A stretch of 64,000 bases of DNA from positions 868,001-932,000 of the forward strand of contig NZ_MWQN01000002.1 of assembly GCF_002024165.1 (NCBI RefSeq), given 5' to 3'. A program made the translations under genes and the position numbers. Position 1 is the stretch's first letter. Every line of letters starts with the position of its first letter. A model generated the notes under the pieces. It was not told where the DNA came from. It saw nothing but the letters and a program-made list of their open reading frames with translations, and searched no databases. The stretch comes from Embleya scabrispora (lineage in GTDB: Bacteria > Actinomycetota > Actinomycetes > Streptomycetales > Streptomycetaceae). This document shows, piece after piece, positions 1 to 64,000 of the stretch.

Positions 1-295
1 TCGATCAGCGGCACCCCGGTGGTCAGGACCTCGCGCATCTGCGCCTCGATGTGGTCCGCCGGCAGCCCGGGCAGCACCTCGCTGAGCCGCCGGCCCAGGC
101 GTTTGTCGCGCGGGATGCCGCCCCGCACCTCCAATTGGTCGTTGATCCACACGCAGCGCAGGTCGCGGTCGACCACCGCCATGCCGATGGGCGCCCGGTT
201 GAGCAGATGGTCGAGGAGTGCCCGGTCCGCGCCCCAGGGCACGGCGGACGAGGGATCGCCGGCGTCGTCGGCACCGGCGGTGTGCGGTGTGCCCA
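1..295 (-). CDS. PAS-domain signalling protein, N-terminal part (cut by window edge)
   Basis: The ATG at 295 follows a GGAGG-rich stretch and opens a frame that runs off the left end of the window, so only about 98 residues are visible. Residues 30-90 read as a PAS fold ('APIGMAVVDRDLRCVWIND', then 'LGRRLSEVLPGLPADH'), a small-molecule or redox sensing module. Streptomycete proteins that start like this usually continue into further PAS/GAF domains and a SpoIIE (PP2C-type) phosphatase, but that part is outside the window, so the output domain is inference. It starts 45 bp after the stop of the SpoIIE phosphatase gene on the same strand, so the two are probably co-transcribed. Confidence 0.7.
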
Positions 296-340
296 TCAAG
301 CCCTCCTGTCCTCCTCATTCCATGGTCGCGCGTTTGCCGC

Positions 341-2941
341 TCAGCGCAGATCGGCGGGTCCCGGGCCCGCGGCGGGTGCGCCGTTCGGGGCGGACCCCAT
401 GCCCGGGATCGGCCGCAGCCGGCGGGTGAGCAGTACGGCCACGTCGTCGGCCCGCTCGGTCAGCCGGCCCGCGTCGCGCAACATGCGGTCGGCCAGGTCG
501 GAGAGGTTGGTGTCGGCGGCGTGTGAGAGGGAGGCGCGCATGCGGTCGATGCCCCGATCCAGGTCCACGCCCACCTCCTCGACGAGGCCGTCGGTGTACA
601 GCGCCAGGACCGAACCGGGCTCCAGGGCCATTCGGGTCACCGGGTATTCGGCGGCCCGGTCCACCCCGAGCAGCGGGCCGCCGGGCAGTTCGACCACGCG
701 GGTACGGCCGTCGGCACCGCGCAGCAGCGGCGGTGGATGACCCGCCCGGACGGCCTCGGCCCGCCCGCTCTCCGGGTCGAGTTCGATGTAGCAGCAGCTG
801 GCGAACAGGCCGGGGTCCAGATCGGCGAGCAGTCGATTGGTACAGCTCACCACCTCGTCGGGCCGCTGCCCCCCGGTGGCGAACGCCCGTACCGCGCTCC
901 GCAGTTGGCCCATGGTGCCGGCCGCGGCCACGCTGTGCCCCTCGACGTCGCCGATCACCAGGGCGACGGCCCGCCCGGTGTCGATCACGTCGTACCAGTC
1001 GCCGCCGATCTCCATGCCCTGGGTGCCGGGCAGGTAGCGGGCCACCACCTCCAGGTTCGGCAGTGTCGGCAGCCGGTGCGGGAGCAGCGCGTGTTGCAGG
1101 CCGCGGGCGAGGGCGAATTCCGCGTCGTAGAGCCGGGCCCGTTCCAGGGCCTGGGCGATCAGGCCGCTCAGCGCGGTGAGTACCGAGCGCTCCTCGGGGG
1201 TGAACGCGTGCCGCCGGTCGAAGCCGAGGATGCAGCTGCCCACCGCCCGGTCGGAGGCGATCAGCGGCAGGAAGGCCCACGCGGACATCTCGTCCAGCGG
1301 GATCCCGGGGTACGCGGCGCTCAGCTCCTCCGCCGATTCGATGAAGATCGGCACGCCCCGGGTCAGCGCCTCCACACCGGGCAGCGCCGCGTCCAGCGCG
1401 ACACCCTCGAAGTGGTCCAGGAACCCCTCGGGATAGCCGCTCTCCAGGGCCAGGAAGAAACGTTTGTCACGGACCACGTAGATGGCCAGCTCCCGGCCGC
1501 CGAAGGCGGGCAGGATCTGGTCGGCGACGACCTCGCACACCTCGCCGACGGACACCGCCTCGGTGAGCGCGCCGGCCATCTGGAGTACGTGGTAGATCGC
1601 GCCGAGCCGGGGCGGGGCGGCCTCGGTCTCCGGCGCGCCGGTCGGCCGGGCGGCCGCGGTGGCGTCCGCCGCGTCGCTCGCGCCGGGCGGCGGGGCGACC
1701 GGGACCACCTTGCCGGTCAGGCCGTACGGGTCGGGGTAGAGCGAGAACGCCAACCAGCGGTCGCGCGGGGTGCGGGCCAGGAACGAGCCGGGTTGTTGGG
1801 AGAGCATCGCGGCCCGGTAGCGGTCCTCGTACGCGGGATCGGCGAGCCAGGGCAGCGCGTCCCAGGGGGCGCGGCCGAGTACGTCCTCCAGGCGCACTCC
1901 GAGCAGGTCGGCCAGGTTGCGGCTGGCGTAGGTGACCCGGCCCTCGCCGTCGAGCGAGAAGACGCCGTCGCGCAGCCGCTCCACGGCCTCCGCGGCGGCT
2001 GCTCCGGTGCCGAGGTCCAGGACGGCGCCGACCAGGTGCCGCGCCCGGCCGCCGGTCTCGTCCTCGGGGATGCGGCCCCACACCTCCAGCGGTCGGCGCG
2101 TGCCGTCGGGGCCGGCCACCTGGAGGCGCCAGGCCAGCACCCGACCGGTCTCCACCGCCCGGTGCGCGGCCTCGCGGAACTCGCGCCCGCCGCCGGAGAC
2201 CACCCGGGCGGCCAGCGTGGCCGCGCGGCGGTCGAAGTCGGCCGGGGCGACGCCGAACAACTCGCACAGTTCCTCGTCGGCGTCGAAGTCGCCGGTGGTC
2301 ACGTTCCAGTCGAACAGGCCCACCCGGATCAGCGGGAAGGTGTCGGTGGGCAGCAGGGTCACCGTCGGCGGACCGTCGTAGGCGATGTCCGTGCCGGGTC
2401 CGCTGCGGGCCTCCAGGGCGTTGCCGAGCCGCTTGGCCGCCGCGCGCAGTCGGCGTCTTCGAGCGGCCGGCAGCCCGCGTCCGGGGGAGGCGGGCCACAT
2501 CAGTGTGACCACGCCGAACGTCTCGCCGCCGCCGTTGCCGCCGTTGCCGCGGACCGGGGCCGAGGCGGACGCGTAGGCGTACGGCATGCCGAGCGCCAAC
2601 TGCGGGAAGCGCCGCATGGTGTCGCCGTCGTCGGCGAGGAAGACGGTGCGGCCGGTGCGGTACGCCTCCGGCGCGGGCAGCGCGCCGTTGACCGGGACCC
2701 GGCTCCACGGGCCGAGCAGGGACACGGCCAGGCCCGCGACCTTGGCGAGAACCAGCGAGCGACGATCGGGCGAGCGCAGGTAGACCACCCCGGCGTAGGC
2801 CCCGGTGGCCCGGACCGCCGCGTCGAGGCAGTTGGAGCAGTCGGCCAGGATCCCGTCGACGTGGTCGTCACGATCGGCGCCGCTCCGGTGCACCGGGAGG
2901 GGGAGGGGACCGGTATCGGCCCCGGGACCGCTTCCGCTCAT
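341..2941 (-). CDS. SpoIIE-family PP2C protein phosphatase with GAF and PAS sensor domains
   Basis: Large cytosolic signalling phosphatase of about 866 residues. In order I see an N-terminal GAF-like region (about 20-150), a PAS-like region (about 190-300), a second PAS segment ('RDGVFSLDGEGRVTYASRN'), a GAF domain in the middle, and a C-terminal SpoIIE/PP2C domain. Metal-binding motifs of the phosphatase are visible: 'EIGGDWYDVI', 'LVIGDVEGHSVAAAGTM', 'ALYTDGLVEE' and 'RADDVAVLL'. Family members dephosphorylate anti-anti-sigma factors and so tune alternative sigma factors. The frame is open up to 3013, but the ATG at 2941 has an AGGGAGG site 7-8 nt upstream and is preferred. No anti-sigma kinase domain is evident. 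Its target is not encoded nearby. Confidence 0.88.
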   Translation of the reverse strand: MSGSGPGADTGPLPLPVHRSGADRDDHVDGILADCSNCLDAAVRATGAYAGVVYLRSPDRRSLVLAKVAGLAVSLLGPWSRVPVNGALPAPEAYRTGRTVFLADDGDTMRRFPQLALGMPYAYASASAPVRGNGGNGGGETFGVVTLMWPASPGRGLPAARRRRLRAAAKRLGNALEARSGPGTDIAYDGPPTVTLLPTDTFPLIRVGLFDWNVTTGDFDADEELCELFGVAPADFDRRAATLAARVVSGGGREFREAAHRAVETGRVLAWRLQVAGPDGTRRPLEVWGRIPEDETGGRARHLVGAVLDLGTGAAAAEAVERLRDGVFSLDGEGRVTYASRNLADLLGVRLEDVLGRAPWDALPWLADPAYEDRYRAAMLSQQPGSFLARTPRDRWLAFSLYPDPYGLTGKVVPVAPPPGASDAADATAAARPTGAPETEAAPPRLGAIYHVLQMAGALTEAVSVGEVCEVVADQILPAFGGRELAIYVVRDKRFFLALESGYPEGFLDHFEGVALDAALPGVEALTRGVPIFIESAEELSAAYPGIPLDEMSAWAFLPLIASDRAVGSCILGFDRRHAFTPEERSVLTALSGLIAQALERARLYDAEFALARGLQHALLPHRLPTLPNLEVVARYLPGTQGMEIGGDWYDVIDTGRAVALVIGDVEGHSVAAAGTMGQLRSAVRAFATGGQRPDEVVSCTNRLLADLDPGLFASCCYIELDPESGRAEAVRAGHPPPLLRGADGRTRVVELPGGPLLGVDRAAEYPVTRMALEPGSVLALYTDGLVEEVGVDLDRGIDRMRASLSHAADTNLSDLADRMLRDAGRLTERADDVAVLLTRRLRPIPGMGSAPNGAPAAGPGPADLR

Positions 2942-3039
2942 CGGCGCCTCCCTCGTCCCACGAATCCCGACAACACCCGACCCCGACCTCGTCGGATCCG
3001 GTGCATCGACCACTCCGCCGATCGCGCGCGCATAGTCTC

Positions 3040-3068
3040 GGAGTACGCCTGCCCGAGATCGATGTCAA
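3040..3068 (-). promoter_or_regulatory. Putative promoter of the SpoIIE phosphatase gene
   Basis: Read on the minus strand, a perfect TTGACA (3068-3063) is followed after 17 bp by TACTCC (3045-3040), about 100 bp upstream of the chosen start at 2941. The -35 is a consensus housekeeping box; the -10 is weak. Confidence 0.45.
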
Positions 3069-3109
3069 ACGGGCAAACACCCAACAAAGCAACCAAACCC
3101 CCAACCCCC

Positions 3110-3880
3110 AAGCGTCCAAGCCCCCGCCCCGCCCCGGCGCACGACCCGGCCCCGGCCTCGACCCGGTGCGCGGCCCGGCCCCCGCCCTCGACCCGATGCG
3201 CGGCCCGGCCCCGCCCCGGTGCGCGTCCAGGCCCCCGCCCTCGACCCGGTGCGCGGCCCGGCCCCGGCCTCGATTCGGTACGTGACCCGGCCCCCGACCC
3301 GGTGCCCGGTCATGACCTGGTGCGCGACACGGTCTCCAGCCTCGATTCGGTACGTGACCCGGCCCCCGACCGGCCTCGATCCGGTACGCGTCCCGGTCCC
3401 CGACCCGGTGCCCGGCCACGACCCGGTGCGCGGCCTGGTGCCCGGCCACGACCCGGTGCGCGACCCCGACCTGGCATCCGACCCGACCCTCGGCCCCGAC
3501 CCGGCACCCGACCCCGATCCGGTACGCGCCCCGATCCCCGGCCCTGATCCGGGACGCGGCCCCGACCTGGCACCCGACCCGGCCCCCGGCCCCCGGCCCC
3601 GGCCTCGGCCCGGCTCTTGCTTGGCCTGTGTCCGGCTCCTGTCCAGGCATGTCCGGCCCCCGGGTGGCCCCATTCGGTCTCGTCCGACCCCCGCTCAACC
3701 CCCGCTTGGCTCTGGCTGTGCCCGGCCCTGTCCGCCTCGGCTCGGCTTCTTGTTCGGTCTCTGACCGGTTCCTGCCGGTCCCGGCCCGGCGCCTGTTCGG
3801 GCCGGCCCGATCCCCGATCAATCCTCACTTGGCCGCGCCCGGTGTCCGTTCGCGTTCGCCGGCCGGGTCCGTTCGGTCTC
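3110..3880. repeat. GC-rich tract of degenerate direct repeats, no convincing gene
   Basis: This fills most of the gene-free interval 3014-4028. Variants of CTCGACCCGGTGCGCG recur many times from about 3150 to 3560. Two copies of CCTCGATTCGGTACGTGACC, each followed by the same 12 bases, lie 70 bp apart (about 3270 and 3340), and GTGCCCGGCCACGACCCGGT occurs twice 30 bp apart (about 3410 and 3440). All six frames are partly open because the tract is stop-poor, but every translation is a Pro/Arg/Gly/Asp repeat without a normal domain, signal or good ribosome-binding site. Up to about 3880 it decays into non-periodic C/G-rich sequence. I read it as non-coding repeat DNA or the decayed remains of a repeat protein gene. 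There is no regular repeat-spacer pattern, so it is not CRISPR. Confidence 0.6.
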
Positions 3881-4028
3881 TGGGTGGCGTTGGGTTGTAC
3901 GGGTGAAAACGGGGTGGGCCGTCGCGTGTTGGCGAGGGGTGGGTGGACGGGGGCGGCATCGTCGGAATGTCCCATTTTCAGGTGATGCGACCAACGTCGC
4001 TCGCCCTCATCGTGGAGCGCCCATCGTG

Positions 4029-4655
4029 ATGCCATCCCTACGCAGTTCGACCACCCGTCTCCGGCGGCCGACCGTCGCGGCGATCGCGCTGGGCGCCGCC
4101 GTTCTCGCCGGCGCCGGCCCGGTGTCCGCGCTGCCGCTGGCGCCGGGTGACAACGGTGACGTCAAGGTGCACATGAGCACCACCTCGCCGACGAACCAGC
4201 GGGACGAGCCCAAGGTCTGCCAGTTCAATCTGGCGGCGTTCAACTTCGATTCGGTGCAGCAGGTCACCTACACGATCGCCGCGCAGCCGGCCAGGGTCGA
4301 CGGCCCCATGCTCGGGGGTTCCATCACCCTCACCGACGGCACCGGGCACACCGGGACCCTCACCCTGCCCGACGGGCAGTACAAACTCGTGTGGACCTTC
4401 GCGGGCGAGAACGGGGCGGGCAAGCAGAAGGTCTTCAAGGTCGACTGCCCTCCGGGGACGACCGGCGGCGTCGCCACGGCCGGCAGCACCGGGGGACGTC
4501 CGGCCGGCAGCGTCAACGCCGGTGGCGGCGGCGGTGCCTCGACGTTCGACGCGGGCGAGGTGACCGTCGGCGCGGTGGTGGCCGGTGCCGCGCTCGCCGG
4601 CTTCGGGATCCACCTCGTCCGTCGTCGCCGGGCCACGGGCGATGGCACGTCCTGA
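4029..4655 (+). CDS. Secreted, membrane-anchored protein of unknown function, partner of the sortase
   Basis: About 208 residues. A Sec signal peptide occupies residues 1-35 (basic start, then 'AAIALGAAVLAGAGPVSA'), followed by a Thr/Pro/Gly-rich extracellular part with two cysteines ('KVCQFN', 'KVDCPPG'). Near the C-terminus a Gly/Ser-rich linker leads into a single membrane helix ('VVAGAALAGFGIHLV') and a positive RRRR tail. That layout resembles a sortase substrate, but no LPXTG-like motif precedes the helix. The last 14 bp overlap the sortase gene, so the two are translationally coupled. Start: ATG 4029, or GTG 4026 immediately before it, which has GGAG at 8 nt. The frame is also open upstream to 3903, but that would put the signal peptide in the interior. 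Function unknown. Confidence 0.75.
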   Translation: MPSLRSSTTRLRRPTVAAIALGAAVLAGAGPVSALPLAPGDNGDVKVHMSTTSPTNQRDEPKVCQFNLAAFNFDSVQQVTYTIAAQPARVDGPMLGGSITLTDGTGHTGTLTLPDGQYKLVWTFAGENGAGKQKVFKVDCPPGTTGGVATAGSTGGRPAGSVNAGGGGGASTFDAGEVTVGAVVAGAALAGFGIHLVRRRRATGDGTS

Positions 4656-5319
4656 CACACGGCCGGCGCAGCGTACCCGTCGCTCCGGCCCGCTGGCGGC
4701 CGGAGCGACCGCGCTGGCGCTGATCGCCGGGCTGTGGCTGGTTCACCACGGTGTGGGAGACGGCAGCGTCGAACGGCCGCCGGCTCCCGTCGCGGACGTG
4801 GCCGCCGTCCCGCACGCCCGGGCGCCCGCCGACGGGCCGCGCCGCGTGGACGCCGCACCGCTGCCGACGTCGGTGCCGGTCAGGATGCGGATCCCGGCGA
4901 TCGGCGTGAACGCGCCGATGGGTACCCTCGGCACCGGCCCGGACCGCCGGCTGGCCACCCCGCCGGTGGGCAACAGGAACCTGGTCGGCTGGTATCGCGA
5001 CGGGGTCGCGCCGGGGGCTCGCGGCAACGCCGTCACGGTCGGCCACGCGGACACCCGCTCCGGCCCGGCCGTGTTCTTCAAACTCGGCCTGCTGCGCGTC
5101 GGCGACCGGATCGAGGTGCAGCGCCGGGACCGCAGGACGGCGGTGTTCAGCATCGACGCGGTCCGGTCCTTCCCGAAGGACGCTTTCCCGGACGACATCG
5201 TCTACGGCGCCACCGACGCCGCCGAACTACGCGTGATCACCTGCGGCGGCCACTACGACAAACACACCGGCTATGCCGCGAATGTGGTTGTTTTTGCCCA
5301 CCTGACCGCCACTCGCTAG
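4642..5319 (+). CDS. Class F sortase (membrane transpeptidase)
   Basis: 225-residue extracytoplasmic cysteine transpeptidase, anchored by one N-terminal helix (residues 16-34). The sortase domain covers about 78-220: 'MRIPAIGVNAPMGTLG' at its start, catalytic His135 in 'TVGHADTR', and catalytic Cys201 in 'LRVITCGGHYD'. Sortases also need an Arg shortly after the Cys, on the last strand; here 'TGYAANVVVFAHL' contains none, and the only downstream Arg is the final residue. Class F enzymes are actinobacterial and their substrates are often unclear. The ATG lies inside the 3' end of the preceding gene (14-bp overlap), so the two products probably work together. Length is normal for the class. Confidence 0.88.
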   Translation: MARPDTRPAQRTRRSGPLAAGATALALIAGLWLVHHGVGDGSVERPPAPVADVAAVPHARAPADGPRRVDAAPLPTSVPVRMRIPAIGVNAPMGTLGTGPDRRLATPPVGNRNLVGWYRDGVAPGARGNAVTVGHADTRSGPAVFFKLGLLRVGDRIEVQRRDRRTAVFSIDAVRSFPKDAFPDDIVYGATDAAELRVITCGGHYDKHTGYAANVVVFAHLTATR

Positions 5320-5403
5320 GCCCCGCCAACCCCCGATCGTCCTCCACACACCGACCCGTGACTGCGTGAGGTGAGCCCGCTCGGGCCGTGGGTCCTGATG
5401 GGC

Positions 5404-6349
5404 TCAGGCGGCTGTCTCGCGGAACCAGGACAGGGTTTCGGCGATTGCCGTTGGGTGGGGGGTCGGGGGAGGGGGCCGAAGGTGTCGGTGAAGCGGCCGG
5501 CGTCGACGGTGAAGGGGCGGTCGCGTTGGTACCAGGTTTCGCCCAGGGCGCGGACCATCGGGTTCACCAGGCCGAGTAGGCGTTGGGCGGTGTGGCTCAC
5601 CGCTGCCGACTTGCCGGGCCGGCCCAGTTCGGTGAACAGCAGGTCGAGGAACTGTTTGCCCGTCAGCGGTTCGGCCGCGGGCACGTGCCAGGCCCGGCCG
5701 TCGGCCCGGGCGTCCTCGCCGAGCACCGCCAAGCCCTTGGCGACTCGGGCAGGTAGCTCAGCGAGTGCGGCTGGTCCGGCGACCCCACCCAGCGCACCAC
5801 CTTGCCCCGTACCGCGGCGCCGAACACCGTGTCGCCCACCGTGCTGTTCACCCCGCGCGGCCCGAAGTAGTCGGAGGCCCGCCCGATCGCCACCCGCAGT
5901 TCGCCGGCCTCGTGCGCGGCCGGCAACGACCGCGCCATCGCGGCCCGCACCCGCCCCTTGGGGTTCGTTGCGGCGTAGGGCATGTCCTCTGCTATCGCGG
6001 TGCCCACCGGACCGTACATGTACAGGTTGTCGGCGAACACCAGCTTGGCCCCGGCCGCCGCCGCGCCCCGGCGGATCGCGTCGGTCAGCGGTGGGAACTC
6101 ACTCACCCAGGCCGGGTAGGCCGGCGCCGCGCAGTGGTACACCACCGCGGCCCCGGCGCAGGCGGCGGTCGCGCCGTCGGGCGTGGTGACGTCGCCGCGC
6201 ACCACCTCGACACCCTCGGGCACGGTGAGCCCGCCACTGCGGTTGACGGCCCGGATCCGCCGGCCGCGAGCGTGCAGTTCGTCGACGAGTGTGGCGCCGA
6301 CGGCGCCGCCGGCGCCGAGGACCACGTGCAGTTCGGACGCGGTGGACAT
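5404..6349 (-). pseudogene. NAD-dependent epimerase/dehydratase gene with two one-base frameshifts
   Basis: The N-terminal two thirds read as an SDR-extended NAD(P)-binding enzyme: 'VVLGAGGAVGATLVDEL' (Rossmann glycine motif), 'VVYHCAAPAYPAW', then 'ADNLYMYGP' where the Tyr-x3-Lys region of the family falls. At about 5744/5745 the frame breaks. Adding one base restores 'SYLPDVAKGLAVLGE' and continues into a good C-terminal part ('RAWHVPAAEPLTGKQFLDLL'). A second break lies in the C-run near 5455-5465. Adding one C there gives 'FGPLPPTPHPTAIAETLSWF' and a natural stop at 5404. With both bases restored the protein would be 315 residues, normal for the family. Start ATG 6349 has GGGAG 5 nt upstream. 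The gene is divergent from a TetR gene that probably represses it. Either a decaying gene or two sequencing errors. Confidence 0.8.
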
Positions 6350-6373
6350 GCGGACTCCCGAGGGTGATTTTGA

Positions 6374-6404
6374 TTACAGCGTTATGTAACAGCGTTGCGT
6401 TACA
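6374..6404. promoter_or_regulatory. Overlapping palindromic operators between the epimerase gene and tetR
   Basis: Two interlocked inverted repeats: TTACA-N6-TGTAA (6374-6389) and TGTAAC-N8-GTTACA (6385-6404), sharing the TGTAA half. They fill most of the 64-bp divergent gap, ending 10 bp before the TetR start codon, which has no Shine-Dalgarno and may be leaderless. This is the expected position for an autoregulating TetR repressor site. Confidence 0.6.
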
Positions 6405-6413
6405 GTTGTCAAC

Positions 6414-7019
6414 ATGGGACGGCCACGTACGCGCGATTGGGATGAACTGCGCCGCGCACTGATCGACGCCGCCGGTCGACTGCTCGCTGCCGAGGGTCCA
6501 CAGGCGCTCAGCACCCGGCGGGTCGCCCACGAGGTGGGCACTTCGACGACCGCCGTCTACAACCTCTTCCAGGACAAGGCGGGCCTGCTGCGGGCGATGT
6601 TCCTGGACGGCTTCGCGGCTCTGGAGGAGCGGTTCGCCCGGGTGCCGGTCGACGGCGACCCCGAGGCCGACCTGCTGGCCCTGGGCCACGCCTACCGCGC
6701 CGCGGCTCGGGCCAATCCGCACCGCTACGACCTGATGTTCGGCCGACCGATCGCCGAATTCCGTCCCGACGAGGCGGATCTGGCCCGGATCGGCGGCACC
6801 CACGACACGCTGCTGCGCGCCGTCGCCCGCTGTGTGGACGCCGGCCGGTTCGGGCCCGCCGACCCGGCGGACGTAGCCGCCCACATGAGCGCCCTCGTAC
6901 ACGGGCTGGCCAGTCTGGAACTGCGCGGCGCGCTGGGCGACGAGGAGTGCGCCGACCGCCGCTGGCGCCTGGCCCTGGAGGCCGCGTGTCGCGGCCACCA
7001 CCCCGAGCCGGCCGGATAG
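6414..7019 (+). CDS. TetR/AcrR-family transcriptional repressor
   Basis: 201-residue cytoplasmic regulator. The N-terminal helix-turn-helix is clear at about 25-60 ('RRVAHEVGTSTTAVYNLF' then 'KAGLLRAMFLDGF'). The rest is an all-helical ligand-binding and dimerisation domain ending in 'VHGLASLELRGAL', of the type often annotated TetR_C_33/WHG. It is divergent from the frameshifted epimerase gene, with TGTAAC/GTTACA palindromes between, so local autoregulation plus repression of the epimerase is the simplest reading. The ATG at 6414 is not preceded by a purine-rich site, which suggests leaderless translation. Ligand unknown. Confidence 0.9.
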   Translation: MGRPRTRDWDELRRALIDAAGRLLAAEGPQALSTRRVAHEVGTSTTAVYNLFQDKAGLLRAMFLDGFAALEERFARVPVDGDPEADLLALGHAYRAAARANPHRYDLMFGRPIAEFRPDEADLARIGGTHDTLLRAVARCVDAGRFGPADPADVAAHMSALVHGLASLELRGALGDEECADRRWRLALEAACRGHHPEPAG

Positions 7020-7173
7020 GAGGGTCGACCCCGGGGCGGTTGCGTCCCACGTCTCGTTCCCGACGACCTCGGGTCGCACGGCGAAACCGAAGCCGAATAA
7101 TCCGCTCGCCGTTGTCGGTGGGCTTGCCTACGCTCGTCCCATTACCACGCGACCTCACCTCGGGGGAACCCTC

Positions 7174-7638
7174 ATGAGCATGCCGAATTACACCCAGGAC
7201 CCGCTGGTGCGCCTCGACCGCCACCAAATCGAGTTCACCACCTACCCCGGCGACCACCACGCACTCGGTTTCGTCGCCACGCGCGCCAGGTGCTCGTGCG
7301 GTACCTGGGAGTCCAACCGCCCATGGGCACGCGCCGATCACCAGCGCGCGTTCGGTCGGCACATGGGCGACGTCCAAGTCATCGCGCACACCGTGCCCAG
7401 GGAGTACGAGCGCCTGGCCGTGGTGCCGTTGCGCTGCGTCGACGCCGAGCACGCCGCCGCCGTGGTCCGCGAGTGGCCGAAGCCACAGGACGCCGAACAC
7501 GGCCTGTTCCGACGCGAGGAAACCCTCTACATCGCCTACCGGGACAGCGAGTTCCCCTGCTCCGTCGCGGTCTGGGCACACCTGCGCGGACACGTGAGCG
7601 ACGTCTACGCCGGACGCATGTTGCGCGACGTGGCCTGA
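7174..7638 (+). CDS. Conserved small protein of unknown function
   Basis: 154 residues, cytosolic, no signal peptide or membrane helix. The ATG at 7174 has a GGGGGA site 6-7 nt upstream; a second ATG two codons on (residue 3) is an alternative. Near residue 38 there is a CSCGTW motif, which could bind a metal, and the protein is rich in His and aromatic residues ('YTQDPLVRLDRHQIEFTTYP'). I do not recognise the family. It sits alone between the TetR gene and the APH-type kinase, with about 150 bp of non-coding sequence before it and 134 bp after it. Confidence 0.65.
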   Translation: MSMPNYTQDPLVRLDRHQIEFTTYPGDHHALGFVATRARCSCGTWESNRPWARADHQRAFGRHMGDVQVIAHTVPREYERLAVVPLRCVDAEHAAAVVREWPKPQDAEHGLFRREETLYIAYRDSEFPCSVAVWAHLRGHVSDVYAGRMLRDVA

Positions 7639-7772
7639 GCCGGCTTCCCACCGCGTTCCGTGACCGGCGGATAGGCTGCCCGACATGCGTTGACGCCTGC
7701 CCGTGCCCCGGGCACCTCCCGTGACTCCTTCGGACCCGCGTGTAACCGCATCTCACGAAGGAGACAACCGAC

Positions 7773-8690
7773 ATGACCACGTCGACACCCCTCGACGTCC
7801 CCGACACGTTCGCCGCGGCGCACGGCGGGACCGCCGCCGGTCGCGCCTGGATCGCCGCGCTGCCGACCCTGGCCGCCGATGTCATGGACCGCTGGTCCCT
7901 GCGTCCGGACGGCCCCGTCGCCCACGGCATGGCCGCCGTCGTGCTCCCGGTGACCCGCGCCGACGGTACGCCCGCCGTACTGCGGCTCCAGCAGGTCGCC
8001 GAGGACAACGCCGGCGTCGTGCCCGGCCTGCGGGCCTGGCGGGGCGAGGGCATCGTGCGCCTGCTCGACCACGACCCGGACACCGACGCCCAACTCCTCG
8101 AACGCCTCGACGCGACACGCACGTTGGCGGCGCTGCCCGACGACGCCGTCGCCATGCAGATCCTGGCCGAGTTGATGGCCCGCCTGGTCGCGGTGCCGGC
8201 GCCTCCCGGGATGCGCCGACTGGCCGACATCGCCGCGGCCATGCTCGACGAGACACCTCGCGCGGTGGCGGCGCTGGCCGACCCGGCCGAACGCCGACTC
8301 GTGCGCACCTGCGCGTCGGCCGTGGCCGAACTCGTCGACGAACCCGGCGATCGCCTGCTGCACTGGGACCTGCACTACGACAACGTCCTGGCCGGCGAGC
8401 GCGAGCCGTGGCTGGCCATCGACCCCGAACCGCTGGCCGGCGACCCCGGCTTCGACCTGTGGCCCGCGCTGGACAGCCGCCGGTCCGAGGCCCCGGCGAC
8501 GGGTGACGAGGCCCGCGCGGTGTACCGCCGCTTCGACCGACTCACCGAGGTGGTCGGCCTGGACCGACAACGCGCCGTCGGCTGGACCCTCGGCCGGATC
8601 CTGCAGAACGCGCTGTGGGACGTCGAGGACGGCAACACCACCCTCGACCCCGCCCAGGTCGCGCTCGCCGAGACCCTGCTGCGCCGCTAG
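7773..8690 (+). CDS. APH(6)/hydroxyurea phosphotransferase-family antibiotic kinase
   Basis: 305 residues, cytosolic. The C-terminal half carries the aminoglycoside-phosphotransferase catalytic loop 'LLHWDLHYDNVLAGE' (Brenner motif HxDxxxxN, about 196-204) and the metal-binding motif 'AIDPEPLAGDPGFDLWPAL'. This exact pairing is typical of the APH(6)/hydroxyurea kinase family (PF04655), whose members inactivate streptomycin or hydroxyurea by ATP-dependent phosphorylation. Actual substrate cannot be told from sequence. Start ATG has AAGGAG 9-10 nt upstream. The 3' end overlaps the convergent Nudix gene by 4 bp, so the stop codons interlock. Confidence 0.85.
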   Translation: MTTSTPLDVPDTFAAAHGGTAAGRAWIAALPTLAADVMDRWSLRPDGPVAHGMAAVVLPVTRADGTPAVLRLQQVAEDNAGVVPGLRAWRGEGIVRLLDHDPDTDAQLLERLDATRTLAALPDDAVAMQILAELMARLVAVPAPPGMRRLADIAAAMLDETPRAVAALADPAERRLVRTCASAVAELVDEPGDRLLHWDLHYDNVLAGEREPWLAIDPEPLAGDPGFDLWPALDSRRSEAPATGDEARAVYRRFDRLTEVVGLDRQRAVGWTLGRILQNALWDVEDGNTTLDPAQVALAETLLRR

Positions 8691-9361
8691 GACACCCCCT
8701 GCTCCCGTGCGCGGAACGGCCCGTCCAGGGCCGCCCATTGCAGCAGCATGATGGTCTTGGCGTCCGCGATCCGGCCGTCCCGGATCATCGCCAACGCCTC
8801 GGTGAACGGTAGTTCCAGGGTGTCGATGTCCTCACCCTCGGCGGCGATCCCGCCGCCGAGGCCGGCGGCCGTGCCGGGGCCGTACGGGGCGGCGAAGAAG
8901 TGCACCCGCTCGGTGACCGAACCCGGGCTCATGTAGACGTCGAAGACGTGTTCGGGCGTACCGACGACGTGTCCGGTCTCCTCGGCCGCCTCGCGGCGGA
9001 TGGCCTCCTCGGGGGCGTCGCCGTCGAGGAGGCCGGCGGCGGTCTCGATCAGGAAGCCGTCCGGGTGCTCGTTGACGTAGGCGGGCAGCCGGAACTGGCG
9101 GGTCAGCAGCACCGTGCGCTGCTCCGCGTCGTAGAGCAGGATCGTGGCGCCGTCGCCCCGGTCGTAGTTCTCGCGCTGCTCGCGGCTCCAGTGGCCGTCG
9201 GCATGTCGGTAGTCGAAGGTGGTCTTGCGCAGCACATACCAGTCGCAGGACAACACCTCCACGTCGTGGATCCGCACCCTCGGGTTGCGGGTGAGGTCGC
9301 GGCCGTAGTGGTCGAGGCCGGTGCGACCGCGCCGGTCGGGGGTGTCGATGCCGTCGGTCAT
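8687..9361 (-). CDS. Nudix hydrolase, NudK (GDP-mannose pyrophosphatase)-like
   Basis: 224 residues. The Nudix box lies at about 110-130 ('GLLDGDAPEEAIRREAAEET'), with the metal-binding REAAEE core. The N-terminal 'HDVEVLSCDWYVLRKTTFDY' and the later 'YMSPGSVTERVHFFAA' are the signatures of the ADP-sugar/GDP-mannose pyrophosphatase branch (NudK). It should hydrolyse a nucleoside diphosphate sugar to a sugar phosphate and NMP in the cytoplasm. Start ATG 9361 has AAAGG 7 nt upstream. It converges on and overlaps the kinase gene by 4 bp. No operon partner is evident. Confidence 0.88.
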   Translation of the reverse strand: MTDGIDTPDRRGRTGLDHYGRDLTRNPRVRIHDVEVLSCDWYVLRKTTFDYRHADGHWSREQRENYDRGDGATILLYDAEQRTVLLTRQFRLPAYVNEHPDGFLIETAAGLLDGDAPEEAIRREAAEETGHVVGTPEHVFDVYMSPGSVTERVHFFAAPYGPGTAAGLGGGIAAEGEDIDTLELPFTEALAMIRDGRIADAKTIMLLQWAALDGPFRAREQGVS

Positions 9362-9705
9362 CGGGTGACCTTTCGTCTCGTGGAGGGGGACGGGCGTGGC
9401 GTCGCGGGTCCGGGAGCGGCGGGTCCGGGTGGGTCGGGTCGGGGCGGAGTGTCAGGATGCCGGCCGGGCTTCGCGAGGACTGCGGTGGCATTCGGGGGCA
9501 GGGGGTCGAGCGGACCACTCGTCGAGGCCGCCGTCGGCGACCACGACCGGTGGTCGCGGGAGTTGATCGCGGCACTGGCCGAACTGCCCACCCCGCGTCG
9601 GCGGTTGCGATCCGGAGATCATGGTCGTGCAGGGGGCGCGGGTGCTGGAGTGGATCGATGGGTTGGGCGGGGTGTAGGGGACGGCGAAGAAAGTTTTGTC
9701 GGTCG
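9362..9705. other. Gene-free interval before the ECF42 promoter
   Basis: Upstream region of both the Nudix gene (minus) and the DGPF/ECF42 pair (plus). Frames are open but none has a start with a ribosome-binding site or a recognisable domain. A few scattered phrases ('LREDCGGI', 'DHDRWSRELIAALAELP') look protein-like but lie in different frames, so at most this is a decayed gene fragment. Confidence 0.4.
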
Positions 9706-9732
9706 TGTCGATCCGGCCGCCTCTCGTTCGTC
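9706..9732 (+). promoter_or_regulatory. Candidate ECF42-type promoter of the DGPF/sigma operon
   Basis: TGTCGA (9706-9711), 17 bp spacer, CGTC (9729-9732), 70 bp upstream of the DGPF-protein start. As I recall, ECF42 promoters studied in Streptomyces have TGTCGA at -35 and CGAC or CGTC at -10. The match and position suggest that the downstream sigma factor drives its own operon. Confidence 0.6.
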
Positions 9733-9801
9733 GTCTTGGTGTGCGGCGGGCAAAACGGCTGCCGGGCGGGACACCAGCGGACAAGAAACAGGAGTCGGAC
9801 C

Positions 9802-10152
9802 ATGAAATACATGTTGCTGATCCACAGCGGTGCGGTCGACGCGGAGGGTGGGGCCCCCGAGTGTGGCGTCGAGGAGTGGATGGCCTACGACAAGGAGGTC
9901 AAGGACGCGGGCATCTTCGTGTCCGGGGAGTCGTTGGCGGACCTGGTCACCGCGACCACCGTGCGGGTCGGCGAGGCCGGTGAGCGGACCGTGACCGACG
10001 GGCCGTTCGCGGAGTCCCGGGAGGTGCTGGGCGGGTTCTACGTGATCGACGTGCCGAATCTGGACGTCGCGCTGGACTGGGCCGCGCGCTGTCCCGGGGC
10101 GCGGGGCAGCGGCGCGATGGTGGTCCGGCCGATCGCCGACTTCTCGGTCTGA
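9802..10152 (+). CDS. YciI/DGPF-domain protein, partner of the ECF42 sigma factor
   Basis: 116 residues forming a single YCII-like fold. It starts 'MKYMLLIHSG' and contains the name-giving motif in 'GERTVTDGPFAESREVLGGF', ending 'GSGAMVVRPIADF'. DGPF proteins are small cytosolic proteins of unknown chemistry that are almost always encoded next to ECF42 sigma factors. Start ATG 9802 has CAGGAG at 8 nt. It ends 5 bp before the sigma gene, so the two form one transcription unit, preceded by a promoter matching the ECF42 motif. The frame is open upstream to 9457, but that part has no family similarity. Confidence 0.9.
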   Translation: MKYMLLIHSGAVDAEGGAPECGVEEWMAYDKEVKDAGIFVSGESLADLVTATTVRVGEAGERTVTDGPFAESREVLGGFYVIDVPNLDVALDWAARCPGARGSGAMVVRPIADFSV

Positions 10153-10157
10153 GCGCG

Positions 10158-11537
10158 ATGGACGAGCGAGCCGCCGGCCCCGACGAACCCGGGAGAGCGG
10201 GCGTGGACGCCTCGGTGGAATCGGTGTTCCGCGAGGAACGGGGCCGGTTGCTTGCCTCCCTCGCGCGCCGCTTCGGGGATCTGGACCTGGCCGAGGAGGT
10301 CGCCTCGGAGGCGATCGAGGCCGCGTTGGTGCACTGGCCGGTCGACGGCGTACCGTCTCGCCCCGGCGCCTGGTTGTTGACCACCGCCCGGCGGCGGGCG
10401 GTGGACCGGCTGCGTCGGGACCGCACGTACGCCGCGCGGGTGGCCGTGTTGCAGGTGGAGGCGGACCGGGCCGATCCGGCGCCCGCGGCCGACGCCGACG
10501 GCGAGTTGCCCGACGAACGCCTCCAGCTGTTCTTCACCTGCGCGCATCCCGCCCTGCCCGCCGAGGACCGCGGGGCGCTCACGCTGCGCTGCCTGGCCGG
10601 GCTGACCACCCCCGAGGTGGCCCGCGCCTATCTGGTGCCGACCGCGACCATGGCCCAGCGGATCGTCCGGGCGAAGAAGAAGATCCGCGAGGCCCGCATC
10701 CCGTTCCGGGTGCCCGGCGTCGACGAGTTGCCGGGCCGGTTGCCGGGTGTGCTCCAGGTGCTCTACTCGATCTTCACCGAGGGGTACGCGGCCAGCTCGG
10801 GGCCGACGTTGCAGCGGTCGGACCTCGCCGAGGAGGCGATCCGGCTGGCCCGGATACTGCGCCGGCTGCTGCCCGCCGAACGGGAGCCGGCCGGGCTGCT
10901 CGGGCTGATGTTGCTGATCCACGCGCGCCGCGCGGCGCGGATCGACGCGGCGGGGGCGCTGGTGTTGTTGGCCGATCAGGACCGGGGGCGGTGGGACCGG
11001 GCGATGATCGAGGAGGGCCGGGAGCTGGTCCGGGTGGCGCTGACGGGTGGGCCGCCCGGGCGGTACGGGGTGCAGGCCGCGATCGCCGCGCTGCACGACG
11101 AGGCGGCGGATGTGACCACGACCGACTGGCCCCAGGTGGTGGCGCTGTACGACGTGTTGCTCGCGCTCACCCCGTCGCCGATCGTGGCACTGAACCGGGC
11201 GGTGGCCGTGGCGATGCGGGACGGGCCGGAAGCGGGGCTGGTGCTGCTGGACGCGCTGGCGGACGAGCCGAGGTTGCGCGGACATCATCCGTATCCGGCG
11301 GCGCGGGCGGAGTTGTTGTACCGGTGCGGGCGGTTCGCCGAGGCGGCGGTGGCCTATCGGGCGGCGTTGGAGCAGGTGGGTACGGATCCGGAACGAGCGC
11401 ATTTGATGCGGGGGTTGGCGGCGGCCTCGGCGGCGGGGGCCGGGGCCGGGTCGGGCTCGGATCCCGGAGCGGGTTCCGCGTCGGGCTCGGGCTCGGGGTC
11501 GGGCTCCGCTTCGGAGGCCGGTCCGCGGGACGGGTGA
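10158..11537 (+). CDS. ECF42-group RNA polymerase sigma factor with C-terminal TPR-like extension
   Basis: 459 residues, more than twice a usual ECF sigma. Sigma region 2 covers about 20-90 ('LLASLARRFGDLDLAEEVAS', 'RRRAVDRLRRDRTYAARV'). Sigma region 4 covers about 130-180 ('LTLRCLAGLTTPEVARAYLV', 'MAQRIVRAKKKIREARI'). The remainder is the TPR-like extension (DUF6596 type) typical of ECF42, which regulates activity in place of an anti-sigma factor. The last 35 residues are a Gly/Ser/Ala tail built from a degenerate repeat and look like an addition. The ATG at 10158 lacks a good ribosome-binding site; GTG 10203, with GGGAGAG just upstream, would match the usual N-terminus better. Regulon unknown apart from likely autoregulation. 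Confidence 0.9.
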   Translation: MDERAAGPDEPGRAGVDASVESVFREERGRLLASLARRFGDLDLAEEVASEAIEAALVHWPVDGVPSRPGAWLLTTARRRAVDRLRRDRTYAARVAVLQVEADRADPAPAADADGELPDERLQLFFTCAHPALPAEDRGALTLRCLAGLTTPEVARAYLVPTATMAQRIVRAKKKIREARIPFRVPGVDELPGRLPGVLQVLYSIFTEGYAASSGPTLQRSDLAEEAIRLARILRRLLPAEREPAGLLGLMLLIHARRAARIDAAGALVLLADQDRGRWDRAMIEEGRELVRVALTGGPPGRYGVQAAIAALHDEAADVTTTDWPQVVALYDVLLALTPSPIVALNRAVAVAMRDGPEAGLVLLDALADEPRLRGHHPYPAARAELLYRCGRFAEAAVAYRAALEQVGTDPERAHLMRGLAAASAAGAGAGSGSDPGAGSASGSGSGSGSASEAGPRDG

Positions 11538-11637
11538 GGTTCGTCGGCGCGGCTCGGGCGGGTGCCGGTGGGGCCGGCGGGATGATGGCGGCGCGGCCGG
11601 ACTCGGCCGTCCCGGGCGGGTATCGCCCCGGGGGGTC

Positions 11638-12444
11638 GTGGCGAGGGGTGCGGACGTGGAGGATCGGGCCGAGCGGCTTGCGCGGGTGGCACGGGGCTGG
11701 GACGAGGCCGCGGAGGGGTACGAGGCCTACTTCGTGCCCCGATTCGCGCCGTGGGTACGGGCGGCGGTGACCGCGGTCGGGTCGTTGCCGGACGGGCCGA
11801 TCCTGGTGCCGTGTTGCGGCACGTTTCCCGAACTCGAACTGCTGACCGAGGACTTCGGCGACCGGGAGATCGTCGGTATCGACCTCTCCCCGGGCATGGT
11901 GCGCCTGGCTCGGGAGCGGGTGGCCGGCCGGCCCGGGGTCACGGTCGTCGAAGGCGACGCCTCGACCCTGGACGCGCGGTGGTCGGGCCGGTGTGCGGCG
12001 ATCGTGTCGGTGTTCGGGCTCCAGCAGTTGCCCGAGCCGGACCACGCGCTCGAATCGTGGGTCGGGGCGCTGCGTCCGGGCGGCCGGCTCGCGGTGGTCT
12101 TCTGGCCGGACGGGATCGAGGAGACCGACCCGTTCGCGCTGCTCGCCGAGGTGATCCGGACCCGGGGGCCGGCGTCCGACCGCTCCTGGGAGGAGCGCCT
12201 CTTGGCCGCGATCACCGGGCGGGGCGCGACGATCGAGCGGGACGCGGACCTGGTGTACCCGATGTCCCACCCGGACGCGGCGACCTTCTTCGACGCGTTC
12301 ACCCGCTCCGGTCCGCTGCGCGCGCTGACCCTGGCCGTGGGCGAGGCGTTCATGGCCGAGCTGCGGGCGGAGTTCCTGCGCCGGGCCGCGGCGGGGGAGT
12401 GGCATCACGAGCCGCGAGCGCGGATGTTGGTGGCGCGCCGCTGA
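11638..12444 (+). CDS. Class I SAM-dependent methyltransferase
   Basis: 268 residues, cytosolic. The Rossmann-like core runs about 45-160: motif I region 'GPILVPCCGTFPELELL' (a 'CCGTF' variant of the usual glycine loop), motif II acidic residue in 'IVGIDLSPGMVRLA', and 'VVEGDASTLDARWSG' for adenine contact. 'ALRPGGRLAVVFWPDG' is the post-core signature. Substrate unknown. The frame starts at GTG 11638; GTG 11656, preceded by AGGGG, is as likely and removes six residues. It lies 100 bp after the ECF42 gene on the same strand, which could be chance, and is followed by a hairpin terminator. Confidence 0.85.
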   Translation: MARGADVEDRAERLARVARGWDEAAEGYEAYFVPRFAPWVRAAVTAVGSLPDGPILVPCCGTFPELELLTEDFGDREIVGIDLSPGMVRLARERVAGRPGVTVVEGDASTLDARWSGRCAAIVSVFGLQQLPEPDHALESWVGALRPGGRLAVVFWPDGIEETDPFALLAEVIRTRGPASDRSWEERLLAAITGRGATIERDADLVYPMSHPDAATFFDAFTRSGPLRALTLAVGEAFMAELRAEFLRRAAAGEWHHEPRARMLVARR

Positions 12445-12465
12445 GCGGGCTTCGGGTCGGTGGAG

Positions 12466-12482
12466 CGACGGCGTTGCCGTCG
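12466..12482 (+). terminator. Hairpin after the methyltransferase gene
   Basis: CGACGGC-GTT-GCCGTCG, a perfect 7-bp GC-rich stem with a 3-nt loop, 21 bp after the stop codon and between two convergent genes. No U-run, as is common in actinomycetes. Confidence 0.5.
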
Positions 12483-12551
12483 AGGACCGTTACTGCCTGA
12501 AGGGTGTCGTCGTCGGGGCCGATCGGGGCGGGTTCGGGTGCGCGGCTCGGG

Positions 12552-13277
12552 TCAGGCTTCGGGTGCCTCGGGGTGGTGCGGGTGGCTGCGGCGGCGGTAC
12601 TGCTGGACGCCCTTGCGGTCGCGGACGGCGACCCCTCGGGCGCGGAGATCGTCCAGGGCCTGCTCCGCCGCGCCGGGGTGTTTGTCGGCCAAGGCGCGCT
12701 TGCGGGTACGCAGCAGGGCGTGCGCGGCTTCGTCGAGGTCGGGGGTGCCGTCGACCCAGGGGGTGAAGTCCGCCTCACGCGGGTCGGTCGTACCGCGCCA
12801 GGGGTAGGCGAAGCGGTCGAAGGCGGCACGCAGGTGTTCGGCGGACAGGTCGCCGGCGCGGACCCGGATCAGTTCGGTCTCGGCGGCGTCGAGGGCGACC
12901 AGGTCCCGGCCGTCGGTGAACACGGCGTCGATCCGATCCCGACGCACCTGGAGGCCGGCGCCGTCCACGTGGATCGCGATGTGTCCGGCGGCCACCGTCA
13001 CGACCGGGCTCTCCCGGTGCGCGACGGCCGCCATCCAGGCGCCGATTCCGGCGCCGAGCAGGGTCAGGGTCGGTACCGCCCACACCGTCGGCAGGCGCGC
13101 GGCCAGACGCAGCGGGGCGGGGGCCGAGCCGATCAGGTCCGACAGGGCGCGGACCAGCGGGCCCACCCCGAACCCCGCACCGAAACCGAGCAGGGCGGTG
13201 CCGACGCCGATCAGCCACAGCCACACCTGGGGCATCCGGATCGTGACGGCTTGTTTGTCGACCGCTGTCGCGTCCAT
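12552..13277 (-). CDS. YqeB-like membrane protein
   Basis: 241 residues from ATG 13277. Two membrane helices are visible near the N-terminus ('VWLWLIGVGTALLGFGAGF' and 'AVPTLTLLGAGIGAWMAAV'), followed by a cytosolic domain with the recurrent pattern 'FDRFAYPWRGTTDP', 'FTPWVDGTPDLDEAAHALL' and a basic C-terminus, as in the YqeB family. The biochemical role of YqeB is unknown. The frame is open back to 13295, but that start lies inside the upstream TetR gene, whereas ATG 13277 sits 4 bp after the TetR stop. The two genes are therefore an operon, and YqeB is the likely target of that TetR. Confidence 0.7.
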   Translation of the reverse strand: MDATAVDKQAVTIRMPQVWLWLIGVGTALLGFGAGFGVGPLVRALSDLIGSAPAPLRLAARLPTVWAVPTLTLLGAGIGAWMAAVAHRESPVVTVAAGHIAIHVDGAGLQVRRDRIDAVFTDGRDLVALDAAETELIRVRAGDLSAEHLRAAFDRFAYPWRGTTDPREADFTPWVDGTPDLDEAAHALLRTRKRALADKHPGAAEQALDDLRARGVAVRDRKGVQQYRRRSHPHHPEAPEA

Positions 13278-13281
13278 GGTC

Positions 13282-13911
13282 CTACTTCGCCTCACTCTCT
13301 CGAGGGTTGCCTGTCGTGTCGGGATTCGGCCCCGGGGCCAGGTAGCGGGCCACGGTGCGGCGCAGGGCCGGTGTCGCGTCGCGGTCGGGGTGGGCGCCCA
13401 GGTAGACCGCGTCGACCAGGTTCCGGATCCAGGTCGCCGTCTCGACCGGGTCGAGCGCGGCGTCGATGGTGCCGTCGGCGATGCCCCGGGTGATCAGGCC
13501 GACCAGGCCCTCCTGGACCACGGCTTCGGTGCGGGCGACCACCTCGACCAGTTCGGGATCCCGGTCGACCTGGCGCAACAGTTCGACGAGGATCCCGGCC
13601 GCGTGCGGGTCCCGGGCGTCGGCGGCGAGGTCGGTGACCAGGTCGACGATCGCCCGCGCGGGGTGGGCGGTGCCGGCGTGGCGGTCCATCAGGCTGCGTG
13701 AGAGGGGCAGGTCGCGTTCGAAGACGGCCCGGAAGACGGCGCGTTTGTCGGGGAAGTAGTAGAAGACGCTCGCCGCGCTCATGCCGGCGGCCCGGGCGAT
13801 GTCGGCCACGGTGGTCGCCTCGAACCCCTGTTCCGCGAAGCGCGCGGCGGCGGCGACGGCGATCGTTTCGCGGCGTTGGGCGACGCGTTCGGGGTCCGTG
13901 GTGCGGGCCAC
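13282..13911 (-). CDS. TetR/AcrR-family repressor
   Basis: 209 residues. The helix-turn-helix is at about 30-60 ('TTVADIARAAGMSAASVFYY', then 'FPDKRAVFRAVFERDL'). The C-terminal two thirds are helical, with 'IVDLVTDLAADARDPHAAGI' and 'ATWIRNLVDAVYLGA', the usual ligand-binding and dimer region. It is followed directly by the YqeB-like gene. A perfect 7-4-7 palindrome lies 19 bp upstream of its ATG, overlapping the stop codon of the next gene upstream, and should be its own operator. Effector unknown. Confidence 0.9.
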   Translation of the reverse strand: MARTTDPERVAQRRETIAVAAAARFAEQGFEATTVADIARAAGMSAASVFYYFPDKRAVFRAVFERDLPLSRSLMDRHAGTAHPARAIVDLVTDLAADARDPHAAGILVELLRQVDRDPELVEVVARTEAVVQEGLVGLITRGIADGTIDAALDPVETATWIRNLVDAVYLGAHPDRDATPALRRTVARYLAPGPNPDTTGNPRESEAK

Positions 13912-13929
13912 GGGATCGCCACCTTTCCA

Positions 13930-13947
13930 TGACTGATCGGTCAGTCA
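13930..13947. promoter_or_regulatory. TetR operator palindrome
   Basis: TGACTGA-TCGG-TCAGTCA, a perfect 18-bp inverted repeat between tetR (start 13911) and merR. Its right arm includes the merR stop codon (13945-13947). It is close to the TGACNGNCGGTCA-type sites bound by many TetR proteins. Confidence 0.7.
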
Positions 13948-14421
13948 GAGAATAGCACCGGGCTCGGGCTCGGGCTCGGATTCGGCGAGGTAGTCCTCGT
14001 AGACGCCGATCTTGTAGCCGATCAGGTCCATGCACTGGTGCAGTTGGGCGATCTGGCCGGCGATTCGGGTCTTGTGCTCGCGGAGGATGGCCAGGCGTTC
14101 GCGTTCGGTGCCCTCACCGGCGCGGGCCAGTTCGGTGTAATGGCGGATGGCCGGGATGGGCATGCCGGAGCCGCGCAGGACGATGCACATGTTCAGCCAG
14201 GCGATGTCGTGTTCGGCGTACCGGCGGCGTCCGCCCGGGCCGCGCCGGACCGGGTTGGCCAATATGCCCTCGCGTTCGTAGAAGCGCAGGGTGTCGATGG
14301 TCAGGCCGGTACGGGCGGCGACCTCGCCGATGCTCAGATCGCCTGCGGTGTCCCGCGCGTCGTTGCCGACGGGCTCGGCGGGCAGGTCGTCCGTGGGCTC
14401 GTTTCCGGGGTTCTTCGTCAC
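13945..14421 (-). CDS. MerR-family transcriptional regulator
   Basis: 158 residues. The winged helix-turn-helix spans about 28-100 ('LSIGEVAARTGLTIDTLRFY', 'GGRRRYAEHDIAWLNMCIVL'), followed by a coiled-coil dimer helix ('REHKTRIAGQIAQLHQCMDL') and an acidic EPEPEPG tail. No cysteine cluster for metals is present, so it resembles the subgroup that controls aldo/keto reductases and similar enzymes and responds to an organic ligand or redox signal. It is divergent from such a reductase, whose promoter has the stretched 19-bp spacer that MerR proteins act on. An N-terminal extension of about 28 acidic residues precedes the DNA-binding domain. Confidence 0.9.
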   Translation of the reverse strand: MTKNPGNEPTDDLPAEPVGNDARDTAGDLSIGEVAARTGLTIDTLRFYEREGILANPVRRGPGGRRRYAEHDIAWLNMCIVLRGSGMPIPAIRHYTELARAGEGTERERLAILREHKTRIAGQIAQLHQCMDLIGYKIGVYEDYLAESEPEPEPGAIL

Positions 14422-14438
14422 GTGCGACAGGATGAGGC

Positions 14439-14469
14439 TTGACCTGGAGTCGGGTCCAGCTCATAGATT
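14439..14469 (+). promoter_or_regulatory. MerR-type promoter with 19-bp spacer upstream of the aldo/keto reductase
   Basis: TTGACC (14439-14444), 19-bp spacer, TAGATT (14464-14469). Inside is an inverted repeat GACCTGGA-N6-TCCAGCTC (14441-14462, 7 of 8 positions paired). A 19-bp spacer with a dyad between the boxes is the hallmark of promoters that MerR proteins untwist to activate. Confidence 0.72.
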
Positions 14470-14504
14470 GCCGGGCACCGATCCAAGGAACAAGGAGCAC
14501 GACC

Positions 14505-15554
14505 ATGCGCTACCGCCCGCTCGGCCGCACCGGGATGCATGTCAGCGTGCAGGCGCTCGGCACGATGATGTTCGGCGCGGTGGGCAACCCCGATCACGAC
14601 GACTGCGTCCGGATCGTGCACGCCGCGTTGGACCAGGGCATCAACTTCGTGGACACGGCCGACATGTACTCGGCCGGCGAAAGCGAGGAGATCGTCGGCA
14701 AGGCGCTGCGCGGTCGCCGGGACGACGTGGTGCTGGCCACCAAGGGGCACTTTCCGATGGGGGAAGGGGTCAATCGCGGCGGCAACTCGCGGCGTTGGAT
14801 CCTGACCGCGGTCGAGGACAGCCTCCGTCGGCTCGGGACCGATCGCATCGACCTCTACCAGATCCACCGCCCCGACGACTCGACCGACATCGAGGAGACC
14901 CTGGCCGTCCTGACCGATCTGGTCCGGCAGGGCAAGATCCGGGCGTTCGGCTGCTCGACGTTCCCGGCCGAGGACGTGGTCGAGGCGCACCACGTGGCGG
15001 AGCGGCGTGGCCTGTACCGCTTCCGGACCGAGCAGCCGCCGTATTCGATCCTGGCCCGGGGCATCGAGGCGTCGCTGCTCCCGGTGTGCGAGCGCTTGGG
15101 CATGGGCGTACTGACCTGGGGCCCGCTCGCCTCGGGGTTCCTCACCGGCCGCTATCGCAAGGACGCGCCGATCGACCTGACCTCGGGTCGGGCCCGGCTC
15201 AATCCCGGGCGGTTCGATCCGACCCTGCCGGTGAACGCCACCAAGCTCGACATCGTCGAGCGACTGGTCGGCCTGGCCGAGGAGATCGGCTGCACGCTGC
15301 CGGAGTTGGCGGTCGCGTTCCCGACCGCGCACCCGGCGGTCACCTCGGTCGTCATCGGGCCGCGCACCATGGAGCAGGCGATGGCGGCGATCAAGGGCGC
15401 CTCGCTGGTCCTGGACGACGTGACGCTGGACCGGATCGACGAGATCGTGCCGCCGGGGACGAACGTGTACCACCCGGACGGCGCGTGGACCCATCCGGCG
15501 GTGGCCCGCAGCGTGCTGCGGCGGCGGGCGGTGGGGGAGCGGGCGGCGGGATGA
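14505..15554 (+). CDS. Aldo/keto reductase
   Basis: 349 residues, a TIM-barrel NADPH-dependent oxidoreductase. The catalytic tetrad is visible: Asp50 and Tyr55 ('FVDTADMYSAGESEE'), Lys80 ('VVLATKGHF') and His121 ('DLYQIHRPDD'). The NADPH-binding loop lies near 'VVIGPRTMEQAMAAI'. It should reduce an aldehyde or ketone in the cytosol; substrate unknown. Start ATG 14505 has AAGGAG 7-8 nt upstream. Divergent from the MerR gene and downstream of a 19-bp-spacer promoter, so it is very likely the MerR target. A strong hairpin terminator follows. Confidence 0.92.
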   Translation: MRYRPLGRTGMHVSVQALGTMMFGAVGNPDHDDCVRIVHAALDQGINFVDTADMYSAGESEEIVGKALRGRRDDVVLATKGHFPMGEGVNRGGNSRRWILTAVEDSLRRLGTDRIDLYQIHRPDDSTDIEETLAVLTDLVRQGKIRAFGCSTFPAEDVVEAHHVAERRGLYRFRTEQPPYSILARGIEASLLPVCERLGMGVLTWGPLASGFLTGRYRKDAPIDLTSGRARLNPGRFDPTLPVNATKLDIVERLVGLAEEIGCTLPELAVAFPTAHPAVTSVVIGPRTMEQAMAAIKGASLVLDDVTLDRIDEIVPPGTNVYHPDGAWTHPAVARSVLRRRAVGERAAG

Positions 15555-15566
15555 CGGAGCGCCGGT

Positions 15567-15589
15567 CCGGGCCGACCGTGTCGGCCCGG
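15567..15589 (+). terminator. Strong hairpin after the aldo/keto reductase
   Basis: CCGGGCCGAC-CGT-GTCGGCCCGG: a perfect 10-bp stem with a 3-nt loop, 12 bp after the stop codon. It separates the reductase from the importer operon. Confidence 0.75.
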
Positions 15590-15709
15590 TTGCGGTGCGG
15601 GTCGGTGTGCGATCCGCCGGCCTCGTTCGTGGGTTTCGGTGCCGAAGCCGTCCTCTTCGGTGGCGAAGCCGCTCTCTGCGGGAACTTCCCGGTCGTCCCG
15701 CCCGACTGA

Positions 15710-15756
15710 CTCCCCGGGTCCGCCTTCGCGGACCGCATGACGGTACTTCCGGGGAG
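15710..15756 (+). promoter_or_regulatory. RNA hairpin that sequesters the ribosome-binding site of the importer operon
   Basis: CTCCCCGG (15710-15717) is the exact reverse complement of CCGGGGAG (15749-15756), which contains the Shine-Dalgarno GGGGAG used by the GTG start at 15764. Between them sits a second perfect hairpin, GGTCCGC-CTTC-GCGGACC (15717-15734); the two stems share G15717. Just upstream (about 15639-15673) two short stem-loops occur in near-repeat form (TTCGG-TG-CCGAA and CTTCG-GTGG-CGAAG). The arrangement looks like a translational on/off switch or riboswitch expression platform. I could not match it to a known aptamer. Confidence 0.5.
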
Positions 15757-15763
15757 CGAATCT

Positions 15764-16906
15764 GTGCGGGCGAGCAAGGTGTGCGGCGTGGCCGCGGTGG
15801 TGGCGTTGTTCGCGGCGGGGTGTGGCGGTGACTCCGACAAGACGGCCGAGGCGGGGTCGGGGGCGTCCGCCTCGGCGACACGGTCGGGCGACGCCGGGTC
15901 GGCCGGCTTCCCGGTGAAGGTGACCGACTGCGCCGGGGCCGAGACGACCTTCACCGCGGCGCCGAAGAAGGTGGTCACCAGCAACGCGTCGAGCCTGGAG
16001 ATGTTGTTCTGGCTCGGCGCGGGGGATCGTGTGGTGGGTACCGGATTCCCGCCGGGCAGGGGCACCATGCCTGCGCCGTTCGCCGCGCAGGCCGAACGGG
16101 TCAAGGTGCTCGGCGACATGGTCATCCCGAAGGAGCAACTGCTCGCCTCGGGCGCCGACTTGTACATCGACACGTTCGCCGACATGAGCGGCATGGGGGC
16201 GATGGGCTCCGGGCCGTCGCCGAAGGAGTTCGCGGCGGCCGGGATCAAGCACATCTACCTCAAGTCCACCGCGTGTGCGAGCAAACGACCGGGTGCGCAG
16301 GAGGATCTGGCCGAGGTCGAGGCCGACATCAGGCAACTCGGCGCGGTCACCGGCACCTCGGCCCGGGCGGAGGAGTTGGTCGCGGGCATGCGGCAGACCG
16401 TCGGCACGGTTCGCGGCGCGCTCGCCGGCGTGCCGCGGGACCGACGGCCGACGTACTTCTTCTTCGACTTCGACGCCGGCACCAAGCAGCCGATCGCGGT
16501 CTGCGGCAAGCAGGTCGCCAACGCGGTGATCACCCAGGCGGGCGCGCGCAACGTGTTCGCCGACTGCGTCGGTGACTTCAAGCCGGTGTCCTGGGAGGAC
16601 GTGGTCGGGAAGAACCCGGACTGGATCCAGCTCGGCGTGCGGGACAAGGGCAGCGCGGAGGCCAACACGAAGGCGTTCGACGAGGCGGAACGTTTCCTGC
16701 GCACGTTCGACGCGACGAAGGGGCTGCCGGCGGTCAGGGACGGGAAGTTCGTCCGGGTCGGGTCGGAGCGCACGACGATCGCCGGAGTGCGGAACGCGGA
16801 TACGGTGCGGGAGATCGCGGGCCGGATTCATCCGGATCTGGTCAAGCCGGAGGCGGGGTCCGGGGCCGGGGCTTCGGCCTCCGCTTCCGCGCCGGCTGCG
16901 GGGTAG
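15764..16906 (+). CDS. ABC importer substrate-binding lipoprotein (FecB/BtuF type)
   Basis: 380 residues from GTG 15764. A lipoprotein signal peptide ends at Cys20 ('VVALFAAGC'), so it is anchored on the outer face of the membrane. The periplasmic-binding-protein-2 fold (PF01497) follows: 'KVVTSNASSLEMLFWLGAGD', a long central helix, then 'VNPDW'-type motif 'KNPDWIQLG' and 'VRDGKFVRVG'. The family binds ferric siderophores, haem or cobalamin; several cysteines near the predicted cleft ('STACASK', 'AVCGKQ', 'FADCVGD') are unusual. The frame is open to ATG 15737, but GTG 15764 follows GGGGAG and places the signal peptide at the N-terminus. First gene of a three-gene importer operon. Confidence 0.88.
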   Translation: MRASKVCGVAAVVALFAAGCGGDSDKTAEAGSGASASATRSGDAGSAGFPVKVTDCAGAETTFTAAPKKVVTSNASSLEMLFWLGAGDRVVGTGFPPGRGTMPAPFAAQAERVKVLGDMVIPKEQLLASGADLYIDTFADMSGMGAMGSGPSPKEFAAAGIKHIYLKSTACASKRPGAQEDLAEVEADIRQLGAVTGTSARAEELVAGMRQTVGTVRGALAGVPRDRRPTYFFFDFDAGTKQPIAVCGKQVANAVITQAGARNVFADCVGDFKPVSWEDVVGKNPDWIQLGVRDKGSAEANTKAFDEAERFLRTFDATKGLPAVRDGKFVRVGSERTTIAGVRNADTVREIAGRIHPDLVKPEAGSGAGASASASAPAAG

Positions 16907-16912
16907 GCGCGG

Positions 16913-18049
16913 GTGCGCTCGAGGTCCGAGTCGGGCAGTCGTCGTCGTGCGGGTGAGGGTGTCGTTTCGGCGGGGCCCTCCGACTCGACCGGCTCCGGAG
17001 GTGCGGGTGGTTCGGCCGGCCCGACGCGTACCACCCGTACGGCGTGGGTCGTCGCGGTGCTGGCGGTGTTGCTGGTTGTCGCGTTGACGTCGGCGGTGTC
17101 GTTCGGGTCGGTGGACATCCCGATCGCGGAGGTGTGGTCGGTGGTCGGGCGGCGGTTGCGGGGCAAGCCGCCGGAGGCCGGTACGCGGGACCTGATCGTG
17201 TGGCAACTGCGGCTGCCGCGCGCCCTGTTGGCCGCCGTGGTGGGCGCGGGGCTGGGCCTGGTCGGCACCGCCGTGCAGGCCCTGGTGCGTAATCCGTTGG
17301 CCGATCCGTACCTGCTCGGCATCTCCTCCGGCGCCTCGCTGGGCGCGATCGCGGTGATCGTGCTGGGGGCGGGCACGGGCGGTGTGCTCGGCTGGGGCCT
17401 GTCCGCCTCGGCCTTCGCCGGTGCGCTGGCGGCCTTCGCGCTGGTGTGGGCGCTGGCCCGGCGCGGCGGCGGATTCTCCCCGCTGCGCCTGGTGTTGGCC
17501 GGGATCGGGGTGGGCCAGTTCCTGTCCGGGTTCACCAGCTTTCTGGTCCTGCAGGCGGGCGACGAACAGCAGACACGCGGCGTGCTGTTCTGGCTGATGG
17601 GCAGTCTGAGCGGAGCCCAGTGGGAGCAGTTGGCGCTGCCGACGGCCGCCGTCGGTCTCGGCCTGCTGGTGCTCCAGGCCCGTGCCCGTGCGCTGAACGC
17701 GCTCCTGATGGGCGACGAGACGGCCGCCGGGCTGGGTGTGGACGTGGCCCGGCTGCGGCGCGAACTGTTCGCGGTGACGAGTGTGTTGACCGGGGTGCTG
17801 GTCTCGGTGTCGGGGGCGATCGGCTTCGTCGGGCTGATGGTCCCGCATGTGTGCCGGTTGCTGATCGGCGGCGATCATCGTCGATTGTTGCCGGTGTCCG
17901 CGCTGTTCGGCGCCGTGTTGCTGGTTGCGGTCGACACCCTGGCCCGAACCGCGGTGAGCACTCAGGAGTTGCCGATCGGCGTGGTCACGGCCGTGATCGG
18001 TGCACCGGTGCTGCTGCTCCTGCTCGATCGACGGTTGGAGACCCGATGA
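16913..18049 (+). CDS. FecCD-family ABC transporter permease
   Basis: 378-residue integral membrane protein with about nine to ten hydrophobic helices from residue 43 onward ('WVVAVLAVLLVVALTSAV' is the first). Family signatures include 'RLPRALLAAVVGAGLGLVG', 'RNPLADPYLLGISSGASLGA' and 'GAIGFVGLMVPHVCRLLIGG', the last being the conserved coupling region of BtuC/FecD proteins. It forms the channel of the importer whose lipoprotein precedes it by 6 bp and whose ATPase overlaps it by 4 bp (ATGA). The start is GTG 16913; the first 40 residues are a polar Ser/Gly/Arg extension and a later start is possible. Confidence 0.92.
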   Translation: MRSRSESGSRRRAGEGVVSAGPSDSTGSGGAGGSAGPTRTTRTAWVVAVLAVLLVVALTSAVSFGSVDIPIAEVWSVVGRRLRGKPPEAGTRDLIVWQLRLPRALLAAVVGAGLGLVGTAVQALVRNPLADPYLLGISSGASLGAIAVIVLGAGTGGVLGWGLSASAFAGALAAFALVWALARRGGGFSPLRLVLAGIGVGQFLSGFTSFLVLQAGDEQQTRGVLFWLMGSLSGAQWEQLALPTAAVGLGLLVLQARARALNALLMGDETAAGLGVDVARLRRELFAVTSVLTGVLVSVSGAIGFVGLMVPHVCRLLIGGDHRRLLPVSALFGAVLLVAVDTLARTAVSTQELPIGVVTAVIGAPVLLLLLDRRLETR

Positions 18050-18939
18050 GTGGTGAGGCGCCGGCGGCCGACGACGACGCGATGCGGATCACCGTCGAGG
18101 ATCTGCGGGTCGTGCTGGCCGGGCGGGACATCCTGGCCGGTGTCGAACTGATCGCCGCCGCCGGGGAGATCACCGGCCTGGTCGGGCCCAACGGCAGTGG
18201 CAAGTCCACCCTGCTGCGCACGGTCTACCGCCATCTGAAGCCGCAGGGCGGCCGAGTCCTGCTGGGCGAGCGCGACCTGCGGTCGATGACCCCCGCCGCG
18301 GCGGCCCGGCACGTGGCGGCGCTGCCGCAGGAGCGGGAGAGCGACTTCGAGTTCACGGTGCGCGAGGTGGTCGCGATGGGACGCACCCCGTACCAGAAGG
18401 CATTCGCGGGCGACAGCGCCGCCGACCGTGCGGCGGTACTGATCGCGCTGGTGCAAACCGGCGTGGAGGAGCACCAGGGCCGCCGCTTCGCCACGCTGTC
18501 CGGCGGCGAACGCCAACGGGTGCTGTTGGCCCGGGCGTTGGCCCAGGAGCCGGATGTCCTGGTCCTGGACGAGCCGACCAACCACCTGGACGTACGCCAT
18601 CAGGTCGAACTCCTCACCCTCCTCCGGGCCCAGGACCGCACGACACTGATCGCCCTGCACGACCTCAACGCGGCGTCCTCGGTCTGCGACCGCCTGCACG
18701 TGCTCCACGAGGGCCGGGTCCGCGCGTCGGGCACCCCGAGGGAGGTGCTGACCCCGGCCCTGCTGGCCGAGGTCTTCGGTATCAGGGCGGCCGTCCTGGA
18801 TCACCCCTTGACGGGAGACCTCCTGATCGCCGTCGACCACTGGACCACGGCCCCGACGGCGGTGACGGCGGTCGCATCATCGAATCGGCGCGAAACCGGC
18901 GGGAGGGGTGGCGAGCGGGGGCGGCCGGGAATCAGGTGA
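18046..18939 (+). CDS. ABC transporter ATP-binding protein (FecE/BtuD type)
   Basis: 297 residues. Walker A 'GPNGSGKST' at 47-55, Q-loop in 'ALPQERESDFEFTVRE', ABC signature 'LSGGERQR', Walker B 'DVLVLDEPTNHLD', and the switch His in 'LIALHDLN'. It powers import through the FecCD permease; the ATGA overlap with the permease stop shows translational coupling. The last 30 residues are a Thr/Gly/Arg-rich tail not typical of the family. The gene converges with the RNA-repair operon and overlaps its end by 8 bp. Confidence 0.93.
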   Translation: MSGEAPAADDDAMRITVEDLRVVLAGRDILAGVELIAAAGEITGLVGPNGSGKSTLLRTVYRHLKPQGGRVLLGERDLRSMTPAAAARHVAALPQERESDFEFTVREVVAMGRTPYQKAFAGDSAADRAAVLIALVQTGVEEHQGRRFATLSGGERQRVLLARALAQEPDVLVLDEPTNHLDVRHQVELLTLLRAQDRTTLIALHDLNAASSVCDRLHVLHEGRVRASGTPREVLTPALLAEVFGIRAAVLDHPLTGDLLIAVDHWTTAPTAVTAVASSNRRETGGRGGERGRPGIR

Positions 18940-21847
18940 GGGTCGGGATCGCGCCGCTGTCGGTGTGGGCGAGGGTGATGCCCGGGAGGGAACGGGACCA
19001 GCGATCGGTGCACTTGGTGAGGTCGGCGGCGGTGGGCGGGGTGGCGCCGAGGCCGATGGCGTAGCGGGTACCGGTGTCGAAGGGGCGGGGCCAGGCGTGG
19101 GCGTCCCGGACGCCGGCCTCCTCGAGGAATTTGAGCAACGAGCGTACGCGGCCGCGGAGTCGGCCGGTGGTCGCGGCGAACTCGTCGGGGGAGGAGGGAG
19201 GTACGGTCACGACGAGCCAGGCGGCGTGGCGGCGATGCAGCGGGGGAGGTTCGGTTGCCTCGGGCCAGGGGTCGGTGCCGTCGGACTCCGCGGCGGTCAG
19301 GATCTCCCAGGCGCGGTACAGCTCGTCGGTCAGGAGGTCGAGGCCGCCGGGGGCCACCTGTTCGGTGCAGGAGCGCACCGGGTGACTGGGTGTCAGGATC
19401 GACATCGGTGCTTCGGCGCCGGCGGTGCCGGCCGGTTCCGGGCGGGCGCCGCGGGGGGAGAGGGTCACCGGGGTGTGCCAGTCCCATGCGGCCCAGGTGG
19501 CGAAGAAGTCTCGGAGCAGTTCGTCCGAAGTGGCGTCGGGCGCGGCGTCGATGGTGGTGCGGGCGGCGAGTATCGACCAGGCCACGCCCGGGAGCCCGCC
19601 GAAGGGGGCCGAGTCCAGGCCGCGTGCGTGCGCCCAGGCTTTGACCTGCCGGGCCAGTACGGCGAACCTCGCGTGTGCCGCGCCGACCGCGCTCAGGATC
19701 GCGTCGGCGTCGGTGACCGCGCTCAGGGCGATGGCGGCCGGTTCGGCGAGTTCGGCACGGCGGTCCACCGCGTCGGCGGGCGGGATTCGTCCGGTGCCGA
19801 CCAATACGAGGTCGGTGGTCATGTCGCCGAAGCTCAGGCGCAGTCCGGGCACCCGGGCGCCGACCACGGGACGGACGCTGCCGGCCTCGGGCAGGGCGGT
19901 GGTGACCCGGGCCGCCACCTCGCCGAGGTCGACCGTGCCGGGCAGGGCCAGGACGAGGTCCAGGTCTGCGTCGGGCGCGGCGCAGCCCATCCGCCGGGAG
20001 CCGACCACGGACACGACGCCCTCGTCCAACGTCCCCGCGATGCGGCGAGCGATCCGCCGTGCGCGCGCGTCCCGTTCCGGGTCGGTGGGCAGGGGCGGCC
20101 CGTGGGTGGCGGTGCTGTCGTCCGGGTGTTCCGGTAGCCATCTCAGGCTGCCCGTGCCCAGGGTCAGCACGGCCCTCGGTCGCATGGGCTCGTCGCCTCG
20201 GCGGGAGAGCAGGACCAGGGTGTCGACCCGGGCGGACGTCGGGCTCAGCCGGGCCGAGCACGTGGCCGCCGTTTGTTGGGGGTTGTCGCTGCGGCCCAGG
20301 GTCAGGTGTGGGGTGTAGGGCCTGCCGGGCGCGTGGCAGTTGGGGAAGTGGCGGGCGAAGGTTCGGTGCAGCTGCGCCCACGCGCCCTCGTCGGCCGCCG
20401 CCGGGTCCAGCCAGATGGTGGCGTCCTCGCGGTGGCCGAAGGTGTGTACACCGGACAACTCCGCCACGAAAGGCGCGATGTGCGCCGCCGCGGCGGTGAG
20501 CAGCGGGGCGGCGCGGGTGAAGGCGGCCTCCGGGACGAAGCCGAAGAGGACGTTGACGTGCGGCGGCCAGCGGTCCACCTGCGGGTCGTGGGCGCGGCGG
20601 AGGGCTTGGAGATCCGGCCACAGGTGCTTCGGGGGCAGCCAGGCCAGTGCGGTGCGTGCCGTCGGGGCCGCGTCGAGGACGGCGGTACGGGTGTCGGCGC
20701 CGGTCACCAGGTCGGCCTGGACGCCGAAGTGGTCGGAGATGTACAGGCCGTCGGGCTCGGGCTCGTCGCCGCGGAGCACCGCCGTCTCGGTGCGCCAGGT
20801 GCCGGTGCGGAGCAGGACGCGGTCCAGGCGTGCGGCGCGGCCGGTGCGGGAGCCGATGGCCGCGAGCGGGTTGACACCCGGGTCGAAGGTCGGCGTGTGG
20901 TCGTCGGGGCCGTGTACCTGCGTCCACGCGTCGGTCAGCCCGAGCGCGGCGGCGGGGCCGGTCGGGCCCGCGCTGCCGTCGTTGAAGTCGCCGACCACGA
21001 CCAGGTCGTCCGGTACGCTCGCGAACCCGTCGGCGAGCGCGGCGAGTTCGACGCGGCGGCGGCCGGGCCCGTCCTGGGCGTGGTCGCTGGTCAGGTGGGT
21101 GACGGCGACGACCAGCGGCGTGGCGCCGGTGTCCACGGTGATCGCCGCCACGGCCTTGAACGGGCCCAGTACGTGCCGCCCGGCCTCGCGCACCGGCAGT
21201 CGGCTGAGCAGTACGAGTCCGCTGTCGGCGACGTCCCGGCCGGCGGGATCGGTGTCCATCGTGTACGCCGCGCGCAGCCACGGTTCGGCGGTGAGCAGCG
21301 CGATCAGGTCGGGTTCGACCTCCTGGAGCGCGATCACGTCCGCGTCGGCCGCCGCCAGCGCGGTGAGCAGGCGTGGTCGGCGGCGGGCGGTGTCGATGCG
21401 GTCGGCGTCGTAGCGGTCCCAGAGGGTGTTCCACGTCAGCACGCGGATTCGGGCCCGGGCACCGGAGTCGCCGGTTCGGGCGGTGGCGGACGCGGGGGCG
21501 GATGGTGTCGTGGGCGCGGGAGCGGGCAGCCAGCGTCCCGTGGCCGGGTCGAAGGCGTACGGTTCGCGTGCGGTGAAGAAGGGTGCGCGCAGCCGGCGCG
21601 GATCGTGTGCGCGGCCGACGGTGCAGGTGTCGATGCGGTCCACGCGTTCGGCCCGGTCCCACACCACCTCGCCGTCCGCCTCGATGCGCAACACCCGATG
21701 CCACGGGATGTCCCCGCCCGGGACGAACGCGGGCAGCGCGATGCGTTTCGGCTCGGCGCCGCGCCTGCTGACCGCCAGGACGAAGCGGGCCGGGTCGAAT
21801 CGGGGATCCCAGCGCACCCGGTGGTAGATCTCCTCGCTGGTACGCAT
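18932..21847 (-). CDS. Four-domain RNA-repair protein: MJ1316, EEP nuclease/phosphatase, 2H phosphoesterase, poly(A) polymerase-like
   Basis: 971 residues. (1) Residues 1-75: MJ1316/DUF504 domain ('SEEIYHRVRWDP' ... 'WHRVLRIEADGEVVWDRAER'), proposed to recognise RNA cyclic-phosphate ends. (2) About 133-380: endonuclease/exonuclease/phosphatase domain with Asn140 ('LTWNTLW'), Glu176 ('ALQEVEP'), 'GDFND' (286-290) and 'SDHFG' (371). (3) About 395-570: 2H phosphoesterase with His430 in 'PPHVNVLFGF' and His514 in 'PHLTLGR'; the first motif is HxN rather than HxT. (4) About 595-971: nucleotidyltransferase with 'VVGSRRMG', Asp628/Asp630 ('DADLDLVLALP'), Asp679 and a poly(A)-polymerase-like C-terminus. 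Predicted to process damaged RNA ends. Its ATG overlaps the ligase stop (TAATG). Confidence 0.88.
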   Translation of the reverse strand: MRTSEEIYHRVRWDPRFDPARFVLAVSRRGAEPKRIALPAFVPGGDIPWHRVLRIEADGEVVWDRAERVDRIDTCTVGRAHDPRRLRAPFFTAREPYAFDPATGRWLPAPAPTTPSAPASATARTGDSGARARIRVLTWNTLWDRYDADRIDTARRRPRLLTALAAADADVIALQEVEPDLIALLTAEPWLRAAYTMDTDPAGRDVADSGLVLLSRLPVREAGRHVLGPFKAVAAITVDTGATPLVVAVTHLTSDHAQDGPGRRRVELAALADGFASVPDDLVVVGDFNDGSAGPTGPAAALGLTDAWTQVHGPDDHTPTFDPGVNPLAAIGSRTGRAARLDRVLLRTGTWRTETAVLRGDEPEPDGLYISDHFGVQADLVTGADTRTAVLDAAPTARTALAWLPPKHLWPDLQALRRAHDPQVDRWPPHVNVLFGFVPEAAFTRAAPLLTAAAAHIAPFVAELSGVHTFGHREDATIWLDPAAADEGAWAQLHRTFARHFPNCHAPGRPYTPHLTLGRSDNPQQTAATCSARLSPTSARVDTLVLLSRRGDEPMRPRAVLTLGTGSLRWLPEHPDDSTATHGPPLPTDPERDARARRIARRIAGTLDEGVVSVVGSRRMGCAAPDADLDLVLALPGTVDLGEVAARVTTALPEAGSVRPVVGARVPGLRLSFGDMTTDLVLVGTGRIPPADAVDRRAELAEPAAIALSAVTDADAILSAVGAAHARFAVLARQVKAWAHARGLDSAPFGGLPGVAWSILAARTTIDAAPDATSDELLRDFFATWAAWDWHTPVTLSPRGARPEPAGTAGAEAPMSILTPSHPVRSCTEQVAPGGLDLLTDELYRAWEILTAAESDGTDPWPEATEPPPLHRRHAAWLVVTVPPSSPDEFAATTGRLRGRVRSLLKFLEEAGVRDAHAWPRPFDTGTRYAIGLGATPPTAADLTKCTDRWSRSLPGITLAHTDSGAIPTLT

Positions 21848-23589
21848 TACGCCTCCTCCGCATCCAGGGAGCCGGCGACGTCGTCGACGGTGCCGCCCGC
21901 ACCGATGTACCGGGTCCGGCTCGCCTGTCCGGGGTAGGGCGGGGCGAACCGGCGTCCCTGCGCGGCGAGTACGGCCGGCGGGATCGGGTGTTCGCGCGTG
22001 GCGTTGCGAGCGGTCAGCTCGTCCTCGCCGACCAGCACGATCGTGTGTGTGGTCAGCGCGTTGCGGCGGTGCGCGATGGCGGACACCGCGGCCCGTTGTG
22101 GGCCGGTGAGCGAGGTGGCGTCCCAGACCACCGTACCGCCGGCGGCGAGCGCGGCGTCGAGGCGATCCAGGCCCTCGCGCAACACGTCGCCGTTGGCCCG
22201 CTGGTCGGCCCGGGCGCCGCGGGCCTCGCGCAGGTCGTCGAGGGCGATGTGGGCGGCGACGTCGGGGAGTCGGCGGGCGTAGGTGCTCTTGCCGCTGCCC
22301 GAGCGGCCGATCAGGTGTATCAGCCGGGGGAAGTCCCCGGACCAGTGCCGGCGGGTCGCCTCGGGCGGCATGGTCCAGCCCTTGGCGTGGGCGTCGCGCA
22401 GCTCGGCCCAGCAGCGGTCGGCCACGTCCGGCGGCAGGTCGGCGAAAGCGGCACGGGCCCGGGTACGCAGCGGCGCCAGAGGAGCCTCGTCGGTGAGGCC
22501 GGCGTCGGCGGCGAGCAGGGCCGACCACTCCACCCGCTCGGATTCCGCGGCGGCGTCCGAGCGGGTGGTGTCGGGGCCGGTGCGTGCGGTGGCCACGGCG
22601 CCGGCGACCGCGTGCAGTACGCCCAGGTCGGCGGCGGCCGCCAACCTGGCCAACCCGCGCGGGCGTTCGTCGTCCGGGAACGGGCGGCGCAGCAGGGCCT
22701 GGAGGCCGACCAGGTCGGCGATCCGGCGGGCCGCGGGCATGCCGAGCACCGATGCCGCCTCGGCGGCGAGCGCGGCGCGGGGTTCGGTGTGCAGGGCGGC
22801 GGCGAGTACGCCGGTCAGTCGGGCGTCGCCGGAGCGGCCCAGGCCGTCGATCCGGGCGCACGCGTCGGCCACCAACTCGACGGTCGCGGCATCGGGTTCG
22901 TCCCGTCCCAGCAGGCGGAGCAGGGCGGGCAGGTCGGGCGTGGCGCCGGAACGGACGTCCCAGAGCGCGGCGTTGGGGCCGAGGCCGTTGGGGGTCACGG
23001 CGGCGTGCATCCAGTGCGTATCGGTCTGCACGTGGCCGCGACGCACCCACTTGGCCACCCGGTGGCCGAACTCCGCGCGGGGGAAGCCCTCGACGGAGCG
23101 TACGACGAAGCCCTCCTGCCGCGCGGGGTCGAGCCGGATCGCGCGCAACGCGCGTTCGTCGAACACGCCGCGCCACAACACCGGCGGGGTGGGTACGCCC
23201 AGGCGGCGCAGGAAGCGCGTGCTCTCGTCCCAGCCGAGGCAGTCGTCGCCGGCCCAGACCGAGAAGCCGTAGAACCAACTCGCCAGCGTGTCGTAGCCGA
23301 TCGAGTGGCGCGCGAACATGTTCTCGCCGCACACCCGCCACCCGGCCGGGATCCGTGCGCCGATCCGGCCCTGGAGTCCCTTGACCCAGGTGCGGGAGGG
23401 GTGGTGCTGCGAGTCGAGCGAGCGCGCGTGCAGCCCGTCGGCGTAGAGCGTGGTGTTCTCGCCGTCCAGCTTCTCGGTGACCACGACCTCGAGGCCGCGG
23501 AGCGCGGACAGGTCGCCCGAGCGGATGTCGTCGGCGCCGGCGCCCGGGGACCAGGGGACATGGGGGGTGCGGGGATAGTGCGTACGCAT
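21847..23589 (-). CDS. RNA ligase fused to a polynucleotide kinase
   Basis: 580 residues. The N-terminal 210 residues are an RNA ligase nucleotidyltransferase: motif I with Lys40 in 'EKLDGENT', 'VCGENMFARHS' near motif III, 'FYGFSVW', motif IV 'EGFVVRS' (159-165) and motif V 'HRVAKWVRR' (Lys180). A helical middle part (about 215-415) follows. Residues 425-580 are a P-loop kinase: Walker A 'GRSGSGKST' (428-436), 'IALDDLREARG' and 'VVWDATSLTGPQR', as in the 5'-OH kinase of Pnkp/T4 Pnk-type enzymes. It would phosphorylate 5'-OH ends and seal RNA breaks. Start ATG 23589 has GGAGG 4 nt upstream. First gene of a two-gene operon with the MJ1316/EEP/2H/PAP protein. Confidence 0.9.
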   Translation of the reverse strand: MRTHYPRTPHVPWSPGAGADDIRSGDLSALRGLEVVVTEKLDGENTTLYADGLHARSLDSQHHPSRTWVKGLQGRIGARIPAGWRVCGENMFARHSIGYDTLASWFYGFSVWAGDDCLGWDESTRFLRRLGVPTPPVLWRGVFDERALRAIRLDPARQEGFVVRSVEGFPRAEFGHRVAKWVRRGHVQTDTHWMHAAVTPNGLGPNAALWDVRSGATPDLPALLRLLGRDEPDAATVELVADACARIDGLGRSGDARLTGVLAAALHTEPRAALAAEAASVLGMPAARRIADLVGLQALLRRPFPDDERPRGLARLAAAADLGVLHAVAGAVATARTGPDTTRSDAAAESERVEWSALLAADAGLTDEAPLAPLRTRARAAFADLPPDVADRCWAELRDAHAKGWTMPPEATRRHWSGDFPRLIHLIGRSGSGKSTYARRLPDVAAHIALDDLREARGARADQRANGDVLREGLDRLDAALAAGGTVVWDATSLTGPQRAAVSAIAHRRNALTTHTIVLVGEDELTARNATREHPIPPAVLAAQGRRFAPPYPGQASRTRYIGAGGTVDDVAGSLDAEEA

Positions 23590-23628
23590 GTCCCCTCCGC
23601 TCTCGATTCCCCGCGCCCGATCCGGCCC

Positions 23629-23647
23629 CGAGCCTCGCGCGAGCCTC
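23629..23647 (-). promoter_or_regulatory. Direct repeat in the promoter region of the RNA-repair operon
   Basis: CGAGCCTC occurs twice with an 11-bp offset (23629-23636 and 23640-23647; GAGGCTCG on the minus strand), one helical turn apart and about 40-58 bp upstream of the start. On the minus strand TACAGT (about 23656-23651) just upstream could be the -10. Possible activator or repressor site. Confidence 0.35.
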
Positions 23648-23834
23648 GGTCACTGTAGGAGGCGGGGCGGGGTGGGGCCATCGAATTTCGGCCGGATGCG
23701 GGCGTGGGGCGTGTGGTGCGTGGCGCCGGGTCGTGGGGCGGGGCCGTGGTGGGTGAGCGCGCGAAGGCGGGTGCTTCGCGCGCTGCCGGGCGCTGGTGTT
23801 GGCGGCTTTCGGCGGACGGCCGACGGCCGACGGC

Positions 23835-24917
23835 TTACGGCTTTCCGAGCGATGTGAGGAGCTTTTCGGATTCGGAGATCGCGGCGGCCGCGGTCTTGCC
23901 CCGGTGCTGGGACATGACCGCGCCGATGATCAGGTGCTTGCGGCCGTTGAGTTGGCGTTCGGCGGCGAAGACCAGGTTGGCGCCGGCGGGGGTGGTGAAG
24001 CCGGTTTTGCCGGCGACCACGCCGTCGCGGCCCAGGAGGGAGTTCCCGTTGGGCTTGGTGGCTCGGGCGGAGTCCGTGTAGGAGGGGACGCCGGCGATCG
24101 AGGCGAATCCCGGGTCGCGCATGGCCGCGCCGAACAGCTTGACCTGGTCGGCGGCGGTGCTCACGGTGGCCGGATCGAAGCCGCTGGGGTCGGTGTACGT
24201 GGTGTCCGTCATGCCCAACTCTCGTGCGGTGCGGTTCATTCGGGCCACGAACGCCGCATCGCCGCCGTCGACCCAGCGGGCGATCTCGTGGGCGATGTTG
24301 TTCGCCGACACCACCATCAGCGCCTCCAGGGCCCGGCGCTGGGTGAAGGACTCGCCCGCCGTGATCGGGGTCGTGCTCTCCGAGCGACGCAGCCGGTCGG
24401 CGGACCGGGCGGCCTCCTCGGCGGAGATGGTGAAGGACGGCCCCGAACTGCCGGCCGCGAGCGGCTTGACCTTGAGGAAGACGTAGGCCGTCATCACCTT
24501 GGCCACGCTCGCGGTCGGCGTCGGCTTGGCGGTGCCGGAGGTGAGCGGGGTGCGTACGCCGTCCACGGACAGCGCCGCCTGGCCGTCCTTGGGCCAATCG
24601 GGCTGGATCGTGAGGTCGCCGCCGGTGGCGGCGACGGTCGCGGTCACCGGCGCGGTACGCGTGGCCGGTCCGGCATCGTCCGCACAACCGGCGACCAGCG
24701 CGAGCAGTGCCCCGACGACCAGCGCGACGGGGCCGCGCAACAACCGTCGGCGGCCGGCGTGGGCGGCGCGGCGCTCGGCGCAGACGCGGAGGCCGGCGCC
24801 GGCGTCGGCGCCCGCGACGAGCGCGAGGGCGGTGGGCACGTGGGTCCCGGCCTGCGTTGGTTTCGGGGTGGCCGCCTGCGGTGTGGCGACGTCGTGAGGC
24901 TTCATGGGGTAGACCAT
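23835..24917 (-). CDS. D-alanyl-D-alanine carboxypeptidase (peptidase S11), lipoprotein-like
   Basis: 360 residues. A low-molecular-weight penicillin-binding protein that trims pentapeptide stems of peptidoglycan. Active-site motifs: Ser137-x-x-Lys140 in 'PTASVAKVM', Ser204-x-Asn206 in 'MVVSANN', Lys304-Thr-Gly in 'VAGKTGFTT'. An unusual 60-residue cytoplasmic extension precedes the export signal, which ends in a lipobox 'ALVAGC' (Cys78), so it is probably a membrane-tethered lipoprotein. Start ATG 24917 has GAGG 5 nt upstream; ATG 24905 is an alternative. It is divergent from a two-component system with a palindrome between, suggesting that the regulator controls this wall enzyme. Confidence 0.9.
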   Translation of the reverse strand: MVYPMKPHDVATPQAATPKPTQAGTHVPTALALVAGADAGAGLRVCAERRAAHAGRRRLLRGPVALVVGALLALVAGCADDAGPATRTAPVTATVAATGGDLTIQPDWPKDGQAALSVDGVRTPLTSGTAKPTPTASVAKVMTAYVFLKVKPLAAGSSGPSFTISAEEAARSADRLRRSESTTPITAGESFTQRRALEALMVVSANNIAHEIARWVDGGDAAFVARMNRTARELGMTDTTYTDPSGFDPATVSTAADQVKLFGAAMRDPGFASIAGVPSYTDSARATKPNGNSLLGRDGVVAGKTGFTTPAGANLVFAAERQLNGRKHLIIGAVMSQHRGKTAAAAISESEKLLTSLGKP

Positions 24918-24956
24918 GGCGACCTCGGATGACCGCGTTCGGCCGGGAACAAGACC

Positions 24957-24969
24957 GTTGTGTCACAAC
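24957..24969. promoter_or_regulatory. Palindrome in the divergent carboxypeptidase/response-regulator promoter
   Basis: GTTGTG-T-CACAAC, a perfect 6-1-6 inverted repeat, 40 bp from the carboxypeptidase start and 58 bp from the response-regulator start. Likely binding site for a local regulator. Nearby GATACT (25016-25021) would place transcription start at or very near the ATG at 25028, so that gene may be leaderless. Confidence 0.45.
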
Positions 24970-25027
24970 CCGCTCGATCGGCCGGTGGAGCGGGGTTCGG
25001 GGCGGGGGGCTGCTCGATACTGGCCCC

Positions 25028-25708
25028 ATGGTTCGTGTGCTCTTGATCGAAGACGACCCCGCCGTGGCCGAGGGGTTGGCCCTCGGGCTGCGCCGGCAGG
25101 GCTACACCGCCCAGGTGCGGCACAGCGGCGAGGAGGGGCTGACCGGGGTGGCCGAATTCGATCCGGACCTCGTCGTGCTGGACGTGATGCTGCCCGGCAT
25201 CGACGGCTTCGAGGTGTGCCGGCGGATTCGGCAGGCCGGCACACTGCCGGTGATCATGTTGACCGCGCGCGACGAGGACATGGACATCGTGGTGGGTCTG
25301 GAAGCCGGCGCCGACGACTATGTGGTCAAGCCGGTGCAGTCCCGGGTCCTGGAGGCGCGGATCCGCGCGGTACTGCGGCGCGCCGATTCGGCCACGCCCG
25401 CCGGTCGACGGGAGGTGTACGGCGACCTGACCCTGGACCGCACCGCGCTGACCGTGTCCAAGGCCGGCCGGTCCGTCCCCCTCGCCCCCTCCGAGCTGCG
25501 ACTGCTGCTGGCGCTGTCCGCCGCCCCCGGCCGGGTGTTCAGCCGGGGCCAACTGCTCGAAGCGGTCTGGGAACACCCGTTCCTGGGTGACAGCCGACTG
25601 GTGGACGCGTGCGTCAAACGGCTGCGGATCAAGATCGAGGACGCGGAGCGGCCCGCCCGATACATCCAGACCGTGCGCGGCTTCGGATATCGGTTCGGCC
25701 CGCTGTGA
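25028..25708 (+). CDS. OmpR/PhoB-family response regulator
   Basis: 226 residues. Receiver domain 1-115 with the acidic pair in 'LLIEDDPAVAEG', phosphoacceptor Asp in 'DLVVLDVMLPGIDGF', Thr in 'VIMLTARDED' and Lys in 'DDYVVKPVQ'. A winged helix DNA-binding domain follows (about 130-224), ending 'RYIQTVRGFGYRFG'. It pairs with the histidine kinase, which overlaps it by 4 bp (GTGA). Layout (regulator, kinase, lipoprotein) resembles the envelope-sensing Cse system of Streptomyces, but the sigma factor of that system is absent here. No ribosome-binding site precedes the ATG, consistent with a leaderless transcript. Confidence 0.93.
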   Translation: MVRVLLIEDDPAVAEGLALGLRRQGYTAQVRHSGEEGLTGVAEFDPDLVVLDVMLPGIDGFEVCRRIRQAGTLPVIMLTARDEDMDIVVGLEAGADDYVVKPVQSRVLEARIRAVLRRADSATPAGRREVYGDLTLDRTALTVSKAGRSVPLAPSELRLLLALSAAPGRVFSRGQLLEAVWEHPFLGDSRLVDACVKRLRIKIEDAERPARYIQTVRGFGYRFGPL

Positions 25709-27225
25709 GCGGATCAGATGCCGCGCCGCGCGGGCTGCGTGCCATGCCGCGTGCGGTACTGCGCGGGCTGCGCGGCCTGCGGGTGCGGCTGGCGGCGGCC
25801 TGTCTGCTGGTGGCCATGTTCGCCGCGCTGACGACGGCCGCGCTGACCTACCGCGAGGCGCGCGGCGCGATGTTGCAGCGGGCCCAGGACTCGACGGTGC
25901 ACGCGGTACGCGACCGGGTACAGACCGTCGCGCCGTCGACGCCGTTCCCGCCCGACCAGGCCGCGCTGGAGCGGATCGCCGCGCTCGTGGACCCCCGCAC
26001 CCGCAACGACCACTGGGCGGTGGCGGTGGTATTCCGGGACCTGTGGGCGACGACCAATCGCGACTTCGAGCCGAGCCGGATTCCCACCGAACTGCGGGAC
26101 ACCGTCACCGGGCGCACCGCGACCGCCTTCCAACGGGTGCACCGCAATGGACGCGTACTGCTCGCGGTCGGTGTGCCGATCGCGTTCAGCGGTCCGGGCC
26201 GGACCACCGCCTCCGGGGTGGAGGTCTACGTGATGACCCCCATGCAGACCCAGGTACAGGAGGAGGCCGCCCTGGTCCGCGCCGCGCGCAACGGCGCCAT
26301 CCCCGCGGTGCTGGCCGCGCTGGTCCTGGCGCTGATCGTCGCGGGCGGCGTGCTGCGCCCGGTCCGGGCCCTGCAGCGGGCCACCCGGCGGCTGGCCCGG
26401 GGCCGCCTGGACACCCGGCTCCAGGTCAAGGGCGGGGACGAACTCGCGGAGCTGGCCCAGGACTTCAATCACACCGCGGCGGCGTTGGAGGAACACGACG
26501 CGCGGCTGCGCAGACTGGAGGCGCGGGCCCGGGCGTTCGCCGCCGACGTCTCGCACGAACTGCGCACCCCGTTGGCCGCGATGACCGCGGTGACCGACGT
26601 ACTGGACGAGGACGCCGCGGCCGAACACCTGGACCCCGACACGGCCGCGGCGCTGCGGCTGATCTCCTCCGAGACCGGCAAGCTCACCCGGCTGGTCGAC
26701 GACCTGATGGAGATCTCCCGCTTCGACGCGCGCGCCGCCGCGCTGCACGTGGACGAGTTGGACATGGCGGAGGCGGTCCGCCGCTGCCTGGCCGCGCGGG
26801 GATGGCGGGACGCGGTGGTGACCCGGCTGCCGGAGGGGATCCGAGCGGAGGTCGACCCGCGGCGGCTGGACGTGGTGGTGGCCAACCTGGTCGGCAACGC
26901 GTTGCGCCACGGTGCGCCGCCGGTGGAGGTGGCGCTGGCGGCCGAGCGGCGCGCCGACGGCGACTGGGTCGTACTCACCGTCGCCGACCGGGGCCCCGGA
27001 CTCGCCGCGGAGACCCTGGATCGGGTCTTCGAGCGTTTCTTCAAGGCCGATGCGGCGCGCTCCCGTTCGTCCGGCAGTGGCCTGGGCATGGCGATCACGC
27101 TGGAGAACGTCCGGCTGCACGACGGACTCATCCGGGCGGCGAACCGGCCCGACGGAGGAGCGGAGTTCACGGTGGAACTGCCTCGCCATGCCCGCGTCGG
27201 CGCCGAAGGCCGGGAGGACGGATGA
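25705..27225 (+). CDS. Sensor histidine kinase of the OmpR-type pair
   Basis: 506 residues from GTG 25705, which overlaps the regulator stop. Two membrane helices ('LAAACLLVAMFAALTTAAL' near the N-terminus and 'AIPAVLAALVLALIVAGGVL' at about 200) bracket an extracytoplasmic sensor. Then HAMP ('LRPVRALQRATRRLARGRLD'), the phosphoacceptor His in 'FAADVSHELRTPLAAM', N box 'VVANLVGNALRHG', and ATP-lid motifs 'VADRGPGL' and 'SSGSGLGMAI'. It phosphorylates the upstream response regulator in response to an envelope signal. The following lipoprotein gene overlaps it by 4 bp and may be a modulator. ATG 25744 is an alternative start. Confidence 0.93.
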   Translation: MSGSDAAPRGLRAMPRAVLRGLRGLRVRLAAACLLVAMFAALTTAALTYREARGAMLQRAQDSTVHAVRDRVQTVAPSTPFPPDQAALERIAALVDPRTRNDHWAVAVVFRDLWATTNRDFEPSRIPTELRDTVTGRTATAFQRVHRNGRVLLAVGVPIAFSGPGRTTASGVEVYVMTPMQTQVQEEAALVRAARNGAIPAVLAALVLALIVAGGVLRPVRALQRATRRLARGRLDTRLQVKGGDELAELAQDFNHTAAALEEHDARLRRLEARARAFAADVSHELRTPLAAMTAVTDVLDEDAAAEHLDPDTAAALRLISSETGKLTRLVDDLMEISRFDARAAALHVDELDMAEAVRRCLAARGWRDAVVTRLPEGIRAEVDPRRLDVVVANLVGNALRHGAPPVEVALAAERRADGDWVVLTVADRGPGLAAETLDRVFERFFKADAARSRSSGSGLGMAITLENVRLHDGLIRAANRPDGGAEFTVELPRHARVGAEGREDG

Positions 27226-27884
27226 GTGTGCGGCGGATGCGGACGGGGAGCGGTCGCGGGGTCGGCCGGCTGCGGCTGCCGTTTTTGGCGGCGGTGTTGC
27301 TCGCGGTCGGGGCCGGCTGCGGGATTCCGGCCACCGGCGCGATCGAGGCGGGTCAGCCCGCCGACGGCATCATTCCGCCCGCCGACGCGAGCCATCCGAG
27401 TGGGGTGTACGTGTACATGGTCGACGCCCACCGGGTCGTTCCCGAGCTGCGCACCTCGTCCGGCGGCGACAGTCCGCAGGCCGCGATCGACCTGCTGCTC
27501 GCGGGGCCGACCCGTGAGGAGGCGCTGGTGGGTGTGAGTACGGCGATCCCGGCGGCGGCCGGCCCCGCGCGGGTGACGGTGGTCGAGGGCGGCACGCTCC
27601 GGGTCGAGTTGGCCGGCGCGAGTCCGCTCGGCGAGACGGCGCTGGAGCAGGTGATCTGTACCGCCGCGACGGCCGGCAGCCGCAACCTCCCCGGGGGCGG
27701 CTCGGGCGTGGTCTCGGTGGTCACCCCCGTCCAGCGCGCCGAGAACCGGGCGTGCCCGACGTCCCTCGTCGGGAGCTCCGGCGGCTCCGGGAGCGCACTC
27801 CCGCCTCGTCGGCCCGGCTCGGGGCCGGAGACCGCCGAGGAGGTGGCCCCCGGTCGCCTTCCGCCTGTCCCGCCGGCCGGCTGA
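27222..27884 (+). CDS. GerMN-like lipoprotein, third gene of the two-component operon
   Basis: 220 residues. A lipoprotein signal peptide ends at Cys33 ('AVLLAVGAGCG'). Residues 55-165 resemble a GerMN/spore-germination-type domain ('YMVDAHRVVPELR', 'QAAIDLLLAGPTREEALVGV', 'LGETALEQVICTAA'). The C-terminal 40 residues are a Pro/Gly/Ser-rich tail. The ATGA overlap with the kinase stop and a GGGAGG site 4-5 nt upstream show coupled expression. By analogy with CseA it may dampen or tune the sensor kinase at the membrane surface; that is inference. Confidence 0.8.
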   Translation: MSVRRMRTGSGRGVGRLRLPFLAAVLLAVGAGCGIPATGAIEAGQPADGIIPPADASHPSGVYVYMVDAHRVVPELRTSSGGDSPQAAIDLLLAGPTREEALVGVSTAIPAAAGPARVTVVEGGTLRVELAGASPLGETALEQVICTAATAGSRNLPGGGSGVVSVVTPVQRAENRACPTSLVGSSGGSGSALPPRRPGSGPETAEEVAPGRLPPVPPAG

Positions 27885-27969
27885 TCGAAGGGGCCGCGGC
27901 GGGCGGCGGGGATATCCGATGCTGAATCAACGCGCGTAGCTACTGTTGGGCTCGGAAAAAATAGGAGTA

Positions 27970-28003
27970 GGCTCCGAAATAGGAGCCCACTCTTGAAAGA
28001 GTG
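27970..28003. promoter_or_regulatory. Two abutting palindromes upstream of the MFS exporter gene
   Basis: GGCTCC-GAAATA-GGAGCC (27970-27987) is followed without a gap by CACTCTT-GA-AAGAGTG (27988-28003). Both are perfect inverted repeats and together cover 34 bp, 44 bp upstream of the exporter start. TAGGAG half-sites also recur just upstream. Likely regulator binding sites or a leader stem-loop pair; no regulator gene is adjacent. Confidence 0.55.
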
Positions 28004-28046
28004 TCCGCTCTCATCGCGAGTCGAGCGTCGACGAGGGGGACACCGC

Positions 28047-29684
28047 ATGGGCGCGACGGGAATGGTGGGCGCGGCGGGTACGGCGGCGGGGGCGGTCGAG
28101 GTCGGGCGGCGCAGGTGGTGGGCGTTGGCCGCGACGAGTCTGGCCATGTTGGCGGTCGGGCTGGATGGCACCGTGCTGAGTGTGGCCCTGCCGAGGTTGG
28201 CGGGGGATCTGGAGGCAACGGCCTCGGATCTGCAGTGGTTCTCGTCCTCGTACCTGCTGTTCCTGGCGGCGGCGATGTTGCCGATGGGCCTGCTCGGCGA
28301 CCGTCTGGGACACAAGCGGGTGCTGGTCGCCTCGCTGTCGCTGTTCGCGCTGTCGTCGGCGGGGTGTGCGTACGCCACGACGCCCGGGTGGTTCATCGCG
28401 GCGCGGTCGGTCCTCGGGGTGGCCGGCGCGGGGATCGTGGTGATGGCGTTGTCGGCGTTGACGGTGTTGTTCCCGGTGGAGGAGCGGCCGAGGGCCGTGG
28501 GGGTGTGGTCGGCGGCGAACTTCCTTGCCCTGCCGCTGGGTCCGCTGCTCGGCGGGTGGATGCTGACGCATCTGTGGTGGGGATGGGTGTTCCTGATCAA
28601 CGTGCCGGTCGCGTTGGTGGGCGTGATGGTGGTGTCGGTGTTGGTTCCGGGGGCGGGGTCGCGGGCGCGGCCGGCGTCCGAGGCCGCTGTGGGGGGCCGG
28701 TCGCGGCCGGATTCGGTCGGGGTGTTGTTGTCCACCGGTGGATTGGCGTGTGTGACGCTCGGGTTGATTCGGGCGGGGGAGTACGGCTGGGACGACGCGT
28801 GGGCCTGGGGCTCGATCGGCGGCGGCCTGGTGCTGCTCGCCGCGTTCGGGCGGTATGAGCATCGGCTCGGATGCCGGCCCGGCGCGCAACCCCTACTGGA
28901 TCTGCGGGTGTTCGCGTCGAGGTCGTACACGTGGGGTGTGGTGCTGATCGGTATCGCGGTGTTCGCGAACATCGGGGTCTTGTTCACGATGCCGCAGTAC
29001 TTCCAGGCGGTGCGGGGCACGGACGCGATGGGTTCGGGGGCGCGGTTGTTGCCGATCATCGGAGGGCTGGTGATCGGTGCGGTACCGGCGGATCGGGTGG
29101 CCCGGGTACTGGGGGCCAAGGTCGCGGTGGCGGTCGGGTTCGTGCTGATGGCGGCGGGGCTGCTGATGGGTGGGGCGACGGGCGCGGGGTCGAGCACGTG
29201 GTTCGTCGCGTCGTGGATGGGGCTGAGCGGGGCGGGGATGGGGTTGGCGATGGCGACGTCGACTTCCGCGGCGCTGTCGGAGGTGTCGGAGGGGCGCAGC
29301 GGGGTGGAGGCCGCGGTGTTGCAGGCGGCGAACAAGGTGGGTGCGCCGTTCGGTTCGGCGATCTTGGGCAGTGTGTCGTTGACCGGGTATCGGGATCGGC
29401 TGCGGGTGCCGGATCTGTCCGCCGCCGACCTGTACACCGCACGCTCCGGGGTGTTCGGCGGCGCCGAGGTCGCCGGCAGGGTCGGCTCGGCGCCGATGTC
29501 GGCCTCGGTGCGGGGGGCGTTCGTGCACGGGATGGATCTGGCCCTGCTCGTGTCGGGCGGCGTCGCGGTGCTCGGGTTGATCGTCGCGCTCGTGTTCATG
29601 CCGGGGGCGGGGCAGGGCCGGCGGGGGCGCCGCGGCGTGGGTGATCGGCTGTCGGGATCCCGACCGGTGGGTGTGGATGGGTGA
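28047..29684 (+). CDS. MFS drug:proton antiporter, DHA2 (EmrB/QacA) type
   Basis: 545 residues with 14 predicted membrane helices. Motif 'LDGTVLSVALPRLAGDL' near the first helix and 'GLLGDRLGHKRVLVASL' (motif A) after the second place it in the 14-helix DHA2 group. 'SVLGVAGAGIVVMALSALTV' matches motif B, and 'NFLALPLGPLLGGWM' motif C of drug exporters. It should export a drug or metabolite with proton uptake. Start ATG 28047 follows GAGGGGG; the frame is open back to 27993. Upstream palindromes suggest repression by an unlinked TetR or MarR protein. A hairpin follows the stop. Confidence 0.93.
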   Translation: MGATGMVGAAGTAAGAVEVGRRRWWALAATSLAMLAVGLDGTVLSVALPRLAGDLEATASDLQWFSSSYLLFLAAAMLPMGLLGDRLGHKRVLVASLSLFALSSAGCAYATTPGWFIAARSVLGVAGAGIVVMALSALTVLFPVEERPRAVGVWSAANFLALPLGPLLGGWMLTHLWWGWVFLINVPVALVGVMVVSVLVPGAGSRARPASEAAVGGRSRPDSVGVLLSTGGLACVTLGLIRAGEYGWDDAWAWGSIGGGLVLLAAFGRYEHRLGCRPGAQPLLDLRVFASRSYTWGVVLIGIAVFANIGVLFTMPQYFQAVRGTDAMGSGARLLPIIGGLVIGAVPADRVARVLGAKVAVAVGFVLMAAGLLMGGATGAGSSTWFVASWMGLSGAGMGLAMATSTSAALSEVSEGRSGVEAAVLQAANKVGAPFGSAILGSVSLTGYRDRLRVPDLSAADLYTARSGVFGGAEVAGRVGSAPMSASVRGAFVHGMDLALLVSGGVAVLGLIVALVFMPGAGQGRRGRRGVGDRLSGSRPVGVDG

Positions 29685-29716
29685 TCGGCGACCCCGGATC
29701 GGGTAGGGGGCGCTCG

Positions 29717-29738
29717 GACCCGGGGTAAGGGCCGGGTC
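29717..29738 (+). terminator. Hairpin after the MFS exporter gene; rest of 29685-29992 featureless
   Basis: GACCCGG-N8-CCGGGTC, a perfect 7-bp stem 32 bp after the stop. The remainder of the 308-bp gap before the acyl-CoA dehydrogenase gene shows no gene; it should hold that gene's promoter, but I see no clear -35/-10 pair. Confidence 0.45.
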
Positions 29739-29992
29739 AGGGGTTCCCCCGGTCGTGGTCGGGTTCATACGCTGGCCGAGCCAACCGGTTGACCGCCGGG
29801 TCGTCGTGCCCAGCGACGGCCCGGCAAGCTCCGACCGGAGCGCGGGGGGTCGCGTCGGTCACCGGAGGGGATCCGGGAGCGCCGTAGCGCCGGGTCATCG
29901 TACGCACCGGATCATCGTCCGCGAACTCCCGTCGAGTCGGCGGGGGTTCACGGGTGTGCGGTCCTGGGGCCAGCGCCGAGGGGAGCCGCGCC

Positions 29993-32359
29993 ATGCATGT
30001 GTCGCACCGGGACGGGTTCGAGGGGTTTGCCGGGGACGAGGGGCCGGCGGGGGGTGGGGTGTTCGGCGAGGCCGAGGGCCATGCCGGGGACGAGGGGTTC
30101 GCCGAGGTCGCGGCGGGGCTGGTCGCCCGGTACTGGGGAGGGGCCGCCGCCGCGCCGACGGGGGATCTGGATCGGTTGTGGGAAATGGGCGCCGGGCACG
30201 GCTGGTTCGACCTCGGGCGCGAGGACGATCTCGCCGCCTCGATCACGCTGGCCCGGGTGCTCGGTCGGGCCGCGTGTCCGTTGCCGGTGACGGCGGGATT
30301 CGTCGCGGCACGGTTGTTCGCCGAACATGTCGGGCTGGCCACGGCGATCGGGGACGGCGGCATTCGGGTGGCGACGGCGTTGCCGGGTGATCCGGGGATG
30401 CCGGGGGCCGGTTGCCTGGTCGAGGCGGGCGACGTGGTCGGCCACGTTCTGCACCTGCCGCCCGGCGGGGGGCCGATGGGGCTGTATCGGATCGAGGCGG
30501 TCGACCCGGTCGAGGACGTGGCGGCGCCGGGGTGGACCCGGGCCCGCCTCGGCTCGGCGCTGGCCTGCCTCGAACTCTCCGCCGCCGACGCCGATCGCGC
30601 GGTGACGGTGCTGCGGCTCGGCTGGGCCGCCCGGGCGCTCGGCGCCGCGGAACGGGCGGCGGGGTCGGCGCTCGCGCACGCCAGGGTGCGTACGCGGGCC
30701 GGCGAGCCGGTGGGCGCGTTCGCCGCGATGCGGCAGCGGGCCGATCGGATGGAACTGGAGGCGGGCGATCTGCTGATCGCCGATGCGGTGCGGCGCTATG
30801 CGGAGGGGGCGGACGATTGGGCGATCGCGGCCGAACTGGCCGTCGCGCAGATCCGGCGGGTCGCGCCGCGTGTGCGGTTCGGCGCGCACCATGAGCCTGC
30901 CGTGGCCGGCTGCTCCGACGAACACGAGACGCCGTGGTTGTTCCATCGCGTACGGGCCGACCTGGCCTGCCTGCGCGCATTCGCGGCACCCGGCGGGGAC
31001 GCGGCGGATCGGCTGCTGGAGGAGGCCCCGGACGCCGCCGCGCACGGGACCGGTGTGCGCCCGTCCGCCCTGCCCGACCCGTGGCTGGGCCCTGACGGCG
31101 AGGCCGTGCGAGAGGCGTGCCGAAAGGTGGCGGCGAGGCGGTGGGGAGCGACGACGCCGGATTCGGCGTCGGGGTCGGAGGGGTCGCCGGACGCCGAGCC
31201 GGAGCCGGAGCCGGAGCCGGAATCGGAGCGGGAGGATGGCCGTTTCCTCGCTGCCTCGGTGGGTGGTGACGGCGTCGATGATCCCGTGGTCGTGGCCGAG
31301 GCCGCCGGGCTCGGGTGGTTTGCGCTCGGGTGGTCGGGCGAGGGCAGCGGAACCGCCGCCGAGCGGTTCGCGCTTCGGCAGGAGGTCTGCCGGCACCGGT
31401 TGCCGATCCTGGACGCGCTGACCACCGCGACCGTGTTCGGCCCGGCGATCGCGCGGTACGGCTCGACGGAGCAGCGGGCGCGGCTGTTGCCCGCGTTGCG
31501 GGAGGGCACGATGCGGATCGCGTTGGGATACCGGTGGTCCGAGGCCGACTTCGATCCGGCCGCGGTGCGGGCGAGTGCGGTCCGTACCGGTGCCGGTGAG
31601 CGGGACGACTGGATCCTCACGGGTGCGCGGATCTGGACGGCCGACGCGCATCGCGCCGATCGGATGTGGCTGGTGGCCCGTACCGACGCCGATGTCGAGT
31701 CGGCGCGTGCCGGGCTCACCGTTTTCCTGGTGCCCACCGACGCGCCGGGCGTGGTGCTGCGACCGCATCGTACACCGGCGGGCGAGAGCGGATGCATTGT
31801 GCTGCTCGACGAGGTCCGGGTGTCGGACTCGGCCAGGATCGGTGCCGTGGGCGGTGGTTGGGCGCCGGTCGCCGAGACGTTCGCCGCCGAGCCGATCCTG
31901 CTCGGCGACGTGGCGGCCACGTTGCATCGTCGCCTGACGGACGTGATCGCACTGCTGCGTGCGGGTGCCGGGCCGCGGCCCGCGGCGGGAGCCCGTGGCT
32001 CGGCGGCCCGAGCCGCGTTGGCCGAACTGGCCGTGCGGACCCAGGCCGTGCGGCTCCTGGCCACCGCTGCGGCGGTACCCGCGCCGGGCGGCCCGGCGGA
32101 GCATCCGCGTCCGCACGCCTCGGCGGCTCGGGTGCTCGGTGCCGAACTGGCCGCCGACTTCGGCCCGATCGGCCTCGAACTCCTCGGGCCCGCGGCGGTC
32201 CTGGGCACCGGCGCCCCGGGCGCACCGGGAGCCGGAGGCTTCGAGCCGGAACTGTGGCCCGCCCCGTCCCACACCCCCGCGGGCGACACCGACGACCTGC
32301 GTCACGACCTGCACCACGACCGACCGGCCCACTCCTTCGGCCTACCGGCCCGCCTCTGA
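29993..32359 (+). CDS. Double acyl-CoA dehydrogenase-like fusion protein
   Basis: 788 residues. The first half (about 30-330) has the pattern of an acyl-CoA dehydrogenase with its C-terminal helical domain ('LGWAARALGAAERAAGSALA', 'VGAFAAMRQRADRMELEAGD'). An acidic linker of alternating Glu/Pro follows (about 395-415). The second half (about 420-780) contains another N-terminal and beta-domain unit ('YGSTEQRARLLPALREGTM', 'DDWILTGARIWTADAHRADR', 'VVLRPHRTPAGESG'). Two dehydrogenase units on one chain could form an internal heterodimer with one active FAD site; the catalytic Glu cannot be assigned by eye. Start ATG 29993 has GAGGGGAG at 7 nt. No acyl-CoA pathway partner is adjacent; it converges with the LAL gene. 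Confidence 0.82.
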   Translation: MHVSHRDGFEGFAGDEGPAGGGVFGEAEGHAGDEGFAEVAAGLVARYWGGAAAAPTGDLDRLWEMGAGHGWFDLGREDDLAASITLARVLGRAACPLPVTAGFVAARLFAEHVGLATAIGDGGIRVATALPGDPGMPGAGCLVEAGDVVGHVLHLPPGGGPMGLYRIEAVDPVEDVAAPGWTRARLGSALACLELSAADADRAVTVLRLGWAARALGAAERAAGSALAHARVRTRAGEPVGAFAAMRQRADRMELEAGDLLIADAVRRYAEGADDWAIAAELAVAQIRRVAPRVRFGAHHEPAVAGCSDEHETPWLFHRVRADLACLRAFAAPGGDAADRLLEEAPDAAAHGTGVRPSALPDPWLGPDGEAVREACRKVAARRWGATTPDSASGSEGSPDAEPEPEPEPESEREDGRFLAASVGGDGVDDPVVVAEAAGLGWFALGWSGEGSGTAAERFALRQEVCRHRLPILDALTTATVFGPAIARYGSTEQRARLLPALREGTMRIALGYRWSEADFDPAAVRASAVRTGAGERDDWILTGARIWTADAHRADRMWLVARTDADVESARAGLTVFLVPTDAPGVVLRPHRTPAGESGCIVLLDEVRVSDSARIGAVGGGWAPVAETFAAEPILLGDVAATLHRRLTDVIALLRAGAGPRPAAGARGSAARAALAELAVRTQAVRLLATAAAVPAPGGPAEHPRPHASAARVLGAELAADFGPIGLELLGPAAVLGTGAPGAPGAGGFEPELWPAPSHTPAGDTDDLRHDLHHDRPAHSFGLPARL

Positions 32360-32483
32360 CGTCGCGCGCGCCACGTCGTCGATCGGTTCGTTGCCCACGG
32401 CTCGGGCCGGGCCGGCGCGGTGGGCGGGCCGGACGACCCGCGCCGCCGGTGTCGGGTTCGGCGACCTCGACGACTGCCGACGA

Positions 32484-35165
32484 TCAGACCCGGTGGAGGC
32501 CCGTCCGGAGGTGGGACGGGAGTTCTCGACGGTTTTTGATGTCGAGCTTTCGGTAGACCCTGGTGAGGTGTTGTTCGACGGTGCTGACCGTGATGAACAG
32601 TTCCTCCGAGATGCCCCGGTTGCTGTACCCGCAGGCGGCGAGTGCCGCCACGCGCTTCTCCGATTCGCTGAGGTTGGTGTCGCCGGTGGTGGGCGCGGCG
32701 GTCGAGGCGGTGAGCAGGTCGGCGTAGGCGTGCGCGACGGCGCGGTAGCGCGGACGGGCGCCGCAGTCGCGGGTGAGGTGCCAGACGCGGCTCTGGAGCG
32801 TCGCGGCGCGGGCCGGTTCGGCGCGGGCGCGGTACGACTCGGCCAGGGCCTCGAGGGTGCGGGCCAGTTCCAGGGGGTCCTCGGAGCGGCGCAGCGCCTC
32901 GACCGCCTGGGTGAGCAGTTCCGGGCGCTCGGCGACGTCCACCGTCATCGCCCGCAGCCGCAACGCCGTGCCGCGGACCCGGCCGCCCCCCGGACCGCAC
33001 AGCCGCAACTGCTCGACCACCAATCGCCGGGCCCGCTCGGTCTCGTCCAGGCGCAGCAGCGCCTCGGCGACGTCGGTCCGCCACGGGATCAGGAACGGCT
33101 GGTCGACCCGCCAGGCGTGGGCCAGCCAGGCCACGTGCAGGAAGTCGGCGAGCGCCGCGCGGGCCCGGTCGGTGGCCAGGTGGAAGCGGCCCCGGGCGCG
33201 GAGGTAGGCGAGGCCGTGCAGGCTGGAGTACAGCGCCTTGGTGACCGGCCGGTTCACCTGACGGGCCGCGGCCTCGTAGTCGCCCATCGCGGTGTAGACC
33301 GAGACCAGCCCGGCCAGCGGGCCCCCGAGGTACAGGCTGCCGGTGTGTTCGGGCATCGCCTCCATCGCCTGGCGCGCGTAGCCTTCCGCGTCCGGCAACC
33401 GCCCCTGACCCAGCGCCGCTTCGGCACACGCGGAGGCGAACACCGCGGCCCAACCGGGGGCCGCACGCCGGATCGATTCGGCAAGGAAGTCCCGGCAGTG
33501 CGCCTCCGCGACGCTCGGCCGGTCGCGGGCGATCAACAACCGTGCGGCGGTGACGATCGGGAACAGCGTCACGTCCGTCAGCCCCGACACGCGCAGGAGC
33601 CGTTCGGCCGCCTCCAGTCGCTCGGCCGGATCGGCCGCCGGCGCGCGTGGACGGGGATCGTCGGACCACGGGAACGGCACGTCCGACTCGACGTGTTCGA
33701 CCCACTCGGCTCGGGGGTCGGTACGCTTGCGGAGCCGGTCGAACACCTCGCGCGCCGCGTCGAGCCGGCCGTGGGCGCGCAGTTGCCGGCCCAGCGAGGC
33801 CATGCTCGACTCCGGCAGGTCGCCGACCGCGAGCGCGGCCAACGGCTCGCCCAGGCAATGCTGTTCGGCGGCGCTCGGATCAAGCCGCCAGGAGACCTCG
33901 GCCAGTCGTACCTGGACCTCGGCCCGAACCGCGGGGTCCCGGCACTGTTCGGCGGCCAACTCCAGGTAGGCGACGGCGCGTCGGGCCCGGTCCCGGGACA
34001 GCACCTCCTCGGCGGCCTCGCGCAACACGCCCACCGCCCACGGGTCCGACGCATTGCGCGCGGCGAGCAGGTGCCGGGCCGTCCGCGCCGCCGGGGCGCC
34101 CTCGTGCCGCAGGATCGTGGCCGCCCGGCGGTGCAGCGCGCCCTGCTCGGTCGCATCCAGGCAGTCCAGCAGCGCGGTCCGGGCCGCCCGGCGCAGGCGG
34201 TCGTCCTCGATCAGGCCGGCGGCGGCCAGTGCACCCAGACCCTGTGCGGTGGCCACCTGGGTGGTGCCGGCGAGCGCGCCCGACACCTCGGCGGAGGCGG
34301 GGGCGCCCAGGATCGCCAGCGCCTTGGCCACCCGCCACATGGCGCCGCCGCCGCGCCGCAGGCAGGCGCGTACCGCCTGGCTGAACGGGCCGTCGGGCGC
34401 GGGCCGCAGCACGGTCGTGGCGAGGCGGTCGGTCGCCGACCGCAACTCCTCGACCAGCGCACGAAGCAACAGCGGGTTTCCGCCGGTGATCTCGTGGAAC
34501 TCGTGGGCCTGCTCGCGACCCGGCGGGTCGCCGCCCACGGCCGGCAACTCGGCCACGCCGGCCGGGCTGAGTGGCGCGAGTCGGATGCGGCGCAGTGTCG
34601 GTTGGCGCAGGAACTCCGTGTCCAAGTGCGGGTCTTGCGACGCCGGGCCGAGGGAGCGGGCGAACACCACCAGGATCCGGGCCCGGGAGGAGTGGCGGCC
34701 CAGGTGCAGCAGGCACTGGACGGACGCGGAGTCGGCGTGCTGGAGGTCGTCCACGCACACCACCACCGGGCGACGATGCGCGACGTCGTGCAGCGCGGTG
34801 GTGAGACGGCGGGCCGCGCGCGGCGCGTCGCCGTCGTCGAGCATCTCGGCCAGGGGCGCGGCGAGTTCGGCGGGCAGGGCCGGAGCGTCCAGGAACTGGC
34901 GGAGCAGGCCCAGCGGTTGCCCGCTCGTGGTGCGGGATCCGGTCGCGGTCAGCAGCAACGCGCCGATGTCGCCGACCCGTTCGCCGACCCAGGACAACGT
35001 CTCGGTCTTGCCGCAACCGACCCCCGCCTCGACCAGGACGATGCCGCCCTGTGCCTCGGCACACTCCTGGAGTGCGGTGCGTAACCTGCCGAACTCCGGA
35101 CCTCGTTCGATGAACTCCATGGCCTCCGCGCGCCCCCAAATGTCGGCCTGCACACGTTCTCCCAC
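32484..35165 (-). CDS. LAL-type LuxR-family transcriptional regulator (AAA/NACHT-like ATPase)
   Basis: About 893 residues. An N-terminal ATPase domain carries Walker A 'VEAGVGCGKTE' (about 44-54) and Walker B 'VVVCVDDLQHADS' (about 135). A long helical TPR-like sensory middle follows. The C-terminal LuxR helix-turn-helix is 'ESEKRVAALAACGYSNRGIS' with 'TVSTVEQHLTRVYRKLDI'. LAL proteins activate secondary-metabolite or sugar-use genes after binding a ligand and ATP; the target here is unknown. Starts: GTG 35165 as the longest frame, but GTG 35153 has GGGAG at 5 nt and is more likely; ATG 35120 is a third choice. Upstream TTGACT-N18-TTTCAT is a possible promoter. Convergent with the dehydrogenase fusion. 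Confidence 0.92.
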   Translation of the reverse strand: MGERVQADIWGRAEAMEFIERGPEFGRLRTALQECAEAQGGIVLVEAGVGCGKTETLSWVGERVGDIGALLLTATGSRTTSGQPLGLLRQFLDAPALPAELAAPLAEMLDDGDAPRAARRLTTALHDVAHRRPVVVCVDDLQHADSASVQCLLHLGRHSSRARILVVFARSLGPASQDPHLDTEFLRQPTLRRIRLAPLSPAGVAELPAVGGDPPGREQAHEFHEITGGNPLLLRALVEELRSATDRLATTVLRPAPDGPFSQAVRACLRRGGGAMWRVAKALAILGAPASAEVSGALAGTTQVATAQGLGALAAAGLIEDDRLRRAARTALLDCLDATEQGALHRRAATILRHEGAPAARTARHLLAARNASDPWAVGVLREAAEEVLSRDRARRAVAYLELAAEQCRDPAVRAEVQVRLAEVSWRLDPSAAEQHCLGEPLAALAVGDLPESSMASLGRQLRAHGRLDAAREVFDRLRKRTDPRAEWVEHVESDVPFPWSDDPRPRAPAADPAERLEAAERLLRVSGLTDVTLFPIVTAARLLIARDRPSVAEAHCRDFLAESIRRAAPGWAAVFASACAEAALGQGRLPDAEGYARQAMEAMPEHTGSLYLGGPLAGLVSVYTAMGDYEAAARQVNRPVTKALYSSLHGLAYLRARGRFHLATDRARAALADFLHVAWLAHAWRVDQPFLIPWRTDVAEALLRLDETERARRLVVEQLRLCGPGGGRVRGTALRLRAMTVDVAERPELLTQAVEALRRSEDPLELARTLEALAESYRARAEPARAATLQSRVWHLTRDCGARPRYRAVAHAYADLLTASTAAPTTGDTNLSESEKRVAALAACGYSNRGISEELFITVSTVEQHLTRVYRKLDIKNRRELPSHLRTGLHRV

Positions 35166-35322
35166 CGGTGCATGAAACCCCGGTCACATGGAACAAGTCA
35201 ACCATCGGTAACCGGCCACTGACCCGTAGTGACTGTAGGGGAGATCATCCATGGCGGGAAGGTCTGTGCCCGGAATGCCCGCGACGCTCCGCCGAGTTGT
35301 GGTGGGCGACGGCCGGCGGGAT

Positions 35323-35928
35323 CTAGAGCGGAAGGCCCGCCTCCAGGCGGGCGAGGGCGTCGTCGAGGGTGGCGATCGGATCCAGGTCCGGTTCGTCCGC
35401 CCAGCGCACCATGGTGTCCAGCATGATGCCGAACGCGGCGCCCGTGAGCGTCCGGATCGCCGGATCGTCGGCGCCACGCCCGGCTCGCTCCGCGAGCAGC
35501 GCCGTGACCGTGCGCATGACCTCGACGAAGTTGGCGAAGCTCAGTCCGCGCAGTGTCGGCACCGACAACATCAGCACGGTTCGCCGCCGTGCCTCGGCCA
35601 ATTCGTCGGCGGTCAGCGCGGCCATTGTCTCGCGCAGCGCCGCCCGCAGCGTCGGAATCGGCGGCAGTTCCGCCGGCCGGCTGCGCAACGACTCCAGGAA
35701 CACCGGGTCGTAGGCGTCGGAGAGGACCAGATCCTCCTTGGTGGCGAAGTAGCGGAAGACCGTACTCGGCGCCACCTCCGCCGCCTCGGCGATCTGCTCG
35801 ACCGTGGTCGCGTCGTACCCCCGCTCGTCGAACAACCGCAGCGCCGCGCCCTGGATGGCCGCGCGCGTCCGGGCCTTCTTGCGCTCCCGGATCCCGACCG
35901 TCGGCGCTGCGGGGGAGGACGACGTCAT
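35323..35928 (-). CDS. TetR/AcrR-family transcriptional regulator
   Basis: 201 residues. The helix-turn-helix at about 32-65 is clear ('YDATTVEQIAEAAEVAPSTV', 'FRYFATKEDLVLSDAYDPVF'). The C-terminal part ('VEVMRTVTALLAERAGR', 'GAAFGIMLDTMVRWADE') is the MftR-like C-terminal type. Start ATG 35928 has GAGG 6 nt upstream; an ATG 12 bp further up is less well placed. It is transcribed away from the VOC gene upstream on the same strand (86-bp gap) and 157 bp ahead of the LAL start. No palindrome stands out at its promoter; target unknown. Confidence 0.9.
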   Translation of the reverse strand: MTSSSPAAPTVGIRERKKARTRAAIQGAALRLFDERGYDATTVEQIAEAAEVAPSTVFRYFATKEDLVLSDAYDPVFLESLRSRPAELPPIPTLRAALRETMAALTADELAEARRRTVLMLSVPTLRGLSFANFVEVMRTVTALLAERAGRGADDPAIRTLTGAAFGIMLDTMVRWADEPDLDPIATLDDALARLEAGLPL

Positions 35929-36014
35929 CGGACACCTCATGCTCGGATACTCGGCGTCCTGCCAGCGTACTGTCCGCGCCCCGGCCGGGCGTCGGGGCCG
36001 GGCGGCGTCGCCGG

Positions 36015-36476
36015 TCAGTCGCGGGTGGGGGCCGGGGCGGGGGCCACCGCGACGCAGAACTCGTTGCCCTCGGGATCGGCCATCACCACATGATGACCCG
36101 CGTCTTCGGTCAGCACCCGGCCGCCCGCCTCCACCAACCGCGCGGATTTCGCCAGGACGCGCGCCCACCGCTCCGCCGGGTCGGCGTGCCACGGGACCCG
36201 GATGTCCAGGTGCAGCCGATTCTTCACGGTCTTCGGCTCCGGAACGGCCAGGATGCTCAGCCGGGGCCCGACCCCGTCGGGGTCGCACAACCAGGCCGCG
36301 TCCGTGATCACGCCGCCGACGATCTCCTCGTCGGGCGCGACGTGGGCCATCCACTCCAGGCGCGTCTCGAAGGGGGCGGGCGGCGGCTCGTCGATGTAAC
36401 CGAGCGCGGTCTTCCAGAAGCCGGCCAGGAGCAGGGCATCGGCACAGTCGAGCGTGAGATCGATACGGACAGCCAT
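36015..36476 (-). CDS. VOC-family (glyoxalase-like) protein
   Basis: 153 residues. Two beta-alpha-beta-beta-beta units typical of the vicinal-oxygen-chelate fold: the first from 'RIDLTLDCADALLLAGFWKT', the second with 'RLHLDIRVPWHADPAERWA' and ending 'VVMADPEGNEFCVA', which carries the usual C-terminal metal Glu. Substrate unknown; such single-domain proteins serve in resistance or detoxification. No clear ribosome-binding site precedes ATG 36476. It is divergent from the deacetylase gene, with a palindrome between them. Confidence 0.85.
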   Translation of the reverse strand: MAVRIDLTLDCADALLLAGFWKTALGYIDEPPPAPFETRLEWMAHVAPDEEIVGGVITDAAWLCDPDGVGPRLSILAVPEPKTVKNRLHLDIRVPWHADPAERWARVLAKSARLVEAGGRVLTEDAGHHVVMADPEGNEFCVAVAPAPAPTRD

Positions 36477-36521
36477 GCCCGGACGCTACCCGGCGCCCCC
36501 GACAACCGACGACCGCCACGA

Positions 36522-36537
36522 CCACCCGTTCGGGTGG
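36522..36537. promoter_or_regulatory. Palindrome between the VOC and deacetylase genes
   Basis: CCACCCG-TT-CGGGTGG, a perfect 7-2-7 inverted repeat 46 bp from the VOC start and 67 bp before the deacetylase start, just upstream of a possible -10 (TAGGGT, 36545-36550). Candidate operator for either gene. Confidence 0.4.
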
Positions 36538-36603
36538 CAGCGCCTAGGGTGTGCTGTGTGGCGGGTGGCGTCGCGCGGGTGGGTCGGGTGGAGGAGCGAC
36601 GCG

Positions 36604-37488
36604 ATGGATGTCGGCCGGCGGGTGGTGTTGGCGGCTGCGCTCGGTGCGCTGACGGCGGGGTGTTCGGAAGCGGGGAAGAGCGCCACGCCGACGACGGCTC
36701 CGCCGGCGCCTGCCGCCGGCCGGCCCGCGCCGCCCGGCGATACGCCCCGGCCGACCGCGACCGCGCCGGCCGCCGCCGGTCCGACGCGCGCGGAGATCGT
36801 CGCCCGGTACGGGAAGCAGACGCCCACCGGCTGGGGCCTCGAGGTGCCCGGGTCGTTGTCCCGGCTGCCGGGCAACGCCAAGGTGGTCGCGCTGACGTTC
36901 GACGCCTGTGGCGGCAAGGGCGGCAGCGAATACGACCGGGCCCTGATCGACTTTCTGCACGAACGCTCCGTGCCCGCGACGCTGTTCGTCAACTCCCGGT
37001 GGATCGACGAGAATCCGGCCGTACTGCGGCAACTGGCCGCCGATCCGCTGTTCGAGATCGCCAACCATGGCACCCGGCACCTGCCGCTGTCCGTGTCCGG
37101 GCGCTCCGCGTACGGGATCCCCGGGACCCGGGACGCGGGCGAGGTCTACGACGAGGTCTCCGGGAACCGGGCCAGGCTCGCCGAACTCCTCGGCCACCCA
37201 CCGAAGTTCTTCCGCTCCGGCACCGCGTATTGCGACGACGTGGCGGCGAGGATCGTCACCGATCTCGGTGAGCGGTTCGCGAGCTTCCACGTGAACGCCG
37301 ACGGCGGGGCCACCTTCACCCCCGAACAGGTGCGCAGGGCCATGCGCGACGTACGCCCGGGTTCGGTCGTGATCGGCCACTTCAACCACCCACGCGGTGG
37401 TACGGCGGCCGGGATCCGTCTGGCCGTGCCCGAACTCCTCCAGCAGGGCTACGGGTTCGTCCGGCTCTCGGACGCTCCGCAGTCCTGA
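36604..37488 (+). CDS. NodB-type polysaccharide deacetylase lipoprotein
   Basis: 294 residues. The signal peptide ends in a lipobox with Cys20 ('LGALTAGC'), followed by a Pro/Thr/Ala-rich spacer and the NodB domain from about residue 90. Motif 1 is 'ALTFDACGGKGG' (Asp with Ala where many members have a second Asp, a known variant). Motif 2 is 'NHGTRHLPLS', giving the two metal His residues. 'HPPKFFRSGT' corresponds to motif 3. It should remove acetyl groups from wall polysaccharide or peptidoglycan sugars outside the cell. Start ATG 36604 follows GGAGGAG at 7 nt. The gene stands alone. Confidence 0.88.
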   Translation: MDVGRRVVLAAALGALTAGCSEAGKSATPTTAPPAPAAGRPAPPGDTPRPTATAPAAAGPTRAEIVARYGKQTPTGWGLEVPGSLSRLPGNAKVVALTFDACGGKGGSEYDRALIDFLHERSVPATLFVNSRWIDENPAVLRQLAADPLFEIANHGTRHLPLSVSGRSAYGIPGTRDAGEVYDEVSGNRARLAELLGHPPKFFRSGTAYCDDVAARIVTDLGERFASFHVNADGGATFTPEQVRRAMRDVRPGSVVIGHFNHPRGGTAAGIRLAVPELLQQGYGFVRLSDAPQS

Positions 37489-37628
37489 GCCGGGACCGAC
37501 TCCGCGAGCCGTGGCGGTGTCGCGTCGATGATCTCCTCGGCTTGGTCTCGGCCGGTTCCGGCATCGGCGGCCGGGTGTCGTGGTCGACCGGCGGTCCGGG
37601 CTCGAACGGATTCGGTGATGGCGGCGGA

Positions 37629-39929
37629 TCAGTACCGTTCCAGAGCCGGGGGCGGCGGCGCGGGAGTGCCGCCGATGCCGAGGGTGCGTTCGTAGGCGGA
37701 CTTCCAGGCGCCGGTGGTGAAGGCGTCCTGGAGCGCGTCGTTGATCGCGCCACGCAGGGACGGGTCGGACAACGGCACGGCGATGCCGTACTTCTCGGCG
37801 GTGACGGCGACGCCGACGATGCGGAGTTGGCCGGGGTGGCTCGTCACGTAGCTTTGCAGTCGGACCTGGTCGGTGGTGACGGCGTCGACCCGGCGGGCGA
37901 GCAGGGCGTCCACGCACTGGTTGTAGGAGTCCAGGGCGAGTGCGCCGGCCTGGGGGAAGTCGTGGCGCAGTTTCTCGTATGTGGTGCTGCCGAGGACCGA
38001 GCACACGTTGGCGTGGGACAGCGAGGAGTCGAAACCGGTGAGGGTGCGATCGTCGGTCCGGGCCAGGACGCCCTGGCCGCCCGACAGGTACGGGCCGGCG
38101 AAGCCGATGTGCTTGCGGCGCTCGTCGGTGATGGTGAAGAGGTCCACGTAATAGTCCACCTGGCCCTGGAGCACGGCGTTCACGCGGGCGGCGGGGGCCA
38201 CCGTTCGAAATTGGATGCGGTCCGGGCCGAAGCCCAGGTAGGCGGCGACGATCTTGGCCATTTCGATGTCGAACCCCGAATAGGTCCCGGTGGCTTGGTC
38301 CCGGGAGCCGATCTGCGGCACGTCCCCGGCGACGCCGACGACGAGCCGGCCGCGTGCGGTGGCGGCCCGGAACACCGGCGAGTCGGGGAGGGACACCCCG
38401 GAACGGACCGGCGGGACCTGGGGGGTCGGGCCGGCGTTGTTTTGCGCACCGGGGGAGGAACGGCCGCCGGGAGCCGGTCGGTCGGTCTCCGAACCGGTCG
38501 CCGCACCCCCCGGGGTCTCGCCGCCCGGTGTTCCGCCGCCTCCGGAGCCACGATCGTGCAGCGCCAGAATCAAACCGACGACGAGCGCGAGGACCACCAC
38601 GACGGCAATGCCGGTCTTGGTCGCCGTACGCCGGATCCACGGCGGGACGGGAGCCTCCGGCGACCCACCCGGGACAGGCGCCTCGCCCGAGTCGGCGGCC
38701 GAGTTCCCCGAGTCCTCGGAACCGGCAACGACCGCGGCCTTCGACCCCCCAGCCGCCGCGGCGACCCCTACAGGCACAGGCGGCGATCCGGCCGACACCC
38801 CCGCCTCTTCCGGACCCGCCCCCTCGCCCCCGGATCGAACTCGGCCCGCCCCACCCGGAGTCCGCTGCCCGGAAGCCCCACCGGCGCCCCGAACCCCCAC
38901 TGCCTCACCCGCGACCGGGACTTTCGGCGCCCGGCCGGTGGTCGGCGGCCCGGACGCCGTTCCCGTGGTTCGGGTGCCGGGCTTCTCGCCTGTTGTCCGC
39001 GGCTCCGCGGCCTCGTCGGTGTCCGGTACGTTTCTCGCCCCGTCCGTCGTGGGCAGCCCGCGCGCCTTTCCCGGGGCGCGCGGGTCCGGCGCCGGCCGGT
39101 CACCGGGAGACCCTCCCAGGTTCAGGACGGCGGCCAACATCGCGCCCGCGTCCGCATACCGGTCGGTGACCTGCTTCGCCATCGCCTTGGTCACCAACTC
39201 GGCCAGATCCCGGGACAGTTCCGGCTGGACGGCGGTCACCGACGGCACAGGTGCGTGGAGATGTCCGTACAGGATGGCGGCTGCGTTCGCGCCCGCGTAG
39301 GGCAATCGGCCCGTGAGCAGTTCGTACAGCACGCAGCCGACCGCGTAGACGTCGCTGTACGGGCCGGCCTCGCCGCCGCGGATGACCTCGGGGGCCATGT
39401 ACGCGACCGTGCCGAGCAGGGTGCCGGTGGCGGTCAGTCGACTGGTGTCGGCGCCGGTGATTCGGGCGATGCCGAAGTCGGTGACCTTGAGCCCGCCGTC
39501 GGCGCGCACCATCACGTTGGCCGGTTTGATGTCGCGGTGCACCACGCCGTGCCTATGCGCGTGGTCGAGTGCGGCGAGCACGGCCCGTACCGTCGGCAGT
39601 GCCTCCTCGGCCGGCAACGAGCCGCGATGCACGAGCAGCTGGCCGAGGGTGTGGCCTTCGATGAGCTCCATCACCAGGTAGACGACCGGTTCGCCCGCGA
39701 CGTCGACCTCGTCCTGGTCGTGCACGATCACGATGCCCGGATGGTTCAGCCCGGCCGCCGCCCGGGCCTCGGTGAGAAACCGCCGCCTGACGACGGGGTC
39801 GTGGGCGAGTTCGGGGGCGAGCAGCTTGACCGCGACGGACCGACCGAGCCGGGTGTCCCGGGCCCGGTACACCCGGGCCATCCCGCCTCGGCCCAGCAGG
39901 GGACCCAGGACGTAGCGCCCGACCTCCAT
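37629..39929 (-). CDS. Membrane Ser/Thr protein kinase with extracellular amino-acid-binding-type sensor domain
   Basis: 766 residues. Kinase domain 1-270: Gly-rich loop 'LGRGGMARVY', Lys35 in 'VAVKLL', catalytic loop 'HRDIKPANVM' (Asp133), 'DFGIARI' (Asp151), 'MAPEV'. A long Gly/Pro/Thr-rich juxtamembrane linker (about 275-430) precedes one membrane helix (439-457). Outside is a type 2 periplasmic-binding-protein domain (about 525-755) with 'GRLVVGVAGDVPQIG', 'YSGFDIEMAKIVAAYLGFG' and 'YGIAVPLSDPSLRGAINDAL', as in GlnH/ArtJ-like receptors. No PASTA repeats. It would couple extracellular amino-acid sensing directly to protein phosphorylation. Start ATG 39929 has GGGGGAGAGG upstream. Confidence 0.92.
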   Translation of the reverse strand: MEVGRYVLGPLLGRGGMARVYRARDTRLGRSVAVKLLAPELAHDPVVRRRFLTEARAAAGLNHPGIVIVHDQDEVDVAGEPVVYLVMELIEGHTLGQLLVHRGSLPAEEALPTVRAVLAALDHAHRHGVVHRDIKPANVMVRADGGLKVTDFGIARITGADTSRLTATGTLLGTVAYMAPEVIRGGEAGPYSDVYAVGCVLYELLTGRLPYAGANAAAILYGHLHAPVPSVTAVQPELSRDLAELVTKAMAKQVTDRYADAGAMLAAVLNLGGSPGDRPAPDPRAPGKARGLPTTDGARNVPDTDEAAEPRTTGEKPGTRTTGTASGPPTTGRAPKVPVAGEAVGVRGAGGASGQRTPGGAGRVRSGGEGAGPEEAGVSAGSPPVPVGVAAAAGGSKAAVVAGSEDSGNSAADSGEAPVPGGSPEAPVPPWIRRTATKTGIAVVVVLALVVGLILALHDRGSGGGGTPGGETPGGAATGSETDRPAPGGRSSPGAQNNAGPTPQVPPVRSGVSLPDSPVFRAATARGRLVVGVAGDVPQIGSRDQATGTYSGFDIEMAKIVAAYLGFGPDRIQFRTVAPAARVNAVLQGQVDYYVDLFTITDERRKHIGFAGPYLSGGQGVLARTDDRTLTGFDSSLSHANVCSVLGSTTYEKLRHDFPQAGALALDSYNQCVDALLARRVDAVTTDQVRLQSYVTSHPGQLRIVGVAVTAEKYGIAVPLSDPSLRGAINDALQDAFTTGAWKSAYERTLGIGGTPAPPPPALERY

Positions 39930-39970
39930 CGCCTCTCCCCCGTCACGCACCCCAGCCGGAATGTCGCAGC

Positions 39971-39984
39971 GGCACCATGGTGTC
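39971..39984. promoter_or_regulatory. Palindrome upstream of the sensor kinase gene
   Basis: GGCACCATGGTGTC, containing a perfect CACCATGGTG core (39973-39982), 44 bp upstream of the start. Possible operator in the 121-bp gap between the kinase and the upstream response regulator gene. Confidence 0.3.
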
Positions 39985-40050
39985 ACCCGAACCGGCAGCC
40001 CACACTCGACTTGCCCCAGGGCGTGGGCCTTGGGGAGCCGCCGGCCCGGA

Positions 40051-40749
40051 CTAGCCGTTGGGCCCCGGCCGGTGCCAGCGGTAGATGTACTCCGGGCGGC
40101 CGGCGCCGCCGTAGCGGGGTTCGCGGGTGACCAGGCGGCGGGCGGACAGATGGTCCAGGTAGCGGCGCGCGGTCGGGCGGGAGATGCCGAGTGCGGTGGC
40201 GACGTCGGCGGCGGAGGTGGCTGCGCCGGTGCCGAGTTGGGCCACGATCGCTTCGAAGGTGGCAGCGGCCAGGCCCTTGGGAAGCGGGGGTGACTCGGAG
40301 GTGCCGCGCAGGGCGGCGAAGGCGCCGTCGACCGCGTGTTGTCCACCCGCCGCCGCCGGGGCGTCGACCTCGCCGATGCGGCGGCGGTACTCCGCGTAGC
40401 CGTCCAGGCGTTCGCGGAACGCGGCGAACGAGAACGGCTTGAGCAGATACTGCACCACGCCCAGGGACACCGCCGAGCGCACCAGCCGCAGATCACGCGC
40501 CGAGGTGACCGCGACCACGTCGGCCTCGTGGCCCTGCGCGCGCATGCTCCGGCACAGGTCGAGCCCGTGCAGGTCCGGCAGGTACAGGTCGAGCAGGACC
40601 AGGTCGACCCGGCGCGTGGACAACAACCGCAGCGCCTCGGTGCCGCTGCCGGTGACGCCGGCGATCTCGTAACCCGGGACGCGGCCGGTGAACACCGCGT
40701 GTGCGTCGGCGAGTACGGGGTCGTCCTCGACCACCAGGGTGCGGATCAC
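40051..40749 (-). CDS. CitB/DcuR-type response regulator
   Basis: 232 residues from GTG 40749. Receiver domain 1-120 with 'TLVVEDDPVLADAHAVF', phosphoacceptor Asp in 'DLVLLDLYLPDLHG', and 'YLLKPFSFAAFRERL' (Lys). The C-terminal DNA-binding domain has an IclR-like helix-turn-helix ('TSAADVATALGISRPTARRY'). This combination is typical of regulators that pair with CitA/DcuS kinases and control uptake of citrate or C4-dicarboxylates. The GTGA overlap with the kinase stop shows coupling. The divergent DctA-type transporter is its likely target. Confidence 0.92.
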   Translation of the reverse strand: MIRTLVVEDDPVLADAHAVFTGRVPGYEIAGVTGSGTEALRLLSTRRVDLVLLDLYLPDLHGLDLCRSMRAQGHEADVVAVTSARDLRLVRSAVSLGVVQYLLKPFSFAAFRERLDGYAEYRRRIGEVDAPAAAGGQHAVDGAFAALRGTSESPPLPKGLAAATFEAIVAQLGTGAATSAADVATALGISRPTARRYLDHLSARRLVTREPRYGGAGRPEYIYRWHRPGPNG

Positions 40750-42380
40750 GCGTCCTCCTCCGATCGCGGTCGGGGCACGGCGGCGGGCAGCCGGACGGTG
40801 AACACCGCGCCGCCGCCCGGGCCGCGGGCCACCTCCACGCTGCCCGCGTGCCGGGCCACCGTGGCACGGACCAGGGCCAGGCCGAGCCCGCGTCCCTGCG
40901 ACCCGTACGCCTCCTTGGTGCTCCAGCCGCGCTCGAACACCCGGGCGGTGAGCGGTTCGTCGATCCCGGGTCCGCTGTCCGCCACCCGAAGCAGCAACGC
41001 GCCCTCGGCGTCCGGGTCGACGCCCACCGTGACCTGCACCGTGCGCGGCGGCGGCGCGGACACCGCGGCGTCGATCGCGTTGTCGACCAGGTTGCCGAGC
41101 ACGGTGACCAGATCGCGCGGATCGAAGCGGGCGGCCAGCGCGTCCAACGGGTCGGCATCCGGGCCGTCGGTGCTCGGCCCACCCGTCACGGTCAACTGCA
41201 CCCCGCGCTCGGCGGCCTGTGCGTGCTTCCCGAACAGCAGTGCGGCCAGCGCCGGTTCGGACACCGCGTTGGTGAGTTCGTCGGCCAGATCCTGGGCGGC
41301 GGCCAGTTCCCCGGTGGCGAACCGGATCGCCTCCTCGCCGCGCCCCAGTTCGACCAGCGCGACGACCGTGTGCAGCCGGTTGCCCGCCTCGTGGGCGGAC
41401 GCCCGCAGCGCGTCGGCGAAGCCGCGTACCTGATCCAACTCGCCGACCAGCGCCCGAAGTTCGGTGTGGTCCCGGAAGGTGGCCACCATCCGCCCGTCGC
41501 GCCCGGTCGGACTGACGTTGACCGCGAGCGCACGGGTGCCGCACAGGTGGATCTGGTCCGCCACGGTGCGACCCGCGGCGAGGGTGGCGGCCAGCGACTC
41601 GTCCAGGTCGAGCGCGCCCACGTGCCGGCCCTCGAAGTCGGCCGGCAGCGCGAGCAGGCGGACCGCCTCGTCGTTGGCCAGCACCAGCCGACCCTCCGCG
41701 TCCACCACCGCCAGCCCCTCGCGCACCGCGTGCAACACCGCGTCGTGGTGCTCGTACACCCGCCGCAGCTCGACCGGCCCGAGACCGAGCGTCTGCCGGC
41801 GCAGCCGATGGTGCACCGCCATGCTCGCCGCGCAGGCCAGGGCCAGCGCGCCGGCCGCGACGGTGAGCACGAGCGGGATCTCCGCGCCGACCAGCGCGTC
41901 GACGCGGCGATTGGTCACGCCGACCGAGACCAGCGCCACCGGTCGCCCGTCGGGGCCGAGGACCGGGACCACCGCCCGCACCGACGGGCCCAGGGTGCCG
42001 GTGTACGTCTCCGTGGTGGTCCGCCCGTGCACGGCGCCGTCGATGTGGCCGAGGAAGGTCTTGCCGATCCGGGTCGGGTCCGGATGGGTGTACCGGATGC
42101 CCGCGACGCTCATCACCACCACGAAGTCGACCTTGTTCTCCCTGCGGACGGTCTCGGCCATCGGCTGGAGGCGGGCGGTCGGGTCCGCCGAGCCGGCCGC
42201 CTCGGCGAGACCGGGGGATCGGGCCAGGGTGCGCGCCACGTCGAGCGCGCGCTCCCGGGCGGTCTGCGCACCCGACCGATGCACGGCGTGCAGCGCCACG
42301 CCGGACCCGGCCGCGACGAGGAGCAGGACGAGGGCGAGCTGCCACAGCAGGACTTGCCGCGCGATGCTCTGGTTGGCCAT
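40746..42380 (-). CDS. CitA/DcuS-type sensor histidine kinase
   Basis: 544 residues. Helix 1 ('VLLWQLALVLLLVAAGSGVA') and helix 2 ('LVLTVAAGALALACAASMAV') flank an extracytoplasmic single-CACHE sensor ('VVVMSVAGIRYTHPDPTRIG'). A cytosolic PAS domain follows ('AVREGLAVVDAEGRLVLAND'). The phosphoacceptor His is in 'SAHEAGNRLHTVVALVELG', and the ATPase has 'VLGNLVDNAIDAA' and 'QGRGLGLALVR'. The sensor class binds citrate or C4-dicarboxylates directly. It overlaps the response regulator by 4 bp and is divergent from the DctA-type gene. Confidence 0.93.
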   Translation of the reverse strand: MANQSIARQVLLWQLALVLLLVAAGSGVALHAVHRSGAQTARERALDVARTLARSPGLAEAAGSADPTARLQPMAETVRRENKVDFVVVMSVAGIRYTHPDPTRIGKTFLGHIDGAVHGRTTTETYTGTLGPSVRAVVPVLGPDGRPVALVSVGVTNRRVDALVGAEIPLVLTVAAGALALACAASMAVHHRLRRQTLGLGPVELRRVYEHHDAVLHAVREGLAVVDAEGRLVLANDEAVRLLALPADFEGRHVGALDLDESLAATLAAGRTVADQIHLCGTRALAVNVSPTGRDGRMVATFRDHTELRALVGELDQVRGFADALRASAHEAGNRLHTVVALVELGRGEEAIRFATGELAAAQDLADELTNAVSEPALAALLFGKHAQAAERGVQLTVTGGPSTDGPDADPLDALAARFDPRDLVTVLGNLVDNAIDAAVSAPPPRTVQVTVGVDPDAEGALLLRVADSGPGIDEPLTARVFERGWSTKEAYGSQGRGLGLALVRATVARHAGSVEVARGPGGGAVFTVRLPAAVPRPRSEEDA

Positions 42381-42445
42381 GCCGGAGATTATCGACGGAC
42401 GTCCCGGGTCCGGGGCAAGACGTCCATTACCGAGGTTTCATCCAC

Positions 42446-42491
42446 TTCGGCGGCATTCGGCGGAATTCTCGCCATGCGCGTAATGCGCGTA
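42446..42491. promoter_or_regulatory. Two tandem direct repeats in the dicarboxylate-transporter promoter region
   Basis: TTCGGCGG at 42446-42453 and 42456-42463 (10-bp period), then ATGCGCGTA twice head to tail (42474-42482 and 42483-42491). They lie in the 268-bp divergent gap between the sensor kinase and the transporter, where a CitB/DcuR-type regulator would bind. Confidence 0.4.
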
Positions 42492-42648
42492 AGCCCCGGC
42501 CGGCGCCGCGACCGCGCCACGCTACGACGCGTATCGCGCCGACACGCCGATGAGTCCGATCAGTCCGACGAATCCGAGGGTCACAACCCCGACCGGGCGC
42601 GAACCCGACCGCCGGCGGCGCAACCCGTTCCCGACCCGGAGGCCCCCG

Positions 42649-44070
42649 ATGCCCCAGGCCACCCCGACCGACCACGACGCCGGCACGCCCGGCACGCCCC
42701 CGACCCCGCCGCCCGCGCGCCGCCCCTGGTACACCCTGCTCTACGTCTGGGTGCTCCTCGGCATCCTCGCCGGTGTCGGAGTCGGCGCCGCCTGGCCCGG
42801 TACCGGCGAGTCGCTGCGCCCGCTGGGCGACACGTTCGTCAACGCGATCAGGATGGTGATCACGCCGATCATCTTCGTCACCGTGGTCACCGGCATCGCG
42901 GGCGTGGACAGCCTGCGCGGCGCCGGCCGGATCGGCTGGAAGTCGCTCGTGTACTTCGAGGCGCTGACCACGATCGCGCTGCTCCTGGGGCTCGTGGTGA
43001 TGAACGTGCTGCGCCCCGGCGACGGCGTACACGCCGACGTGGGCTCGGTGAAGGTCTCCGCGACCGCGCAGGAGTACATCGACAAGGGAGAGGCGCAGTC
43101 CTGGTGGCACTTCCTCACCGACCTGGTGCCGAGCAGCGTGGTGGGTGCCTTCGCCGAGGGCGACGTGCTCCGGGTGCTCTTCTTCGCGGTCCTGTTCGGC
43201 GTCGCGATCAAGCTGGTCGGCCCGGCGGCGACGGGCGTGGCAGTCGGGGTGGAGAAGACCGGCCACGTGTTGTTCGCGGTGCTGCGCGTGGTGATGTACG
43301 CGGCGCCGGTGGGCGCGTTCGGCGCGATGGCGTTCACCGTCGGCAGGTATGGCCTCGACACGCTGACCAGCCTGGGCAAGCTGGTGGCGATCTTCTACGG
43401 CACCAGCCTGTTCTTCGTGGTGGTGGTGCTCGGCGCGGTGCTGGCGGCGATCCGGCTGAACATCCTGCGGCTGCTGCGCTATATGAAGGACGAGTTGCTG
43501 ATCGTGCTCGGCACCTCCTCCAGCGAGTCGGTGCTGCCGAGGGTGATCACCAAGATGGAGAACCTCGGCGTGCCGCGCCGGGTGGCCGGGTTGACGGTGC
43601 CCGGCGGCTACTCCTTCAACCTGGACGGGACCTGCATCTATCTGACCCTGGCCGCGCTCTACGTCGCCCAGGCGACCGACACACCGCTGTCCCTGGGGCA
43701 ACAACTGAGCCTGATCGCCGTGCTGTTGCTGACCTCCAAGGGCGCGGCGGGGGTGACCGGTTCGGGGTTCGTCGTGCTGGCCGCGACGCTGTCCACGGTC
43801 GGGCACGTTCCGGTGGCGGGGATCATGCTGGTGTTCGGCATCGACCGGTTCATGAGCGAGTGCCGGGCGTTGACCAACGTGTGCGGGAACAGCGTGGCCT
43901 CGCTGGTGGTGGCCTCGTGGGAGGGCGTATTGGATCGGGAGCGGGCCCGGATGGTGCTCGCGGGGGCCACCCCGATCGAGCCGACCACGCCACCGGAGCC
44001 GGCGTCGACACCGGAGCCGGCCGCGTCGCCCCCGGCCCTGGTGTCGACGACGAAGCCGACTCCGGCCTGA
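42649..44070 (+). CDS. C4-dicarboxylate:cation symporter (DctA type)
   Basis: 473-residue membrane transporter of the DAACS family with about eight helices plus re-entrant loops. Signatures: 'FVNAIRMVITPIIFVTVVTG', 'LIVLGTSSSESVLPRVITKM' (serine-rich hairpin loop), 'PGGYSFNLDGTCIYLTLAAL' and 'FMSECRALTNVCGNSVASLV', where DctA-like Arg replaces residues seen in glutamate carriers. It imports succinate, fumarate or malate with protons or sodium. The C-terminal 35 residues are a Pro/Thr/Ala tail. Start ATG 42649 has GGAGG 6 nt upstream; the frame is open to 42550. Divergent from the CitA/DcuS-type two-component genes that probably induce it. Confidence 0.93.
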   Translation: MPQATPTDHDAGTPGTPPTPPPARRPWYTLLYVWVLLGILAGVGVGAAWPGTGESLRPLGDTFVNAIRMVITPIIFVTVVTGIAGVDSLRGAGRIGWKSLVYFEALTTIALLLGLVVMNVLRPGDGVHADVGSVKVSATAQEYIDKGEAQSWWHFLTDLVPSSVVGAFAEGDVLRVLFFAVLFGVAIKLVGPAATGVAVGVEKTGHVLFAVLRVVMYAAPVGAFGAMAFTVGRYGLDTLTSLGKLVAIFYGTSLFFVVVVLGAVLAAIRLNILRLLRYMKDELLIVLGTSSSESVLPRVITKMENLGVPRRVAGLTVPGGYSFNLDGTCIYLTLAALYVAQATDTPLSLGQQLSLIAVLLLTSKGAAGVTGSGFVVLAATLSTVGHVPVAGIMLVFGIDRFMSECRALTNVCGNSVASLVVASWEGVLDRERARMVLAGATPIEPTTPPEPASTPEPAASPPALVSTTKPTPA

Positions 44071-44193
44071 GCGCCGGCGCCGCCGCACCGTGCGTCGTGG
44101 CGGTCGACCCCCGGGTTCCCCTCGGTGACGTGGTGCGACCCTAGACTGAGGTTCTTTCGCGGGACCCGGGCGCCGCGCGGCGGTGAGGACCCG

Positions 44194-44583
44194 ATGGCCG
44201 CGCACGTGGACGGGAGTACGACTGTGGCCTCAGCGGTCCACGACTTCGAGGACCCGCCGGCCGAGGTGCTGGCCGAGGCAGCCGCGGCCTTCGGATTGCT
44301 GGCCTCGCCCGCGCGCCTGCACATCGTGTGGGCGCTGGCCGCCGGCGAGAGCGATGTCACCGCGCTGGCCGAGCGGGTCGGCGGCGCGCTGCCCGCCGTC
44401 AGCCAGCACCTGGCCAAGCTCAAACTGGCCGGCCTGGTGCGCTCCCGGCGCGAGGGTCGGCGCGTGGTGTACCTGGTCGACCACCCGGACGTGGTGACCA
44501 TGGTGCGCTGGTTGATCGAGCGACTCGCCGAACGCACCGAGTCCGGGGCGGTGCCGGGACGGTCCCGTGGCCTGGGCGCCTGA
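44194..44583 (+). CDS. ArsR-family transcriptional regulator
   Basis: 129 residues from ATG 44194 (GAGG 6 nt upstream; frame open to 44125). Winged helix at about 25-105: '[20 protein letters not shown]', recognition helix '[20 protein letters not shown]', wing '[16 protein letters not shown]'. No CxC metal motif is present in the DNA-binding helix; His and Asp in '[19 protein letters not shown]' could form a C-terminal metal site as in CzrA/NmtR-type sensors. Its last 17 bp overlap the P-type ATPase gene, so it is probably the metal- or stress-responsive repressor of that pump. Confidence 0.9.
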
Positions 44584-47449
44584 GACCGTACCCGGATCCG
44601 GCACGGCGGGCCCGTCCGCCGACCTCGGCGACCGGGTCGGCGGGGTACCCGGCCCCCGGCGGCGTGAGGTCACCGCACCGGAGCTTGCCCGGGCCGCCGC
44701 CGACGCGCCCACGCTGGAGGTGCTGCGCCTGCTCGGCAGCGGCCCGCGCGGGTTGACCGAGGCGCAGGCCGACGCCCGACTGGTCCGGTACGGCGAGAAC
44801 ACCGTCGCCGGCCGACGTCCCCCCGGTCCGCTCCGCCGCTTCGCCCGCAGCGCCCGCGACCCGTTCACCGCCGTCCTGCTCGGCCTCGGCCTGGTGTCCG
44901 CCGCCGTCACCGCCTGGACCACGGCCTGCGTGATCGTCGTCCTGGTGGTGGTCAGTTGTGTCCTGCGCGTGACCGGTGAGCACCGGGCGGAGCGGGCCAC
45001 CGCCGCACTGCGCGAACTCGTCGCCGGCACCGCGACCGTTCGCCGCCGGGAACATCCGGGCGGGCCGGCACGCGCGGACCCGGCGCCGCGCGAGGTGCCG
45101 GTGGAGCAGTTGGTCCCGGGCGACGTGATCCGGCTCGGTCCCGGCGACCTGGTCCCGGCCGATCTGCGGCTGCTGCGCGCGAGCGGCCTGACGGTGTATC
45201 AGTCGGCACTCACCGGGGCCTCCGCGCCGGTGGCCAAACATCCGGTGGACGTGCCGCGGGGCGGGCCCGGCGCCGACGAGCCGTTCGAGCGGCCCCACCT
45301 GTGTTTCCAGGGCGGCAGCGTGGCGGCCGGCAGCGGCACCGCGGTGGTCTACGCGACGGGCGCCGACACCCGATTCGCCGGCACCCGCGTTCCCCGGGCC
45401 GGCGGCACCCGAGTCGGTGTCACCCGAGCCCGCGTTCCCCGAGTCGGTGTCACCCGCACCCGACTCGCCCCGCCCCGCCGGGAGACCGCGTTCGACCGGT
45501 CGGTGCACGGGATTTCCTGGACGCTGATCCGCTTCATGCTGGTCACACCGGCGCTCGTACTGCTCGTCGACGCGGTGGTGCGCGGGCGGGGCCTGGCGAC
45601 GCTGCCGTTCGCGGTGGCCGTGGCGGTCGGGCTGACCCCCGAGATGTTGCCGGTGATCGTGACCACCACACTCGCCCGCGGCTCGCGTCTGCTCGCCCGC
45701 GAGCACGAGGTGATCGTCAAGCGGCTGCCCGCGCTGCACGACCTCGGCGCGATGGACGTGCTGTGTACCGACAAGACCGGCACCCTCACCCGGGACCGGC
45801 CGATGGTGGACTGCCACGTCGACCCGGCCGGCCGGGTCGACCCCGACGTGTTGCACTGGGCCGCGCTGAACAGCTGGTGGACGCTGCAATTGGCCGATCC
45901 GCCGGTGCCGGACGCGCTGGACGAGGCGGTCCTGACCGGGTACGAGGAGGCCGGCGCGCGGGAGGCGGAGGCCGCCGAGCGCGGGCCGGACGCGCCGTGG
46001 ACCGGGCTCGTCGCGTTGCCGGACCACCCGACCGTTCCGGACCACCCCGCCGACCACGACGGCCTCGCCGCGTCACCGTTCGACCCCGTCCGCCGCACCT
46101 CGTGTGCGGTGGTCCGGCGCCCGGGACGTCCGGGCCCGCTGATCGTGGTGGTCAAGGGCGCGGTGGACGACGTACTCGACCGCTGCGCGCGGGTCCGGCT
46201 CGACGGCCGGGACCGGCCCCTGGACGCCGCCGGCCGAGCGGCCGCGGAGCGCTCGGCCGCGGATCTGGCCGCCGACGGCCTGCGACTGCTCGCGGTCGCG
46301 CTGGCCGAGCGGCCCGCCGACACCGACCCCGAGGCCGCCCTCGACGCGAGCGCCCTGACGCTGATCGGCTTCGTCGGCCTGCGCGACGCGCTCGCCGACA
46401 CCGCCGCCGACGCGCTCGCGGTCCTTGCCGATCGCGGCGTCGCGGTCAAGGTGCTCACGGGCGACCTGCCCGGCACCGCCGCCCGGGTCTGCCGCGACCT
46501 GGGCCTGCACCCCGGCGAGGTGGTCACCGCCGAGCGGATCGACGCGCTCGACGACGCCGAACTGGGCCGGCTCGCCGCCGCGCACACCGTGTTCGCCCGC
46601 TGTACGCCCGCGCACAAGGCCCGCATCGTCGGCGCGCTGCGGGCCGCCGGCCACACCACCGGATTCCTCGGCGACGGCGTCAACGACCTGCCCGCGCTGC
46701 ACGCCTGCGACGTGGGAATCTGCCCCCGGGACGCGGTCGACGTGACGCGCGAGGCGGCAGACGTGGTGCTGGTGTCCAAGGACCTCGGCGCCATCGACGA
46801 GGCGATCGTGGCCGGTCGGCGCGGCACCGGCACGATCGCCGGCTATCTGCGGATCACCCTGTCCTGCAACCTCGGCAACGTGATCGCCATGCTGATGGCC
46901 GGACTGCTGCTGCCGTTCCTGCCGATGCTCCCCGCGCAGGTCCTTGTGCAGAACCTGTGCTTCGACGCCGCCCAGGCCGCGTTTGTGTTCGACCGCCCGG
47001 CCGCCGCCACGCTGCGCCGCCCCGGCGCGCTGCACCCGCGCGACCTGCTGCGCTTCATCGCCGGCTTCGGCCTGCTCAACGCGGTCGCCGACCTCGCCAC
47101 CTTCACCGTTCTGGTGCTGATGGTGCGGCACGGCGGCGAGGTGGACCAGGAGGCGTTCCACGCGGGCTGGTTCACCGAGAACCTGCTCACCCAGGCCCTG
47201 GTGATCCTGCTCCTGTGCACCGGACGCGGCGTCGCCGTGCGCCGGGCGTCGAGGCCGATCCTGATCGCCTCCGCCGGACTGGCCGTGATCGGCGTGTTGT
47301 TGCCGCTGACCCCGGTGGCCCCGGCACTGGGCATGGCATCGCTGCCGATCGGCTACTACCCGGTGCTCGCCGGAGTGCTCGCGCTGTACGCGGGGGCGTT
47401 GACGCCGGTGCGCCGGTGCTACGACCGGCGGCGGGCGGAGCGCGGCTGA
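44567..47449 (+). CDS. P-type ATPase of the MgtA (P3B) type with an altered TGE motif
   Basis: 960 residues. The phosphorylation site 'LCTDKTGTLTRD' (Asp402) and hinge motif 'FLGDGVNDLPALH' are intact, and the membrane motif 'VGLTPEMLPVIVTTTLARG' is that of Mg2+ importers of the MgtA/MgtB group. The actuator motif, normally TGES, reads 'LTGASAPVAKH' (codon GCC at 45218-45220), so the dephosphorylating Glu is Ala. An insertion rich in TRV/GVTR repeats (about 271-300) replaces the linker before 'DRSVHGISWTLIRFML'. GTG 44567 overlaps the ArsR gene. It might be a slow or regulatory pump. Transported ion not proven. Confidence 0.88.
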   Translation: MAWAPETVPGSGTAGPSADLGDRVGGVPGPRRREVTAPELARAAADAPTLEVLRLLGSGPRGLTEAQADARLVRYGENTVAGRRPPGPLRRFARSARDPFTAVLLGLGLVSAAVTAWTTACVIVVLVVVSCVLRVTGEHRAERATAALRELVAGTATVRRREHPGGPARADPAPREVPVEQLVPGDVIRLGPGDLVPADLRLLRASGLTVYQSALTGASAPVAKHPVDVPRGGPGADEPFERPHLCFQGGSVAAGSGTAVVYATGADTRFAGTRVPRAGGTRVGVTRARVPRVGVTRTRLAPPRRETAFDRSVHGISWTLIRFMLVTPALVLLVDAVVRGRGLATLPFAVAVAVGLTPEMLPVIVTTTLARGSRLLAREHEVIVKRLPALHDLGAMDVLCTDKTGTLTRDRPMVDCHVDPAGRVDPDVLHWAALNSWWTLQLADPPVPDALDEAVLTGYEEAGAREAEAAERGPDAPWTGLVALPDHPTVPDHPADHDGLAASPFDPVRRTSCAVVRRPGRPGPLIVVVKGAVDDVLDRCARVRLDGRDRPLDAAGRAAAERSAADLAADGLRLLAVALAERPADTDPEAALDASALTLIGFVGLRDALADTAADALAVLADRGVAVKVLTGDLPGTAARVCRDLGLHPGEVVTAERIDALDDAELGRLAAAHTVFARCTPAHKARIVGALRAAGHTTGFLGDGVNDLPALHACDVGICPRDAVDVTREAADVVLVSKDLGAIDEAIVAGRRGTGTIAGYLRITLSCNLGNVIAMLMAGLLLPFLPMLPAQVLVQNLCFDAAQAAFVFDRPAAATLRRPGALHPRDLLRFIAGFGLLNAVADLATFTVLVLMVRHGGEVDQEAFHAGWFTENLLTQALVILLLCTGRGVAVRRASRPILIASAGLAVIGVLLPLTPVAPALGMASLPIGYYPVLAGVLALYAGALTPVRRCYDRRRAERG

Positions 47450-47468
47450 CTCTCGACGATACGGAAGT

Positions 47469-47498
47469 TTTACACTTGCGCAAGCTGGCAAGTATGGT
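47469..47498 (+). promoter_or_regulatory. Promoter with an embedded operator for the TatA-like gene
   Basis: TTTACA (47469-47474), 18-bp spacer, TATGGT (47493-47498). The spacer holds two dyads: CTTGCGCAAG (47475-47484) and ACTTGC-N8-GCAAGT (47474-47493). A repressor bound here would block RNA polymerase. The gene start lies about 70 bp downstream. Confidence 0.6.
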
Positions 47499-47565
47499 GT
47501 CCGCATCGGGCCACCCGACGTCGGGCGCGGCGGCGGGTCCGCGACGTGGAAGTAGGCGAGTGGCG

Positions 47566-47832
47566 ATGTTGCGCAACGGGTTGGAGCCCGGACACCTGCT
47601 GGTCCTGGCGATCGTGGTGATCGTGCTCTTCGGCTCCCGGAAACTGCCGGACACCGCACGGGCGTTGGGCCGGTCCATGCGCATCCTCAAGAGCGAGACA
47701 AAGGCGATGCGCGAGGACGACACGGCACAGACGGCGCCGACGTCGGCCCGCGCGGTACGAAGCGCACCCGGCGCCGCCGACACGGCCCGCGCGACTCCCG
47801 AGCGCGAGCCGGCCAACCCGAACGTACGCTGA
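47566..47832 (+). CDS. TatA/TatE-like twin-arginine translocase subunit
   Basis: 88 residues. One N-terminal membrane helix ('GHLLVLAIVVIVLFGSRKLP') followed at once by the amphipathic helix 'DTARALGRSMRILKSETKAM', the TatA/B/E signature FGxxxLP-x-ARxLG. The C-terminus is a polar Thr/Ala/Pro tail. TatA subunits form the pore for folded Tat substrates. No tatB or tatC is nearby, so this is an accessory copy that would work with components encoded elsewhere. Start ATG 47566; GTG 47560 is possible. It has its own promoter with a palindromic operator, so its expression is probably conditional. Confidence 0.88.
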   Translation: MLRNGLEPGHLLVLAIVVIVLFGSRKLPDTARALGRSMRILKSETKAMREDDTAQTAPTSARAVRSAPGAADTARATPEREPANPNVR

Positions 47833-47874
47833 GGGCGCCGACTCCCACGTCCGAGCGGCGGCGGACACCCGGAC

Positions 47875-47912
47875 GCCACCCGTGCCGCGTCGCACGACAC
47901 CGCACGGGTGGC
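47875..47912. terminator. Bidirectional hairpin between the TatA-like and hydrolase genes
   Basis: GCCACCCGTGC ... GCACGGGTGGC, a perfect 11-bp inverted repeat with a 16-nt loop, midway between two convergent genes. Likely a terminator serving both strands. Confidence 0.65.
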
Positions 47913-47941
47913 CGGTGCCGCGGAGGGCGTCGACCCGCCCG

Positions 47942-49321
47942 CTACAGCGAGCAGGTGTTGACGACGTCCGTACCCGCAGCCGGCTTCGGCACGGTCCGAC
48001 TCGGCGGCGGGGGCGTGCCCCGCGTGGTCCAGGCGGACAAGGCGTCGAAGGCGGTCGCGAAGCACGGTGCCATCGGGCGGACCAGGTCCTCGTGCCCCCG
48101 GTACAGACCGTCGGCGTGGGTGCCGTCGGTGACCCGGTAGTAGCGATGCATCCGGCCACGCCCGGAATCGTCGATCATCCTCGTGTAGACGTCCCCGCTG
48201 CGGGTGATCGGCAACAGCGCGTCCAACGTGCCCTGAAGGGTGATCAGCGGGCGCTTGACGTTCCCGGTCAGGGACAGTCGGGCCACCGTCCTGTGCACGG
48301 AGGCGGGGCGGTCGGCATAGACGTAGTCGGTGTCGCAACCCTTGATGGTGTTCGCCGGGCAGAACGGCGTGCCGGCCTCCTTGGGGCCGTCGTAGCCGGG
48401 GTCGATCTCCTCGCGCATCGTGCGCTGGAGCGAGTCCCACAGGTTCTGGTAGTGGAACTCCCAGGTCGACTCGGAACCCTTCGGATAGCCCGCGGCCAGC
48501 ATTTCCTCGTAGGCGCCCGGCACGTGGTCGCGGTAGCGGGGGTAGGCGCGCAGCGCCGCCGGCGCGGTGTCCAGGACGTTGGGCGAGTCGGGCGTGAGCA
48601 ACAGGCCGTGCAACTCCACGCCGCCGGTGAACAGGCCCGGATTGTTTTCCAGTTGCCAGCGGACCAGATAGCCGCCCGCCGAGGCGCCGGCCATGTACGT
48701 GGTGGTGGGCCGCCTTCCGTAGTGCCGCGCGGCGACCTTCTCGGCGGCCACCGTCAACTCGGCCACCCGCTCGTGCCATTCCGCGATGGCGTCGCCGGGG
48801 CGGACGCCGTCCTGGTAGATCTTCGAACCGGTGTTGCCCTTGTCGGTGGCCGCGTAGGCGAAGCCCCGCGCGAGCGCCCGGTCGGAGATCATCGGGTCGT
48901 TGGCGTACTGCCTGCGCAGGCCGGGCGGGCCGGCCACGACCAGTCCGCCGTTCCACTTCTCCGGCAGCCGGATGACGAACTGGCTGTCGTGGTTCCAGTT
49001 GTGGTTGGTGTTGGAGGTGGAGGTGTCGGGAAAGTAGCCGTCGAGTTGCACCCCCTTGACGGCGGATGGGGCGACCGTGCCGGGCGCCTCTAGGCCGAGC
49101 CAGTCGATCGGTTCGGTGTGTCCGGTCAGCTTGGTGCCGGTCGTGGTCAGGTCGGCCAGACAGGCGCCGATGACGTGTTCCGCGCCGGGCACGCGTGCCG
49201 TACAGGACGACCGGGCGGGCCGGTCCGACCCGGGTGCCGCGCTCGCCGCGGTCGAGCCGAGCGTGGCGGCCAACAGCAGCGCGGCGCCGACGGCCAGTGG
49301 ACGGATGGTGTGCAGCAGCAA
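47942..49321 (-). CDS. Secreted alpha/beta hydrolase (tannase/3-hydroxybutyrate-oligomer-hydrolase-like)
   Basis: About 459 residues. A Sec signal peptide ('IRPLAVGAALLLAATLGSTA', cleaved after 'SAA') precedes a Cys-rich extracellular enzyme. Nucleophile Ser is in 'TYMAGASAGGYLVRW' (GxSxG), the Asp probably in 'LQGTLDALLPIT', the His in 'VTDGTHADGLYRG'. It resembles large secreted esterases of the tannase/feruloyl esterase and 3HB-oligomer hydrolase groups; substrate uncertain. No ATG or GTG fits the signal peptide; TTG 49321, with AAAGGCAG upstream, does. The frame is open to ATG 49423, which would add 34 non-signal residues. Convergent with the TatA-like gene; its signal lacks the RR motif, so it is not an obvious Tat substrate. 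Confidence 0.8.
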   Translation of the reverse strand: MLLHTIRPLAVGAALLLAATLGSTAASAAPGSDRPARSSCTARVPGAEHVIGACLADLTTTGTKLTGHTEPIDWLGLEAPGTVAPSAVKGVQLDGYFPDTSTSNTNHNWNHDSQFVIRLPEKWNGGLVVAGPPGLRRQYANDPMISDRALARGFAYAATDKGNTGSKIYQDGVRPGDAIAEWHERVAELTVAAEKVAARHYGRRPTTTYMAGASAGGYLVRWQLENNPGLFTGGVELHGLLLTPDSPNVLDTAPAALRAYPRYRDHVPGAYEEMLAAGYPKGSESTWEFHYQNLWDSLQRTMREEIDPGYDGPKEAGTPFCPANTIKGCDTDYVYADRPASVHRTVARLSLTGNVKRPLITLQGTLDALLPITRSGDVYTRMIDDSGRGRMHRYYRVTDGTHADGLYRGHEDLVRPMAPCFATAFDALSAWTTRGTPPPPSRTVPKPAAGTDVVNTCSL

Positions 49322-49583
49322 GGGACTGCCTTTCGTGGGGTGGAGGGGACGCCGGATCCGGCACCGCCGGGATCGCAGGGATCCGGCATCGCCGAGACTA
49401 GGAACGGCGGAGCGCCTCGGCACAGATGCCGAGTGGCCGGTTACCGGGTGGCCCGCCTACGCCGCGCACGGCCGAACGGCACATGACCTTCGGCCAAGGT
49501 CGGCCTCCGGACCCGCCACGCCCCCTGCGCCCGCCCACCTGCGGGTATCGTTCGCCGCACCGCTCTCGGACAGGAGGTACCGG

Positions 49584-50825
49584 ATGCCCATGTCGTCGAC
49601 ATCGGTCCGGACCGCCGGGGCTGCCCGTCCCATGCCGTGGTTGCCGCCCGCGGTGCACGCGGCCGTGCTGCTCGGCGGCTTGTACGGCGGCCTGGTCACC
49701 GACGGGCCGGTCCGGCCGCTGCGCCTGACCGGGTTCGCCGCGTGCCTGCTGGTATTGATCGCCCTGGATCGGATCGAACAGCGCCGGTATCCGCCGCGCA
49801 CCCCGCCGCGCCCGGCCGCGCTGCTCCTGGCGGCCCGTCTGGTGTTGTTCGCCGCGGCCGTCGGCCTGGATCGCTCCGGGGTGTCCCGGGCGCTGTTCGT
49901 GCTCGTCCCGATCACCGCGTTCCTCGCGTTCGGCCGCCGGGTCGGCGTGGCGCTGACCGTGGCCTGCACGGGGGCGATCCTGCTCGGGAACGTGTTGTGG
50001 GTGCCCCGCTGGTACCTGCGTACCGACGTGGTCACGGACCTGCTGATGTCCGGCCTGGGTCTGGCGCTCGCGGTGGCGATGGCCGCGATCGCGGTGGGGG
50101 AGCAGGCCGGGCGGGCGCGGTTGGCCGAAACGCTCGACGAACTCCGGGATTCACACGCCCGGTTGGCCGACTACGCGGCCCGGGTCGAGCGGCTGTCCAC
50201 CGCCCGCGAGCGCAACCGGCTGGCCCGCGAGTTCCACGACGGGCTGGGCCACCATCTCACCGCGATCGCCATCCAGTTGGAGAAGGCGTCGGCGTTTCGT
50301 GACCTGGACGTCCGGATCGCCGAGCGGGCGATCGCCGACGCGCGCTGGTCGGCAGGCCGGGCACTGGATGAAGTCCGGATGTCGGTGCGGGCGTTGCGCG
50401 ACGAGGACGCACCCTTCTCGCTGTCCTCGGCGCTCGCCGACCTGGTCCGGCACGTCGACGGCGGGTCCGCCCGGGTCACCCTCGATGTGTCCGGGGAGGA
50501 ACGTGGTTACCACATCGAATCGCTCACCGCGCTGTATCGCGCCGCCCAGGAGGGGCTGACCAATGCGCACCGGCATGCCGAGGCCCACCTGGTCAGCGTC
50601 TGCGCGCGGTACGGCGAGGAGGAGGCGCGCCTGGTGGTCGCCGACGACGGACGCGGGTTCGCGGTCGGACGGGAGGAGGACGGCGGGTTCGGGCTGCGCG
50701 GCATGCGCGAGCGGGTGGACCGGCTCGGCGGGCGGGTCGAGGTCGAGGCGGGACCGGGACGCGGGACCAGGATCACCGTGACGGTGCCGCGCGAACCGGT
50801 CGGCGCCGAGGCGGTACCCCGATGA
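49584..50825 (+). CDS. NarL-type sensor histidine kinase (HisKA_3)
   Basis: 413 residues. Five or so N-terminal membrane helices (about 20-185, e.g. 'AARLVLFAAAVGLDR', 'LLMSGLGLALAVAMAAIAVG') replace a classical sensor domain. The dimerisation domain has the phosphoacceptor His in 'LAREFHDGLGHHLTAIAIQL', and the ATPase domain 'YRAAQEGLTNAHRHAEA' and 'VADDGRGF'. It phosphorylates the NarL-type regulator encoded next, which overlaps by 4 bp (ATGA). Start ATG 49584 has a perfect AGGAGG at 6 nt. Signal unknown; divergent from the secreted hydrolase gene, which could be a target. Confidence 0.93.
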   Translation: MPMSSTSVRTAGAARPMPWLPPAVHAAVLLGGLYGGLVTDGPVRPLRLTGFAACLLVLIALDRIEQRRYPPRTPPRPAALLLAARLVLFAAAVGLDRSGVSRALFVLVPITAFLAFGRRVGVALTVACTGAILLGNVLWVPRWYLRTDVVTDLLMSGLGLALAVAMAAIAVGEQAGRARLAETLDELRDSHARLADYAARVERLSTARERNRLAREFHDGLGHHLTAIAIQLEKASAFRDLDVRIAERAIADARWSAGRALDEVRMSVRALRDEDAPFSLSSALADLVRHVDGGSARVTLDVSGEERGYHIESLTALYRAAQEGLTNAHRHAEAHLVSVCARYGEEEARLVVADDGRGFAVGREEDGGFGLRGMRERVDRLGGRVEVEAGPGRGTRITVTVPREPVGAEAVPR

Positions 50826-51595
50826 GCGGGCCCGGGGCGGACCCCGTACGGGTGTTGGTGGTCGAGGATCAGGAACTGGTCCGGGAGGGGATCGCGTCGC
50901 TGCTCGGCATCCAGCCCGGGATCATCGTGATCGGCGCGGTCTCCGACGGCCGACAGGCGGTGGCGGTCGCGGTGGCCGAACACCCGGACGTGATCCTGAT
51001 GGACGTCCGGATGCCCGTCCTCGACGGCGTCGCCGCGGTCGCGCGGATCCGCGAACGCGCGCCGCTGTGTCGGGTGATCATGCTGACCACGTTCGACGAC
51101 GACGAGTACGTGACGGACGCGCTGCGCGCCGGCGCGGTGGGCTACCTGTTGAAGAACCTGCCCTCGGCGCAACTGGCCGCCGCGGTACGGCTGGCCCGGG
51201 CGGGGGTCGCCCAGCTCGACGCCTCGATCACCCGCCGGCTGGCGGCCAACCTGACCCGCGCGGAACCGCGACCGCTGTCGGAACCGCGACCGACGTCCCG
51301 ACCGCAATCGCAGCAACCGCAACCACAACCACAACCGGAGCCGAAGACGGCCGATGCCGTGGTCTCACCGCCCGACACGCGACCGGCCCCCGGCCCCGCC
51401 CCCGGCGTGCTCACCGAGCGCGAGACCGAGGTGTTGCGGCTGATCGCCACCGGATCGACCAACCGCGAGATCGCCTCTCGGCTCTACCTCAGCGAGGGCA
51501 CGGTCAAGAACCACATCTCCCGGATCCTGTCCCGCCTCGGCCTGCGCGACCGCACCCACGCGGCCATCTACGCCCACGACCACGGCCTGCTGTGA
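50822..51595 (+). CDS. NarL/FixJ-family response regulator
   Basis: 257 residues. Receiver domain 1-125: 'VLVVEDQELVREGIASLLG', phosphoacceptor Asp in 'DVILMDVRMPVLDGVAAV', 'GYLLKNLPSAQLAAAVRLA'. The C-terminal LuxR helix-turn-helix is 'LTERETEVLRLIATGSTNRE' with 'LYLSEGTVKNHISRILSRLG'. The linker between them is unusually long, with a Gln/Pro repeat (QPQPQPQPEP, about 160-180) coded by a simple CAACCG/CAACCA repeat. The ATGA overlap with the kinase marks a two-gene operon. The stop lies 12 bp from the convergent FkbM stop. Confidence 0.93.
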   Translation: MSGPGADPVRVLVVEDQELVREGIASLLGIQPGIIVIGAVSDGRQAVAVAVAEHPDVILMDVRMPVLDGVAAVARIRERAPLCRVIMLTTFDDDEYVTDALRAGAVGYLLKNLPSAQLAAAVRLARAGVAQLDASITRRLAANLTRAEPRPLSEPRPTSRPQSQQPQPQPQPEPKTADAVVSPPDTRPAPGPAPGVLTERETEVLRLIATGSTNREIASRLYLSEGTVKNHISRILSRLGLRDRTHAAIYAHDHGLL

Positions 51596-51607
51596 CGGAG
51601 GCGGGCG

Positions 51608-52378
51608 TCAGTCGTCTCCGGGCCTTCGTGGCTTCGGCAGGAACAGCACCGAGTTGACGTAGCGGCGACTGAACGGGGCCAACGACCTGCGCAACAAACC
51701 GCGTTCGGCCACATGCGCGGTCCGGGACTGATGCCCGGACAGGTCGAACCCGGCCAGCGGCAGCCACTGCCGCCCCGGCAATACCCAACCCGCGTAGCCG
51801 AGTTCGGCGAGCAGGTCGAGCACGGGCGCCGGCGACCCGATGCGCGTCTCCACCTCGATGAACAGCGCCGGGTGATCGCGGCGCAGTACCTTCTCCGCCC
51901 CGCGCAGTACCGCCGATTCGCTGCCGTCCACGTCGATCTTGACGAAGACCACCTCGGTCAGCCCCAGATCGTCGAGCCGCACGCAAGGCACCTCCAGCGC
52001 CCGGTCGTGGATCTCCCGGCGGACCAGCGAGGACACGCCCCGATCGCCCCGATCGCCCGGCGGCAGCCACAACGCCACGGTCTCCGCGGCCCGATCGCCC
52101 GCGGCGGCGGCCACCACCCGCACGTTGGCGGGGGCGCCCTCGGCGAGCAGCCGGGCCAGGTGCGGCACCGGTTCGACGGTCACCACCCGGTCCGCGCGCC
52201 GCGCCAGCCGCCGCGACCACGGGCCGTACCAGCCGCCCACGTCCACGGCCGTGCCGCCGGCCGGGACGAAGTCGGCGAGCCGGCGCAACTCCGGTTCGAA
52301 GCGCGGATACAGCACGTCGACGGCGGTGGTGACCAGCTTCGGCGGCACCCGGGGACCGAGCCGGGCGGCGAGCGTCAC
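51608..52378 (-). CDS. FkbM-family methyltransferase
   Basis: 256 residues from GTG 52378. SAM-binding core: 'GGTAVDVGGWYGPWSRRLA' (motif I), 'RVVTVEPVPHLARLLAEG' (acidic motif II), 'FVKIDVDGSESAVLRGA', the last being the FkbM signature. Family members O-methylate sugars or polyketides; within this envelope cluster a glycan or lipid sugar is the likely target. The GTG overlaps the Trm112 stop (GTGA), indicating coupled translation. The same frame is also open upstream through the permease gene to 53482, so a fused product is formally possible. Confidence 0.85.
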   Translation of the reverse strand: MTLAARLGPRVPPKLVTTAVDVLYPRFEPELRRLADFVPAGGTAVDVGGWYGPWSRRLARRADRVVTVEPVPHLARLLAEGAPANVRVVAAAAGDRAAETVALWLPPGDRGDRGVSSLVRREIHDRALEVPCVRLDDLGLTEVVFVKIDVDGSESAVLRGAEKVLRRDHPALFIEVETRIGSPAPVLDLLAELGYAGWVLPGRQWLPLAGFDLSGHQSRTAHVAERGLLRRSLAPFSRRYVNSVLFLPKPRRPGDD

Positions 52379-52584
52379 GGCGCGCTCCGGCGAGTGATCC
52401 GCGCGTGCTCGTCGTCGGAGACCGGGACGCCGGAGGACGGCAGCAACTGCGGGATGCCCTCCAGGATCGGATAGCGCCGGCGCAACCTCGGGTTGTACAG
52501 CGCGTCCTCGAGGATCAGCAGGGTCAACGGCCCCTTGTCCAACGGGCAGGCCAGGATCCGCAGCAGCGGACTGTCGGGTTCCAT
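52375..52584 (-). CDS. Trm112-family small protein
   Basis: 69 residues. 'SPLLRILACPLDKGPLTLL' followed by 'YNPRLRRRYPILEGIPQLLP' matches the Trm112/YcaR pattern. In most members two Cys pairs bind zinc; here only 'CPLDKG' remains, so zinc is probably not bound. Trm112 proteins stabilise partner methyltransferases, and this one is followed by FkbM with a 4-bp overlap. Start ATG 52584 is preceded by GAAGAGGAG at 7 nt, a strong site that lies inside the 3' part of the permease frame. It is read in a different frame from both neighbours. Confidence 0.82.
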   Translation of the reverse strand: MEPDSPLLRILACPLDKGPLTLLILEDALYNPRLRRRYPILEGIPQLLPSSGVPVSDDEHARITRRSAP

Positions 52585-53482
52585 CGGGCGACTCCTCTTC
52601 CGGGACGGGCACTCGGTCGTGCCGGGGCAGCACGAGCAGGACGGCGCCGACGAGCACCGCGCCGGCCACGCGCAGGGCCAGTCGTAGCGGATCGTGCGGC
52701 GGCGCCTCGGCGAAGGCGACACTTCCGAGCACGGCGGTGAACAGCGCGGACACCGTGGTGCACACCGGCACGATCAACGACGCCCGACACCGTTGCAACG
52801 CGGTCTGGGACGACACGAGGCCGGCCACGCCGGTGCCGACGAGCAGGTACGGGTAGGGCGAGCGGAGCAGTTCCGACACCGGACCGCCGGGGTCGTGTGC
52901 ACCCACCCGGCCCGAGACGCCCTTGATCGCCAGCGAACTCACCCCGTACAGCAGGCCCAACGCCACGCCGTACTCGACGCCGGTGGCGGGCGGGCGACCC
53001 GGATCCCGGCCTCGGCGCCCCGCCGCCGCGTACAGCCACGCCGACCCGACCAGGGCCGGCAGGCACACGGCCAGGAGCCGGCCGACCGGGGCGTGGTCGC
53101 CGACGGTGTCCGAGGAGCGGAGCGAGCCGACCACCATCGCCAGTGCGACGAGGACGGCGAGCACCCCCGCGCGCTCCCGGGCGGAGGGCCGTTCACCCAG
53201 CACCACCGAGGACAATCCGAGCAGCAGCACCAGGCCGGCGACCAGGATGCCCTGCGCGGCGGCGAGCGGCAGGGCCCGGTAGACGGCGAGTTGGGCGGCG
53301 AATCCGGCGCCGAGGGCGAGCGCGCCGACCAGCCACGACGGACTGCGCAGGAGCAGCCCGATCGTGTGCAGCGGACGGCCGACGGTGAGCGCGGGCAGCC
53401 CGGTCAACGCCCGCTTCTCCAGCACGAATCCGCCGCTGTAGAGCACGTTGGCGAGCAGCGCCGCGGCCACGCCCCACCACAC
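52574..53482 (-). CDS. EamA/DMT-like permease without a stop codon before FkbM
   Basis: About 300 residues of membrane protein from GTG 53482, 2 bp after the preceding methyltransferase stop. Some nine to ten helices of the drug/metabolite transporter type ('WWGVAAALLANVLYSGGFVL', 'AAQGILVAGLVLLLGLSSVV', 'VAGAVLVGAVLLVLP'). It may flip or export a lipid-linked sugar in this cluster. After 'RHDRVPVPEEESPDG' the domain ends, but the frame has no stop: it continues under trm112 in another frame and joins FkbM, ending at 51608 (625 codons in all). I end the feature at CGA 52574-52576, where a TGA-to-CGA change would explain a lost stop; that is a guess. Confidence 0.7.
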
Positions 53483-53484
53483 GG

Positions 53485-54204
53485 CTACCGCCGCCGCGCG
53501 TGCACGAGCAGGATCGAGGCGAGCGAGGGGGCGGCGCAGGCGATCCGGTCCAGCGGGCGCAGCGGGCGGGGCACCCCGTGGAAGGGCGCGCCGCCGACCC
53601 GGACCACCTCGAAGCCGGCCGCGACCAGGAACTCCCGGAGCGCCCGGGCGGTGTACAGCCGCAGGTGGCCCACCACCTCGGTGCCCGGGCGGCCGTGGAT
53701 GCCGCGCAAACTGACCTCGGAGAAGACCGGCTGGACACCCGCGAGCAGCAGCGCCCGGTTGTACCAGGCGGCCAGATTCGGGGTGGACACCATCAGGTGG
53801 CCGCGCGGTTTCAGCACCCGGCGCAACTCGTCGAGTGCGACGTCGGGGTCGACCAGGTGCTCCAACACCTCGGCGAACACCACCGCGTCCACCGCGCCGT
53901 CCAGCAACGGCAGCCCGCCGTCGGTGAGTTCGCCGCGCACCACGTGGCCCATGCGCGTCGCGGCCCGGCGCAGCGCGTCCTGGGACCAGTCGAGGCCGAC
54001 CAGCGTATGGCGGGCCAACAAAGGCCCGGCGATCGCCGCCGCCGAGCCGTCGCCGCAGCCGATGTCCACGATCAGCGCCGGTTCGGGGCCGAGCGCGCGG
54101 GCCAGCATGGCGGCCTGCCGGCGGCCGCGTTCCGGGCCCGAGGCGACCGGGACGGCGGGGTTCTCGTAGAACGCGCGCAGGCCGGCGGGGCGGGTGGCGG
54201 TCAT
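53485..54204 (-). CDS. Class I SAM-dependent methyltransferase
   Basis: 239 residues. Motif I 'LIVDIGCGDGSAAAIAG', motif II 'TLVGLDWSQDALRRAA', motif III region 'VDAVVFAEVLEHLVDPDVAL', then 'LKPRGHLMVSTPNLAAWYNR'. Similar proteins methylate lipid quinones or glycolipid sugars. The C-terminal part ('TARALREFLVAAGFEVVRVG') is typical of the Methyltransf_11/23 group. Its ATG overlaps the stop of the acyltransferase gene (ATGA), and the permease starts 2 bp after its own stop, so it is embedded in the envelope operon. Substrate unknown. Confidence 0.9.
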   Translation of the reverse strand: MTATRPAGLRAFYENPAVPVASGPERGRRQAAMLARALGPEPALIVDIGCGDGSAAAIAGPLLARHTLVGLDWSQDALRRAATRMGHVVRGELTDGGLPLLDGAVDAVVFAEVLEHLVDPDVALDELRRVLKPRGHLMVSTPNLAAWYNRALLLAGVQPVFSEVSLRGIHGRPGTEVVGHLRLYTARALREFLVAAGFEVVRVGGAPFHGVPRPLRPLDRIACAAPSLASILLVHARRR

Positions 54205-55598
54205 TTCGAACCACCGCCGGGCGACGGCGGGTTCGGTGCGGCGGCGACGGCGGCCAGGTATGCCTCCAGGAGGCCGTACAACTGCCGGGCGGCCGCGTCG
54301 TCGAGCAGCGCTCGGGACCAGCGCAGGCCGACGTGCAGGCGGTCGGCGGTGCCGGTCGTGGTCAGGGTCAGGCCCCTGGGCATCCGGGTGGGTGCGGACA
54401 CCCACACCGCGCTCGCCCGGCCCGCGTCGCCGAAGTCCAGCGGGTAGGGGATGCGGCCGAGGTTGCTCAGCAGGGTGGTCGAGGTCCACGGCCCGACCGC
54501 ACGGCCCAGGCCCCGCGTGCACGCGGCCCGGACGCCGACGGGAAGTACCGGCGCGGTCAGCAGGGCGGCGCCGCGACCGAGCGGGGGTCGGCGTGCGGCG
54601 CGGAGTTCGCGGGTGCGGCGGGCGGTGCGGCGCAGCAGGTCGGCGATGCGGTCGGGACTCGGGTACCACGTGTGCTTGCCGTCGTGTTCCGGGGCGTACT
54701 CGCGCGGGCCGAAGCAGACGTCGACCAGGCGGGTGCCGTTGCCGATCGGCATGTCGGGGCCGCGCGGGCGGTCGTCCACGGGCATGGTGATCCGGATCGG
54801 CCGGGGCTGTGCGTCGTGCAGCCGGTTCCAATGCGCGATGGTCAGGCACGTGGCGACCAGGAGGCGGTCGTTGACGGTGTGGTCGGCGCCGGACGGGCGC
54901 GCGTGCAGCGGGAGTTCGCCGAGCAGGACGCCGTTGCCGAGGCGCCGGTTCGGGTCGGCCGAGGGAGCGGGTGCGACCCGGGCGGAGCGGGACAGCGGGC
55001 TTCCGGGGTCGAGGCCGGGTCCGCCGGTCGGCGCGCCGGCGGCGGCCCGATCCGTGGTGGGCGGCGCGGCGGGCGGGTCGTCGCCGGCGCCGGTGTAGAG
55101 TTCCGCCGCCGTTGCCAGCACGCGCAGGAAGGCGGGGCCGTCCAGGGCGGTGTGGTGGATCGTGCACAGCAGGACGCACCCGGCGGCCGTCGGCGAGGAG
55201 CGGATCACCTCGATCCGGATGGGCGGTGCCAGGGCCAGCGGCGGCGCCTCGGCCAGCGCCACCGCCCGGGCCCGGGCCGGCGCGTCGGGCCCGGGCGGCG
55301 GGAAGCGGATCGGCTCCACGTCCGGGGCGTCGGCGAGTTCCCACGCGTAGCGGCGCGCGTACCAGGGCGCGGGTGCCTCACGGACGAGTGCGCGGGCGTG
55401 CGTGCGCAGCGCGGCGCGGAACGCGGCACGCAGCCGGGCCGGATCCGGCTGCCCGGGCAGCCGGATCTCCATGTGCACCGAGATCGCTTCGCCCGGCCGT
55501 ACACACTGCCGGGACACCTCGTCGACGACCGGGAACGGGATCCGGGCCGGGGCCGGTCCGGCCGGGTGCTCGGGCCGAGCCGGGCGCACCGCGCTCAT
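54201..55598 (-). CDS. Condensation-type acyltransferase (PapA/wax-ester-synthase-like)
   Basis: 465 residues. The catalytic motif HHxxxDG is present in 'LCTIHHTALDGPAFLR' (about 140-150). The second half ends with the structural 'TLLSNLGRIPYPLDFGDAG' and 'TADRLHVGLRWSRALLDDA' elements of the condensation/acyltransferase superfamily. It stands alone, with no carrier or adenylation domain, so it is not an NRPS module; it should transfer an acyl chain to a hydroxyl or amine. Coupled by ATGA overlaps to the arabinofuranosyltransferase-like gene upstream and a methyltransferase downstream, it probably acylates the glycan or glycolipid made here. Confidence 0.83.
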   Translation of the reverse strand: MSAVRPARPEHPAGPAPARIPFPVVDEVSRQCVRPGEAISVHMEIRLPGQPDPARLRAAFRAALRTHARALVREAPAPWYARRYAWELADAPDVEPIRFPPPGPDAPARARAVALAEAPPLALAPPIRIEVIRSSPTAAGCVLLCTIHHTALDGPAFLRVLATAAELYTGAGDDPPAAPPTTDRAAAGAPTGGPGLDPGSPLSRSARVAPAPSADPNRRLGNGVLLGELPLHARPSGADHTVNDRLLVATCLTIAHWNRLHDAQPRPIRITMPVDDRPRGPDMPIGNGTRLVDVCFGPREYAPEHDGKHTWYPSPDRIADLLRRTARRTRELRAARRPPLGRGAALLTAPVLPVGVRAACTRGLGRAVGPWTSTTLLSNLGRIPYPLDFGDAGRASAVWVSAPTRMPRGLTLTTTGTADRLHVGLRWSRALLDDAAARQLYGLLEAYLAAVAAAPNPPSPGGGSK

Positions 55599-58500
55599 GG
55601 TTGGTCGGTCTCCTCGGCGGGGGACTGGTCGGGGTGGGTCGCCCCGGGGTCGGTCTTCTGGTGCCGGGGTTTCGTGTCATCGCCCTCCCCGGGTTCGGCC
55701 CGCCGCGAGTCCGCTGCCACGGTGGGCAGTTCCGCCGTATCGGCCTCCCGATCGGGAGGAGGTCCGCTGGTGTCTTCACCGGTGTCCCCGCCGGTGGGCG
55801 TCGGGCCGGTGCCCCGGCGCGAGGAATCGACGGCGGGCTCCCACCGGGTCCGGGTCCGGTCACCGCCGGTATTGCGCCCCGGCGGCGGCGCCCCGGCCTT
55901 GGTCGCGGAGCCGGCCCCGGCACGGCCCGACGGGGGCTCGGCCGGCTCCTGCTCCGGCGGCGCGAAGAGCGCGGAACTCCCGTGCCCGCTCCCGGAGTCG
56001 CGAGCGGCCTCGCCTCCTGGCCCGCCGGCCTCCCGAGCGCCCCCGCCCCTCCCGCCGTCCCGACCCGCTCCGCCCATCGTCACCAGCGCCGCGATCAGTG
56101 CGATCAGCGCCAGGATCTGCGCAGCCGGGCCGAACGCGCCTTCGCCCGCGCCGACGGGCTCCCCCGCTCCGGTCGCCGCCGCGATGCCCGCTCCGGACAT
56201 CGCCACCAACGCGACCGGAATCAGCAGGTGTTGCCATCGATACGCCACCACCGCCAGCGCGGGCACCATCAGCGCCAACGGCCCCGCGACCAGCGCGATC
56301 ACCGCCGTCAGCGCGACCACGCCCAGGATCGGGCCGGGCGCCGGCGGCTCGATCCTCGACTCGCCCTCTCCGGCCGGGAGTTCGCCGCGTCGCCGAACGA
56401 ACGCCAGGGCGAGCAGGGCGGCCAGGGCCACCGCGCCACCGATCAGTCCGCCCCGGTAGATGCCGCCCGGCTCGTAGTCGACCCGCACGGTGCCTGCCGC
56501 GCCCGCCGGCACCAGCCAGCCCTGCTGCCAGCCGTCGATGCGGACCGGGCGCAGCTTCTTGCCGCCGAGTGTGGCCTTCCAGCCGGAGTTGCGGTTCTCG
56601 TACATCTGGAGATAGGTGGCCTCGCCCGCCCCCACGCGTATCGTCCGGTGGTCGCCGCTCCAGTCGACGGCGGTGGCGACGCGCGCCGACCGCCGATCGG
56701 TGGGCGGCAGTTGCCCGCCCGTCAGCGTCACGTCGGTGATCTCGACGGGACCCCGGTTGTCCGCCTCGACCGTATGCGTGCCCCGGGACAGGGACAGCGT
56801 GGCCCCCGGAGCGTCGCCGTCACACAACCGCACGCGCACACTCCGACGTTCCGTCAGGTCGCGCACCGTGCCCGACACGCTCGTCGGGTGCGGCACGTTG
56901 TCCACCGTCAGCGTCGGGCCCTCGCCGCAGGGCAGTTGGAAGGTCTGCCCCGGGTCGGCCGGCCGCTGCCGCAGATCGGCCACGGCCGGGATGTGGATCT
57001 CGCTCAGTCCCACGGGCAGTTGCAGCCGCTGGTCGGCGAGCGGGTTGTGCAGGGTCAGCGGCGCGACCTTGTCGATGGTGATGGTCAACCGGTCGGTGAA
57101 GATCGAGGGGAACCGGGCCGTGCCGTTCTCGTCCACCGAGGCGGTGGCCGAGCCGAACGGCGTGGAGATCCGGATGCGTTCGGGTCGCGCCGACAACCCG
57201 CCGGCCGCGCCGAGCACGACCTGGTCCACGGATCTGGGCTGCCCCCAGTTCAGGTGCAGCACGGGCCGATCGCCCGCGATCCACGCGGTGGTCAGGTCCC
57301 CGTCCACGAGATTGCGCGCGTCGAGTCGACTGCCGGTGTATCCGGTCGACTCGGCGGTCACGGTGATGCCCGGCGGCCGGCCCGGTACCGCGTTCTGCAC
57401 GAGCCGGTCCAACTCGGCGCCGGTGACCCCGGCGGCGCGCACGTCGACGGTGAACGAGCCGTCGGCGGCGGTGTCGAACCGGCGGTGCAGCCCGTTCTCG
57501 GCGTTCACCGGGGACAACCCGCCGGGATCCTCGTCGCGGTGCAGCGAGTAGACCCGGGTCGAGGCGTCGGCGCCGGCCGCGTCGGTGGGCAGACGCAGTA
57601 CCCGCGAGACCTGTACCCCGGGGACGGACACCTCGGCGAACCCGGCGCCGGACAGGCCCGAACGCGGCGACTGTGCCCCCAGGATGGTGATCCTCAACCA
57701 GGTCGCCCGGCCCGCCGGTGCCCGTACGTTCTGTACGGTGCCGTCCGGTTGCAGCGAACTCTCCCGCGAACCCCGCTCGGTCTCCACCCGGACCCGGGTC
57801 GGCGCGGCGCGCGTGGCGTCGCCCGCCAGTGGCGTCAGGCGCAGCGTGTCGGGCAGTTCGATCGGCCCGGTGAAGGCCAGCCGCAACCACTGGCCGACCG
57901 GCCCGTCCGCGCTGCCCTCGGTCCAGGCGGTGTTCGGATCGCCGTCGAAGGCGTTCACCGGGTCGAACCGGGGCAGGTGGAAGAGCCAGTTGCCGCTGCT
58001 GGACGCGGTCACCGCCTTCGCGCCGGCGAACACCGCCGTGGTCTGGTGCGCGATGCCGGTCGTCGGCAGGATCTGCTTCGGCTTGTCGCCGGCGGCCTGC
58101 GCGCTGTCGGACGGATTCCGCTCGGTCGCGGTATAGGTGTACGACGTGTTGTTGTTCACCAGACCGAACCGGGTGTCCGCGCGCCGCAGTCCGTCCGCGA
58201 CCACCCGCACCCCCGGCCGGTCGATACCGGGGTGGTCGTCGCCGGCGAGCACGGCGGGTCGGTCGCGCATGCCGGGGTCGGCGGACAGTTGCAGCAGCGC
58301 CTCGGAACCGCCGCTGAGGATCGCGGTGTCCGCGACGGCGCGGGTGCCGACCCGGCCGGGTCGCGGGGTGTCGGGGGGCGGCGCGTAGATCTCCACCGCC
58401 TGCCGGCGGCTGAACAGGCCCTGGACCTGGATCGGGGTGTTCTCGGGGATGCGCCCGCCGGTGATCTCCGGACCGAACGCGGCGACCCGGTGGTATCCGG

Positions 58501-60220
58501 AGGCGACCAGGGTGCGTTCGACCACGCTCGGCGGGACGTAGCCGATCTGGTCCGGATCGAGGTCGTTGCGCACCACCACGTTGTAGAGCCCGGCACGAAT
58601 CAGGAAGTCGCGCAGACCCGGCACTTCGCCGCCGGTGAGCAGCGCCTGCTCGATCGCGTCCGTCGCCCGGCGCAGTCCCGGCGTGCCGAACGGGACGAAG
58701 TCCCGCTGCGCCCACGGGGAGTCGGCGAGCGGATCGAGCGGGTCGTCGATGGGCGACCCCCACGTGTACAGCCCGTGCGCGGTGGCGGGCACCACCAGGG
58801 CTCGACTGTCGGCGGAGTTGTGCTTCAGCCAGTCGGCGGTCCGGTGCCAGTGGCGTGGCAACTCCTCGAAGGCGCCCGGCTGAAGGATCGTGCCGTTGAG
58901 GTACGGCCAGGCCAGGCCGGGCAGCACGAGCAGCGCGGCGATCAGCGGCGCGTAGGGACGACCGGAGCGCAGCCCGTGTCGGGCCGGTGGGGCGGTGCCC
59001 CGGGAGGCGGTGCTCGTCGTGCCGACCAGGTGGGCCAGGCCGAGCACCAGGGCCAGGGCCAGTCCGGGTTGGAACTTGTAGATGTTGCGGAACGGCCGGA
59101 TCGGGCCGTCGAGCAGGTCGCGGATCGTGCCGTGGAACGGCGCACCGAACGAACCGGCATACCCGGCAAGCGCGATCGCCGCCACGACCAGCACGGTCAG
59201 CGTCAACCAGCGCCGCTCGGGCAGGTCGCGGCGGGCCAGCCCGGCCAGGCCGAGGGCGGCGGCGAACGCGGAGCACACGATGGTGACCACGGCCGCGACC
59301 ACCGTCCGGCCGGCGGGCAACCAGGGCTCTCCGAAGTCGAGATAGGCGACCCAGTTGCCCGCGCCGCGCAGCAGTTCGGTCGCCGACATGGTCGTCGTGG
59401 TGGTGTCGGCCTGTTCCACGTACGGCAGGAAGTTCTCGCCGTAGACCCCCAGCAGGATCAGCGGGACCACCCACCAGGCGGTGGCGAGCAGCACCCCGAG
59501 AGTCCACCAGGCGATCAGCCGCCACTTGCGCGGCCCGGCCGGCCGGCTGAGCAGGTACAGCCCCACCGGGAGCAGTGCGGCCAGGGTGGAGGCCGCGTTG
59601 ACCCCGCCCATGAACGGGATCAACACCGCGGATCGGGCCGCCGTACGCCGAGGGCTCGACCGGTCGGACAGCAGCGGCAGCAGGACCCAGGGCAGGACCG
59701 CGCCGGGCAGTACGCCGGCCGAGGTGGAGCCGATCACGATGGTGAACGTCGGCCACAACGCGTAGGTCGCCGCGCCGAGCAGTCGGCTGCGCGCGGTGCC
59801 GATCCGCAGCGCCTCGGCCAGCCGCAGCGCACCCCAGAAGGCGGCGGTGACGATCAGCGACAGCCACAACCGCTCGGCGAGCCACACCGGCAGCCGGACC
59901 AGGTCGGCGAGCGCGTAGTAGGGCAGGATCGGGAAGGCGTAGCCGATGTACTGGTCGGCGAGGCCGCCGAAGCCGGCCCGGTCGTGCCACAGGCTGCCCA
60001 GGTCGCCGATGAAGTCCCACGGGTCGCCGGCCACGCCGAGTTTGGTCTCGAACGTGGTCTTGCCGGGGGACTCGGCCACGAACGCGACCAGGACGACCAT
60101 CCAGAACGCCGGAACCCACAACCGATGCCGCACCCGCTCGGCCGGTGGTTCGGCCGCCGGCGTCGCGGCGGGCGGTCGACCGGGCCGGGCCGGAGGAAGG
60201 GACAGGGTCGTCTCAGCCAC
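55595..60220 (-). CDS. AftD-like alpha-(1->3)-arabinofuranosyltransferase (DUF3367), giant membrane protein
   Basis: 1541 residues. The N-terminal 450 residues hold about ten membrane helices of the GT-C type, with acidic loop residues after the first helix ('DPWDFIGDLGSLWHDRAGF'). A large extracytoplasmic part follows with discoidin/F5-8-like beta domains (for example 'NAFDGDPNTAWTEGSADGP' and 'NLVDGDLTTAWIAGD'), as in AftD of mycobacteria. Helices return near 1280-1400, and the C-terminus is a long acidic, disordered tail. Such enzymes transfer arabinose from decaprenyl-phospho-arabinose. Start GTG 60220 has AGGAGG at 5 nt. A 4-bp overlap joins it to the acyltransferase gene. Donor specificity in this organism is unproven. 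Confidence 0.88.
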   Translation of the reverse strand: MAETTLSLPPARPGRPPAATPAAEPPAERVRHRLWVPAFWMVVLVAFVAESPGKTTFETKLGVAGDPWDFIGDLGSLWHDRAGFGGLADQYIGYAFPILPYYALADLVRLPVWLAERLWLSLIVTAAFWGALRLAEALRIGTARSRLLGAATYALWPTFTIVIGSTSAGVLPGAVLPWVLLPLLSDRSSPRRTAARSAVLIPFMGGVNAASTLAALLPVGLYLLSRPAGPRKWRLIAWWTLGVLLATAWWVVPLILLGVYGENFLPYVEQADTTTTTMSATELLRGAGNWVAYLDFGEPWLPAGRTVVAAVVTIVCSAFAAALGLAGLARRDLPERRWLTLTVLVVAAIALAGYAGSFGAPFHGTIRDLLDGPIRPFRNIYKFQPGLALALVLGLAHLVGTTSTASRGTAPPARHGLRSGRPYAPLIAALLVLPGLAWPYLNGTILQPGAFEELPRHWHRTADWLKHNSADSRALVVPATAHGLYTWGSPIDDPLDPLADSPWAQRDFVPFGTPGLRRATDAIEQALLTGGEVPGLRDFLIRAGLYNVVVRNDLDPDQIGYVPPSVVERTLVASGYHRVAAFGPEITGGRIPENTPIQVQGLFSRRQAVEIYAPPPDTPRPGRVGTRAVADTAILSGGSEALLQLSADPGMRDRPAVLAGDDHPGIDRPGVRVVADGLRRADTRFGLVNNNTSYTYTATERNPSDSAQAAGDKPKQILPTTGIAHQTTAVFAGAKAVTASSSGNWLFHLPRFDPVNAFDGDPNTAWTEGSADGPVGQWLRLAFTGPIELPDTLRLTPLAGDATRAAPTRVRVETERGSRESSLQPDGTVQNVRAPAGRATWLRITILGAQSPRSGLSGAGFAEVSVPGVQVSRVLRLPTDAAGADASTRVYSLHRDEDPGGLSPVNAENGLHRRFDTAADGSFTVDVRAAGVTGAELDRLVQNAVPGRPPGITVTAESTGYTGSRLDARNLVDGDLTTAWIAGDRPVLHLNWGQPRSVDQVVLGAAGGLSARPERIRISTPFGSATASVDENGTARFPSIFTDRLTITIDKVAPLTLHNPLADQRLQLPVGLSEIHIPAVADLRQRPADPGQTFQLPCGEGPTLTVDNVPHPTSVSGTVRDLTERRSVRVRLCDGDAPGATLSLSRGTHTVEADNRGPVEITDVTLTGGQLPPTDRRSARVATAVDWSGDHRTIRVGAGEATYLQMYENRNSGWKATLGGKKLRPVRIDGWQQGWLVPAGAAGTVRVDYEPGGIYRGGLIGGAVALAALLALAFVRRRGELPAGEGESRIEPPAPGPILGVVALTAVIALVAGPLALMVPALAVVAYRWQHLLIPVALVAMSGAGIAAATGAGEPVGAGEGAFGPAAQILALIALIAALVTMGGAGRDGGRGGGAREAGGPGGEAARDSGSGHGSSALFAPPEQEPAEPPSGRAGAGSATKAGAPPPGRNTGGDRTRTRWEPAVDSSRRGTGPTPTGGDTGEDTSGPPPDREADTAELPTVAADSRRAEPGEGDDTKPRHQKTDPGATHPDQSPAEETDQP

Positions 60221-60307
60221 GGGTGCCTCCTGCGGGGCGCGCGCGATACCCGGCGGCGGGGAAGCCGGCGGCGGGACCCACGCATGCGTCGGGCGATGGC
60301 CGCGCCG

Positions 60308-61033
60308 TCACGGGCACCGCCGAAGAATGAGGAGCAGGTTCCACGTGATCACCTCGCGCAGGCCGGGGATCCGGGTGACCGTGCCGGCGAGGAAGGGCCA
60401 GTAGCGGGAGCGGGCGCTGACCACCACCACATCGGGCCGGGCCCGCACGTACCGCAGGGTGGGACCGACATGTACCGCGAACAGGTTCTCGCCCAGGACG
60501 TGCTTGGCGGCGCGGCCGGTGCGGCGCGCGTAGCGGGAGCGGGCGCGCTCGGCGCCCGCGTAGTGCCAGGGCGCCCACTCGTGGCCGCCCCACGGGGAGT
60601 ACCAGTTCGTGAAGGACACGTAGATCAACCCGCCCGGGCGGGTGACCCGCACCAACTCGCTCAGGAACGTGCGCGGATCCGCGACGTGTTCGAGCACGTT
60701 GGACGAGAAGCACACGTCGGCCACCGCGTCCGCGAGCGGCAGCAGATAGCCGTCGGCCAGCACCGCGCCCTCGGGCGGAGTGCCGCGTGCGGCCAACTCC
60801 CGGGGATCGGGCTCGAAGAGGTACGCGCACGCGCCGCGCCGACGAAACTCGCGGGTGAAGTGCCCGCTGCCGCCGCCGACATCGACCACCACCCGCCCGC
60901 GCAGCCGCACGTGCCGCTCGACCTGGTCGGCGGCGTCCCGGGCGAGCAGCCCGTAGCAGCCGTCCGGGTCGCTCTGTTCGTGCCGGAAGGCGCGGAACAG
61001 CGCGAGGGACCGGCGCAGCGACGGGTCCTTCAC
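60308..61033 (-). CDS. Class I SAM-dependent methyltransferase of the envelope cluster
   Basis: 241 residues. Motif I 'RVVVDVGGGSGHFTREFRRR', motif II 'AYLFEPDPRELAARG', 'ADVCFSSNVLEHVADPRTFL' and 'VTRPGGLIYVSFTNWYSPWG'. The last segment, with a Trp-rich continuation, is shared by actinobacterial methyltransferases linked to AftD-like genes. Start GTG 61033, 4 bp after the glycosyltransferase stop, without its own ribosome-binding site, so translation is probably coupled. 87 bp of non-coding DNA separates its end from the AftD-like start. Probable role: methylation of a sugar or lipid in the same pathway. Confidence 0.88.
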   Translation of the reverse strand: MKDPSLRRSLALFRAFRHEQSDPDGCYGLLARDAADQVERHVRLRGRVVVDVGGGSGHFTREFRRRGACAYLFEPDPRELAARGTPPEGAVLADGYLLPLADAVADVCFSSNVLEHVADPRTFLSELVRVTRPGGLIYVSFTNWYSPWGGHEWAPWHYAGAERARSRYARRTGRAAKHVLGENLFAVHVGPTLRYVRARPDVVVVSARSRYWPFLAGTVTRIPGLREVITWNLLLILRRCP

Positions 61034-61037
61034 ACGA

Positions 61038-62210
61038 TCACCACCGGCTGCTCCGTCCGGTCCCCGGCGCGGCCGCCTCGGCGGTCACCGCCCGGAACTG
61101 CCGGACGGTGGTGCTCCATCGGTAGCGGGCGGCGCGCAGTCTCGCGGCGCGGGCCATCGCCTCGCGGCGCCTCGGGGCCAGCGACAGCGCGCACCACGCG
61201 GCGGCGAACGAGCTCTCGCCGCGCGCCAGTACGCCGGTGACGCCGTCCTCGATGGAGTCGCGGAGCCCGGGGATGTCGAAGCCGACGGCCGGCGTACCGC
61301 GCGCCGCGGCCTCGGTGACCACCAGACCCCAGCCCTCGACCTGCGACGGGTGCAGCAACAGCCAGGCCGCGCACAGCAGTCGGTGCTTCTCCGCCTCGGA
61401 CACCCGGCCGGTGAAGCGCACCCCCGGCCCGGCGACGGCGCGCAGCCGATCCCGTTCGGGACCGTCGCCGACGATCACCAGTCGGCCGCCGGTCACCGGC
61501 CGGACCTGCTCCCACAGACGCAGCAGCAGGTCGACGCGTTTGTAGTCGACCAGCCGGCCCACGGCCACGAACAGCGGCTCCGGCGAGGTGGGCGCCGGCG
61601 GGGCGGGCTCCTCGACGCCGTTGTGCACCACCCGGATGTGCTCCGGCGGTACGCCGATCTCCCGCAGCGCCGCGGCGGTCGAGCCGGACACCGCGACGAT
61701 CAGGTTGCCCCGGTGGGTGTCGGCCAGTCCCCAGCGCTCCAGGCGCCGGCCGATCCGGGCGGCGGGGCCCGGGAAGCGCATGCCCCACTGGTCGGTGTGC
61801 ACGTGGTTGACCAGGCACACGGTGGGGCCGCGATGCCACAGCGGGGTCAGGTACGGCATGCCGTTGCACACCTCGACCAGCAGGTCGCAGCCGCCGATCC
61901 GGCGATCGAGGGTCCGCCGGGCGCGCAGGTAGTGGTCGGTGTCGCCGCCCGCCGACACCACCCGGTAGTCCCGCTCGGCGGCGGGCCCGCCGCACAGCAG
62001 GGTCACCCGGTGGCCGTACGCGGTGAGCCCGTCGGCCAGCCGGTCGACCAGCAGTTCGGAGCCGCCGGCGGCGGGATTGGCCAGGTCGCGGCGGGCCAGG
62101 AAGACGATGCGACGAGGGTGCGGGGAACGGTCGCACGAGCGGATGGGCGGGACGGGTCGGCGTGGCGATACGGGCGTCGGCGCACGCAACACGGGCACGT
62201 GCCGGGGCAT
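61038..62210 (-). CDS. Glycosyltransferase family 4 (GT-B fold)
   Basis: 390 residues, cytosolic or peripheral. N-terminal acceptor-binding half from 'IVFLARRDLANPAAGGSELL', with 'LVNHVHTDQWGMRFPG'. C-terminal donor-binding half with 'PLFVAVGRLVDYKRVDLLLR', 'LVIVGDGPERDRLRAV' and the EX7E motif region 'SQVEGWGLVVTEAAARGTPA'. It should transfer a nucleotide-activated sugar to a lipid-linked acceptor as an early step in the pathway. Start ATG 62210 has GGAG 5 nt upstream. The 239-bp gap behind it contains a run of TCGGTCTC-like repeats and probably its promoter. Confidence 0.92.
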   Translation of the reverse strand: MPRHVPVLRAPTPVSPRRPVPPIRSCDRSPHPRRIVFLARRDLANPAAGGSELLVDRLADGLTAYGHRVTLLCGGPAAERDYRVVSAGGDTDHYLRARRTLDRRIGGCDLLVEVCNGMPYLTPLWHRGPTVCLVNHVHTDQWGMRFPGPAARIGRRLERWGLADTHRGNLIVAVSGSTAAALREIGVPPEHIRVVHNGVEEPAPPAPTSPEPLFVAVGRLVDYKRVDLLLRLWEQVRPVTGGRLVIVGDGPERDRLRAVAGPGVRFTGRVSEAEKHRLLCAAWLLLHPSQVEGWGLVVTEAAARGTPAVGFDIPGLRDSIEDGVTGVLARGESSFAAAWCALSLAPRRREAMARAARLRAARYRWSTTVRQFRAVTAEAAAPGTGRSSRW

Positions 62211-62449
62211 GTGAGCTCCAACTCGGTCTCGGTCTCGTTCTCGGTCCTGGAGCGAGCGAGCGTTCGGTGCGCGGGTCGGGCCGGATCCGGGGCAGGGATG
62301 GGCTGAACGGTTGCCGCGACGGGGACGGCGGTGCCGGTACTGCGGGACGGGCGGGATGTGCGGGGTGAGTTCGTAGTTTTCGCCACCGCGTGACCGGTCG
62401 GCTACTCACCGAGGTGACAACTTTGGTCCCGGATGAGGCCGGCGAACCG

Positions 62450-63514
62450 TCAATGTGGTGTCGGTTCCGCGTGCCGTTCGGGCAGCGGGCGGGTGTCGCC
62501 CCCGGGGTCGCGGTCGTCGCCCGGGTCGTCGCCCGGGGCGCCGCCGGAGGCACGGCGCGGGCCTCGGACCAGGAATACCACCCCGAGTGCCGCCGGCACG
62601 GCCCCGAGGCCGGCCGCCGAGAGCGGTACGATCCGCCCGATGGCGATCAGCTTGCGGTCGTCCCGCTTCGCCGAGTCGACCTGGTGACGCCGGGTTTGCG
62701 GGGTGAAGGCGATCCGCTCGCTGTTCAGCAGGACCACCGAGGCGGTCGTCGCGCCGGGCGCGCGCAGGGTCTTGCGCGGGGCGATCTTCGCGTCGATCAC
62801 CCGGCCCGTGCGCTGATCCACGACCAATTCGACGCCCGCGTTGGCGTACCACTCCTCGGCGAGCACCTGCGGCTGCGCGTCCAGGCCGACCAGTGCGCCC
62901 GGGACCTGGCGTACGCCGATCCGGGTGTCCGGCACCGTGCCGGTGAAGCGATAGCCGCGATGCCCCAGGACCTTGGTGGTGCCGCCGTAGTCCAGCGGGA
63001 TCGCCGCCCCCAACGTCTCGTCCCACCAGCGGTATTGGCGCTTCTCCAGGTCGAACGGGAACTTCAGGAACGCCTCGCCCTCGATCCGCGGCGTCTCGCC
63101 GCAGCAGTGCACGGGCGCGTTGGTGCGGCGGTCGCTCACCCAGCGGGCCACCGTCCACTGGTAGGACCGGCGCGGGTCCCCCCAGGCCAGCGTCTCGGGG
63201 GTGTCGATGGTCGTCGACACGTCCCACACCGCGCGGCCGCTGCGTTTCGCCTCCGCCACGTCGCCGAGCACGCGGCGGGTCACGGTGATCGTCTTTCCGT
63301 CCACCGGCTTCAGCGTGGTGGTGTCGAAGTAGCTTCCGCTCCCGGCGAAGACCACGGTGTCGTCGATGTCGACGGGGGTGCGCTCGGCCCGCGGTTCGAC
63401 GTACCAGGCCAGCATCGCGGCCAGCACGAGCAGGAACACTCCCGCGCCGAGCAGGAGCAGGGACGGGATCGAGGGGCGGGACGGGGTGGGGCGGGGCGAA
63501 GTGGGGCGGCGCAT
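62450..63514 (-). CDS. DUF3068 (PorA-family-like) membrane protein
   Basis: 354 residues. One N-terminal helix ('SLLLLGAGVFLLVLAAMLAW') and one near the C-terminus ('GRIVPLSAAGLGAVPAALG') bracket a large extracytoplasmic domain with the DUF3068 pattern: 'TVTRRVLGDVAEAKRSGRAV', 'WDVSTTIDTPETL', 'VHCCGETPRIEGEAFLKFPF', 'RQYRWWDETLGAAIPLDYGG'. Function is unknown; such genes accompany AftD-like and glycosyltransferase genes in actinomycetes. Start ATG 63514 has CAGGAG at 6 nt. A TTGACA-N18-TACGGT promoter lies about 115 bp upstream, so this may be the first gene of the minus-strand envelope cluster. Confidence 0.85.
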   Translation of the reverse strand: MRRPTSPRPTPSRPSIPSLLLLGAGVFLLVLAAMLAWYVEPRAERTPVDIDDTVVFAGSGSYFDTTTLKPVDGKTITVTRRVLGDVAEAKRSGRAVWDVSTTIDTPETLAWGDPRRSYQWTVARWVSDRRTNAPVHCCGETPRIEGEAFLKFPFDLEKRQYRWWDETLGAAIPLDYGGTTKVLGHRGYRFTGTVPDTRIGVRQVPGALVGLDAQPQVLAEEWYANAGVELVVDQRTGRVIDAKIAPRKTLRAPGATTASVVLLNSERIAFTPQTRRHQVDSAKRDDRKLIAIGRIVPLSAAGLGAVPAALGVVFLVRGPRRASGGAPGDDPGDDRDPGGDTRPLPERHAEPTPH

Positions 63515-63627
63515 CCGGCACTCCTGACGGCGTTCGGCCTCGGGCACGTGCACGTCTGTCTCGGGTCGGGCGCGGCTCCGGCATGGGTTCCGACGCAGGT
63601 CGGGCTCGGGTCCGTCCCAGGCCGGGA

Positions 63628-63657
63628 ACCGTAGGCGCACCCTTGACGGAGTGTCAA
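63628..63657 (-). promoter_or_regulatory. Promoter of the DUF3068 gene, with an overlapping dyad
   Basis: Minus strand: TTGACA (63657-63652), 18-bp spacer, TACGGT (63633-63628). The inverted repeat TTGAC-GGAGT-GTCAA (63643-63657) overlaps the -35, so a regulator could bind there. Confidence 0.6.
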
Positions 63658-63738
63658 TACACCTCGCACACTGTGCTGATACCGAGCCGGTGCATGGGAA
63701 TGGGCGGGGTGCCCTCCGATCGAGAGGCTCGTCGAAGC

Positions 63739-63906
63739 ATGCACAGACTGCTCGCCGCCGGGTCGACCGTGATCCTCGCCGCCGCACTCGCCGTGGGTGC
63801 CGGGCTCGGGATCGTCGCCGCGTTGAACGCCACTCCCGAGCAACCCAATGCGCCGCTCGTCTCGTTCCGTACCGACCCGACGCCGACGCCGACCGCGCAG
63901 CCCTGA
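63739..63906 (+). CDS. DUF2613-like small membrane protein
   Basis: 55 residues. One helix ('GSTVILAAALAVGAGLGIVA') near the N-terminus followed by 'ALNATPEQPNAP' and a short Pro/Thr tail outside. Length, single helix and the Gly-rich GLGIVAALNATP segment resemble DUF2613 proteins, small actinobacterial membrane proteins of unknown role often found near DUF3068 genes. Start ATG 63739, with a GAGAGG site 11-12 nt away, somewhat far. Divergent from the DUF3068 gene. The remaining 94 bp to the window end hold nothing recognisable. Confidence 0.6.
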   Translation: MHRLLAAGSTVILAAALAVGAGLGIVAALNATPEQPNAPLVSFRTDPTPTPTAQP

Positions 63907-64000
63907 TGCCGAGCCCGCATGCCGGGAGACGGGTCCGGCTCGGCCGCGGCCGGCGGTCCCCGAAGACGGCGCCGGCCGGCCGGCGCGAGGGAGGGGCGAG

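Follow-up and report, generated by a model that had tools for sequence, protein, structure and literature searches.

A two-gene Embleya operon encoding a predicted RNA repair system with a putative degenerate HD domain in its ligase-kinase protein

Gene layout and domain content

Two adjacent genes were identified on the reverse strand of the window (the whole 64-kb stretch of DNA that was analyzed), with a 1-nt overlap between the TAA stop codon of gene 1 and the ATG start codon of gene 2 (TAATG) (Table 1). The host, Embleya, is a soil bacterium related to Streptomyces with a genome of 10.96 Mb; its nearest named relative is E. hyalina, in which gene 2 is 91% identical. Both reading frames were kept in homologues at 47 to 94% identity. 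Comparison with two congeners (E. hyalina and E. scabrispora) detected dN/dS values of 0 to 0.44 in every domain, indicating that purifying selection acts on all domains of both genes. These observations ruled out chance open reading frames. An earlier note on this DNA had described a ligase-kinase gene followed by an MJ1316-EEP-2H-poly(A) polymerase (PAP) gene. These genes and domains were confirmed by ORF calls and Pfam searches, in which each named domain scored above its curated cut-off and none fell into an unrelated family.

Table 1. Coordinates in the window of the two genes and of their domains and motifs
Feature	Position	Strand	Basis
Gene 1, ligase-putative degenerate HD-kinase protein, 580 aa	21847..23589	-	ORF call, Pfam
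RNA ligase domain (PF09414), residues 34-182	23044..23490	-	Pfam, E 1e-31
Nucleotidyl Lys40 in motif EKLDG	23470-23472	-	Invariant in 47 sequences
Ligase motifs III, IV, and V (E89, E159-G160, K180-W181)	within 23044..23490	-	Invariant in 47 sequences
Putative degenerate HD phosphoesterase domain, residues about 206-415	22345..22974	-	hhalign; no Pfam family
5'-OH polynucleotide kinase domain (AAA_33), residues 423-551	21937..22323	-	Pfam, E 1e-19
Gene 2, MJ1316-EEP-2H-PAP protein, 971 aa	18932..21847	-	ORF call, Pfam
MJ1316 domain (PF04457), predicted reader of 2',3'-cyclic RNA ends	21653..21847	-	Pfam, E 9e-17
EEP (exo/endonuclease/phosphatase) domain, TDP2-like	20729..21439	-	PF03372 Exo_endo_phos, E 3e-18
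2H phosphoesterase domain	20189..20635	-	PF13563 2_5_RNA_ligase2, E 2e-32, far above cut-off
2H motif 1, HVN, H430	20558-20560	-	Motif conservation
2H motif 2, HLT, H514	20306-20308	-	Motif conservation
Canonical nuclear-type PAP (palm, PAP_central, putative start of C-terminal domain)	19073..20032	-	PAP_central, E 5e-15
PAP_central	19277-19666	-	Pfam, E 5e-15

The nucleotidyl motifs of the gene 1 ligase were intact, with K40, E89, E159, and K180 invariant among the 47 sequences, and Foldseek comparisons placed its fold nearest to a Naegleria RNA ligase and T4 Rnl2. Rnl2-type ligases of jumbo phages, such as that of Xanthomonas phage XacN1, were 38 to 51% identical to gene 1 in the ligase domain only. 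A small Streptomycetaceae contig carried a phage-like stand-alone RNA ligase (L157, 77 to 832) that was 41% identical to the same domain. For the kinase domain, a profile search of solved structures detected CthPnkp (E 8e-10) and T4 Pnkp (E 2e-5). The P-loop (GxxGSGKS), D451, R454, and R528 were conserved, and K434 and D451 were invariant. Pfam and profile matches indicated that the operon encodes a 5'-OH kinase of the AAA_33/Pnkp type together with a 2H end phosphoesterase.

In gene 2, the MJ1316 domain was the most constrained (dN/dS, 0 to 0.06). The EEP residues N140, E176, D287, N289, and H373 were invariant in 36 sequences, and the nearest relative of this domain was TDP2, as indicated by a profile match (E 1e-8), a fold comparison (TM score of 0.80 on the target), and Foldseek, whose top matches were all TDP2. 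TDP2 is a 5'-end phosphodiesterase. An EEP domain with its catalytic residues is therefore present, as the earlier note had proposed, and the phosphatase activity assigned to it is a guess because the nearest relative acts on 5' ends; the likeness to TDP2 makes a role at 5' ends or on DNA possible. The first motif of the 2H domain had been singled out as an exception for being HxN rather than HxT. This motif is real and is the family norm: H-x-N was present in all 19 sequences of a first set and in 35 of 39 in a wider set, the other 4 having HVT. The idea of a defect in the Embleya copy was therefore rejected. The second motif was HL[T/S], and both histidines were invariant.

The nucleotidyltransferase at the end of gene 2 could be described more precisely than as a generic end-adding enzyme, since profile searches of solved structures placed it nearest to nuclear PAPs, among them human PAP gamma (E 2e-39), the match to the noncanonical yeast PAP2 being far weaker (E 7e-4). 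The aspartate triad of the palm (D628, D630, and D679) was invariant. No Pfam match to the C-terminal RNA-binding domain (PF04926) was detected, and the alignment with yeast PAP reached residue 411 of 530 to 546. Gene 2 carries the sole canonical nuclear-type PAP domain found in the Embleya genome and, among 397 genomes sampled across the phylum, PAP_central scored above its cut-off in the same three genomes as the operon and in no other. The presence of such a domain within a predicted bacterial RNA repair protein bears on the origin of the eukaryotic PAP family.

A putative degenerate HD domain and the Deinococcus counterparts

The ligase and kinase of gene 1 are separated by approximately 210 aa (residues about 206 to 415) in which helices were predicted with confidence. 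The original description of gene 1 had correctly recognized the two flanking domains and overlooked this helical one. As Catellatospora has a separate Rnl-type ligase beside an HD-domain kinase, the search was turned to HD-polynucleotide kinases (HD-Pnk). Alignment of gene 1 by hhalign with a profile of 13 HD-kinases produced an E value of 2e-36 for the HD and kinase regions together. The middle domain alone matched the HD-Pnk profile with an E value of 1.5e-6, or of 4e-7 when only the HD part was used, at a probability of 90 to 93%. This match had a score of 50.8, compared to no more than 24.4 for 60 column shuffles, 13.2 for the reversed profile, and 16 to 17 for PAP and 2H profiles. The relationship did not emerge clearly until 13 diverse HD-Pnk proteins were used; a comparison with two template sequences gave a probability of 0.2%. 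Fold matches in viruses that spanned the helical domain and the kinase included phage proteins of 374 to 401 aa, consistent with the HD-kinase reading.

An HD-fold domain thus appears to precede the kinase of gene 1, as in HD-Pnk proteins, and the HD metal ligands were absent. The segment of HD-Pnk that carries the upstream histidine had no counterpart in gene 1; at the D82 position of the H81-D82 dyad (DRB0098 numbering), an aspartate was present in 7 of 47 gene 1 sequences; and at the D172 position, which is V332 in gene 1, it was present in none of the 47. Judged from these alignments, the middle domain is a degenerate HD phosphoesterase, an identification that is new here, and gene 1 is most readily understood as a ligase fused to an HD-kinase with a putatively dead phosphoesterase.

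Plasmid searches detected a Deinococcus radiodurans ligase, DR_RS15960, with 58.7% identity to residues 1 to 203 of gene 1 and the same Lys40. Behind its gene lie one for a PARG and then one for an HD-kinase (DRB0098), and this gene order and Lys40 indicate that it is probably DRB0100. The HD domain of DRB0098 matched the middle domain of gene 1, and the alignment continued through the kinase and the linker preceding it. Whereas the ligase and HD-Pnk are separate proteins in Deinococcus, they are fused in Embleya, and the HD ligands that are intact in DRB0098 are lost in gene 1. The partners also differ, being a PARG/macrodomain protein in the Deinococcus operon and the MJ1316-EEP-2H-PAP protein in Embleya. 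The PARG encoded between the ligase and the HD-kinase acts on ADP-ribosylated RNA ends (PMC11833690). In other Deinococcus species, the ligase and HD-kinase genes overlap by a few bases.

DRB0100 is self-adenylated at Lys40 and yet sealed none of the RNA or DNA substrates that were tried, nor was DNA ligation seen when its operon partners were added, which led the authors to propose a missing factor (PMC1997131). As DRB0100 is the nearest tested relative, sealing of RNA by gene 1 is an activity that we infer. For the same reason, the claim that the operon supplies every activity needed to rejoin broken RNA was an overstatement; genes 1 and 2 are predicted to encode almost every enzyme necessary for cleaning and rejoining cut RNA. 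The loss of the HD metal ligands suggests that 3'-end healing has probably moved to gene 2. Such an apparent loss of the 3'-end-cleaning domain of gene 1 would account for the joint inheritance of the two genes. If true, it may also explain the failure of DRB0100 to seal unaided, in that DRB0100 and similar ligases may need ends healed in a special way (for example, 3'-OH and 2'-phosphate).

Distribution, coinheritance, and neighboring genes

Relatives of gene 2 were sought in 84,980 species genomes, at least 415 loci were detected, and the best 80 were examined for neighboring genes. These 80 loci were from Streptomyces, Kitasatospora, Embleya, Nonomuraea, Planomonospora, Catellatospora, and similar genera. 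Gene 1 immediately preceded gene 2 in 75 of them, mostly overlapping it or within a few bases, and no third conserved gene was detected within 8 kb of the operon. The two-gene operon originally described was borne out by this analysis. Four of the five loci without gene 1 upstream were from Catellatospora, which has an intact Rnl and HD-Pnk pair elsewhere in the genome. Among 100 relatives, gene 2 matches were found in 28, 5 of these by the 2H part only. All 23 genomes in which gene 2 was complete also had a full-length gene 1, the genes being unlinked in one (G068), and gene 1 was found alone in one genome (G073), at a contig end. Across the phylum, gene 2 was present in 3 of 397 genomes.

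A gene 2 homologue was also detected on a conjugative plasmid of Calothrix brevissima (L131, 7995 to 10970), with 29% identity over 94% of the query and all four domains by Pfam; gene 1 was absent from that plasmid. Two shortened relatives lacked EEP and PAP, namely, an MJ1316-2H protein on a Streptomyces plasmid (L132, 3001 to 3906) and a stand-alone 2H protein (L159, 5273 to 5896). Viral contigs contained no gene 2 relatives. An apparent fusion of genes 1 and 2 into a 1,585-aa protein in Nonomuraea montanisoli (L128, 6243 to 11000) was attributed to a shift of reading frame close to the 3' end of gene 1; as the second piece of the alignment runs in the other frame, this fusion was not counted as evidence of partnership.

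In about a dozen Streptomyces strains (L074, L077, and about 10 more), the operon is divergent and directly beside rpsJ of the S10 ribosomal protein operon, lying between rpsJ and tuf/fusA where those genes fall within the stretch. In three of four Catellatospora species (L086, L096, and L127), an RtcB ligase gene was located 1.4 to 3.5 kb downstream of gene 2 on the opposite strand; RtcB was near gene 2 at no locus of the set outside this one genus. In Embleya, the 10 nearest neighbors of the operon included no toxin gene, as had been noted before. Neither RNA genes nor Rfam families were detected within the window, and PADLOC defense models gave no match. KptA/Tpt1 is encoded elsewhere in the Embleya genome. 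An association of KptA with the operon was rejected, and its presence counts for little, because nearly all members of these families encode it.

Proposed mechanism, alternatives, and known systems

This operon is a predicted RNA repair system of a known sort in a new version, and it had for the most part been read correctly from the outset. The domain assignments stand, as do the operon and the logic of RNA end healing and sealing; the HxN anomaly, the generic end-adding enzyme, and the completeness of the set fall away, and the EEP phosphatase is left as a guess. Our preferred reading is that the operon is probably a two-protein machine for repair of RNA breaks, with gene 2 healing 3' ends and gene 1 sealing. 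The domains, their conserved active sites, the coinheritance of the genes, and the putative HD relic were observed; the activities and the order of the steps are predicted from what is established for these enzyme families, and RNA as the substrate and a role against RNA-cleaving toxins are inferred. After cleavage by a ribonuclease, one end would carry a 2',3'-cyclic phosphate and the other a 5'-OH; the MJ1316 domain, the predicted cyclic-end reader, would bring gene 2 to the break; and the 2H domain would open the cyclic phosphate. EEP would take off the remaining phosphate or trim the end, and PAP would replace lost 3' nucleotides or tag ends that are unrepairable. The kinase of gene 1 would phosphorylate the 5'-OH and the ligase would seal, any 2'-phosphate left at the joint being removable by EEP or by the KptA/Tpt1 of the genome. 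Gene 1 probably descends from a ligase and HD-polynucleotide kinase pair like DRB0100 and DRB0098, with the dead HD domain probably kept as a structural spacer, and 3'-end healing would then have to be provided by gene 2. A response to RNA-cleaving toxins is plausible, and the neighboring genes give it no support. As a loose parallel, bdelloid rotifers have horizontally acquired RNA-ligase-like genes that are induced under fungal attack (PMC11258130).

RNA repair was supported by the domains and active sites, the Pnkp- and Rnl2-like folds, the inheritance of the two genes as the sole conserved unit, and the degenerate HD domain with its controls. Further support came from the Catellatospora alternatives (Rnl and HD-Pnk; RtcB), the KptA of the genome, and purifying selection. 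It was weakened by the results with DRB0100, by an EEP domain that resembles TDP2 and not a known 3'-phosphatase, and by the lack of an RNA or toxin gene nearby; the proximity of RtcB concerns one genus and the opposite strand, and in 5 of 80 loci gene 2 is not preceded by gene 1. A more specific proposal, which we offer tentatively, is that gene 1 has lost HD healing and depends obligatorily on gene 2 (2H, TDP2-like EEP, and PAP), with missing nucleotides being refilled with untemplated A before sealing. If true, this would represent a split RNA repair enzyme in which healing has been shifted to the other protein.

The presence of a canonical PAP on an end-healing protein could instead indicate tagging of RNA for clearance, in which gene 2 would clean 3' ends and add poly(A) for decay while gene 1 would adenylate or cap ends without joining them. 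Poly(A) tails in bacteria generally promote decay. Self-adenylation of DRB0100 without sealing of any substrate tested (PMC1997131) would also fit. This explanation is unlikely, however, as all of the ligase motifs are invariant and Trl1-type repair enzymes (9r3w) are built in the same way, with a kinase fused to a ligase. A role in repairing or processing DNA ends or RNA-DNA hybrids was suggested by the likeness of EEP to TDP2 and by the related Deinococcus operon, which is induced by DNA damage and whose kinase acts on DNA oligonucleotides (PMC1997131, PMC11833690). Such a role appears improbable, since RNA is the known or predicted target of MJ1316, 2H, and PAP, the ligase belongs to the RNA_ligase family PF09414 with a fold nearest to those of RNA ligases, and DNA forms no 2',3'-cyclic phosphates. 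A housekeeping operon for RNA maturation or circularization would suit the steady purifying selection and the location beside the S10 operon in some Streptomyces strains but is improbable given how unevenly the operon is distributed (28 of 100 relatives; 3 of 397 genomes across the phylum), the gene 2 homologue on a cyanobacterial conjugative plasmid, and the lack of conserved neighboring genes.

If RNA break repair is the correct reading, the operon represents a compact and testable two-protein system for RNA end recognition, healing, extension, and sealing that is common in antibiotic-producing actinobacteria. The predicted recognition of cyclic ends by MJ1316 and the general syntax of RNA repair derive from the work of Burroughs and Aravind, as outlined in passages of PMC6514570 and PMC7824862. 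According to these passages, their 2016 survey of RNA repair systems describes the same building rule of a ligase, a nucleotidyltransferase, a healing kinase and phosphoesterase, and MJ1316, and their accounts of the surveyed systems make no mention of a degenerate HD domain. It is this domain of gene 1, and the division of labor that it implies, that are new here.

Gene 1 resembles the fungal and plant Trl1/RNL enzymes in having a ligase followed by a kinase in one chain, a likeness reflected in a weak Foldseek match (9r3w); a 2H phosphodiesterase accompanies them in both cases, and KptA/Tpt1 is present in the Embleya genome. The Embleya system differs in the family of its ligase (PF09414), in the location of 2H on the second protein, and in the additional EEP, MJ1316, and PAP domains. 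With the bacterial Pnkp/Hen1 system, the operon has in common the kinase domain family and the healing and sealing of RNA ends, whereas Pfam detected no PNKP_ligase (PF16542), metallophosphatase domain, or Hen1 in the operon. A separate Pnkp with kinase, phosphatase, and PNKP_ligase domains is encoded in the same genome (G000:C1; L155, 5332 to 8571).

Follow-up and report, generated by a model that had tools for sequence, protein, structure and literature searches.

In Embleya, the frame of a DMT/NIPA-like permease gene has lost its stop codon, runs on beneath the whole of an out-of-frame trm112 gene and ends in the gene that follows, which encodes an FkbM-family methyltransferase. What counts is that three species lack the permease stop, and not the length of the open frame. 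Our main reading, to which we give a probability of about 0.75 from comparison of sequences, is that loss of the stop led to run-through and to a predicted fusion protein that would be a by-product, while free FkbM and Trm112 would still be made. We infer that both products are translated, that the fusion is tolerated and that free FkbM is the working form. Overall, the locus is best described as an unusual overlap due to stop loss, and there is little to indicate a new function.

Layout of the open frame

The window, that is the whole stretch of 64,000 nucleotides of Embleya scabrispora DNA that was analysed, carries the locus on its minus strand. The frame opens at GTG 53482-53480 and closes at TGA 51610-51608; its 624 sense codons and stop, with no internal stop, join the permease, a linker lying under trm112 and FkbM. 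A sequence-only reading of the window had described a stop-free permease frame running under trm112 into FkbM, and re-reading the frame bore this out. The same holds for the GTGA overlap by which trm112 was said to hand over to FkbM, TGA 52377-52375 lying over GTG 52378-52376. The features are as follows.

53485..54204, minus strand: upstream class I methyltransferase (239 aa), which adjoins the permease in relatives as well
52585..53482, minus strand: conserved portion of the open frame, encoding the DMT/NIPA-like permease (~299 codons; 61-75% identity to relatives)
52592..52600, minus strand: putative Shine-Dalgarno-like GAAGAGGAG of trm112, read from the sequence
52375..52584, minus strand: trm112 (69 aa), read one base after the permease frame and identified by its Pfam match
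52379..52584, minus strand: linker, in which the permease frame lies beneath trm112; Ala/Pro/Arg/Gly-rich and devoid of a hydrophobic segment
52574..52576, minus strand: codon CGA in the permease frame; at this place the permease of sister loci ends with TGA (comparison of loci)
52375..52378, minus strand: GTGA overlap of the FkbM start GTG (52378-52376) and the trm112 stop TGA (52377-52375)
51608..52378, minus strand: FkbM-family methyltransferase with its own start, 256 aa in its free form, in the same frame as the permease (profile matches)

The GTG start of the permease directly follows the TAG of the methyltransferase gene, and GAAGAGGAG is separated by 7 nt from the ATG of trm112. The conceptual translation of the linker frame contains the peptide QSAAADPGLPVGQGAVDPADPR. 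The stop-free stretch continues upstream to GTG 54214, through the methyltransferase gene. In full it is therefore longer than the frame considered here, and part of it is meaningless.

Two of the three proteins score above the curated cut-offs of their profiles, namely Trm112p (Pfam PF03966, 46.2 bits for a cut-off of 22) and FkbM (TIGR01444, 73.4 bits for 37.7; PF05050, 53.5 for 22.7). The permease was called EamA-like in the sequence-only reading. This was only roughly right, the best matches being NCBIfam DMT_1 (25.1 bits for 50) and Pfam NIPA (16.4 for 26.2), both below the curated cut-offs.

Distribution in relatives and origin of the lost stop

Loci for comparison came from two family-wide surveys and a third among named genomes, and the matches listed comprise 190 distinct loci. 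Among these, the permease ends in an ATGA/GTGA-type overlap with trm112 at 117 loci, upstream of trm112 at 40 and inside trm112, in the Embleya frame, at 29. An in-frame permease-Trm112 fusion is found once, in Streptomyces (L092), and run-through to FkbM at three loci, only those of Embleya. At two loci (L107 and L118) the aligned trm112 start is neither ATG nor GTG, and the true start is probably elsewhere. Relatives in which the permease ends in another frame at the same place had been named as an observation that would speak against the run-on. This objection holds in part, since most relatives end the permease, often in another frame through an ATGA overlap.

The locus was present in three of the four Embleya genomes searched: the window species, a second genome (G002) and E. 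hyalina. All three are open from the permease end through trm112 into FkbM. The fourth genome, a fragmented assembly of 1650 contigs, gave no match to the permease or to FkbM. In Streptomyces, none of the fetched loci with open frames of at least about 600 aa, from the matches listed in two surveys, reaches FkbM by an independent run-through.

In a tree built from FkbM and the permease, the Embleya loci form a clade (support 1.0) that lies inside a clade of 23 loci (0.996) and joins locus L244 with a support of 0.68, which is modest for a direct sister. In half of the non-Embleya loci of the larger clade, the permease stop is inside trm112 at +8 or +11. L244, L106 and L156 have TGA at the exact position of the Embleya CGA (52576-52574); L106 reads ACC TGA where all three Embleya loci read ACC CGA. 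The ancestral TGA would have spanned codons 3-4 of trm112, and its change to CGA is synonymous in Trm112 (Pro3). Because TGA stands at that place in the sister locus and in many loci of the neighboring clade, a TGA-to-CGA change at 52576-52574 is the most parsimonious origin of the run-through. The loss proposed at 52574-52576 from the window sequence is thus supported by the TGA of the sister locus and by the +8 loci of the neighbouring clade. The two features of a unidirectional overlap created by stop loss are found: relatives have a permease stop near the end of the gene, which Embleya has lost, and trm112 occupies another frame over the overlap.

Chance and selection on the stop

When the trm112 protein of the window was encoded by random synonymous codons, with codon usage taken from the window genes, the permease frame was open in 47% of the simulated draws. 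Moreover, the window has a GC content of 73.5%, and in 26 places it stays free of stops for 625 codons or longer. Thus, the length of the frame alone is unremarkable. Control loci whose permease makes no use of the frame under trm112 also have it open in 85 of 111 cases. Length of the open frame was rejected as evidence of coding, since the simulation and the control loci show such openness to be usual.

Once the stop had been lost, run-through would have required both that FkbM lie in the permease frame and that the frame under trm112 be open. The first follows from the 4-base junction between trm112 and FkbM. The second is the default state, so that run-through needs no selection.

Stopping in this frame is another matter. 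Outside Embleya, all 28 permeases of the first set that enter trm112 in this frame have a stop there, mostly at +8 or +11. With Embleya included, the stop is present at 28 of 31 such loci versus 26 of the 111 that do not use the frame (p ~1e-11). When loci were clustered at 85% nucleotide identity, which removes relatedness only partly, the figures became 16 of 18 versus 11 of 25 (p 0.004). Stopping thus appears to have been kept by selection in relatives, with Embleya as the exception.

Fate of the permease within Embleya

In E. hyalina, 2 nt are deleted from the permease gene near codon 196; the first frame, 318 codons long, closes within trm112. This frameshift is known from one assembly; the substitution pattern is independent of it. 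Polarised with G002, the permease of the E. hyalina lineage has undergone 30 nonsynonymous versus 11 synonymous changes, including 12 from Leu to Pro. The corresponding ratios are 7:9 in FkbM, 6:9 in the methyltransferase and 1:2 in trm112, and the permease differs from the other genes in its pattern (p 0.009). An excess of T to C changes accompanies the many Leu-to-Pro replacements in this permease. Judged from the deletion and the substitutions, the E. hyalina permease is a pseudogene, and trm112 and FkbM are still constrained.

This raises the question of whether the permease is dying throughout Embleya, the lost stop being one more sign of decay. In addition to the pseudogene of E. hyalina, the window permease departs from the consensus at 14 of 142 conserved columns, compared with a mean of about 1 in other loci. 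However, the window lineage has accumulated 10 nonsynonymous versus 15 synonymous changes in this gene, dN/dS to G002 is 0.41 and the frame is intact, so that the permease of the window species looks still constrained, as expected of a working gene. General decay is an unlikely explanation.

A possible membrane-tethered form of FkbM

Slightly less likely again is that the fusion is functional and holds FkbM at the membrane next to the permease, free FkbM being a second form. Such a protein could be made, since no stop separates permease and FkbM, and the constraint seen on the window-species permease is in its favor. Lys and Arg residues number 13 on the loops of the C-terminal side versus 6 on the other side, which places the C-terminus in the cytosol, where the FkbM domain could fold. 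A structure model of the fusion shows nine long helices, a linker with pLDDT ~28-49 and an FkbM domain modelled well, mostly at pLDDT 75-96; overall values are a mean pLDDT of 66 and a pTM of 0.47, in a model where the permease rows of the folding alignment were shortened and the permease end is poorly modelled. The fusion would be usable at two of the three Embleya loci, which somewhat weakens the by-product reading.

Nevertheless, three observations argue against a function: the stop is kept in relatives, the linker carries no visible constraint and E. hyalina retains FkbM without an intact permease. As for the linker, its first positions are the third positions of trm112, and 39% of these differ between the window and G002, compared with 38% of third positions in the methyltransferase, 32% in the permease and 34% in FkbM. 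This divergence is no lower than in the neighboring genes, which indicates that the linker adds no visible constraint. Between the same two genomes, the linker is identical at 36 of 69 positions and Trm112 at 57 of 69. Purifying selection on both frames of the overlap, as functional dual coding would imply, was not found in a comparison whose power is low because the collections hold only three Embleya loci.

Within the genus, the fusion is not kept wherever FkbM is kept, E. hyalina being the example. The decayed permease of that species amounts to a natural test, in which the fusion proves dispensable for keeping FkbM. With a broken permease beside a conserved FkbM, the run-through reads as a nearly neutral accident in a genome rich in GC. 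The suggestion made from the window alone, that FkbM is purposely made in two ways, is thus not supported: the linker shows no visible constraint, and Trm112 and FkbM persist in E. hyalina without the permease. Its most specific form, in which one mRNA stretch of the window species and G002 would give tethered and free FkbM, with Trm112 encoded out of frame in the linker and a role proper to the tethered form, is unlikely.

Finally, a sequencing or assembly error as the cause of the missing stop, which the sequence-only reading had itself raised as a danger, can be ruled out, since three species with separate assemblies share both the open frame and the CGA.

Proposed course of events

For the by-product reading, the following scenario can be proposed. 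In an ancestor of the Embleya species compared here, the permease stop TGA at trm112 codons 3-4 would have become CGA, a change synonymous for Pro3. As trm112 is stop-free in that frame and joins FkbM through a GTGA/ATGA junction, the permease frame would then be read on to the FkbM stop. Ribosomes starting at the permease would produce a permease-linker-FkbM protein of ~65 kDa whose FkbM domain lies in the cytosol. Trm112 and free FkbM would still arise from the Shine-Dalgarno site of trm112 and from the coupled GTGA start. The handover from permease to trm112 by ATGA/GTGA or by an early stop, present in most relatives, would have been lost in Embleya. Production of the fusion is predicted from the absence of a stop; since ribosomes on the permease of the window species meet no other one, the 65-kDa protein is expected there wherever the permease is translated.

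Comparison with known systems

Same-strand overlaps can arise by loss of a stop codon, in a manner that depends on GC content (Fonseca et al., 2013, PMC3887535; Sabath et al., 2008, PMC2542354). Higher GC makes out-of-frame stops rarer, and selection is believed to act against long overlaps (PMC3887535, PMC2542354). Embleya differs from these cases in that the run-on passes beneath all of the downstream gene and continues in frame into the next one, making a third gene the tail of the first. This crossing of an entire gene of another frame, with an end in the following gene, is the unusual point. The locus offers a natural case of such a run-on whose origin can be traced. It also illustrates how a GC-rich genome can build a multi-domain fusion by a single substitution that leaves the protein of the overlapped gene unaltered.

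Termination-reinitiation at ATGA/GTGA (PMC10666635, PMC12548453) has a counterpart in the GTGA between trm112 and FkbM of Embleya, and most relatives also join permease and trm112 in this way. Embleya differs in having no permease stop at trm112, and termination coupling at that junction presumably cannot work. The Streptomyces locus L092 (G261:C10:97800-102800) shares with Embleya the missing permease stop, the operon and a run-on protein. However, its permease enters the frame of trm112 itself, and no stretch is read in two frames.

Gene neighborhood

A literature search on Trm112 beside FkbM returned nothing specific. Just upstream of the methyltransferase gene, a 465-aa protein (54201-55598, minus strand) has no Pfam or NCBIfam match at E values up to 0.1. 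Further upstream lies a gene for a large AftD-like arabinofuranosyltransferase (PF11847; 55595-60220, minus strand), whose end overlaps the next gene. This neighbor suggests a role of the neighborhood in cell-envelope glycans.
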